Below are positions 1-38,342 of a stretch of DNA of 38,342 bases, one piece after another (the first letter of the stretch is position 1; every line of letters begins with the position of its first letter). The notes beneath the pieces were generated by a model. The model ran no database searches. It was not told where the DNA came from and saw only the letters and a program-made list of their open reading frames with translations. Where the stretch lies: the NCBI GenBank assembly GCA_002782005.1, contig PFGT01000112.1, positions 12,203-50,544 of the forward strand, read 5' to 3'. The stretch comes from Hydrogenophilales bacterium CG12_big_fil_rev_8_21_14_0_65_61_21. GTDB taxonomy: Bacteria; Pseudomonadota; Gammaproteobacteria; Burkholderiales; Thiobacillaceae. The position numbers were made by a program, and so were the translations under genes.

Positions 1-424
1 AAAACCGTTTGGAGCAATGCAGACCATGCTCGAAATGCCAGACGATCCGATTACGCATAACCAATCCGGTTTCACGGAAAATTGGATAAAGCACCGCGTC
101 CAGCGGCACGATGGCGCCATCGTGGACATAATTCCCCACCTGCCAGCAAAGGCTCCCCCGTTCCGCGAGGACTCGCGCGCATTCATGTATCACCTCGGCC
201 TGCTGAGCCAGATAGGCATCCAGATTCAACCGCCGTTCATATTCCTTGCCGATGTTATAGGGGGGGGAAGTGACCACGAGTTGAATGCTCCGGTCGGGTA
301 TCTCCCCCAGCAATTCCAGGCAACTGCCGGGGAACACCACGGCCTCGGCGTCCCTCGCGAAACGATCCGAAATCGTGAATGCGGCTCTGTCCGGAAACAA
401 GCCGTTGGGCTGTGCCCTATCCAT
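1..424 (-). CDS. Site-specific DNA methyltransferase (N4/N6), N-terminal 141 residues, runs off the window
   Basis: The translation contains TSPPYN (residues 52-57), the amino-methyltransferase catalytic motif IV, preceded by GSCLELL and IPDRSIQLVV, which is how N6-adenine/N4-cytosine methylases usually lead into it. The later stretch RNRIVWHFEHGLHCSKRF (near the edge) also fits this family. Motif IV near the N terminus suggests the class in which the AdoMet-binding motif follows, beyond the window. The chosen ATG at 424 lies 5 nt after the pyrB stop, with GGGGAA before it, so the gene is probably co-transcribed with pyrB. The reading frame is intact through an 8-base C tract that encodes Ser-Pro-Pro of the motif. 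Target site, and any partner endonuclease, cannot be seen. Family assignment is strong; the adenine versus cytosine choice is open. Confidence 0.85.
   Translation of the reverse strand, partial: MDRAQPNGLFPDRAAFTISDRFARDAEAVVFPGSCLELLGEIPDRSIQLVVTSPPYNIGKEYERRLNLDAYLAQQAEVIHECARVLAERGSLCWQVGNYVHDGAIVPLDAVLYPIFRETGLVMRNRIVWHFEHGLHCSKRF
260..267. repeat. 8-bp homopolymer G tract (C tract in the methyltransferase)
   Basis: Eight consecutive G on the plus strand read as TCC CCC CCC on the coding strand, giving Ser53-Pro54-Pro55 of the catalytic motif. A gain or loss of one base would frameshift the methyltransferase exactly at its active site. The tract is seen directly; a role in on/off switching is inference. 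Confidence 0.9.
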
Positions 425-429
425 GAGGC

Positions 430-1380
430 TCAATTCCCCGCCACCATGCTCATCACCGCCATCCGCACGGCGATACCGAAGGTCACCTGCGGCAGGATCA
501 CCGAGTGCTTGCCATCGGCGACGTCGGAGTCGATCTCGACGCCCCGGTTCATTGGCCCGGGGTGCATGACGATGGCGTCCGGTCTGGCCAGTTTCATCTT
601 GTCCGGGGTCAAGCCCCAGTTCTTGTAGTACTCGCCCGCCGAGGGCAAGAGGTCACCCTGCATCCGTTCGTTTTGCAGACGCAACATGATGATGACGTCG
701 CAGTCCTTGATGCCGGTCTCCATGGTGTGGTGGACGTGTACGCCCATGCTCTCGACGTCGCGCGGCAGCAGGGTCTTGGGCGCCACCACGCGCAGCTCGG
801 GGCAGCCCAGGGTGGTGAGTGCGTGGATTTGGGAACGGGCGACGCGCGAGTGCAGCACGTCGCCGACGATGGCCACTCGGAGGTTGTGGAAGCCGCCCTT
901 GTAATGGCGGATGGTAAACATGTCCAAGAGACCCTGGGTCGGGTGGGCGCAGCGACCGTCGCCGGCATTGACCACCGAGATGTGCGGCGCGACATGGCGG
1001 GCGATCAGGTGCGGCGCGCCGCTGGAGGCGTGGCGGACCACGAACATGTCGGCCTGCATGGCTGACAGGTTAGCCACCGTGTCGAGCAGGGTCTCGCCCT
1101 TGTTCTGCGAGGAGGTCGAGATATTCAGGTTGAAAACATCCGCCGATAGCCGCTTGGCGGCAATCTCGAAGGTGGTGCGGGTGCGGGTGGAGTTCTCGAA
1201 GAACAGGTTGAATACCGCCTTGCCGCGCAACAGCGGGACCTTTTTCACGTCCCGGTCGCCAATCGAGACGAAGGACTCGGCGGTATCCAGTATCTCGGTC
1301 AGGATGCGAGCCGGCAGGCCGTCCAGGGTGAGCAGATGATGGAGCTTGCCATCGGCTGTGAGTTGCAGGTTCCGGTTCAT
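430..1380 (-). CDS. pyrB: Aspartate carbamoyltransferase catalytic subunit
   Basis: Joins carbamoyl phosphate and L-aspartate to give N-carbamoyl-aspartate, the committed step of pyrimidine synthesis in the cytosol. The 316-residue length fits. Carbamoyl-phosphate loop STRTRT is at 64-69, the lysine-bearing loop SQNKGET at 91-97, HPTQ at 146-149 and the C-terminal HPGPMNRG at 273-280. Its ATG overlaps the pyrR stop by 4 nt (ATGA), so translation is probably coupled. In many betaproteobacteria a pyrC-type dihydroorotase follows pyrB; here a DNA methyltransferase does. No regulatory-chain gene (pyrI) is present nearby. Confidence 0.97.
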
Positions 1381-1877
1381 GGCGCCGCCCGTTTCGTGGC
1401 CAGCCGCAGGCGGCCGTGGTCATCGCGCTCCAGCGAGATATGCTGCCCCGCTTCCAGGTCCATTTTCACCCCCAGGTAATCCGGACAAACAGGCAACTCC
1501 CGCCCGCCCCGATCGACTAAAACCGCCAACCGGATGCTGGCCGGCCGACCGTAATCGAACACCAGATTTATCGCCGCCCGTATGGTGCGGCCGGTGTACA
1601 GGACATCGTCGATCAGGACAATGGGGCGGCCTTCCACATCGAACGGGATGCTCGATGGTTTGACCTCGGGGTGCAAGCCGATGCGGGAAAAATCGTCCCG
1701 GTAGAAGGCGATGTCCAGCACCCCACAAGGCAGATCGACGGCCAACCGTTTGACCAGCGCCTCCATCACCCAGACGCCGCCGGTGTGGATGCCCAGCAGG
1801 GCGCTATCCGGATGCAGATGCGGGCGTATCTGCTCAGCCAGTCGGTCGATGAGTCGATTCGGATCGGGTAGGTTCAT
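1377..1877 (-). CDS. pyrR: PyrR: pyr operon regulator / uracil phosphoribosyltransferase
   Basis: A 166-residue type I phosphoribosyltransferase fold protein. The PRPP-binding loop [12 protein letters not shown] (87-98) is typical of PyrR, as is the early [15 protein letters not shown] segment (28-41). In Gram-positive bacteria PyrR binds pyr mRNA and attenuates transcription, and also has uracil phosphoribosyltransferase activity. I see no terminator/antiterminator leader in this operon, so enzymatic activity or another regulatory mode is more likely here. It overlaps ruvX upstream and pyrB downstream by 4 nt each, forming one translationally coupled string. Confidence 0.95.
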
Positions 1878-2287
1878 TTTGAAAAATAGTCCTGCAAAAT
1901 CTCCTGGGCGGCCAGGCTGTCTACTGCCGCCTTGTTAGCTCGAATGCTACAGCCCATCTCGCGCAACCGGCTTTCCGCCGCGACCGAGGTCAGGCGTTCG
2001 TCAACCAGCTCGACCGGCAGGCCGAAGCGGCCGTGCAACTGGTTGGCAAAGCGGCGGCAACGCTTGGACAACTCGTGCTCCTCGCCGTCCAGGGTCATGG
2101 GCAGGCCCACCACCAGCGCCACTGGCCGCCATTCGCCGACCAGCTCGGCAATGCGCGCGAACCGGGCGGCGTTGACCTCCCCGGCAACGGTCTCCAGCGG
2201 ATGGGCCAGCCGCATCTCCCAATCACCCACCGCCACGCCGATCCGCTTCTCGCCAAAATCGAAGGCCAGTACGGCGCCGGTTTTCAA
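1874..2287 (-). CDS. ruvX: Holliday junction resolvase-like / pre-16S rRNA nuclease (YqgF)
   Basis: RNase H-fold protein of 137 residues, the usual length for this family. The opening [13 protein letters not shown] (7-19) carries the first acidic residue D10; [10 protein letters not shown] follows at 59-68; VDERLTS at 95-101 and D123 in VDSLAA complete the acidic site. The E. coli homologue YqgF matures the 5' end of 16S rRNA, and a role at Holliday junctions has been proposed for the family. It lies between algH and pyrR with 4-nt overlaps on both sides, an arrangement common in betaproteobacteria. Confidence 0.95.
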
Positions 2288-2844
2288 GCGTGCCCCGCCT
2301 CCTCGGACAGCATTGACGGATCGACTCCAAGCAGGTGCAGCGCCGCCGCGAAACGCTCCTGCGGCAGCAAACCGAAGATCACCGCTGGGTCTGCCGATAC
2401 CGACAGCCAGGCGTTCTGCTTGATCTCCGACTCCAACTGGCCGGGGCCCCAGCCGGCATAGCCCAGAGCGACGATGATCTGCTCCGGCCCCTCGCCGTGG
2501 CCGGTCGCCTCGAGAATATCCTTGGAGGTGGTCAAGCCGATGTGGTCATTGACCAGCAGGGTCGAGTTCCAGTTACCCACCGGCTGGTGCAACACGAAGC
2601 CGCGTTCGATCTGCACCGGGCCGCCAAAATAGGCCGGCTGCTTGGCCAGCGCCTGATTTTCCAGCTTGATGCCAATCTGCTCGAACAGCGTGTCCAGCGA
2701 CATTTCGGTCGGCCGGTTCACTACCACACCCAGCGCGCCCTCTGGATTGTGGTCGCAGATATAGGTCAGCGCCCCGGCAAAATTGGGGTCCGTCATGTTG
2801 GGCATGGCGATCAGAAAATGATCGGTGAAATTGGCGTTTTCCAT
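2284..2844 (-). CDS. algH: YqgE/AlgH family protein
   Basis: A 186-residue protein with the family signature: start [10 protein letters not shown], then [18 protein letters not shown] and later a [11 protein letters not shown] stretch. The family is widespread in proteobacteria, was first noticed through alginate regulation in Pseudomonas, and its molecular function is unknown. It is the first gene of the algH-ruvX-pyrR-pyrB string and overlaps ruvX by 4 nt. It is divergent from phrB across only 55 bp. A TACAAT box on the minus strand sits 8 nt ahead of its ATG, and GAGAGG, the only purine-rich stretch, overlaps that area. Confidence 0.93.
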
Positions 2845-2852
2845 GGCGATGA

Positions 2853-2858
2853 ATTGTA
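2853..2858 (-). promoter_or_regulatory. Candidate -10 box for algH
   Basis: TACAAT on the minus strand, five of six matches to the sigma-70 -10 consensus, ending 8 nt before the algH ATG. No convincing -35 was found at 16-18 nt. If real, transcription would start only a base or two before the start codon. Confidence 0.35.
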
Positions 2859-2887
2859 CCTCTCCAGGCCACGCCGCAACATGCCGC

Positions 2888-2893
2888 TACAAT
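2888..2893 (+). promoter_or_regulatory. Candidate -10 box for the phrB operon
   Basis: GCTACAAT contains TACAAT (five of six consensus bases) ending 6 nt before the phrB ATG at 2900. The same GCTACAATG string precedes cyaY. There is no clear -35. The spacing would place the start of transcription at about the A of the ATG. Confidence 0.4.
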
Positions 2894-2899
2894 GTCGAA

Positions 2900-4291
2900 A
2901 TGAATCGTTCCCTAGTCTGGTTCCGCCGGGACCTGCGCCTCAATGACCACGCCGCGCTTTATCAGGCGCTGGCCGCCGGCGGTCCGGTGCACGCCGCCTT
3001 CGTCTTCGACACCGACATCCTCGACGGCCTCGCCGACCGCGCCGACCGGCGGGTGGCGTTCATCCACGACCAGGTGACCCAGCTCAAGGTCGAGCTGGAA
3101 CGGCACGGTGGTGGGCTGCATGTATTGCACGGCGCGGCCCGCGTATCGATTGCGCAACTGGCCGCCCAACTTGGCGTCAACACCGTCCATGCCAACCGCG
3201 ATTACGAGCCTTACGCCCGCCGGCGCGACCAGGCGGTCGCCGCCGCACTGGCCCGCCAAGGCCGCACGCTCCAGCTTCACCGGGACCAAGTCGTTTTCGA
3301 GACCGACGAGCTGCTCAACCTCGCCGGCCGGCCTTACCATGTCTACACGCCCTATAAACGCGCCTGGCTGGCGCAGCTCGATCCGGGCCGGCTCGCGGCT
3401 TATCCGGTCGAGCGCCATCTGGACCGCCTCGCCCCGGTTGCGGCCGGCGCCATGCCGGCGCTGACCGACCTGGGTTTCCAGCCCGTCGCGCTCGACCTGC
3501 CGCCGGCCGACGCCCTGTGGCGGGTATTCCAGCGGCGCATCGATCATTATCACGAAACCCGTGACTACCCGGCGCTGGACGCCACCTCCCGGCTATCCGT
3601 GCACCTGCGTTTCGGCACCCTGTCGATCCGCGCGCTGGCCCGTTACGCCTACGAGCGTGGCGGCGAGGGCGCGCAAACCTGGCTATCCGAACTGATCTGG
3701 CGCGAGTTCTACCAGATGCTGCTGTGGCATTACCCAAAGACCGTCGAACACGCCTTCCAGGACAAATTCGACGCGATCGCATGGCCCAACCCGCCTGGCC
3801 ACTTCGAGGCCTGGGCCGAGGCCCGCACCGGCTACCCCATGGTCGACGCCGCCATGCGCCAGCTCGATCAGACCGGCTTCATGCACAACCGCCTGCGCAT
3901 GATTGCCGCCTCGTTTCTGGTCAAGGACCTGCACAGCGACTGGCGCCTGGGCGAGCGTTGGTTCGCGCAAAAGCTGCTCGACTACGACCAGACCGCCAAT
4001 ATCGGCGGCTGGCAGTGGTGCGCCTCGGTCGGCACCGACGCCCAACCCTGGTTCCGCATCTTCAACCCGGTGACGCAATCGGCAAGGTTTGATCCGGAGG
4101 GGCGCTTCATCCGCCGCTGGCTGCCGGAACTCGGCCAGGTTCCAGACAAGTACATCCATGCGCCCTGGCAAATGCCGGCCGCCGTGCAGGCGCAATGCGG
4201 CGTCCATATCGGCGGCGATTACCCGCCGCCGATCGTCGATCACGGCCGGGCGCGCGCCAGCACCCTGGCGCTTTTCAAGGAACGGTCATAG
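2900..4291 (+). CDS. phrB: Deoxyribodipyrimidine photolyase (cryptochrome/photolyase family)
   Basis: Light-driven repair of cyclobutane pyrimidine dimers with FAD plus an antenna cofactor. The 463 residues begin MNRSLVWFRRDLRLNDH, the standard photolyase N terminus, which sets the start at 2900; an in-frame upstream extension reads into the divergent promoter region and is not family-like. LIWREFYQMLLWHYP (about 265-279) and D361 followed by TANIGGWQW and FNP (to about 385) are the FAD-domain signatures of class I enzymes. It is the first gene of an operon with the DOMON-like gene 3 nt downstream. No purine-rich ribosome site stands before the ATG. Confidence 0.94.
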   Translation: MNRSLVWFRRDLRLNDHAALYQALAAGGPVHAAFVFDTDILDGLADRADRRVAFIHDQVTQLKVELERHGGGLHVLHGAARVSIAQLAAQLGVNTVHANRDYEPYARRRDQAVAAALARQGRTLQLHRDQVVFETDELLNLAGRPYHVYTPYKRAWLAQLDPGRLAAYPVERHLDRLAPVAAGAMPALTDLGFQPVALDLPPADALWRVFQRRIDHYHETRDYPALDATSRLSVHLRFGTLSIRALARYAYERGGEGAQTWLSELIWREFYQMLLWHYPKTVEHAFQDKFDAIAWPNPPGHFEAWAEARTGYPMVDAAMRQLDQTGFMHNRLRMIAASFLVKDLHSDWRLGERWFAQKLLDYDQTANIGGWQWCASVGTDAQPWFRIFNPVTQSARFDPEGRFIRRWLPELGQVPDKYIHAPWQMPAAVQAQCGVHIGGDYPPPIVDHGRARASTLALFKERS

Positions 4292-4294
4292 ACC

Positions 4295-4831
4295 ATGCGT
4301 CACGCCAGTCTTATTCCGCACCCGGCCGGTCCTTGCCCCAATCTGCTCGGCATCGACGTCCGCGTCGCGGTCCAGCCCGGCGGCGAGCTGGCCTTGACCT
4401 ACACGCTCTCGGGCGCCGTCAGCGGCCTGGTGATCCCAGGGCCGACGACGCCGGACCGCCGCGACGCACTCTGGCGCCACACCTGCTTCGAGGCCTTCAT
4501 CATGGCGGGGGACGGACCGGGCTACCGGGAATTCAACTTCTCGCCCTCAGGCGAATGGGCCGCCTATGCCTTCCAGGGCTATCGTGACGGCAGCCCACTG
4601 GAGCCCGCGCCCAAGCCAACCCTTGTCTGCCGCGCCGGCGACAGCGCGCTCGAACTCGAAGCCCGTCTGACCAGAGCGGTGCTACCGCCTGGCGCCCGCT
4701 TGCATCTGGGCCTCTCGGCGGTACTGGAACACACGAACGGCACGCTGAGTTATTGGGCGCTGCGCCACCCTGTGGACAAGCCCGATTTCCATCATACTGG
4801 TGGCTTCGTACTGGAACTCGAACGCGCATGA
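4295..4831 (+). CDS. DOMON-like domain protein, function unknown
   Basis: A 178-residue beta-rich protein. The pattern (an early hydrophilic strand region, LWRHTCFEAFI at about 67-77, then YREFNFSPSGEWAAYAF at about 85-101 and a late YWALRHPVDKPDFH) matches the short DOMON-like proteins found in proteobacteria, by recollection of the family. DOMON folds bind haem or sugars, but no ligand residue can be assigned here and there is no signal peptide. It sits 3 nt after phrB, and its stop overlaps the NamZ-type gene start (ATGA), so the three are co-translated. The link to either neighbour's activity is unknown. Confidence 0.75.
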   Translation: MRHASLIPHPAGPCPNLLGIDVRVAVQPGGELALTYTLSGAVSGLVIPGPTTPDRRDALWRHTCFEAFIMAGDGPGYREFNFSPSGEWAAYAFQGYRDGSPLEPAPKPTLVCRAGDSALELEARLTRAVLPPGARLHLGLSAVLEHTNGTLSYWALRHPVDKPDFHHTGGFVLELERA

Positions 4832-6030
4832 AATTCGGCATTGACCGCCTACTTGACGACCCATCGCTACGCGCCCCGCTCAAGGGCCGGCGGGTTGCCC
4901 TGTTGGCGCACCCGGCGTCGGTGACCGCCGACCTGGCTCACGCTCTGGATGCCCTGGCGGCGCTGCCGGACATAAATCTCACCGCCGCCTTCGGGCCGCA
5001 ACACGGCCTGCGTGGCGACAAGCAGGACAACATGGTGGAGTCGCCCGACTTCCTCGACCCGGTGCACGGCATCCCGGTGTTCAGTTTGTACGGCGCCGTG
5101 CGCCGGCCGACCGCCACCATGCTGGACAGCTTCGACGTGCTGCTGGTCGACCTGCAAGACCTGGGCTGCCGCATCTACACCTTCATCACCACCCTGCGCT
5201 ACCTGCTGGAGGCCGCCGCCCAACATGGCAAAACAGTCTGGGTGCTGGACCGGCCCAATCCCGCTGGCCGGCCGGTCGAAGGCCTCACCCTGCGCGCCGG
5301 CTGGGGGAGCTTCGTCGGCGCCGGCCCCATGCCCATGCGCCACGGCCTGACCCTGGGTGAGATGGGGCTGTGGTTCCTGCGCGAGATGAAGCTCGACCTC
5401 GACTACCGCGTCATCGAGATGCAGGGCTGGCGGCCCGAGGCCGCGCCTGGCTACGGCTGGCCACTAGGCGAACGCGACTGGATCAACCCCAGCCCGAATG
5501 CGCCGAATCTATCCATGGCGCGCTGCTATGCCGGCACGGTGCTTTTGGAAGGCAGCACGCTGTCCGAAGGCCGCGGCACCAGCCGGCCGCTGGAGCTGTT
5601 CGGCGCGCCCGACATCGACGCGGCTGCGGTCATCGCGCAAATGCACGAACAGGCGCTCCACTGGCTGCAAGGCTGCCGTTTGCGCGAATGCTGGTTCGAG
5701 CCGACCTTCCACAAACACGCCGGCAAGCTCTGTTCCGGCGTGCAGATCCACGTCGAGACCGGCTACGACCACCACAAATTCAAGCCCTGGCGGCTTATGG
5801 CACTGGCTTTCAAGGCGATCCGGACGCTGCAACCGGACTACCCGCTGTGGCGCGACTTTCCCTATGAATACGAGCGCGACCGCCTAGCCATCGACCTGAT
5901 CAACGGCAGCCCGCTGCTGCGCGAATGGGTGGACGATGCAGCGGCGCTGCCGGGCGACCTCGACGCCCTGGCCGCGGCCGACGAAGCCGCCTGGCGCGAA
6001 GTGCAGGCCTCACTATGGCTTTATCGTTAG
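4828..6030 (+). CDS. DUF1343 / NamZ-type exo-beta-N-acetylmuramidase domain protein
   Basis: A 400-residue protein starting MKFGIDRLL. Family landmarks in order are FGPQHGLRGDKQDN (from about 57), DLQDLGCRIYTF (about 108-119), VLDRPNP (139-145), and NPSPNAPNL followed by GTVLLEGSTLSEGRGT. Characterised NamZ enzymes remove N-acetylmuramic acid from the non-reducing ends of peptidoglycan fragments. Those are usually exported, whereas no signal peptide is visible here, which would suit cytosolic muropeptide recycling (inference). It begins inside the preceding stop codon, and its 3' end overlaps the convergent SDR gene by 18 bp. Confidence 0.87.
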   Translation: MKFGIDRLLDDPSLRAPLKGRRVALLAHPASVTADLAHALDALAALPDINLTAAFGPQHGLRGDKQDNMVESPDFLDPVHGIPVFSLYGAVRRPTATMLDSFDVLLVDLQDLGCRIYTFITTLRYLLEAAAQHGKTVWVLDRPNPAGRPVEGLTLRAGWGSFVGAGPMPMRHGLTLGEMGLWFLREMKLDLDYRVIEMQGWRPEAAPGYGWPLGERDWINPSPNAPNLSMARCYAGTVLLEGSTLSEGRGTSRPLELFGAPDIDAAAVIAQMHEQALHWLQGCRLRECWFEPTFHKHAGKLCSGVQIHVETGYDHHKFKPWRLMALAFKAIRTLQPDYPLWRDFPYEYERDRLAIDLINGSPLLREWVDDAAALPGDLDALAAADEAAWREVQASLWLYR

Positions 6031-6894
6031 CCCTTCCCGCACCGTCGGATAGTTCAACCGATAGCGCAACTCGCGCTTGATGCGATCGTTGGTCAGGCGC
6101 CTGGATTCGCTCAGGAACGAGCGCATGGCCGGCGTCACGGCGGCCATCACCTGGTCCTTCGGCAACCTCGGTGGTCGCGCCACGCCGACATGATCGGCCA
6201 CCACGTCGAACCAGTCACCCATCTTCAGGCCGCTGTCGTCGACGCTGTGGTAGAGACGGTTGCGACGGCTGCGGAACAAGGCGGTGATGGCCAGGCCGGC
6301 GAGGTCGTCGGCGTGGATGTGGTTGGTGTAGATGTCGTCGGCCGGTAACAGCGCGGGCAGCCCCTTCCTCACCCGTTCCTCGGGCAGTCGGTCGCCGGCG
6401 TAGATGCCGGGCACGCGCAGGATGGCAAGGCCGACGCCGGTCGCGGCGGCCCAGCGCCGCAACTGCCATTCAGCATCCAGGCGGCGCTTGGCGCGGGCGT
6501 TCTTGGGCTGGGTCGGCCGGGTCTCCAGCACCACCGCGCCAGCGCAGTCGCCATAGACGCCGCTGGTGCTGACGTAGATCAAGGTCCGGGGTAAACTCGC
6601 CGCGCCCGGCATCCTCGGGTTGGATAGCGCGGCGATCAGGTGGCGGGTGCGCGGGTCGCTCTCGCCCTCCAGCGGCGGCGGCGCGAAGTGGAACACGGCA
6701 TCGGCCAGGCCGGCGATGCGACGCAGGTGGCGGCGGTCGTCGAGATCGCCGATGACCGGCATCACGCCGGCGGCGCGCAGTTCGGCCGCCCGTTCCGGCG
6801 AGCGCAACAGGCCGTAGACGCGGGCCTTGCCGCGCAGTTGTCGGGCGGCCCTGAGGCCGATGTCGCCACAGCCAACGATCAGTATTCGTAACAT
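6013..6894 (-). CDS. SDR-family NAD(P)-dependent epimerase/reductase-like protein
   Basis: A 293-residue extended short-chain dehydrogenase. The Rossmann motif VGCGDIG occurs at about 7-13, VSTSGVYGD supplies the serine/tyrosine region, and TNHIHADDLAGL resembles the late strand of sugar epimerases. It looks like the YeeZ-like, single-domain epimerase group; the canonical YxxxK is not clear, so catalysis is uncertain. It is transcribed alone on the minus strand, convergent with the NamZ-type gene and divergent from the flavin reductase gene 25 bp away. No substrate can be named. Confidence 0.85.
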   Translation of the reverse strand: MLRILIVGCGDIGLRAARQLRGKARVYGLLRSPERAAELRAAGVMPVIGDLDDRRHLRRIAGLADAVFHFAPPPLEGESDPRTRHLIAALSNPRMPGAASLPRTLIYVSTSGVYGDCAGAVVLETRPTQPKNARAKRRLDAEWQLRRWAAATGVGLAILRVPGIYAGDRLPEERVRKGLPALLPADDIYTNHIHADDLAGLAITALFRSRRNRLYHSVDDSGLKMGDWFDVVADHVGVARPPRLPKDQVMAAVTPAMRSFLSESRRLTNDRIKRELRYRLNYPTVREGLTIKP

Positions 6895-6919
6895 GCTCAG
6901 TCTTCAAGAGGAATTAACA

Positions 6920-7918
6920 ATGTCTCACCAGGTCACCATCCAACCCAGCGGCCGTCAGTTTACCGTGCAGGATGACGAAACCGTGCTGGAAGCCGCGCTG
7001 CGGGAAAACCTGGCCCTGCCGTATGGCTGCCGCAACGGCGCTTGCGGAACCTGCAAGGGCCGTGTGCTATCTGGCACGGTGGACCACGGCGCACATCAGG
7101 CCGGCACGCTGCCGGACGAGGACAAGGCCAAGGGGTTGACCTTGTTCTGCACCGCCAAGCCGACCTCGGACCTGGTAATCGAGGCCAAGGAGATCGGCGC
7201 GACCCAGGACATCCCGGTCAAGACCCTGCCCTGCCGGGTGGAAAAGATGGAAAAGCGGGCCGCCGACGTGATGGCGCTCTGGCTCAAACTGCCCAGCAAC
7301 GAACGATTGCAGTTTCTGCCTGGCCAGTACATCGACTTTCTCCTCAAGGATGGCAAACGGCGCAGTTTTTCGCTGGCCAACGCGCCGGAGGACGACACCC
7401 TGCTGGAGCTGCACATCCGCCATGTGCTCGGCGGTTTCTTCACCGACCAGGTGTTCGGCGCCATGAAGGTCAAGGACATCGTGCGCATCAACGGACCGCT
7501 GGGCAGCTTTTTCCTGCGCACATCGGACAAGCCCATCATCTTCCTGGCCGGCGGCACCGGCTTTGCCCCGATCAAGAGTATCTTGACGCACGCATTCCAT
7601 CATGGCGGCGACCGCCAGATGACGCTGTACTGGGGCGCAAAGTCGCTGGCCGATCTATATCTGGCGGCGCTGCCGGCGCAATGGCAGACTGAACACGGCA
7701 ACTTCGCCTTTGTCCCGGTACTATCCGAACCCGGCGCCGACTGGTCAGGCCGGACCGGCCTGGTGCATCAAGCTGTGCTGGCTGATTACGCCGATCTATC
7801 GGGTTACCAGGTATATGCCTGCGGCGCGCCGCCGATGATCGAGGCGGCAAAACGGGATTTCATGACCAAGGGGCTGCCCGAGGCTGAATTCTTCTCGGAC
7901 TCGTTTGCCTTCCAGTAG
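6920..7918 (+). CDS. 2Fe-2S ferredoxin/flavin NAD(P)H reductase (AscD/CDP-6-deoxy-glucoseen reductase-like)
   Basis: A 332-residue electron-transfer protein. The N-terminal plant-type ferredoxin domain has C37, C42, C45 and distal C77. The flavin domain follows with RRSFSLANAP, then the nucleotide-binding FLAGGTGFAPIKSIL and a late YACGAPPMIEA. This is the oxygenase-reductase architecture. Betaproteobacterial copies are often labelled CDP-6-deoxy-delta-3,4-glucoseen reductase, but no deoxysugar genes are near, so it is best viewed as a general reductase. Start at MSHQVTI is supported by AGAGGA 8 nt upstream. Its TAG stop lies inside the REP-like element that follows. Confidence 0.9.
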   Translation: MSHQVTIQPSGRQFTVQDDETVLEAALRENLALPYGCRNGACGTCKGRVLSGTVDHGAHQAGTLPDEDKAKGLTLFCTAKPTSDLVIEAKEIGATQDIPVKTLPCRVEKMEKRAADVMALWLKLPSNERLQFLPGQYIDFLLKDGKRRSFSLANAPEDDTLLELHIRHVLGGFFTDQVFGAMKVKDIVRINGPLGSFFLRTSDKPIIFLAGGTGFAPIKSILTHAFHHGGDRQMTLYWGAKSLADLYLAALPAQWQTEHGNFAFVPVLSEPGADWSGRTGLVHQAVLADYADLSGYQVYACGAPPMIEAAKRDFMTKGLPEAEFFSDSFAFQ

Positions 7919-7988
7919 GAGCGGGCTTGCCCGCGAGGGGGCGCGAGGCTCAAACACGGTGGCTTATCGCGGCTGCCGCCGTTCCTAC
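7915..7988. repeat. Pair of inverted REP-like palindromic elements
   Basis: The left element starts GTAGGAGCGG and contains the perfect palindrome GCGGGC-TT-GCCCGC (7921-7934). The right element, read on the minus strand, starts TGTAGGAACGG and contains GCGGC-N-GCCGC (7969-7979). Both have the GTAGGA head followed by a GC-rich hairpin, the layout of REP elements in Pseudomonas and relatives, and they face each other like a BIME. The stop codons of both flanking convergent genes fall in the two GTAGGA heads. Confidence 0.7.
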
Positions 7989-8497
7989 AAGGCAGATGTT
8001 TGAGCCATTTCGAGCAATTTTTTTTCGGCGCTCTGGCGGGCGGCGGCCAATTCCCCGACCTCGGTTTTTATATCCTTCAGGTAATACTCGACGACCTGAT
8101 TTTTACCTTCTATCAGGGCGGCATGGGCGGCGATCAAGGCCGCCAGGGGCAGGTGTTCCTTTTTCAGGGCACTGTCCGCCAGGCTGAGGGCATGGGCAGT
8201 CTGGCCGGACAGGTAGGCGGCCATGGCACGGGACAACTCGTCTTCCGCTTTATCGCTACGCCGACGCCGATGCCAGGCCCGGACATCGGCCGGTAGCCGC
8301 AGGGCAAGACGCACCAGGCGGACGCCGACATAGACAATGCCGAACAACAGCAATAGGGCGATGGCGGCCAACATGAAGGACATCTCCAATCGCCAGGGCG
8401 GCAGAACGACGACGACATAACCGGCATCGAAGCGGGCCAACAATGTGATCGCCACCGCCAGGACGAACAGCAGCAAAAACCACAGCACCGGACGCAT
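7985..8497 (-). CDS. hemY: HemY N-terminal domain protein, short form
   Basis: A 170-residue protein with two membrane segments (about 4-22 and 39-63, around GYVVVVLPPWRLEMS), the HemY_N layout, then a basic RRRRSDKAEDEL stretch and one or two TPR-like helices. HemY proteins are normally about 400 residues with a long C-terminal TPR region; here roughly the last 230 residues are missing. The TAG stop is contributed by a REP-like head (TTG TAG GAA CGG). It follows hemX with a one-base overlap (TGATG), the usual hemCDXY order. Whether this is truncation by the repeat or a natural short form cannot be told from one genome. Confidence 0.8.
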   Translation of the reverse strand: MRPVLWFLLLFVLAVAITLLARFDAGYVVVVLPPWRLEMSFMLAAIALLLLFGIVYVGVRLVRLALRLPADVRAWHRRRRSDKAEDELSRAMAAYLSGQTAHALSLADSALKKEHLPLAALIAAHAALIEGKNQVVEYYLKDIKTEVGELAAARQSAEKKLLEMAQTSAL

Positions 8498-9522
8498 CAG
8501 CGCACCGCCCCGGCCAGGGAATGCAGCACCCCCAGGCTGTCGTTCAGATTGGCGTTTTGCAGGGCTACCGGCATGGTTGCCAATTCTTTCAGGTCTTGCG
8601 CCACGCTACGGGTCAGGCCGTCGTTGCGGTTGAAATACTGGTCCAGCCACTGCCGGCAGGCGGCAATGTCGGCCCGGAAGGTGGCCTCGTCACGTTGCAA
8701 TACCGCCAGCCGTGCTGACAGCAACCTGAGCTTGAGATTCTGACGCAGGAAATAGGTTTGCGGCGGTTCCAGCAGCGCCTGATCGGGTCGATCAAGGCGG
8801 CGGATGCGCACCAGTTGCTTGATCTCACCCCAGGTTTCGGCGCCCAGCCGCCCCATCCAATCCATCGCGCCCGTGCGTTTTTCGACGCTGGGCGATACGG
8901 GGGTTTCTCGATCGGACTCCAGTTTCAACTTGTCGACATTTTGCAGCAGGGCATCAAGTCGGGCATTGATGCCGACCACGTCGGCCGCCGGCAACAACTT
9001 GAGCCGGGCGGAATCGCGGCTGATAGCGGCCTGAAGACGTTCGAACTGGGGTTTCTTCATGCGCGCAATGCGGGCCGCCGCGCCATCCAGACCGAGTACA
9101 GCAGCCCTGACATTACCCGCCATCGCCAGTTGCTGATCGGCCAACAACAGGGTCTGCTCGATGTCGGCCAAAAGCCGTTCATCCTGGCCGCGAGCCAGTT
9201 CTCGATACATCGCCTCCAGCGCCAGTTGCTGGTTTTGAGCCTCCAGCGCCCTGGCATCGAGGGCCGCAGTACGCGTCGCCAGGGCATCGACGGTCGTACG
9301 CACCTCGCGGGCGGCGGCGCGCGCCTCCTTGCTGGAACTGTCGAACTCGCCTATCCGCCGGGCCAACTGAAATTCCAGGTCATGGATGCGCGTCTGCATA
9401 TACCAGAACAGGCCGCCGCCAGCGGCCAGGATCAGCAGCGCCAGGATCAAGACCAGCGACAACAGCCAGCCGCGTCCCGGCGCTGTGCTCGGCAATGGCG
9501 AAGAGATAGTCGTTTCAGTCAT
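8497..9522 (-). CDS. hemX: HemX family membrane protein (uroporphyrinogen-III C-methyltransferase-like, non-catalytic)
   Basis: A 341-residue protein: short cytosolic N terminus, one hydrophobic segment (about 17-43), a long coiled coil (about 45-100), then a helical soluble domain ending near the C terminus. This is the HemX architecture. Despite the common annotation, no AdoMet methyltransferase motif is visible. I take MTETTISS at 9522 as start; a longer form beginning 33 nt upstream is possible but lies further inside hemD. The start overlaps the hemD end by 8 bp, so it is in the haem operon, and HemX is thought to assist tetrapyrrole handling at the membrane. Confidence 0.85.
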   Translation of the reverse strand: MTETTISSPLPSTAPGRGWLLSLVLILALLILAAGGGLFWYMQTRIHDLEFQLARRIGEFDSSSKEARAAAREVRTTVDALATRTAALDARALEAQNQQLALEAMYRELARGQDERLLADIEQTLLLADQQLAMAGNVRAAVLGLDGAAARIARMKKPQFERLQAAISRDSARLKLLPAADVVGINARLDALLQNVDKLKLESDRETPVSPSVEKRTGAMDWMGRLGAETWGEIKQLVRIRRLDRPDQALLEPPQTYFLRQNLKLRLLSARLAVLQRDEATFRADIAACRQWLDQYFNRNDGLTRSVAQDLKELATMPVALQNANLNDSLGVLHSLAGAVR

Positions 9523-10297
9523 GTCGGACACTGTACCAGTCCAGCAAGCCTGCAACCAGACCGGCGTCGCCCGGCGGAGTTACGATCACGGTCGTCACGC
9601 CACGGTCGCGAGCGGCGGCGGCGATGCGCTCGTGCATGGCGAACAACGGCGTGGCGCGTAACAGCTCGGCGCCCTCCTGGCCCAGCAGTTCGAACAGGTT
9701 GGCGACTATTTCCCGGCTGGTCACGGTCACCGCCTGGATAGCGTTTCGACGCCATAACGCCAATAAGGGCCGCGCATCAGCCAACGGCTTGACCCGCCGG
9801 TAGGCCTCGGCATAGGCCACCGTCGCACCGCGCTGGCGCAGGGTATCGGCCAGCATCTCCCGGCCACCCTCGCCGCGCACGATCAAGATGTGTTTGCCGA
9901 CCAACTCGCGCAGGGCGGGAAGGTCAAGCAGGCTCTCGCTGTCGGCGCCCACCGCAGATACCAACACCGTCCCCGCGCCATAACTCGCCAGCGCGCGAGC
10001 CGTGCCCTGGCCGACTGCGGCCAGGGCAAAACCATGCGGCCAGTCGCCATGCCGTTCCAGAATGAACGGCCAGACCCGCTCAACCGAGGTTGGGCTGATG
10101 AAGATAATGAGGTCGTAGTCGCGCAGATTACCGATGGCATGGGCCAACGCACGCGTATTTTCCGGCGGGGCGATGGCCAGTGCGGGGAACAGTATAGCGT
10201 TGCCGCCTTGGGCCTCGACGACCGCGGCCAAGCCCTCGGACTGCTCGGCCGGCCGGGTAATCAGGATGCCGCGCCCGGCCAAGGGGCCAGCGCTCAT
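9515..10297 (-). CDS. hemD: Uroporphyrinogen-III synthase
   Basis: Closes and inverts ring D of hydroxymethylbilane to give uroporphyrinogen III. The 260-residue length and the two-lobed pattern fit: opening [20 protein letters not shown], then [18 protein letters not shown], and later [14 protein letters not shown]. This family is poorly conserved, so position right after hemC is important support. Its ATG overlaps the hemC stop by 4 nt, and its end overlaps hemX by 8 bp. Confidence 0.93.
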
Positions 10298-11226
10298 CCC
10301 AGGCGCTTAATCAATTCGGCCAACAACTGATCCGCGCCCTGGTCGATCAGTGCCCGGCCAACGCGATCGCCCAACGCCTCGGGATCGGCTTGCTCGCCTT
10401 CGGCTTCAGCCCGATAGACACGCAAACCTTCCAGGTCGGCGACAAAGCCGCGCAGATGGAGCCGGCCATTCTTGGCCGTTGCATAGCCGCCGATAGGCGC
10501 CTGACAACCGCCCTGCAACAGCCGGCTCATGGCCCGTTCAGCCCGCACGCAGGCCGCCGTGACCGGATCGTTGAGCGGCGCCAGTAGTTGGGCGATCTCC
10601 GGCTGACCACTGCAAATCTCGATGCCCAGTGCGCCCTGACCCACCGCCGGCAGGCTTTCTTCGGGCGACAGGATGGCGGCGATGCGCTCGGCGAAACCTA
10701 GTCGTTTCAGGCCTGCGGAGGCCAATATGATGGCGTCGTACTGGTCCTCGTCCAGCTTGCGCAGACGGGTGTTGACGTTGCCGCGCAGGGTATCGACATC
10801 GAGATGCGGGTAGCGGGCGCGCAACTGCGCCTGCCGGCGCAGGCTCGATGTGCCGACCCTGGCCCCCTGGGGCAGTTCAGCCAGTGACCGGAATCGGTTC
10901 GAGACCAGGGCGTCGCGCGGATCCTCACGTTCAGGGATCGCGGTCAGCTCAAAGCCTGCCGGCAGGTCCATGGGCACATCCTTGAGCGAATGCACCGCCA
11001 AATGGGCCTGGTCGGCCAGCATGGCCTGCTCCAGTTCCTTGACGAACAGACCCTTGCCGCCAACCCGGGACAAGGGCGAATCGAGTATCTGATCGCCCAA
11101 CGTGGTCATGCCCAGCAACTCGACGGTCAGACCGGGATGCAACGCCTGGAGGCGGTCTCGAATATGGTGCGCCTGCCACAGGGCAAGCTGGCTTTCACGG
11201 GTGGCGATGATCAGTTTTTTGGGCAT
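10294..11226 (-). CDS. hemC: Hydroxymethylbilane synthase (porphobilinogen deaminase)
   Basis: Polymerises four porphobilinogens into hydroxymethylbilane. The 310 residues show [12 protein letters not shown] (7-18), HSLKDVP (79-85) with catalytic D83, [12 protein letters not shown] (124-135) and [11 protein letters not shown] (239-249), where C241 would carry the dipyrromethane cofactor. It is the first gene of hemC-hemD-hemX-hemY on the minus strand and is divergent from the exported thioredoxin-like gene, the two ATGs being 57 bp apart. Confidence 0.97.
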
Positions 11227-11250
11227 GAGGGTGGGCCGGCGAAGGTAGGC

Positions 11251-11256
11251 TAGAAT
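11251..11256 (+). promoter_or_regulatory. Candidate -10 box for the thioredoxin-like gene
   Basis: TAGAAT, followed by C as in the H1-like gene's box, lies 27 nt before the ATG at 11284. No acceptable -35 is visible at the expected distance. Confidence 0.3.
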
Positions 11257-11283
11257 CGAGCCAGGATTAATGGAGTGCGGAGT

Positions 11284-11772
11284 ATGACTAAAAAAGTTGT
11301 TGCATGGTTGACTGCAATATTAGCATGTGCCGCGTTCGGCGCATGGGCCGCAGAAGGCGTGCCGCCGGTTCGCAACCTGCATAAGGATGGCGTGGCCGCT
11401 CGGGCCATACATGGCGCCATCCTTCTGGTCCTGGTGGAAAAGGGCTGCGTTTATTGCCAACACGCGCTCGACGATTTCCTCATTCCGATGAGCCGCAACC
11501 GGGACTATCGGCGCCGTCTGGTCATGCGCCGGCTGAAGGTTTCGGGCAAGACAAATATCACCGATTTCGATGGCCGCCTTGTCCCAGCCAAAACTATCGC
11601 CGGCCGCTATGGCCAGCAGATCGTGCCCGCGGTCGTGCTGCTCGACAGCCAGGGACGCCTGCTCGGCGAGCCGCTGGTCGGTCTGACCACGCCCGAATAC
11701 TATGGCCTGTATCTGGACCAAGCCATAGACGCCGCCGTGGCCAAGGTGCGCGGCCAGACACCGCCGCCCTGA
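11284..11772 (+). CDS. Exported thioredoxin-like (SoxW/thiol-disulfide) protein
   Basis: A 162-residue protein. The lysine-led hydrophobic N terminus [23 protein letters not shown] (shown here only to define residues 1-23 in shortened sense: basic 3-4, hydrophobic 5-22) is a signal peptide; C15 also gives a weak lipobox-like ILAC. The redox motif CVYC is at 55-58 and a thioredoxin-type cis-proline stands in IVPAVVLLD. It should act on thiols or disulfides in the periplasm; the partner is unknown. Start at 11284 is chosen because GGAG at 11272-11275 is 8 nt upstream; a GTG start 9 nt earlier would bury that site. argH follows 49 bp later with its own -10-like box. Confidence 0.82.
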
Positions 11773-11783
11773 GACTGGGGCAG

Positions 11784-11792
11784 TGGCATAAT
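11784..11792 (+). promoter_or_regulatory. Candidate extended -10 promoter for argH
   Basis: TGGCATAAT fits the extended -10 form TGnTATAAT with one mismatch and ends 29 nt before the argH ATG. No -35 was recognised, as expected for extended -10 promoters. Confidence 0.4.
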
Positions 11793-11821
11793 TCACCTTT
11801 AAGCCGACCCTCCGATCCGCC

Positions 11822-13222
11822 ATGTCCAGCACCGATAAAACCTGGTCCGAACGTTTTTCCGAACCCGTTTCAGAACTGGTGAAGCGCTACACCGCGTCGG
11901 TCTCCTTCGACCAGCGGCTGGCCCGCCACGACATCAAGGGCTCGCTGGCGCACGCCAGGATGTTGGTGAAACAGGGCATCATTCCGGCCGATGACCTCGC
12001 CGCCATCGAGTCCGGCATGACGGCCATACTCGCCGAGATCGAGCGCGGCGAGTTTGTCTGGAACCTGGACGACGAAGATGTCCACCTCAACATCGAGAAG
12101 CGCCTGACCGCCCTGATCGGTGACGCCGGCAAGCGCCTGCACACCGGCCGCTCGCGCAACGACCAGGTGGCCACCGATATCCGCCTCTGGCTGCGCGACG
12201 AGATCGACCGCATCGTCGAGTTGATCGGCGACTTCCAGACTAGTCTGCTCGACCTGGCGGAACGGCACGCCGCCACGCCCATGCCCGGCTTCACCCATTT
12301 GCAGGTCGCCCAGCCGGTCACCTTCGGCCACCATCTGATGGCCTATGTCGAGATGAGCCAGCGCGACCGGGAACGGCTGCTCGACTGCCGCCGCCGGGTC
12401 AACCGCCTGCCGCTCGGCGCCGCCGCCCTGGCCGGCGCCAGCTACCCCATCGACCGCGAGTCTGTCGCCGCCGAACTGGGCTTCGATGGAGTGTGCGAGA
12501 ACTCGCTTGATGCCGTCTCGGACCGTGACTTCGCCATCGAATTCACCGCCGCCTGCGCCCTCTTGATGACCCACCTGTCGCGCCTGTCGGAGGAGTTGGT
12601 CCTGTGGATGAGTCCGCGTTTCGGCTTCATCGACCTGCCAGACCGCTACTGCACCGGCTCGTCGATCATGCCGCAGAAGAAGAACCCGGACGTGCCGGAA
12701 CTGGTGCGCGGCAAGACCGGCCGGGTCAATGGTCACCTGGTCGCGCTACTGACCCTGATGAAGTCGCAACCGCTGGCCTACAACAAGGACAACCAGGAAG
12801 ACAAGGAACCCTTGTTCGATACTGTCGACACCGTGATCGACAGCCTACGCATCTATGCCGATATGCTGGCCGGACTGGGCGTCAAGGAGCACGGCGTGCG
12901 CGTCGCCAATATGCGTGCCGCGCTGACCCAGGGCTACGCCACCGCAACCGACCTGGCCGACTATCTGGTCAAGAAAGGATTGCCCTTCCGCGACGCCCAT
13001 GGCGCCGTGGCCAAGGCCGTGCGGATCGCCGAGACCACTGGCCGCGACCTACCACAGCTCGCTCTGGAAGAACTGAAGGAATTCTCGCCGCTGATCGAGG
13101 CGGATGTATTCGAAGTGCTCACCGTCGAAGGCTCACTGGCCAGCCGCAACCACATCGGCGGTACCGCGCCGGCGCAGGTGCGGGCAGCGATCAAGCGGGC
13201 GCGGCAACGGCTATCTCGTTAG
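11822..13222 (+). CDS. argH: Argininosuccinate lyase
   Basis: Splits argininosuccinate to arginine and fumarate, the last step of arginine synthesis. The 466-residue length is standard. Family signatures include [13 protein letters not shown], the [20 protein letters not shown] region, and the fumarase/lyase signature [12 protein letters not shown] around residues 279-290, whose first serine is the catalytic base. It stands alone on the plus strand. No arginine-responsive operator was recognised upstream. Confidence 0.98.
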
Positions 13223-13293
13223 AAATAGCTGGCCTTTATCCATTCGTGTTATCTTTAACATATTCGGATATACAACTCGACGACACCTAAGTA

Positions 13294-13322
13294 TTGACGA
13301 TGCCGCCACCGAACACGATACG
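13294..13322 (+). promoter_or_regulatory. Candidate sigma-70-type promoter for the Cache-HAMP receptor
   Basis: TTGACG (13294-13299) and GATACG (13317-13322) are separated by 17 nt. The -35 is good and the -10 weak (three of six). The ATG is 38 nt downstream, with AAGGGGA (13346-13352) as the ribosome site. Confidence 0.4.
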
Positions 13323-13360
13323 TGATCGAAACAATCATCGGCTAGAAGGGGAATCTCAAG

Positions 13361-14539
13361 ATGGATAGCGGAACATTAAAGGGAAGCATTCGGGTCAAAA
13401 TACTGGGCGGGGTTCTTGCCCTGGAAATTTTGCTGGTGGCCTGTTATGCCAGCGTCCTCTACTACTCCGCGAGTCAGAACATCAACCTGAATTCGCAAAA
13501 AGCAGTGGAGCAATCGCAAGGCGTTTTTGGCCTTCTCATGGAGAACGATACCAAGATGCTAGGCGCGGCCTTGGATTCATTCGACACCAATTCCGCTGTC
13601 AAACAAATCTACCTCGACCATCAGGATAGGCAGCAGCTTCTGGCCGCCACACAGAACCTCTATCGCAGTAATAAGCTCCACTATGGCATCAGCCATATGT
13701 ACTTCATCGACAAGGATGGAACCTGCTACCTGCGAGTGCACAATGCGGGAAGTTTTGGCGATACCATCGACCGTGAAACATTCCTGCAGGCCAGGGCCTC
13801 GGGACAAGCGGCCAGCGGGATCGAACTCGGGAAGCACGGTGAATTTGCGCTGCGCCGGATCATGCCGTACATCCACAACGGCAGCTTGATCGGCTATCTG
13901 GAGTTCGGCGAGGAAATCGACCATTTCAATAGCCTGATGAAAAAGCAGACCGGCGTGGACGTTGCCGTATTGGTGGCGAAGAGCTTTTTGCAGGAGGCCG
14001 ATTACCGGGGTGGCATGAAGGTAAAAAACCGGCCTGACAACTGGGACGCCATGAAGGACTACGTCATGGTCAACAGCACACTGGACGACCCTACCAGGGT
14101 AGTTTCTTCCCTACAGGGAGATCAGCTTCGCGCGGTCAAGACCGCCTCCTATCTGGGGACGGTCACTAACGGCCCTGCCACCTTTGCGAAGGGGGTATTC
14201 CCGCTCAAGGACGCGGCCGGCAGGCAGGTGGGCGTGGTGCTGGCGCTGAGCGATGTGACCGACCAGATTCACAGCCAACGTTCATCCTTACTCTTACTGA
14301 TCCTTATCTCGGTGGCGATCTTTGTCATCAGCTTCATCGTGGCGCTCAGGTATCTGCGGGTCGAGATCATCGATCCCCTGGTATCGCTCGCGGAACAAGC
14401 CAACGACATCAGCATGGGGAACGTCGAGAAGAAGCTGGAGACCAAAAGGGAAGACGAGATCGGGCTACTCATACACGCCTTCGAACGGATGAGAGTGAGC
14501 TTGAAAAAATCGCTCGCCTTGTTGGCCAAGCGGTCCTAA
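13361..14539 (+). CDS. Membrane receptor: double-Cache-like sensor plus HAMP, no output domain
   Basis: A 392-residue protein with TM1 at about 13-35, a large periplasmic region (36-305), TM2 at about 309-329 and a HAMP domain to about 385 (Pro339, DEIG 365-368, F374). The segment MYFIDKDGTCYLRVHNAGSFGD (its key part: FIDKDG, then RVHN, then GD) and the later GYLEFGEEIDHF resemble dCache_3-type ligand-binding domains. After HAMP only a few residues follow: there is no kinase, GGDEF, EAL or chemotaxis signalling region. It probably passes its signal to a separate protein, the obvious candidate being the gene 50 bp downstream. The ligand is unknown. Confidence 0.83.
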   Translation: MDSGTLKGSIRVKILGGVLALEILLVACYASVLYYSASQNINLNSQKAVEQSQGVFGLLMENDTKMLGAALDSFDTNSAVKQIYLDHQDRQQLLAATQNLYRSNKLHYGISHMYFIDKDGTCYLRVHNAGSFGDTIDRETFLQARASGQAASGIELGKHGEFALRRIMPYIHNGSLIGYLEFGEEIDHFNSLMKKQTGVDVAVLVAKSFLQEADYRGGMKVKNRPDNWDAMKDYVMVNSTLDDPTRVVSSLQGDQLRAVKTASYLGTVTNGPATFAKGVFPLKDAAGRQVGVVLALSDVTDQIHSQRSSLLLLILISVAIFVISFIVALRYLRVEIIDPLVSLAEQANDISMGNVEKKLETKREDEIGLLIHAFERMRVSLKKSLALLAKRS

Positions 14540-14589
14540 CAGGGCTGATGGTCCTCTTAGTCGCTTTCGCCGGTCGGGAATGACGAGCC

Positions 14590-15240
14590 ATGCGCGAACA
14601 TGAACATCTGAGCTACGACGAACTCATCGAGGAGTTGCGGATACTGGTGCGCGATAAACATACCGGGATCATGTTCATACGCACCGAATCGGACCATTCG
14701 GTGCGTATTGGTCTGGCCCAGGGGCGCATCGTTTCATACAACTACCGAATGCACCGAGGACCGAAGGCAATTTCCCTGATCCGTCGGATTCAGTCCGGGG
14801 AATACGCCTTCACGGAGGAGGTTCCCGGTATCGTATCGGGGATCATATCCGGGGAGGCGCAGGCCAGCGATATCGATTTCTTCGCAGAACTCGCGGCGAT
14901 CCCAGATCGAGATGTCTTTGCCGATCAGGATGTTTTTTTCGCGCCGCCGCCGGCTAGCGCGCACATGCAGGGAACGGCGGCGGCTGAGGTATCGCCGCCA
15001 TCGGCCTCTGGCGGCCCGCAGATCGGCGGCGGCGAACTGTTCGAAACCGTGGTACGCGAACTCACCCGGTATCTTGGACCGGTCGCCCGCGTGGTGGCGA
15101 CGGAGTATGAACAGGAACTGCGTTCCGCCGCCAGCCGCGAGCAAGTCCACACCATCGTCTCTCATCTGGCGCAGGAGATCGACGATAGCCAGCAGGCCGG
15201 AGAGTTCAAGACGCGCATCTTGGGCCTGGTAGCCAGTTGA
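14590..15240 (+). CDS. DUF4388-like N-terminal domain plus C-terminal helical domain, unknown function
   Basis: A 216-residue soluble protein. Residues 7-76 follow the DUF4388 pattern: amphipathic helix, HTGIMFIR strand, IGLAQGRIVSY, then a short helix and GEYAFTEE. A flexible Pro/Ala/Ser linker (about 115-148) leads to a helical domain (149-214, LFETVVRELTRYLGPVARVV) that resembles a small C-terminal domain seen on bacterial signalling proteins. It follows the Cache-HAMP receptor in the same direction with a 50-bp gap, so they may be one unit. The biochemical role is unknown. Domain names are from pattern memory, not a search. Confidence 0.7.
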   Translation: MREHEHLSYDELIEELRILVRDKHTGIMFIRTESDHSVRIGLAQGRIVSYNYRMHRGPKAISLIRRIQSGEYAFTEEVPGIVSGIISGEAQASDIDFFAELAAIPDRDVFADQDVFFAPPPASAHMQGTAAAEVSPPSASGGPQIGGGELFETVVRELTRYLGPVARVVATEYEQELRSAASREQVHTIVSHLAQEIDDSQQAGEFKTRILGLVAS

Positions 15241-15255
15241 CCCACCAGTACGTCA

Positions 15256-15567
15256 TCAAGCCAGTCTGACCGCCTCGCCAGCCTGCTGCGACACCATCCG
15301 TTCCAGCGCGGCGAACAGCTCGTCGCCGCTGCGAGTGTCGCGCCACTGGCCATCCTGCCAGCGGTAGTGGAAACCGCCGCTCTTGGCCGCCACCCAGATT
15401 TCCTGCATCGGCGTCTGCCGGTTGACGATGATCCTGGAGCCGTCGTCGAAGTCCATTTCCAGGATGCCGCCGGTGGCCAGTTCGTAATCGATGTCGGTCG
15501 CCTCCAGGGCCTGATCCAGGCGGTGAAAAAAGGCATCGGCTAGTTGAGCGTATTCGCTCTCGGTCAT
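15256..15567 (-). CDS. cyaY: Frataxin-like iron protein CyaY
   Basis: A 103-residue frataxin family protein that binds iron and modulates Fe-S cluster assembly. It has the acidic N-terminal helix (ESEYAQLADAFFHRLDQALE), then LEMDFDDGSRIIVNRQ and EIWVAAKSGGFHYRW, the beta-sheet signature of CyaY. I place the start at MTESEYAQ (15567), with GAGAGG upstream; a longer in-frame reading would run antisense through lptM. It is divergent from lptM-lysA, a common proteobacterial arrangement. Confidence 0.95.
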   Translation of the reverse strand: MTESEYAQLADAFFHRLDQALEATDIDYELATGGILEMDFDDGSRIIVNRQTPMQEIWVAAKSGGFHYRWQDGQWRDTRSGDELFAALERMVSQQAGEAVRLA

Positions 15568-15602
15568 GGTCAACCTCTCGCGTGATAGACTTGGTCCATC
15601 AC

Positions 15603-15610
15603 ATTGTAGC
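15603..15610 (-). promoter_or_regulatory. Candidate -10 box for cyaY
   Basis: GCTACAAT on the minus strand ends 35 nt ahead of the cyaY ATG. It is the same eight-base string found before phrB. No good -35 is seen. Confidence 0.35.
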
Positions 15611-15619
15611 CAGATTCCA

Positions 15620-15739
15620 ATGCGCCTGATTTTCCTCTTTATAGTCACGGTTTTACTGCTCACAGCCTGCGGAAAAAAGGGCGCTTTGTACCTACCCGAC
15701 AGCACGAAACCAGTAGCGACTCAATCATCTGCCCAATGA
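15620..15739 (+). CDS. lptM: LptM (YifL-type) small lipoprotein
   Basis: A 39-residue protein. A short hydrophobic signal peptide ends in the lipobox LTAC with C17, followed by GKKGALYLP, a close match to the C-G-x-K-G-P-L-Y-x-P signature of LptM. In E. coli LptM helps mature the LptD/LptE outer-membrane LPS translocon. The stop codon overlaps the lysA start (ATGA at 15736-15739), and the yifL-lysA pairing is conserved in proteobacteria. Its small size makes it easy to miss in gene calls. Confidence 0.9.
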   Translation: MRLIFLFIVTVLLLTACGKKGALYLPDSTKPVATQSSAQ

Positions 15740-16980
15740 ATCCGTTTACCCGCCATGACGGCTTTCTGTATTGTGAGTCAGTCGCACTCGATACCATCGC
15801 CTGCGAATTCGGAACGCCCTGCTATGTCTATTCCAGCGCCGCACTAACCGCCGCCTACCGCGCCTACGACGACGCCTTCGCCGAGCACGAGCACCTGATT
15901 TGTTATGCCGTGAAGGCCAACCCCAATCTGGCGATCCTGCATCTATTCGCAGAACTAGGCGCTGGCTTCGACATCGTCTCGGGTGGCGAACTGGTGCGCG
16001 TGCTGACCGCCGGCGGCGACCCCGGCAAGGTGGTGTTCTCCGGTGTCGGCAAGACCGAGGCTGAAATGGTCGCGGCATTGAACGCCGGCATTCATTGCTT
16101 CAATGTCGAATCGGAACGCGAACTCACGCGCCTGAATGCCGTGGCGGAACGGCTGCACAAGATCGCGCCGGTGAGCTTCCGGGTCAACCCCGATGTCGAT
16201 GCCAAGACGCATCCCTACATCGCCACAGGCCTGAAGAAAAACAAGTTCGGCATCGCCTACGCCGACGCACCGCGTCTGTACCAACTCGCCGCGCGAATGC
16301 CACACCTGAAGGTCATCGGCGTGGACTGCCACATCGGCTCGCAACTCACCGAAACAGCGCCCTTTGCCGAGGCGCTCGACAAAGTACTCGACCTGGTCGA
16401 GCGCCTCGCCTCGGCCGGCATTGAACTCAGTCACATCGATCTGGGTGGCGGACTCGGCGTGCGCTATCAGGATGAGGCGCCGCCGGCATTGCACGAATAC
16501 GCAAGCGTGCTGTTGTCGCGACTGCGCGAGCGCCGGCAAAAACTGATTTTGGAACCGGGTCGTTCGCTGGTAGCGAATGCCGGACTGCTATTGGCCAAGG
16601 TCGAGTATCTCAAGCATGGCGAAGCGAAAGACTTCGCCATCGTCGATGCAGCGATGAACGATCTAATGCGTCCGGCCCTCTATGATGCCTGGCACGATGT
16701 GCAGCCAGTGCGTCTGCGCGAAGGCGAAAAACGTTGTTATGAAATCGTCGGCCCGGTGTGTGAAAGTGGCGATTTTTTGGCTCATGATCGCAAACTCGTA
16801 TTGGCTGAAAACGACCTTCTCGCGGTGCTTTCGGCCGGCGCATACGGCATGAGCATGAGCTCGAATTACAACAGCCGACCACGTGCGGCTGAGGTCTTGG
16901 TGAGCGGTGAACAGACCACGTTGATTCGACGCAGGGAACGATTGGAAATGTTGTTCGACGATGAAATCGTCGAACGCTGA
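15736..16980 (+). CDS. lysA: Diaminopimelate decarboxylase
   Basis: PLP enzyme that decarboxylates meso-diaminopimelate to L-lysine in the cytosol. The 414 residues start with the FxYxxGxL-type opening (FLYCESVALDTIA), K60 in CYAVKANPN is the PLP lysine, HIGSQL is at about 205-210, HIDLGGGLGVRY follows, and GPVCESGD (339-346) contributes the active-site cysteine from the partner subunit. It is translationally coupled to lptM. Confidence 0.97.
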   Translation: MNPFTRHDGFLYCESVALDTIACEFGTPCYVYSSAALTAAYRAYDDAFAEHEHLICYAVKANPNLAILHLFAELGAGFDIVSGGELVRVLTAGGDPGKVVFSGVGKTEAEMVAALNAGIHCFNVESERELTRLNAVAERLHKIAPVSFRVNPDVDAKTHPYIATGLKKNKFGIAYADAPRLYQLAARMPHLKVIGVDCHIGSQLTETAPFAEALDKVLDLVERLASAGIELSHIDLGGGLGVRYQDEAPPALHEYASVLLSRLRERRQKLILEPGRSLVANAGLLLAKVEYLKHGEAKDFAIVDAAMNDLMRPALYDAWHDVQPVRLREGEKRCYEIVGPVCESGDFLAHDRKLVLAENDLLAVLSAGAYGMSMSSNYNSRPRAAEVLVSGEQTTLIRRRERLEMLFDDEIVER

Positions 16981-17021
16981 CAACAACGCTGAAACGCGCG
17001 CTAAAAAAATACTTGTACCCC

Positions 17022-17052
17022 TTGATGTATTGCAGTTTTTTTGCACTAGAAT
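17022..17052 (+). promoter_or_regulatory. Candidate promoter for the H1-like gene
   Basis: TTGATG (17022-17027) and TAGAAT (17047-17052) stand 19 nt apart, a slightly long spacer filled by a T run. The expected transcript would have a leader of about 70 nt before the ATG at 17130. Confidence 0.4.
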
Positions 17053-17129
17053 CACGAGCAACACGCACATGCGTGGAACTCATTGAGGCATAAGGCTTTC
17101 CGGCCTTCCAACCATAAGGAGTGTGAGAC

Positions 17130-17480
17130 ATGCCTGCTGCAAAATCCACTAAAGCAAAACCCGCTACAGCGACTACCGCTGCCAAACCTGCTGTGAAGAA
17201 GGCCGCTGCAAAACCTGCCGCGAAGAAAGCGGCCGCTCCCAAGGCGGCCGCCAAGCCCGCTGCAAAGAAGGTTGCCGCCAAGCCTGTCGCCAAGAAGGCT
17301 GTGCCCAAGGCCGCTGCAAAACCTGCCGCGAAGAAAGCGGCTGCTCCCAAGGCGGCCGCCAAGCCCGCTGCAAAGAAGGTTGCTGCCAAGCCTGTCGCCA
17401 AGAAGGCCGCGCCCAAGGCCGCTGCAAAACCTGCCGCGAAGAAAGCTGCTGCTCCCAAGGCGGCCGCCAAGAAGGCCTGA
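17130..17480 (+). CDS. Histone H1-like Ala/Lys/Pro-rich DNA-binding protein
   Basis: A 116-residue protein made almost wholly of Ala, Lys, Pro, with a few Val and Thr, in AAKPAAKKAAAPKAAAKP-type repeats. Such tails resemble eukaryotic H1 C termini and bacterial HctB/AlgP-like proteins, which bind and compact DNA through charge. The sequence has no folded domain. AAGGAG lies 9 nt before the ATG, and the gene stands alone between a promoter-like region and a strong terminator. It is built from a 36-residue unit repeated 2.5 times, so its length may vary between strains. Confidence 0.88.
   Translation: MPAAKSTKAKPATATTAAKPAVKKAAAKPAAKKAAAPKAAAKPAAKKVAAKPVAKKAVPKAAAKPAAKKAAAPKAAAKPAAKKVAAKPVAKKAAPKAAAKPAAKKAAAPKAAAKKA
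17205..17477 (+). repeat. 108-bp tandem repeat, about 2.5 copies, in the H1-like gene
   Basis: Copies begin at 17205, 17313 and 17421, each at GCTGCAAAACCTGCC. The first two full copies differ at about four positions by eye; the third stops after roughly half a unit. Each unit encodes 36 residues in frame. The near identity at DNA level points to recent duplication rather than selection on protein composition alone. Confidence 0.9.
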
Positions 17481-17499
17481 ATCCTTTCCGGCCACAAAC

Positions 17500-17527
17500 A
17501 AAAAAGGCGGGTCACCCTGCCTTTTTT
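17500..17527. terminator. Bidirectional Rho-independent terminator
   Basis: AAAAAAGGC (17500-17508) pairs with GCCTTTTTT (17519-17527); inside, GGG pairs with CCC around a TCA loop. A/T runs on both outer sides make it work for the H1-like gene on the plus strand and msrQ on the minus strand. The msrQ stop codon is the loop itself (17512-17514). Confidence 0.88.
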
Positions 17528-18180
17528 GTTGCCTGTTTCTGTCGCCGCCACCATAGCCGCACCCCCAACAAAACAGCGAGTACGGCAGCATAAATGACCG
17601 GCAGGGTGACATCCTGTTTCACCAGCCAGTAGTAATGCAGCACGCCGCAGATTGCGGCAGGGTAGACCAACCTGTGCAAGCGCAGCCAGTTGCGTTTCAA
17701 CACTCGCACCGAGCGGTCGTTCGAGGTCAGCGCCAACGGCGCAAGCATCAGTAACGCCGCCATGCCGGCGGTGATGAAGGGCCGTTTGTAGAGGTCCTTA
17801 AAGATCGCCATCCAGTCGAAGAACTGGTCCAGCCATAGATAGGCAGTAAGGTGCAGTACACCGTAGGAGAAGGCGAACAGACCCAGCATCCTGCGGTAGC
17901 GCAGCCAACGGCCATCACCGGTCAGGCGGCGCAGCGGCGTAATGGCGAGAGTGATGAGCAGTAGGCTCAGCGTCCAGGTGCCCAGGGAGCGAGTCACGAA
18001 CTCGATCGGGTTGACACCCAGTCCGTGGCCGAGGCCGAGCGCGAACAGACGCGCCAGCGGCAGCAGGCATAACAAGAAAACGGTATAGCGGGAAAAGCGT
18101 GACCAGAGATACGTGACAATATCTGCAGGATAAAGACCCGCCGAATCGTCACCCATTACGCCTTTATCGTCACGTCTCAT
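17512..18180 (-). CDS. msrQ: MsrQ haem-binding membrane subunit of the methionine sulfoxide reductase system
   Basis: A 222-residue membrane b-type cytochrome (YedZ family) with about six hydrophobic segments. Histidines for haem lie in FSYGVLHLTAYLW and in LHRLVYPAAICGVLHYYW. It takes electrons from the quinone pool or a flavin reductase and passes them to MsrP. It follows msrP after 12 bp in the same direction. The start may be the first Met at 18180 or Met9. The last codons overlap the shared terminator hairpin. Confidence 0.93.
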   Translation of the reverse strand: MRRDDKGVMGDDSAGLYPADIVTYLWSRFSRYTVFLLCLLPLARLFALGLGHGLGVNPIEFVTRSLGTWTLSLLLITLAITPLRRLTGDGRWLRYRRMLGLFAFSYGVLHLTAYLWLDQFFDWMAIFKDLYKRPFITAGMAALLMLAPLALTSNDRSVRVLKRNWLRLHRLVYPAAICGVLHYYWLVKQDVTLPVIYAAVLAVLLGVRLWWRRQKQATKKAG

Positions 18181-18192
18181 TGGTCACGCCGT

Positions 18193-19113
18193 TCAAAAAT
18201 ATTTCTTCAAATCCATGCCGGCATAGAGCCGCGCCACCTGATCGCTATAACCGTTAAACAGCTCGGTCTTGCGCTTGAAGAACTCGCCGATGCGGCGTTC
18301 GCGAGCCTGGCTCCAACGTGGGTGATCGACGTCCGGATTCACGTTCGAATAGAAGCCATACTCACGCGGCGCCGCCGCCATCCATGCGCTGATCGGCTGG
18401 CGCTCGACGAAGCGTATCTTGACGATCGATTTGCCGCTTTTGAACCCGTATTTCCAGGGCACTACCAGACGGATCGGGGCGCCATTCTGATTCGGCAATT
18501 CCCGGCCGTACAGGCCGACCGACATGAGCGTCAACGGGTGCGTCGCCTCGTCCAGGCGCAGGCCCTCGACATAGGGCCAGTCGAGCGCCGGCCAGCGCTG
18601 ACCGGGCATTTGTTTGGCATCGTGCAGGGTAATGAATTCGACATACCTGGCCTTGCCGGTCGGCTGGGCCTGCCTGATTAGTTCAGCGAGCGGGAAGCCC
18701 AGCCAGGGGATTACCATGGACCAGCCCTCGACACAACGCATACGGTAGATGCGTTCCTCCAGCGGGAATGCCCTGGTCAGCGCATCAATGTCCCAGACCC
18801 TCGGCTTCAGGCATTCGCCTTCCACGCTCACCGTCCACGGCCGCGTGCGCAGGCTGCCGGCGTTCTTAGCAGGGTCTTCCTTGTCGGTGCCGAACTCGTA
18901 AAAGTTGTTGTAGCTGGTGATCTCTCGCCAACTGTTGGCCGTCTGGCCGCCGCCGACTGTGGTCTTCTTCCAGGCCGGCAGAGCGGCTCGTGCTGGCAGA
19001 GCGGCACAGAGCGCCAAGGCGAGCGAACCCGTAAGAAACTCACGGCGTCTTTCATATACCCTCTCGGGCGTAATTTCAGTCGGTAGAATGCGCGGTGTGG
19101 AATCGGCAGCCAT
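18193..19113 (-). CDS. msrP: MsrP periplasmic protein-methionine-sulfoxide reductase, molybdopterin subunit
   Basis: Reduces oxidised methionines in periplasmic proteins. The start at MAADSTPR (19113) is fixed by AGGAGGT 7 nt upstream; longer readings lack such a site. A twin-arginine signal RRREFL (22-27) with a hydrophobic stretch ending at about residue 43 shows folded export. C127 in [11 protein letters not shown] is the likely molybdenum ligand. The 306-residue length fits. It heads the msrP-msrQ operon and is divergent from the RND adaptor across 96 bp. Confidence 0.95.
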
Positions 19114-19209
19114 GATGGCGACCTCCTGTAGCGTTGGCGGTGATCGGTTGTCGTATCGACGACGAGTATCCGACCGCCATTTGCCGAAATAATTTCCGTG
19201 AGGCGATAC

Positions 19210-20346
19210 ATGCGTTTTTTTCTCAAGGTATTCATTGTCATACTGGCCCTGGCCGGCGGCATTTATCTTTACCAACGCCCAGCGCCATCCGCCAAGACCA
19301 GTGAGAAAAAAGACACCACCCCGGTTCCTGTCCTGGCGGCTCAGGCGATCACCCGCGATCTAGCCATTGCCATCGACCTGGTCGGCCGTGGCGAGGCCTA
19401 TGAGTCGGTCTCGCTCAAGTCCCGCGTTGATGGTCAGGTGCAAACTGTGTTGTACCGAGAAGGTCAGCACGTCCATGCCGGCGACGTGCTGTTGCGTCTC
19501 GACCCATCTGATTTCAATGCCCGCCGGCAGCAGGCCGAGGCCACCCTGGCCAGGGATCGCGCGCTGCTTAAACAGGCCCAGGCCGATGCGGCTCGTTACC
19601 AGACGCTGAAAGAACAGGGCTTCGTCTCAGAAGAAAAACTGACCGGCCTGCACGCCGCCGAGGCGGCAGCCAAAGCGACGGTGAACGCCGATCGGGCCAG
19701 CCTGGAACTGGCCCGTCTGCAATTGAGTTATGCCACGATCCGCGCGCCTATTTCGGGCATCGTCGGCGCCCGTCTGGCCTTCCCCGGCACGGCGGCCAAG
19801 ACCAATGACACGGTGCTGGCGATCATCAACCGGGTGCAGCCGCTGCTAGTCGCTTTCTCACTGCCTGAGAACCACCTGGCAGAACTACGCAAGGCACTCG
19901 CCCAGGGCGATCTAAAGGCCACCATCGGTATACCGGACGACCCGAAAATCGCCTACCCGGCCAGTGTGAATTTCGTCGACAACATGGTGGACCCGGCCAC
20001 CGGCACGGTGCTGATGAAGGCCCGGCTGGAGAATGCGGACGAGCGGCTGGCGGCGGGCCAATACCTGCGCGTCACGCTGATTCCGAAAACTCTCAAGGAC
20101 GCCGTTGTGGTGCCCTCGGAGGCGGTGCAGCAAGGACCGAAAGGCAGCGTAGTCTATGTGATCAACCCGGACCACAGCATCACCATCCGCAAGACGAATG
20201 TCGCCGCCAGCCGCGACGGCCTGTCGGCCATCGCCAGCGGCTTGAAGGCCGGCGAAACGGTGGTGACCGACGGCCATCTGAGGTTGACGCCGAAATCCAG
20301 GGTAAAGATCAAGACAGCGGATGGCGGCCAATCCGCCAAACAGTGA
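19210..20346 (+). CDS. RND efflux periplasmic adaptor (membrane fusion protein)
   Basis: A 378-residue adaptor. An N-terminal signal/anchor (about 2-21, [19 protein letters not shown]) is followed by a short linker, a lipoyl-like half ([21 protein letters not shown]), an alpha-hairpin (about 110-165), the second lipoyl half ([20 protein letters not shown]) and a beta-barrel region. It bridges the inner-membrane pump encoded 9 bp downstream to an outer-membrane channel. The ATG at 19210 is preferred, with AGG 7 nt upstream; a GTG 12 nt earlier is also possible. Substrate unknown. Confidence 0.92.
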
Positions 20347-20355
20347 GGCCGCGCC

Positions 20356-23300
20356 GTGCAACTATCTGAACTGTGCATCCGCCGCCCGGTGATGACCACG
20401 CTGCTCATGGCGGCGCTCTTGATCTTCGGTCTTATCGCCTATCGCGGCCTGCCGGTCTCGGAGTTGCCCAAGGTCGATTTCCCGACCATTTCGGTCAGCG
20501 CGGCGCTGCCTGGCGCTTCGCCGGAGACCATGGCGGCAACCGTGGCGACACCGCTGGAGGCGCAGTTCTCGACCATCGCCGGGGTCAGCTCGATCAACTC
20601 CACTAGCGCCCAGGGCGCGACCTCCATCACCCTGCAATTCGATCTCGATCGCAACATCGACGCCGCCGCCCAGGATGTGCAATCGGCCATCGCCGCCGCG
20701 CAGCGCAAGTTGCCCACCGACATGCCGGCGCCGCCGTCCTTCCGCAAGGTCAACCCGGCCGCCTCGCCGATCTTCTACCTCGCCATGCGCTCAGACACGC
20801 TGCCCATGTCGGTCGTCAACAACTACGCCGAGACCCAGTTGGCGCAGCGTATCTCGACCATCGCCGGCGTCGCCCAGGTGAATGTCTACGGCTCACAGAA
20901 ATTCGCCGTGCGGGTCCAGGTCGATCCGGATCGGCTGGCTGCTCGCGGCATCGGTCTGGACGAGGTATCCCAGGCCATTCAGTCGGCCAACGTCAATCAG
21001 CCGACCGGCACGCTGGAAGGCCCGCACCAGACCTTCGCGATCAGGGCCAACGGTCAGCTTGAATCTGCGGCCGCCTACCGGCCACTGATCGTCGCCTACA
21101 AGAACGGCGCGCCGGTACGGCTGGAAGAAGTGGCCACGGTGCGCGACGACGTGGAGAACAACAAGCGCGCCAACTGGCTGGGCGACCAGCGCGCCATCGT
21201 CCTGGCCATCCAGCGCCAGCCGGACGCCAACACCCCGGCCACGGTAGCGGCCATCAAGGCCATCCTGCCCGCCTTCCAGGAGAAACTGCCCGCCTCCATC
21301 GAATTGAGTGTGCTCTACGACCGCAGCATTTCCATCAGCCAGTCGATAGCCGATGTGCAGTTCACCTTGGTGCTGGCCGGTTGTCTGGTGGTCCTGGTGA
21401 TCCTGATGTTCCTGCGCAATGCCTCGGCCACAATGATCCCGGCCTTGGCGCTGCCGCTCTCGGTGGTCGGCACCTTCGCGGCGATGTATGCGCTTGGCTT
21501 CAGCCTGGACAACCTGTCGCTGCTGGCGCTGACCTTGTCGGTCGGCTTCGTGGTCGACGACGCCATCGTCATGCTGGAAAATATCTCGCGCCACGTCGAG
21601 GCCGGCGAACCGCCGTTCCAGGCCGCCATCAAAGGCGCGCGCGAGATCGGCTTCACGATTATTTCCATGACTCTGTCCCTGATCGCGGTGTTCATCCCGG
21701 TGCTGTTCATGGGCGGCGTCATCGGCCGGTTGCTGCACGAATTCGCGGTCACCATCAGCGCCGCAATCCTGGTCTCCGGCCTGGTCTCGCTGACCTTGAC
21801 GCCAATGCTGGCCAGCCGCTATCTCAAGCCACATGACACCGAACGACACGGCCGTGTCTACAACCTGCTCGAAACGCTGTTCAACCGTATGCTGGCCGCT
21901 TATCGAGGTAGTCTGACCTGGGCGCTGGGCCATCCGCGCCTGATCCTGGCGGTCTTCTTTGGCACCTTTCTGGCCAGTGCCTGGCTCTATTTCCAGATAC
22001 CGAAGGACTTTCTACCCAGCGGCGACTCTGGCCAGATCGTCGCCTTCACCGAGGCGGCGCAGGACGCCTCTTTCGAGTCCATGGTGAAGAAGCAGCGCCA
22101 GGTGGCCGCCATCGCCGCCCAGGACCCCAACATCGAAACCTTCATGTCGGTGGTCGGCGCCGGCGGCTCGCGGCCCACCGTCAACACCGGCCTCATGCTG
22201 TTCAAGCTCAAACCATTTGGGCAACGCCTCGCAGCCGACCGGATCATTCAGGAGCTGCGGCCCAAGTTCGCCGCTGTTCCCGGCATCAAGGTCGCTATGC
22301 AAAACCCACCGCCAATTCGCTTGTCGGGCCGACTCACCACCGCGCAATACCAGTACACGCTACAGTCGATCGACCTGGCCGAACTCTATCGCTGGAACGA
22401 CATACTGCTCGACCGCGTCCGGCAATTGCCCGGCCTGGTCGACGTAAACAGCAACCTCAACAACAAGAGCCCGGTCATTTCGCTTGATGTCGATCGGGAT
22501 AAACTGGCGCCGCTGGGCCTGACCTTTGGCCAGGTGGAAGATACCTTGCAATCGGCCTTTGGCAGCCGGCAGATTTCCACCATCTACGGCGACAGCGACC
22601 AGTACCAGGTCATCCTGGAACTGGCGCCCGAGTTCCAGGCCGACCCCGCCATGCTCGCGCGCCTCAAGGTCCGCGCCGGCAACGGCACGCTGGTGCCGCT
22701 CGACAGCGTTGCCCGGTTGACCCGCAAGAACCAGGCCCTGACGGTAAACCACCAAGGCCAATTGCCGGCGGTGACGATCTCCTTCAACCTGCTCCCCGGC
22801 GTGTCATTGGGCACGGCGGTCAGCCGCATCCGCGCCCTGGAACAGGCGCTGAGTCTGCCCGCCTCGGTCAGCACCAGCCTGCAAGGCACGGCGCAAGCCT
22901 TTGAGGACTCACAGAAGGGGCTAGGCATTTTGCTGCTGGTAGCGGTGCTGGTGGTCTATATCGTCCTGGGCATCCTCTATGAAAGCTTCATCCACCCGCT
23001 GACCATCCTGTCCGGCCTACCCTCCGCCGGTCTGGGCGCCCTGCTCACCCTGTACATCTTCAAGGTGGACCTGTCGCTTTATGCCTTCGTCGGCATCATC
23101 ATGCTGATCGGCATCGTCAAAAAGAACGCCATCATGATGATCGACTTCGCCCTGGAACGGCAGCGCAAAGAAGGTATGGCAGCGGCCGAGGCGATCTACT
23201 CGGCCTGCCTGATCCGCTTCCGGCCGATCATGATGACCACCCTGGCGGCGCTGGCCGGCACCCTGCCCATCGCCCTGGCCATCGGCGCCGGCGGCGAGGT

Positions 23301-23424
23301 GCGCCAACCACTCGGTCTGGCGGTAGTCGGCGGCCTGGTCGTATCGCAGTTCCTCACCCTGTACATCACCCCGGTGATCTACCTCTATCTGGAACGGCTG
23401 TCGGCCCGCCGCACGGCCCGCTGA
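20356..23424 (+). CDS. RND multidrug efflux permease (AcrB/MdtBC-like)
   Basis: A 1022-residue proton-driven pump of the hydrophobe/amphiphile RND family. It begins ELCIRRPVMTTLLMAALL, the standard first transmembrane helix, has the large periplasmic loop, and carries the proton-relay pair D401-D402 in VGFVVDDAIVMLEN. The second half repeats the fold, with LPSAGLGALLTLYIF and GIIMLIGIVKKNAIMMIDFA. The start is GTG at 20356, 9 bp after the adaptor. No outer-membrane factor follows, so a TolC-like channel must come from elsewhere. Confidence 0.95.
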   Translation: MQLSELCIRRPVMTTLLMAALLIFGLIAYRGLPVSELPKVDFPTISVSAALPGASPETMAATVATPLEAQFSTIAGVSSINSTSAQGATSITLQFDLDRNIDAAAQDVQSAIAAAQRKLPTDMPAPPSFRKVNPAASPIFYLAMRSDTLPMSVVNNYAETQLAQRISTIAGVAQVNVYGSQKFAVRVQVDPDRLAARGIGLDEVSQAIQSANVNQPTGTLEGPHQTFAIRANGQLESAAAYRPLIVAYKNGAPVRLEEVATVRDDVENNKRANWLGDQRAIVLAIQRQPDANTPATVAAIKAILPAFQEKLPASIELSVLYDRSISISQSIADVQFTLVLAGCLVVLVILMFLRNASATMIPALALPLSVVGTFAAMYALGFSLDNLSLLALTLSVGFVVDDAIVMLENISRHVEAGEPPFQAAIKGAREIGFTIISMTLSLIAVFIPVLFMGGVIGRLLHEFAVTISAAILVSGLVSLTLTPMLASRYLKPHDTERHGRVYNLLETLFNRMLAAYRGSLTWALGHPRLILAVFFGTFLASAWLYFQIPKDFLPSGDSGQIVAFTEAAQDASFESMVKKQRQVAAIAAQDPNIETFMSVVGAGGSRPTVNTGLMLFKLKPFGQRLAADRIIQELRPKFAAVPGIKVAMQNPPPIRLSGRLTTAQYQYTLQSIDLAELYRWNDILLDRVRQLPGLVDVNSNLNNKSPVISLDVDRDKLAPLGLTFGQVEDTLQSAFGSRQISTIYGDSDQYQVILELAPEFQADPAMLARLKVRAGNGTLVPLDSVARLTRKNQALTVNHQGQLPAVTISFNLLPGVSLGTAVSRIRALEQALSLPASVSTSLQGTAQAFEDSQKGLGILLLVAVLVVYIVLGILYESFIHPLTILSGLPSAGLGALLTLYIFKVDLSLYAFVGIIMLIGIVKKNAIMMIDFALERQRKEGMAAAEAIYSACLIRFRPIMMTTLAALAGTLPIALAIGAGGEVRQPLGLAVVGGLVVSQFLTLYITPVIYLYLERLSARRTAR

Positions 23425-23437
23425 CGGTTTGCCGTAA

Positions 23438-23539
23438 AAGGCATTCGACACCATCTTGAAGGTAATGGGCGCTCTGGGTCTCAAGCTTCATGCCCAACCC
23501 TGCGCTCCAGGGGACGCGCCGCAAGTGGCGCACTCATGA
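23438..23539 (+). pseudogene. Fragment resembling the C-terminus of an addiction-module antidote (HigA-like) protein
   Basis: After an in-frame TAA (23435-23437) the plus strand reads 33 codons to TGA, opening KAFDTILKVMGALGLKLHAQ. This closely resembles the last helix and tail of short HTH antitoxins of the antidote family, which typically end in F-x-T-(I/V)-L-K-V-x-x-A-L-G-L-K-L-x-A. No start codon, HTH or toxin partner is present, so it is a remnant. Its 3' end runs through the attC-like sequence described separately. The match is from pattern memory. Confidence 0.5.
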
Positions 23540-23554
23540 GCTTGCACGTTGATT
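23492..23554 (+). mobile_element. Degenerate integron attC-like site
   Basis: GCCCAAC (23492-23498) fits the RYYYAAC consensus; GTTGATT (23548-23554) fits GTTRRRY at all but one position. Between them GCTC/GAGC (23504-23507 with 23538-23541) and GCGCC/GGCGC (23516-23520 with 23527-23531) are inverted around a 6-nt loop. The 63-bp length and nested half-sites suit an attC. No integrase gene or second cassette is seen, so this is probably a lone relic. Confidence 0.45.
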
Positions 23555-23812
23555 GATCCACGATCGACCGGTCAGAAGCCTATAGCAGACGTATTTTCCG
23601 TGCTGAACAAAGGGCCGCTTAGGCCGAGCACTTGTCCGTGAGTACGCGCAATGGGGGTCTGCTGCACTCGGTTACCTGCCGTTAGACCATTGACGCGACC
23701 AATGGCTGCACCGGGTGCAAAGGGTGAGTTCGGTTGAGCGAATTTCTACGACGGCTTCAGGTTCTTTGCAGACTTCCAGACAAGAAATCCAACCCTGGAC
23801 CCGGCCCTTGAA
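23555..23812. other. Gene-free stretch, nothing recognised
   Basis: Together with the preceding remnant this forms a 388-bp gap between the RND pump and the DHH gene. Both strands are broken by stops and I see no family-like reading frame, RNA gene or strong hairpin. GTTAGAC at 23681-23687 matches an attC core but has no visible partner. Confidence 0.6.
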
Positions 23813-24769
23813 TTAACCCGGATAGGTCTCGTAGAAGGCTTGCACGAAGGCGTCGAGTTGTGCCTCCGGCAGGTTGTTGATCCCGGCCGCCGCCTTGCGC
23901 CCGCCACCGCCCTCGAAGCGCTGGCAAAGGCTGTCGGCGCCTACCCGGTTATTGACTGGGGCGCGCACGCTGACTAGGTAATGGTCTTGGGCCAATGGCG
24001 TCAGCAGGGCATGGGCCCGGTCTGGACGGGCCTGGGCCAGGGCATTGGCGTAGACGCCCGAGACCCGCCGCGCCCAGGCGGCATGGGGCAGCACGAATAC
24101 CGCGCCGGAGGACCGCTCGACGTAGGGCCAAGTTGCTTCGGCCAACCGCATGTCCTCGGCATAGCCCGCCCTGAGCCGGACGAATTCCGGCGCCTCGGCA
24201 ATGAAGGCAAATGGGTCGGCGTAGCCATGCAAGCGTCGATACAGCTCGGCGGGAGAAAAGTAGAGGTCGTCGATACTGTCGCCATAGGCATTGTAGTTGA
24301 GGCACTCGCCTAGCTCCTGTAAGGCGGCGAGTTGCGGCAGGGCCAATTGCAATGGCTCGGCGGCCCGCCGGGCGGCCTGGTGCAGGTTGTCGCCGAAGGC
24401 CCCGGCCACAGCCCAGGCCCGATACCGGCCAGCGAGATAGCGATCCACCAGCAGGCTGGTGCAGACCTCCGCCGCCGTGTCAATGTGGGGCTCAAAGCCG
24501 GGCTGCACCGGCAGCTCGCCGGGGTTGTGGTGGTCAAACCAGCGCACCTTCACCCCCTTGGCGAGCAGCGACTGCAAGGCGGCCAGGTTCTTCTCCACCG
24601 TGATGTCGAGGACCGTGACCCGGTCCCCAGCCTCGGCCGTCACGCGCTTCAGCAAGCCGATGTCTCGCTTGACCCCGGTGACCAAGGCGGCTTCGGCCGG
24701 CTCGGCCAGGCGAAGTTGGTGCAGGGCGCAGAGGCCATCGGCATCGCCATTGAATACGTCAAAAATCAT
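23813..24769 (-). CDS. DHH/DHHA1 family phosphoesterase
   Basis: A 318-residue protein. The N-terminal motif FNGDADGLCAL (6-16) has the D-x-D metal ligands, VLDIT follows near 53-57, and DHH is at 79-81 in WFDHHNPG. The C-terminal DHHA1 motif GGGGRKAAAG is at 288-297, after NRVGADSLCQRF. Members include RecJ, nanoRNases and cyclic dinucleotide or pyrophosphate hydrolases. The precise substrate cannot be chosen here. It is a single gene divergent from the VanZ gene, 66 bp apart. Confidence 0.87.
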   Translation of the reverse strand: MIFDVFNGDADGLCALHQLRLAEPAEAALVTGVKRDIGLLKRVTAEAGDRVTVLDITVEKNLAALQSLLAKGVKVRWFDHHNPGELPVQPGFEPHIDTAAEVCTSLLVDRYLAGRYRAWAVAGAFGDNLHQAARRAAEPLQLALPQLAALQELGECLNYNAYGDSIDDLYFSPAELYRRLHGYADPFAFIAEAPEFVRLRAGYAEDMRLAEATWPYVERSSGAVFVLPHAAWARRVSGVYANALAQARPDRAHALLTPLAQDHYLVSVRAPVNNRVGADSLCQRFEGGGGRKAAAGINNLPEAQLDAFVQAFYETYPG

Positions 24770-24835
24770 TGTGCTTTCCCTTAAAAATGGGCAGGCTCAA
24801 GGCCGTAAACCCGATGGCACATTTCAACTACGTCC

Positions 24836-25876
24836 ATGTTCGCAAATAAGTCGGCCGCGTTCCGATATGTCTTGATCGCCTATGTCATCGCCATCGGCTT
24901 AGGCAGCCTGTATCCGTTCGCCGGCTGGCGGCCGCTTTCGAGTTGGTCGGCCGACTTTCTGTTCGCGCCGCCGCCCCGCTACTTTACCCGTAACGACGTT
25001 AGCACCAACCTGCTGGCCTATCTGCCGCTCGGCTATCTGCTGGCGCTGAATCTGTCCCAGCCTGGCCACCGCAACCTGTCTATCCTGCCGACCTTGCTGT
25101 TCGGGGCGCTATTCAGCCTGGCCATGGAGGGTCTGCAAGTCCTGCTGCCGGGCCGTATCGCCTCTAACCTGGACATCTTCCTCAACAGTCTGGGCGCCCT
25201 GACCGGCGCTCTGCTGGCGCTGCATCACAGCCGCTGGCTGCGCGCCGGACAGGCCTTATATCATTGGCGCCGCACCTGGTTTCAGGACCATGGCGACACC
25301 ACCTTGGGGTTTTGGTTGCTGGCGCTCTGGGCCGTGACCCAGTTCGCCCTGGTGCCGCAACCCGGCGTCGGCTGGCCAGCGATTCGCCTGTATACGGTCG
25401 CCCCGGCGCCGGCCGGTGTTCAGTTGTTCGACGCGCCCTGGTTCTTCGCCATGCTCGTGGAGCTGATCGTCATCGGCGCCTTCACCGCTTGCCTGCTGCG
25501 ACCAGGCCGCTATGTCGGCGCCATCTTCCTGCTCCTGGTCAGCGTCCTCGGCCTCAAACTGCTGGCCTGGGCCGTGCTGCTAAAACCTAAGGTCATGGGC
25601 GGCATCCTATCGCCGGAGACCCTAGCCGCCTTTGTGGTCGCGCTGTGGCTACTACTCCTGCCCACTGTTTCCAGACGCCGCCGAAGCGTGGCTATCGCCT
25701 TACTGATCGCCACCGACCTGGCCCGACTGCTGTTCGTTCCGGCACCATTGTGGCCTTCCGGCAGCCCGCTCAACCTGGTCGGCCTAGCCCGCCATCTGGC
25801 CGCCTTATGGCCTTGGCTGGCGCTGCTTTATCTGCTCAGGAAGACGGTGAATCATCCGCCCTCTCTGTCTCGCTGA
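24836..25876 (+). CDS. VanZ family membrane protein
   Basis: A 346-residue integral membrane protein with about nine hydrophobic segments. The first third is VanZ-like: [12 protein letters not shown], the [14 protein letters not shown] segment, [15 protein letters not shown] and [18 protein letters not shown]. VanZ in enterococci gives low-level teicoplanin resistance, but Gram-negative members have no known job. The last two thirds have no family I recognise. The end overlaps the convergent aroK gene by 41 bp. Confidence 0.82.
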
Positions 25877-26423
25877 GGGCAGCTAAGCCATCTGTCTTGC
25901 GACTGGCATCCAGGGTCAACACACCTTCCAGTTTGCGCACCAGGCAATGGACGCTCTGCCGGCCGGTATCGAGAACGATGTCGGCGGTCTGCATATATAG
26001 CGGGTGGCGCATCTCATACAGCGCCTGCAAGCGGGCCAATGGATCATCCGTTTGCAACAGGGGCCGGTTGCGGTCGTGCCGGGTGCGCAGGTACAACTCA
26101 TGAGGATGGCAACGCAAATAGATGACCGTGCCGCGCGCCTTGAGCCGGTCACGGTTGAGCGGATCGAGTATCGCGCCGCCGCCGGTGCCCAGAACGATGC
26201 CATGGCGCCGCGACAGCTCGTCGATCACGCACGCCTCGCGCCGCCGGAACCCCGCCTCGCCTTCGATCTCGAAGATGGTAGGAATTGAGACCCCGCAGCG
26301 GACTTCGATCTCGTGATCGGAATCGGCGAAGGCCAGATTGCGGTGCTTGGCCAGCAGCCGCCCGATCGTGGTCTTGCCAGCGCCCATGAGGCCGATCAGG
26401 AAGAGGTTGTCGCTTGGAATCAT
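25836..26423 (-). CDS. aroK: Shikimate kinase
   Basis: Phosphorylates shikimate at O3 in aromatic amino acid synthesis. The P-loop GLMGAGKT (11-18), D34/D36 in FADSDHEIE, the shikimate-binding [12 protein letters not shown] and GTGGGAIL are all present. It is 195 residues against a usual 170-180, the excess being a hydrophilic C-terminal tail that lies in the overlap with the VanZ gene. aroB, its frequent partner, is not adjacent. Confidence 0.95.
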
Positions 26424-26440
26424 GGTCCGATTTTACGCGA

Positions 26441-26881
26441 TCAGGGCTTGCGCTGATGACTGAGCAGGCGTTCGACTGCGGCCTTGAGTCCGCTCTCGGG
26501 CAATTCCCGGTCGAGTGCGTCCCATGCCGACAGGGCACTCCGACCCAAGGCCTTTTTTTCCGGCCGATCGGGTCGGCTCCAGCCAGCCTCGACCCGAACT
26601 CGCAGACGATCGACCGGACAGCCGGAACTGGACAGTGCCTTGGCCGCCGTGGTCGCCAGGCTGCGCAGACGGGACGCAGCGGCGCCGTTGGCGCAAAACA
26701 CCCTGGCCTCGCCATTGGCCACTGCGACCACATGGCAAGCGTCGGCCACGGTCGGAGGCAGGGCGCGACCAAGGCGCAGGTTCATCTCCCGCAGGCGTTC
26801 CGCCTCGGGCAATAGAACGGCTAATCCTCGGTCCTCGCCTATGAGGGCGCGGATGCGGCGAAGCGGCTGCTGGAAGGCCAT
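26441..26881 (-). CDS. DUF721 / DciA-like protein
   Basis: A 146-residue basic protein. An N-terminal helical half (SRL-type, LLPEAERLREMNLRLGRALPP) and a middle VVAVANGEARVFCANGAAASRLR beta region fit DUF721. DciA proteins of this family help load the replicative helicase DnaB in bacteria lacking DnaC. Position divergent from secA is the usual place for it in proteobacteria. It may be co-transcribed with aroK, whose ATG is 17 bp downstream. Confidence 0.75.
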   Translation of the reverse strand: MAFQQPLRRIRALIGEDRGLAVLLPEAERLREMNLRLGRALPPTVADACHVVAVANGEARVFCANGAAASRLRSLATTAAKALSSSGCPVDRLRVRVEAGWSRPDRPEKKALGRSALSAWDALDRELPESGLKAAVERLLSHQRKP

Positions 26882-26911
26882 GGAAATGTAAAAAGCCGAG
26901 TTGGGCTCCTA

Positions 26912-26920
26912 TGGTAACAT
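26912..26920 (+). promoter_or_regulatory. Possible extended -10 for secA
   Basis: TGGTAACAT resembles the extended -10 TGnTATAAT with two mismatches, ending 40 nt before the secA ATG. No -35 was recognised. Confidence 0.25.
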
Positions 26921-26960
26921 TCGGCAATTTTTCTAATTGAATAAGTGGTTTATACCGTTC

Positions 26961-29714
<2,754 letters not shown>

Positions 29715-29730
29715 TCTCGCCAAACGGCTT

Positions 29731-29747
29731 GCCTGGCCGGGCGTTTT
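29731..29747 (+). terminator. Weak terminator candidate after secA
   Basis: GCCT and GGGC flank a short GGCC loop and are followed by G and four T. The stem is short and contains a G-T pair, so function is doubtful. Confidence 0.25.
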
Positions 29748-29787
29748 ATCCGACAATTCTTGTCAACATTTAACGGAGTTGTCGGAT
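29748..29787 (+). promoter_or_regulatory. Perfect 9-bp inverted repeat around the ribosome site and start codon
   Basis: ATCCGACAA (29748-29756) and TTGTCGGAT (29779-29787) are exact reverse complements, 22 nt apart. The loop holds GGAG (29775-29778), the Shine-Dalgarno of the next gene, and the right arm ends in the AT of its ATG. A second overlapping palindrome, GACAA-TTC-TTGTC (29752-29764), uses the left arm and an extra TTGTC. It could be a DNA operator or an RNA switch that hides the start site. Confidence 0.65.
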
Positions 29788-30013
29788 GCCCTACTTCATC
29801 TACGAAATTGGCCCGCTGAAGATACTGAACAAGCGCGGCCAAGCCGCCAGCTTCAAGGAGGCCAAGGCCCAAGCCAATGTGCTACGCAAGGACCTGGACC
29901 CTAATAGCGGCCTTCAGATCAAGATGATCTTCGCCGAAAACGAATTACTGGCTGAGGACATCCTGTCCCAACCACGCGAGGTTGGCGATTCGCTGGCCGG
30001 CGACGACTACTGA
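29786..30013 (+). CDS. Small conserved protein of unknown function
   Basis: A 75-residue soluble protein starting MPYFIYEIGPLKILNK, then a helix rich in Lys/Ala, and IKMIFAENELLAEDILSQ. It resembles short uncharacterised betaproteobacterial proteins that end in the same IFAE-type motif, by recollection. GGAG is 7 nt upstream. It is the first gene of a four-gene operon (10-, 7-nt gaps, then a 4-nt overlap), and its translation start is embedded in the inverted repeat. No function can be assigned. Confidence 0.78.
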   Translation: MPYFIYEIGPLKILNKRGQAASFKEAKAQANVLRKDLDPNSGLQIKMIFAENELLAEDILSQPREVGDSLAGDDY

Positions 30014-30023
30014 GGGGCCGGCA

Positions 30024-30365
30024 ATGAGCGAGACCTTCTGCGATCTGGCCAAGGGCAAATGCAAACCCTGCGAAGGCGGCATCCCGCCGCTGTCCGCGCA
30101 CGAAATCGAGACCCTGCTGAAAGGCCTGAACGGCTGGGCGGCGGTCGACGGCAAGCTGGCCAAGGATTTCAAGTTTCCCGACCACTATGTGACCATGACC
30201 TTCGTCAATGCCGTGGCCTGGGTCTCCCACAGCCAAGGCCATCACCCCGACCTGGCGGTCGGCTACAACACCTGCCGGGTCCAATACATCACCCACGCCA
30301 TCGGCGGCCTGTCCGAGAGCGACTTCATCTGCGCCGCCAAGATCGACCGGCTAACCGAGCTTTAA
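30024..30365 (+). CDS. phhB: 4a-hydroxytetrahydrobiopterin dehydratase (pterin-4a-carbinolamine dehydratase)
   Basis: Dehydrates 4a-hydroxy-tetrahydropterin, in some bacteria to recycle the cofactor of phenylalanine hydroxylase. The 113 residues from MSETFCDLAKGKC include SHSQGHHPDLAVGYN and VQYITHAIGGLSESD, the catalytic histidine motifs. C6, C13 and C16 form a cysteine cluster at the N terminus, common in proteobacterial members. The start is supported by AGGGG upstream. No phenylalanine hydroxylase is nearby, so a different pterin, possibly one linked to molybdopterin, is plausible but unproven. Confidence 0.9.
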   Translation: MSETFCDLAKGKCKPCEGGIPPLSAHEIETLLKGLNGWAAVDGKLAKDFKFPDHYVTMTFVNAVAWVSHSQGHHPDLAVGYNTCRVQYITHAIGGLSESDFICAAKIDRLTEL

Positions 30366-30372
30366 CCTGGCC

Positions 30373-30819
30373 ATGTCCGGCTACAACGAAGACGCCTACC
30401 AGGATGCCCGCGAGTCGGCCATCGGCCTGATCTGCCCATTCGAGCGGGCGCTGCTGTCGCGTTGCGTGGTCTGCGACAAGGCCCATCGCCTGCTCCTGGC
30501 GGAACGGGAAGCCATAAGCTGTACCGAGCAGACGGCCTGCGACCTGTGTCAGCGTTTTCACGCCGAGTTACACCAGAATGCCCGCTTCGCCCTTCATGCC
30601 GAGCCCAATCAACCCTGGCCATTCGGCAAGGAAATCCGCGTCCAGTGCGGCGGCGTCCTGGGTCTGGCGGAGACGTTGGAAAACCCGGCCGGGCCGACCA
30701 CGGATGTCGCCCTGTCGGTGGCTGAAGGCCGCCTGCGCTTCGGCGAGATCGGCCGCTTTCCCTATTCCGAGATCATGCGCGCCGTGGTCCATTACGAACC
30801 TCGCCGACGCAGGAAATGA
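30373..30819 (+). CDS. Cys-rich protein, unknown function
   Basis: A 148-residue protein with cysteines at 21, 31, 34, 50, 56, 59 and 92, giving two C-x(5-9)-C-x2-C groups (CVVC at 31-34, CDLC at 56-59). This spacing suits Fe-S or zinc binding. No family is recognised. It starts 7 nt after the pterin dehydratase and its end overlaps the FAD oxidoreductase gene by 4 nt, so it could be an electron partner of that enzyme (inference). Confidence 0.78.
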   Translation: MSGYNEDAYQDARESAIGLICPFERALLSRCVVCDKAHRLLLAEREAISCTEQTACDLCQRFHAELHQNARFALHAEPNQPWPFGKEIRVQCGGVLGLAETLENPAGPTTDVALSVAEGRLRFGEIGRFPYSEIMRAVVHYEPRRRRK

Positions 30820-31748
30820 AGGTCGCGGTCATCGGCGCCGGGCCGGCCGGCATGTCCTGCGCCAACGCCCTGCTCAGCTTCGGACTGGAGCCGGTGGTGA
30901 TCGAACGCGCCGCTCAGGTCGGCGGCATCCAGCGGGCCAATTTCCACCCTAACCTGTGGATGCTCGGCATCCCCGGCGAAACCGGCTGCCAGATCACCGA
31001 ACGACTGGCCCGGCATTACTTCGACCTGCCCGTCACCACCCTCATGAATACGCGGCTACTGGCCGTAACCCGGGCCGGTACGGCTTTTAACCTGCGCCTT
31101 GCCGGCCCGGAAGGCGAATCCGAACAGGTGGTCGCCGCCTTGGTGCTGGCCACTGGCTCCCGACCTCGGGCCACGCCGGAGCTGGAGGCCCTTGGCCGGC
31201 ACTCCCGCCGGGTGGTCATCGGACCGCTCAACGACCGTATTCGTGACGAGGTGCGCAATGCCCGGGTGTTGGTCCTGGGCGGCGGCGACAATGCCCTGGA
31301 CCATGCCTTGTTTCTGGCTGAGCGCGGCAACCACGTGACCGTATCCGCGCGCAGCCGATTCAGCGCCCGTAGACAGTTCCAGGGCGCCTGTGACGCGTGT
31401 ACGGGGATTGAATTGGTCAGCGGCCAGGCGCCCACGGCTTTGGCGGCGGACGACGACGGTATAAAGGCCGCTTGGCCTGACCGGAAGGAACGCTACGACT
31501 GGTTACTAGTGATGTATGGCTATCGGCCCAACAACGACCTACTGGACGTCTTCGAGCCCGCCATCCGGCCGACGCTGACCGCCTCCGGTCATATTCATGT
31601 TGATCGCCGCCAACAGACCACCGTGCCAGGTATCTATGCCGCCGGTGACATTACCGACAGCATCCAGCCCAGCGTGCCGACCGCCATCGCCCAAGGCCTG
31701 GCCGCTGCCAAGGCCATCGAACAGGATCAGGTTACGCAATCGACATAG
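30816..31748 (+). CDS. FAD/NAD(P)-dependent oxidoreductase, thioredoxin-reductase-like without the usual CxxC
   Basis: A 310-residue two-dinucleotide protein: GAGPAG (7-12) for FAD, ATGSRP (112-117), GGGDNALDHA (155-164) for NAD(P), and AAGDIT (275-280). In thioredoxin reductases a CxxC lies just before the second GxGxxG; here that place reads VVIGPLNDRI. A CDAC (192-195) stands instead after it. So it is unlikely to be a classical thioredoxin reductase. Last gene of the operon, it overlaps the decarboxylase gene by 22 bp tail to tail. Confidence 0.83.
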   Translation: MKVAVIGAGPAGMSCANALLSFGLEPVVIERAAQVGGIQRANFHPNLWMLGIPGETGCQITERLARHYFDLPVTTLMNTRLLAVTRAGTAFNLRLAGPEGESEQVVAALVLATGSRPRATPELEALGRHSRRVVIGPLNDRIRDEVRNARVLVLGGGDNALDHALFLAERGNHVTVSARSRFSARRQFQGACDACTGIELVSGQAPTALAADDDGIKAAWPDRKERYDWLLVMYGYRPNNDLLDVFEPAIRPTLTASGHIHVDRRQQTTVPGIYAAGDITDSIQPSVPTAIAQGLAAAKAIEQDQVTQST

Positions 31749-33961
31749 TAGCGGGTGCTGCCGCTGGACTTGTCCTTGACCAGGCCATGCACGTCGGTCT
31801 CGAAGCCAGGGAATTTCTCGTTGAACTCGCGGGTGAACTTGAGGTAACGGACGATGGTAGCGTTGAAGCGTTCGCCCGGTATCAACAGCGGGATGCCCGG
31901 CGGATAGGGCGTCAGCAGGATGGACGTGATGCGGCCTTCGAGGTCATCGATCTCGACCCGGTCGATCTCGCGGTGCGCCATCCTGGCGTAGGCGTCGGCC
32001 GGGCGCATGGCCGGCACCATGTCGGAAAGGTACATCTCGGTGGTAAGCCGCGCCACGTCGTGGGCCTTGTAGACTTCATGTATCTTATCGCATAGCTCTT
32101 TCAGGCCGGTCCGCTCGTACAGCGGCTGCTTGGCGACGAAGTCCGGCATGATCCGCCACAATGGCTGGTTGCGGTCGTAGTCGTCCTTGAACTGCTGCAG
32201 TTCGGTCACCATGGTGTTCCAGCGGCCCTTGGTGATGCCGATGGTGAACATGATGAAGAAGGAATAAAGCCCGGTCTTTTCGACGATGACGCCGTGCTCG
32301 GCCAGATACTTGGTCAAGATGGCGGCCGGGATGCCCCAGTCGGCAAAGTCGCCGTCGACATCCAGGCCGGGGGTGATGACCGTGGCCTTGATCGGGTCGA
32401 GCAGATTGAAACCGGTCGCCAGCTTGCCGAAACCATGCCACTTCTCGCCGGCCTTGAGCATCCAAGCCTCGCGCTCTTCTATCCCTTCTTCCGATAAGTC
32501 CTTGGGCCCCCAGACCTTGAACCACCAATCCTTGCCCAGCTCGGCATCAACCTTGCGCATGGCGCGGCGGAAGTCCAGGGCCTCGGCGATGGACTCCTCG
32601 ACCAACGCCCGGCCGCCCGGCTCTTCCATCATCGCTGCCGCGACATCGCATGAGGCGATGATGGCGTACTGCGGCGAGGTCGAGGTGTGCATCAGAAAGG
32701 CCTCGTTGAAGACATCCAGGTCGAGCCTGCGGGTCTCCGAGTCCTGCACCAGTATCTGCGATGCCTGGCTCAAACCAGCCAGCAGCTTGTGCGTGGACTG
32801 GGTGGCGAACACCATCGAGGTCTTGCAGCGCGGCCGATCAACGCCGATGGCGTGCATGTCCCGGTAGAAGGGGTGGAAGGTGGCGTGCGGCAACCAGGCC
32901 TCGTCGAAGTGCAGGGTGTCGATCCGGCCATCCAGCATCTCCTTGATCTCCTCCACGTTGTACAGGATGCCGTCGTAGGTTGACTGGGTGATGGTCAACA
33001 CGCGCGGCTTGGCGTCCTTGGCCGCAAAGGGATGATTGGCGATCTTCTTCTTGATGTTTTTCCACTCGAACTCGGACTTCGGGATCGGCCCGATGATGCC
33101 GTAGTGGTTGCGGGTTGGCATCAGGAAGACCGGGACAGCGCCGGTCATGATGATGGCGTGCAGCACCGACTTGTGGCAGTTGCGGTCGACCACCACCACG
33201 TCGCCCGGCGCCACGGCGGAATGCCAGACGATCTTGTTCGAGGTCGAGGTGCCATTAGTGACGAAGAACAGGTAATCGGCGTGAAAGATGCGCGCCGCGT
33301 TCCGCTCCGAGGCGGCGACCGGGCCGGTATGGTCGAGCAGTTGACCGAGTTCCTCGACCGCATTGCAGACATCGGCGCGCAGCATGTTCTCGCCGAAGAA
33401 CTGGTGGAACATCTGGCCGACCGGCGACTTGAGGAAGGCGACGCCGCCCGAGTGGCCGGGACAATGCCAGGAATAGGAGCCGTCGGCGGCGTAGTGCACC
33501 AGCGCGCGGAAGAACGGTGGCGGTAGCGAATCGAGATAGGTTCTGGTCTCGCGCACGATCAGGCGGGCGACGAACTCCGGCGTGTCCTCGAACATGTGAA
33601 TGAAGCCATGCAGCTCGCGCAGTACATCGTTGGGGATATGCCGGCTGGTGCGCGTCTCGCCATACAGAAAGATTGGGATATTGGCGTTGCGAAAACGAAT
33701 TTCCTCAACGAAGGAACGTAGCTCGGCGATGGTCTCGTCAGCCTCTCCGGAAGAAAAGTCCTCGTCGTCGACCGACAGGATGAAGCCCGAGGCTCGACTC
33801 TGCTGCTGGGCGAAGGAGGACAGGTCACCATAACTGGTAACCCCCAGCACCTCCATGCTCTCCTCCTCCAGTGCCTTGGCCAGGGCACGGATGCCCAGAC
33901 CCGAGGCATTCTCGGAACGGAAGTCCTCGTCGATGATAATGACCGGAAAATGGAAGCGCAT
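31727..33961 (-). CDS. Orn/Lys/Arg decarboxylase, class-III PLP fold
   Basis: A 744-residue amino acid decarboxylase, similar in size and order to E. coli AdiA. The N-terminal receiver-like domain (1-130) starts MRFHFPVIIIDEDF; the PLP lysine is K392 in STHKLLAGLSQAS; WHCPGHSGG, TNGTSTSNK and HFDEAWLPHATFHPFY are characteristic. It would make cadaverine, putrescine or agmatine; the substrate cannot be decided by eye. The start at 33961 has GAGGA upstream; a longer form runs into the dcd region. A spermidine-synthase-like gene is 3 kb away. Confidence 0.9.
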   Translation of the reverse strand: MRFHFPVIIIDEDFRSENASGLGIRALAKALEEESMEVLGVTSYGDLSSFAQQQSRASGFILSVDDEDFSSGEADETIAELRSFVEEIRFRNANIPIFLYGETRTSRHIPNDVLRELHGFIHMFEDTPEFVARLIVRETRTYLDSLPPPFFRALVHYAADGSYSWHCPGHSGGVAFLKSPVGQMFHQFFGENMLRADVCNAVEELGQLLDHTGPVAASERNAARIFHADYLFFVTNGTSTSNKIVWHSAVAPGDVVVVDRNCHKSVLHAIIMTGAVPVFLMPTRNHYGIIGPIPKSEFEWKNIKKKIANHPFAAKDAKPRVLTITQSTYDGILYNVEEIKEMLDGRIDTLHFDEAWLPHATFHPFYRDMHAIGVDRPRCKTSMVFATQSTHKLLAGLSQASQILVQDSETRRLDLDVFNEAFLMHTSTSPQYAIIASCDVAAAMMEEPGGRALVEESIAEALDFRRAMRKVDAELGKDWWFKVWGPKDLSEEGIEEREAWMLKAGEKWHGFGKLATGFNLLDPIKATVITPGLDVDGDFADWGIPAAILTKYLAEHGVIVEKTGLYSFFIMFTIGITKGRWNTMVTELQQFKDDYDRNQPLWRIMPDFVAKQPLYERTGLKELCDKIHEVYKAHDVARLTTEMYLSDMVPAMRPADAYARMAHREIDRVEIDDLEGRITSILLTPYPPGIPLLIPGERFNATIVRYLKFTREFNEKFPGFETDVHGLVKDKSSGSTRYYVDCVT

Positions 33962-34025
33962 GGCCTGTCCTCGCTGGACGGTTAAGTTACTCGCGGAATT
34001 ATACGAACTGCGTCCGGCCGAATAA

Positions 34026-34592
34026 TTAAATTTTCGGTAGCGTGACGCCGGTCTGGCCCTGGTATTTGCCGCCCCGGTCGCGGTAAGAGGTCTCGCACAC
34101 CTCATCGGACTCGAAGAACAGCATCTGAGCCACTCCCTCGTTGGCGTAGATACGCGCCGGCAGCGGCGTGGTGTTGGAGAACTCCAGGGTCACATGACCC
34201 TCCCACTCCGGCTCCAGCGGCGTCACGTTGACGATGATGCCGCAACGAGCATAGGTGCTCTTGCCCAGGCAGACCACCAGGCAGTTGCGCGGGATGCGGA
34301 AATATTCGACCGTGCGCGCCAGGGCGAAGGAGTTGGGCGGGATGATGCAGGACTCGCCCTGCACCTCGACGAATGAATTCGGGTCGAAGTGCTTCGGATC
34401 GACGATACTGCTGTTGATGTTGGTAAACAGCTTAAATTCATTGGCGCAGCGCACGTCATAGCCGTAGCTGGAGGTGCCGTAGGAGACGATCTTCTGTCCG
34501 TTCGCCGACTTCACCTGGCCCGGCTCGAACGGCTCGATCATGCCCTGCTCCGCCGCCATGCGGCGGATCCACTGATCGGATTTGATAGACAT
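34026..34592 (-). CDS. dcd: dCTP deaminase
   Basis: Deaminates dCTP to dUTP for dTTP synthesis. The 188 residues from MSIKSDQW carry [13 protein letters not shown], the catalytic-glutamate segment [16 protein letters not shown] and GVAQMLFF, and end [14 protein letters not shown], all standard. A longer reading frame begins in the heptamer repeat ahead of the gene and is rejected. No strong Shine-Dalgarno is visible, which is unusual for such a conserved gene. Confidence 0.96.
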
Positions 34593-34605
34593 ATAAAGGC
34601 AGCCT

Positions 34606-34624
34606 GTAGCGAGTAGTCGGTAGC
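34606..34624 (-). repeat. Left heptamer array (minus strand GCTACCG-ACTACTC-GCTAC)
   Basis: Read on the minus strand this is a diverged 7-bp periodic array of the same GCTACCC-type unit as the array at 34668-34699, in the opposite direction. The two flank the terminator hairpin after apbC and together could form a long imperfect stem. Confidence 0.6.
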
Positions 34625-34630
34625 TTATGG

Positions 34631-34661
34631 CAAAAAGCAAAGCCGCGCCCGGAGGCGCGGT
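34631..34661 (-). terminator. Rho-independent terminator after apbC
   Basis: On the minus strand CCGCGCC (34660-34654) pairs with GGCGCGG (34649-34643) around a TCCG loop, followed by TTTGCTTTTTG. It lies between apbC and dcd, so dcd probably has its own promoter. Confidence 0.65.
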
Positions 34662-34667
34662 CGATAT

Positions 34668-34699
34668 GCTACTAGCTACCCGCTACCCGCTACCAGCTA
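34668..34699 (+). repeat. Tandem heptamer array GCTACCM, 4.6 copies
   Basis: The plus strand reads GCTACTA, GCTACCC, GCTACCC, GCTACCA, GCTA without interruption. It begins 3 bp after the apbC stop region on the far side of the terminator hairpin. Confidence 0.8.
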
Positions 34700-34701
34700 A
34701 A

Positions 34702-35790
34702 TCAGGTGTTTTGAATCACGATGCTGGGGAACTTGGCGCTGTGGTCGACGGCCAGGTCGCCGACCTTGACCGCGACCCGGCGGGCGATGGCGCGGTAGAT
34801 CTCGGCGATGCGCGACTCCGGCTCGGCCACCACGGTCGGCTTGCCGGCATCAGTCTCTTCCCGGATACGGATGTCGAGCGGCAGGCCGCCAAGGAACTCG
34901 ACACCATAGTCGTTGCACATCTTCTGGCCGCCGCCGGTGCCGAAGATCGGCTCTTCATGACCGCATTGGGAACAGATGTGCAGGGACATGTTCTCGACCA
35001 CGCCGAGGATGGGCACGCCCACCTTCTCGAACATCTTGAGGCCCTTGCGGGCGTCGATCAGGGCGATGTCCTGGGGCGTGGTGACGATCACCGCGCCAGT
35101 CACCGGCACGCGCTGGGCCAGGGTCAACTGGATGTCGCCGGTGCCGGGCGGCAGGTCGACCACCAGGTAATCGATGTCCTTCCACTTGGTCTGGTTAAGC
35201 AACTGTTCCAGCGCCTGGGTGACCATCGGGCCGCGCCAGACCATGGGGGTATCGACATCGATCAGGAAGCCGATCGACATGGCTTGCAGGCCGTGGCCGA
35301 TCATCGGCTCCAGCGATTCGCCATCGGCCGACTCCGGCCGGCCGGTAATACCCAGCATGGTCGGTTGCGACGGGCCGTAGATATCGGCGTCCAGCACCCC
35401 GACGGTAGCGCCTTCGGCGGCCAATGCCAGGGCCAGGTTGACGGCGGTAGTCGACTTGCCGACGCCGCCCTTGCCGGAGGCCACGGCGATGATATTCTTG
35501 ACCCCGGGGATCAGCTTGACGCCGCGTTGCACGCTATGGGCGTTGACCTTCCAGGAGACATTGGCCTCGGCGGCCGTCACGCCGGGAATCGACTTGATCT
35601 TGTCTTCGACCAGCGCCTTGATCTGGTTCATGACCATCTTCGCGGGATAGGGTAAGGACACGTCGAGTGTGACCTTACCGGCCTCCACCTTGATGTTCTT
35701 GGCCGACTTGGAGGTAATGAAATCCTTCTGGGTATTGGGATCGACCAGCTCTTTCAGAGCGGTCTGGACCTGCTGTTCGGAAACCGGCAT
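34702..35790 (-). CDS. apbC: Fe-S cluster carrier ATPase ApbC/Mrp
   Basis: A 362-residue P-loop protein that binds and transfers Fe-S clusters. An N-terminal DUF59/MIP18 domain (1-90) precedes the deviant Walker A GKGGVGKS (106-113); VDLPPGTGDIQL (211-222) is the switch region, and C273/C276 in CSQC bridge the cluster at the dimer interface. It is followed by a terminator and heptamer repeats, and preceded by a 143-bp gap. Confidence 0.96.
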   Translation of the reverse strand: MPVSEQQVQTALKELVDPNTQKDFITSKSAKNIKVEAGKVTLDVSLPYPAKMVMNQIKALVEDKIKSIPGVTAAEANVSWKVNAHSVQRGVKLIPGVKNIIAVASGKGGVGKSTTAVNLALALAAEGATVGVLDADIYGPSQPTMLGITGRPESADGESLEPMIGHGLQAMSIGFLIDVDTPMVWRGPMVTQALEQLLNQTKWKDIDYLVVDLPPGTGDIQLTLAQRVPVTGAVIVTTPQDIALIDARKGLKMFEKVGVPILGVVENMSLHICSQCGHEEPIFGTGGGQKMCNDYGVEFLGGLPLDIRIREETDAGKPTVVAEPESRIAEIYRAIARRVAVKVGDLAVDHSAKFPSIVIQNT

Positions 35791-35933
35791 AACGTACCTC
35801 GATAAACAAAAAAAGGGTGATGGCCAAGTGAGGGCGGACTCGCCTTAATCAAGGCCGCCTGGCCAGGGAGCTATACTTGACAAGTCTACTCGATTATCGG
35901 GCGCTTGGGCAGCCAATCTGCACGCCGTCGCCA

Positions 35934-36527
35934 TCAGTTGTTCAAATGTTCGCCAATCTCTGCGAAGTTGTGGGCCACCGGCACAGTCTGGATGGTGGCG
36001 CCCAACTGGCGGCCAATCTGAGAGGCGGAAAACAAACCGCGCAACTCCGGGCTCTGGCCCGCCCGCCGCTCCACCGCCAGGGCATGCTGACGGCCCTGTG
36101 TCTGAAGGGTGGCGACGATGTCGCCCACCTTGGCCGGACGCAAGTCATCCATGGCGATAACCTCCAGTTGTTCGCACGGCGTCATGATGTCTTTCACCAG
36201 CACATCGGCATGGCGTATGCCCTGGTTCTGGATGATGCGCATCGGTCGTTCGCTGCTCAGGTCGAACGCGGTGATGATGCCAAGTATGCGGTTCTGGTCG
36301 TCGGCCACCAGCAACGAGCGGACGCCGACATGGATCATGCGGGTGCGCGCGGCTTCGATACTCTCCAGCGGCAGGATGGTATGGGCTGTGACCTGCGCGA
36401 AATCGGTCATCACCGACAGGGCCGGCTGGTCCATAGTCACCGTCTCGGCAACCTGTTGCCTGGGCGTCACGAAGGTCGCCCCTTGCTGCAACGGCGCCAC
36501 CGGTAAAACGCGATAGGTAGCAGTCAT
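35934..36527 (-). CDS. CBS-domain protein
   Basis: A 197-residue protein with a CBS pair: VTAHTILPLESIEAARTRMI (its core, SIEAARTRM) and GVRSLLVADDQNRILGIITAFDL form the first, and VKDIMTPCEQLEVIAMDDL with HALAVE the second. CBS pairs bind adenosyl ligands and regulate partners. No effector domain is attached. The start MTATYRV is supported by AGAGGA upstream. It lies 31 bp after rppH on the same strand and may be co-transcribed with it. Confidence 0.87.
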   Translation of the reverse strand: MTATYRVLPVAPLQQGATFVTPRQQVAETVTMDQPALSVMTDFAQVTAHTILPLESIEAARTRMIHVGVRSLLVADDQNRILGIITAFDLSSERPMRIIQNQGIRHADVLVKDIMTPCEQLEVIAMDDLRPAKVGDIVATLQTQGRQHALAVERRAGQSPELRGLFSASQIGRQLGATIQTVPVAHNFAEIGEHLNN

Positions 36528-36558
36528 GATCCTCTTTTCTCCTTGGCGGATGGGCGAA

Positions 36559-37092
36559 TCAACGCCCGTTCTCGGCACTAAGCCCATGGCCGTATGTCTG
36601 ACTATGGTGTACCCGGCTATCGCCCTGTAAAAACTGTCGGAGTTCCTCCAACGCCTTGCGGTAGACCTCCTGCTTGAAGTTCACCACTGCGTCAACCGGA
36701 TTCCAGTAACCGTTCCAGCGCCAGGCGTCGAACTCGGGGTGATTGGTCGCCCGCAGACAGACGTCGCATTCGCGGCCAGTCAAACGTAGCAGGAACCATA
36801 TCTGCTTCTGGCCTCGATAATGGCTGCGCCACTCCCGTCGCACCCATTCCCTGGGCACATCGTAACGCAGCCATTGCCGCGTCCGGCCCAGTATTCGGAC
36901 ATGCTCGGGCAGCAAGCCAACTTCTTCATTCAATTCACGAAACATGGCCAGTTCGGGGGTTTCCCCGTACTTGATGCCACCCTGGGGAAACTGCCAGGAA
37001 TTCTGACGCACCCGTTTTCCCCAAAAGACCTCATTGCGGGCATTGCACAGGACAATGCCCACGTTCGACCGGTAACCATCCTTGTCGATCAT
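36559..37092 (-). CDS. rppH: RNA pyrophosphohydrolase
   Basis: Nudix hydrolase that removes pyrophosphate from 5'-triphosphate RNA and so starts mRNA decay. The 177 residues start [15 protein letters not shown]; the Nudix box spans 38-60 and has G38, E44, and the REL-EE core at 52-57. QFPQGGI and the late DAWRWNGYW match the family. It neighbours proS, an arrangement frequent in betaproteobacteria, though here a spermidine-synthase-like gene lies between. Confidence 0.95.
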
Positions 37093-37166
37093 GGCCGTCC
37101 CCGAAAATCATTAACTGTTTGAATTCTCGCATCCTTCGCCTGGCTTGCAAAGTCGGTCTTGGCCGG

Positions 37167-37946
37167 TCAAACCACAAAACCGCGCTCCGAGACCAGGTTG
37201 AAATGCCGCATCCGCTCGACGAACACCGGCATCTCCAGGCCCAACCGGGCTTCCAACACCCTAGCCTCGTTCGCCAGATGGGCAAACCCGGCGTGGGGTA
37301 ACGGCGGCTTGAAGGCGAGTAGTTGAATGTTGCCCTTCTTTTCGGCCGGCAAGGTCAGGGTGCGGTCTGCGAAGGCCTTCGCCACCCGGTCGAAATAGAT
37401 GTCGAAAAACCGGTCGCTACCCCACAGGTTGAACACCGCCACGCCGCCCGGCGCCAGGGCGCGCAGGCAGGCATCGTAAAAATCCGGCGAGGCCAGCGCC
37501 TCAACGATGCGGTTGGCGTCATAGCCATCCACCAGCAGCGTATCCAGGCCGCCATCCTGCTCGCGTACATACTCGGCGCCATCGCCTACGACAACCCGCA
37601 AACGCTCGTCGTCCGGCGGCAGCAGGAAAAAACTCCGCGCGGCGGTTACCACTTCCGGATTGATCTCCAACGCGGTCAGACTGGAATCGGCCAGGTTGCA
37701 ATGGATAAACTTGGCCACAGAGGCGCCACCCAGGCCGATCAGGGCGATCCGGCTGGGCGCCGGGTTGAACAGCAAAAAGGCCATCATGGCCCGGGTATAT
37801 TCCAGCTCCAGGGCATACGGTTCCTTGATCCGCATGGCGCTCTGGATGGCTGGGCCGCCCAGGTGCAGATAACGGATACCTTTTTTCTCGCTGATCTCGA
37901 CCGGCTCGAAATCGGATTGCCGTCGTTGTCTTGCAAAGAGGCGCAT
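37167..37946 (-). CDS. Spermidine synthase-like (aminopropyltransferase fold) protein
   Basis: A 259-residue Rossmann methyltransferase-fold protein. IALIGLGGASVAKFI (67-81) is the nucleotide loop, LTALEINPEVVTAAR follows, and DTLLVDGYDAN holds the catalytic-aspartate position. Authentic spermidine synthases are about 280 residues and carry an N-terminal beta domain with YQ; here that domain is shorter and diverged. It may be a relative of unknown substrate. It stands between rppH and the divergent proS. Confidence 0.8.
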   Translation of the reverse strand: MRLFARQRRQSDFEPVEISEKKGIRYLHLGGPAIQSAMRIKEPYALELEYTRAMMAFLLFNPAPSRIALIGLGGASVAKFIHCNLADSSLTALEINPEVVTAARSFFLLPPDDERLRVVVGDGAEYVREQDGGLDTLLVDGYDANRIVEALASPDFYDACLRALAPGGVAVFNLWGSDRFFDIYFDRVAKAFADRTLTLPAEKKGNIQLLAFKPPLPHAGFAHLANEARVLEARLGLEMPVFVERMRHFNLVSERGFVV

Positions 37947-37951
37947 TTAGG

Positions 37952-37957
37952 TAAAAT
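37952..37957 (+). promoter_or_regulatory. Candidate -10 box for proS
   Basis: TAAAAT, five of six consensus bases, ends 29 nt before the proS ATG. TTGCAA is 15 nt and TTGTCT 20 nt upstream; neither gives ideal spacing. Confidence 0.4.
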
Positions 37958-37986
37958 CAACCTTTCGATAATTTCGCTAGCCTACC

Positions 37987-38342
37987 ATGCGCACTTCGCA
38001 ATTTTTCCTCTCCACCAGCAAGGAGGCCCCGGCCGAGGCGGAACTGATCTCGCACAAGCTGATGTTGCGCGCCGGTCTCATCAAACGCCTGGGCGCCGGT
38101 CTGTATACCTGGATGCCGCTGGGTCTGCGCTGCCTGCGCAAGGTCGAGGCCATCGTCCGCGAGGAGATGAACCGGGCTGGCGCCATCGAGTTATTGATGC
38201 CCGCCGTGCAGCCGGCCGAGTTGTGGCAGGAATCGGGCCGCTGGGCGGTGTTCGGGCCGCAGATGCTGAAGATCAAGGACCGTCATGGCCGCGATTTCTG
38301 CTTCGGTCCAACCCACGAAGAGGTCATCACCGACCTGGCGCG
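37987..38342 (+). CDS. proS: Prolyl-tRNA synthetase, N-terminal 118 residues, runs off the window
   Basis: Charges tRNA-Pro with proline. The opening [20 protein letters not shown] and the class II motif 1 region [15 protein letters not shown] match bacterial ProS, as do [16 protein letters not shown] and the start of motif 2, [10 protein letters not shown]. It is divergent from the spermidine-synthase-like gene across 40 bp. Confidence 0.96.

Follow-up and report, generated by a model that had tools for sequence, protein, structure and literature searches.

A predicted IscR type-1-like operator over the promoter of a conserved small-protein operon

Introduction

The question raised by this locus is what a perfect 9-bp inverted repeat around the Shine-Dalgarno sequence and start codon of a small-protein operon stands for. 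In the window (the whole stretch of 38,342 nucleotides that was analysed), the arms ATCCGACAA (29748-29756) and TTGTCGGAT (29779-29787) on the forward strand are exact reverse complements separated by a 22-nt loop, which holds GGAG at 29775-29778; the last two bases of the right arm are the A and T that open the start codon at 29786, and a palindrome GACAA-TTC-TTGTC occupies 29752-29764. The first-pass annotation, whose account of the exact pairing, of the GGAG in the loop and of the right arm reaching into the first two bases of the ATG is borne out by the sequence, proposed either a two-state RNA switch on translation or a repressor operator made of three GACAA/TTGTC half-sites.

Methods

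Upstream DNA was compared across 61 distinct loci of the gene for the 75-aa protein that begins at 29786. The alignment of relatives was anchored on the -10 box, the spacing from the -10 box to the ATG differing by a few bases between relatives. Shuffled upstream sequences were used as the null for the scores against the IscR type-1 box consensus. Genome scans were done with the pattern ATANYYGACN7GTCRRNTAT, with two mismatches at most and with a reversed control.

Results

The upstream gene is secA (26937-29714, forward strand; stop codon at 29712-29714), an ORF with the SecA C-terminal zinc-binding motif, which is the same neighbour in relatives and a possible source of read-through. It is followed on the forward strand by the genes for the 75-aa conserved protein (29786-30013; no Pfam or NCBIfam family), pterin-4a-carbinolamine dehydratase (30024-30365; PF01329), the 148-aa conserved protein (30373-30819) and, as the last of the run, an FAD/NAD(P) oxidoreductase (30816-31748; PF07992). 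The 75-aa gene was found in 107 of the 117 family genomes searched, with the 148-aa gene as its constant neighbour, always nearby; the designation as a small-protein operon thus holds, these two genes staying together across relatives. The dehydratase gene belongs to the operon only in this genus and was absent beside the 75-aa gene in other genera. Six cysteines are conserved in the 148-aa protein (C21, C31, C34, C50, C59 and C92); five of them are present in 40/40 homologues and one in 39/40. This protein had no match by sequence in Pfam, NCBIfam, PHROGs or PDB; its AlphaFold model (mean pLDDT 89.9) gave no significant Foldseek match among solved structures, and a fold search with the model of the 75-aa protein gave nothing significant.

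The 9-bp repeat had been called unlikely by chance. This claim is weak, as the window contains 16 perfect 9-bp inverted repeats with a loop length of 3-30 nt whereas simulations with a first-order Markov model yield 6.0 (sd 2.4), so that such a repeat is by itself a poor indicator of function. The outer arm pair and GACAANNNTTGTC each occur once in the whole genome, and a regulon built on exact GACAANNNTTGTC sites was rejected on account of this single copy. Apart from the window, only its sister species (L002/L031; 75-aa protein 96% identical) has the outer repeat. In the 21 other promoter-bearing loci the -10 region pairs with the leader over 3-6 bp at most, and no covariation between the arms was seen among them. 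The columns of the right arm (29779-29787) carry 0.07-0.62 bit and are not conserved, and the left arm is kept in relatives only as part of the -10 box and the operator described below. Judged by these alignments, the longer outer repeat is probably a chance feature of a single small clade, or else at most forms a hairpin of minor importance in read-through RNA.

In many loci, distant ones included, the 75-aa gene follows secA or a different gene so closely that a promoter would not fit in between. Where the gap is longer, most loci carry TTGNNN, a spacer of 17 nt (16-18) and then GACAAT, CACAAT, TACCCT, TAACCT or TATAAT, with the start codon some 25-35 nt past the -10 box; the TTG-N17-(-10) layout is retained even in relatives in which the -10 box is TACCCT or TATAAT. 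The corresponding elements in the window, all on the forward strand, are a -35 box TTGCCT (29729-29734), the TTG of which is invariant in 17/17 aligned relatives (2.0 bits per column), and, after 17 nt, a -10 box GACAAT (29752-29757), which lies within the left arm of the 9-bp repeat and is invariant in the aligned set except for one CACAAT. Together they form a predicted sigma-70 promoter (29729-29757). The transcription start is predicted at about 29765 (29764-29766), 7-9 nt past the -10 box at a conserved TCA(A), and the Shine-Dalgarno GGAG (29775-29778) is found in most relatives too. A simple scan for the sigma-70 consensus, owing to its stricter threshold, did not return the promoter at 29729-29757. 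Hairpin candidates for a secA terminator at 29725-29743 were weak and were rejected. GACAAT as a generally preferred -10 box was also rejected; the family shows no enrichment of CTTGAC-N18-GACAAT (4 matches vs 4 control) and TTG-N20-GACAAT gives 9 matches vs 2 control in this genome, so GACAAT looks largely specific to the operator-overlapped promoter.

The -10 box and the predicted start point are spanned by a single 25-bp box at 29746-29770 (no strand assigned), TTATCCGAC-AATTCTT-GTCAACATT, with dyad arms of the form ATASYYGAC / GTCRRSTAT, which is predicted to be an IscR type-1-like operator. It agrees with the IscR type-1 box consensus ATASYYGACTRWWWYAGTCRRSTAT (quoted in PMC6599224 and PMC3899308) at 18/25 positions (72%), and the orthologous sites in relatives of eight genera at 18-23/25 (72-92%); both reach the match level of the footprinted P. 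aeruginosa IscR sites (64-76%), which also lie over promoter boxes (PMC6599224). The score was 18-23/25 in 23 of the 24 listed promoter-bearing loci, the distant L056 being without a box. The 61 distinct loci split cleanly into 24 with an upstream box of at least 18/25 and a remainder at 17 or below, and the best score in shuffled upstream sequences had a mean of 15.1 (sd 0.96), with 1.25% at 18 or above. The dyad is conserved at this centre, where arm complementarity amounts to 5.05/9 pairs as compared with 1.1-3.7 at 31 other centres (n=21), and most columns of the dyad arms carry 1-2 bits. When aligned on the -10 box, the dyads of L018, L043 and L011 read ATAGCCGAC-N7-CTCGGCTAT, ATACCCGAC-N7-GTCAACAAT and TTAGTTGAC-N7-CTCAACTAT, respectively. 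In L007 (G016:C63:41107-41131) a stretch of C/G-rich repeated DNA sets the box and promoter apart from the gene, at a distance of 163 nt from the start codon.

The window copy (18/25, with ATT at the right end where the consensus has TAT) is among the weakest of the orthologous boxes. A score of at least 18 by the same count is also reached at six further places in the window, including the apbC site described below, so that the copy at this promoter would not stand out alone. In the boxes of this promoter, GACA...(G/C)TC mostly takes the place of the central T and A of the E. coli consensus (GACT...AGTC), partly because the -10 box overlaps the arm. Proven P. aeruginosa sites deviate at this position as well (GACC...ACTC and GAGT...GATC; PMC6599224), so that the central bases are preferred rather than strictly required.

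The genome encodes IscR (TIGR02010, 208.3 bits, just above the cut-off of 207.55), in which the cluster ligands C-x5-C-x5-C-x2-H are present. The pattern scan gave 11 sites in this genome vs 3 in the control, some of them inside coding frames and probably matching by chance, and about 9-15 sites vs 0-3 in most other family genomes; it returned the promoter studied here in the relatives G003, G004, G007, G015 and G016. Boxes in this genome precede cysE (39 nt upstream) and iscR itself (44 nt upstream, 3 mismatches), and further ones precede sodB (two), folE2 (45 nt), the gene for a DUF5619 protein and apbC; among these, iscR, cysE, sodB and apbC count as accepted IscR targets or as genes of iron-sulfur metabolism or oxidative stress. 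The apbC site is a second IscR type-1-like site in the window (35873-35897, no strand assigned; 1 mismatch to the scan pattern, 20/25 against the consensus), 83 nt upstream of the gene for the iron-sulfur cluster carrier protein ApbC (mrp; 34702-35790, reverse strand; NF008669, 455.8 bits, cut-off 348). The two sodB boxes lie between this gene and a divergent DsrC-family gene (L097 1482-1581; G000:C96:4681-4780), and the folE2 box is the IscR-like palindrome ATATCCGAGTAAACTACTCGGATAT (L102 around 1519; G000:C36:6518-6542). The folE2 box and the pterin dehydratase in the operon of the window are together a hint that IscR may be connected with pterin/folate genes in this genus. An IscR-like site was also seen in two relatives (L108 in G007 and L114 in G003) ahead of a gene resembling that for the dissimilatory sulfite reductase subunit DsrA; this gene was named by eye, the fragment having matched no family.

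Discussion

Taking the upstream comparison and the genome scan together, we consider it highly probable that the operon has a sigma-70 promoter of which the -10 box and the start are covered by a predicted IscR type-1-like operator (29746-29770). The suggestion of a repressor operator was right in kind, but the half-sites were wrong; they are not three GACAA/TTGTC units, the third of which is the outer right arm and has no conservation in relatives beyond the sister species. Besides the weak window copy and the altered central bases, it weighs against an IscR operator that 37/61 loci have no such box upstream of the gene, which often lies directly behind secA, and that the genome has a second Rrf2-family protein. 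This second regulator, which has cysteines and is encoded beside a gene with SCO1-like sequence (L065 1438-1896; G000:C44:42570), might bind the dyad instead; we regard this as very unlikely, since the motif fits the published IscR box and precedes iscR, as in autoregulated iscR operons. The Proteobacteria-wide regulon paper (PMC5343134) makes no mention of isc genes or the Rrf2 family. A constitutive promoter whose extra symmetry around the -10 box serves no regulator would be in line with the weak copy of the box in the window, and the -35/-10 geometry alone accounts for TTG and GACAAT, but conservation runs past the promoter boxes (29746-29751 and 29763-29770) with dyad symmetry and the motif recurs upstream of iscR, cysE, sodB and apbC, which makes this reading improbable.

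The RNA readings depend on where transcription starts. Two competing stems can be drawn in the leader and the long one would be stable if transcribed; the left arm, however, coincides with the predicted -10 box and precedes the predicted start, and as this start lies inside the dyad, the mRNA of the operon itself would lack the left arm and could not form the proposed hairpin. Rfam gave no match, the pairing is absent in 21 relatives, and the alignment of relatives that the first-pass annotation had suggested as a check showed no covariation and a right arm conserved only in one sister species. A two-state switch on translation in the leader of the operon was rejected on the missing conservation, the missing covariation and the position of the promoter, and is hardly credible. 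In IS10-type fold-back inhibition, a hairpin forms over the start codon of read-through mRNA. By analogy, secA read-through RNA, which holds both arms, would hide the Shine-Dalgarno sequence and ATG, and the mRNA of the operon itself would be translated freely. For read-through RNA of the window, folding indeed gives -31 kcal/mol (z -4.1) and a paired start region, as compared with a z of +0.55 for RNA that begins at the predicted start. Both sister species have the repeat, with 56/57 identity from the promoter through the ATG; at third codon positions, identity is 79-82% in the 75-aa gene and in secA. This near identity, which includes the right arm, is nevertheless largely what a predicted promoter and operator would themselves give. 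Folding placed the start-codon hairpin exclusively in read-through RNA, and this in the window and its sister alone; the 21 other promoter-bearing relatives lack it (mean z -0.23; mean change in start accessibility -0.05). A search on fold-back inhibition gave nothing relevant in the literature library covered. The repeat being present in only two close species, fold-back carries low weight and is quite improbable.

With the promoter under an IscR operator, control would run as follows. In P. aeruginosa, [2Fe-2S]-IscR binds type-1 boxes over promoter elements and represses (PMC6599224), from which we infer the same here. When clusters are plentiful, [2Fe-2S]-IscR on the dyad would block RNA polymerase and the promoter would be repressed; when clusters are scarce or damaged, by iron shortage or oxidative damage, IscR would lose its cluster and leave the site, and the 75-aa/148-aa operon would be transcribed. 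As far as sequence comparison can tell, a shortage of iron-sulfur clusters thus probably turns the operon on, although control may be weaker in the species of the window, its box being among the weakest of the series. An IscR box upstream makes an iron-sulfur or metal role the natural hypothesis for the six-cysteine 148-aa protein. More tentatively, the putatively IscR-controlled pair could be an unrecognised iron-sulfur protein system, in which the 148-aa and 75-aa proteins would act as a new cluster-binding or cluster-assembly factor of these bacteria. Placing a conserved operon with a six-cysteine protein of no known family or fold in a predicted IscR regulon provides a concrete hypothesis of function. 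The locus also illustrates how a promoter and an operator that share bases with the leader can give rise, as a side effect, to a conspicuous hairpin at the start codon.

The predicted promoter shares with known sigma-70 promoters the TTG, the 17-nt spacer, the -10 hexamer and a start 7-9 nt later, and differs in that the -10 box is GACAAT, which is compatible with the operator. With IS10 fold-back it has in common that the promoter lies inside the 5' arm, so that only read-through RNA could form the start-codon hairpin; the locus is, however, not a transposon, its arms are not conserved and read-through from secA is hypothetical here. As in the IscR type-1 operators of isc in E. coli and P. 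aeruginosa and of nfuA and tpx in P. aeruginosa, a 25-bp dyad ATASYYGAC-N7-GTCRRSTAT lies over promoter boxes, and the L014 site ATAGTTGACAATGATACTCGGATAT is almost the same as P. aeruginosa site B ATAGTTGACCTAATTACTCGGATAA (PMC6599224). Unlike in the known operators, the arm here overlaps the -10 box, the operon downstream is uncharacterised and the copy in the window is degenerate.
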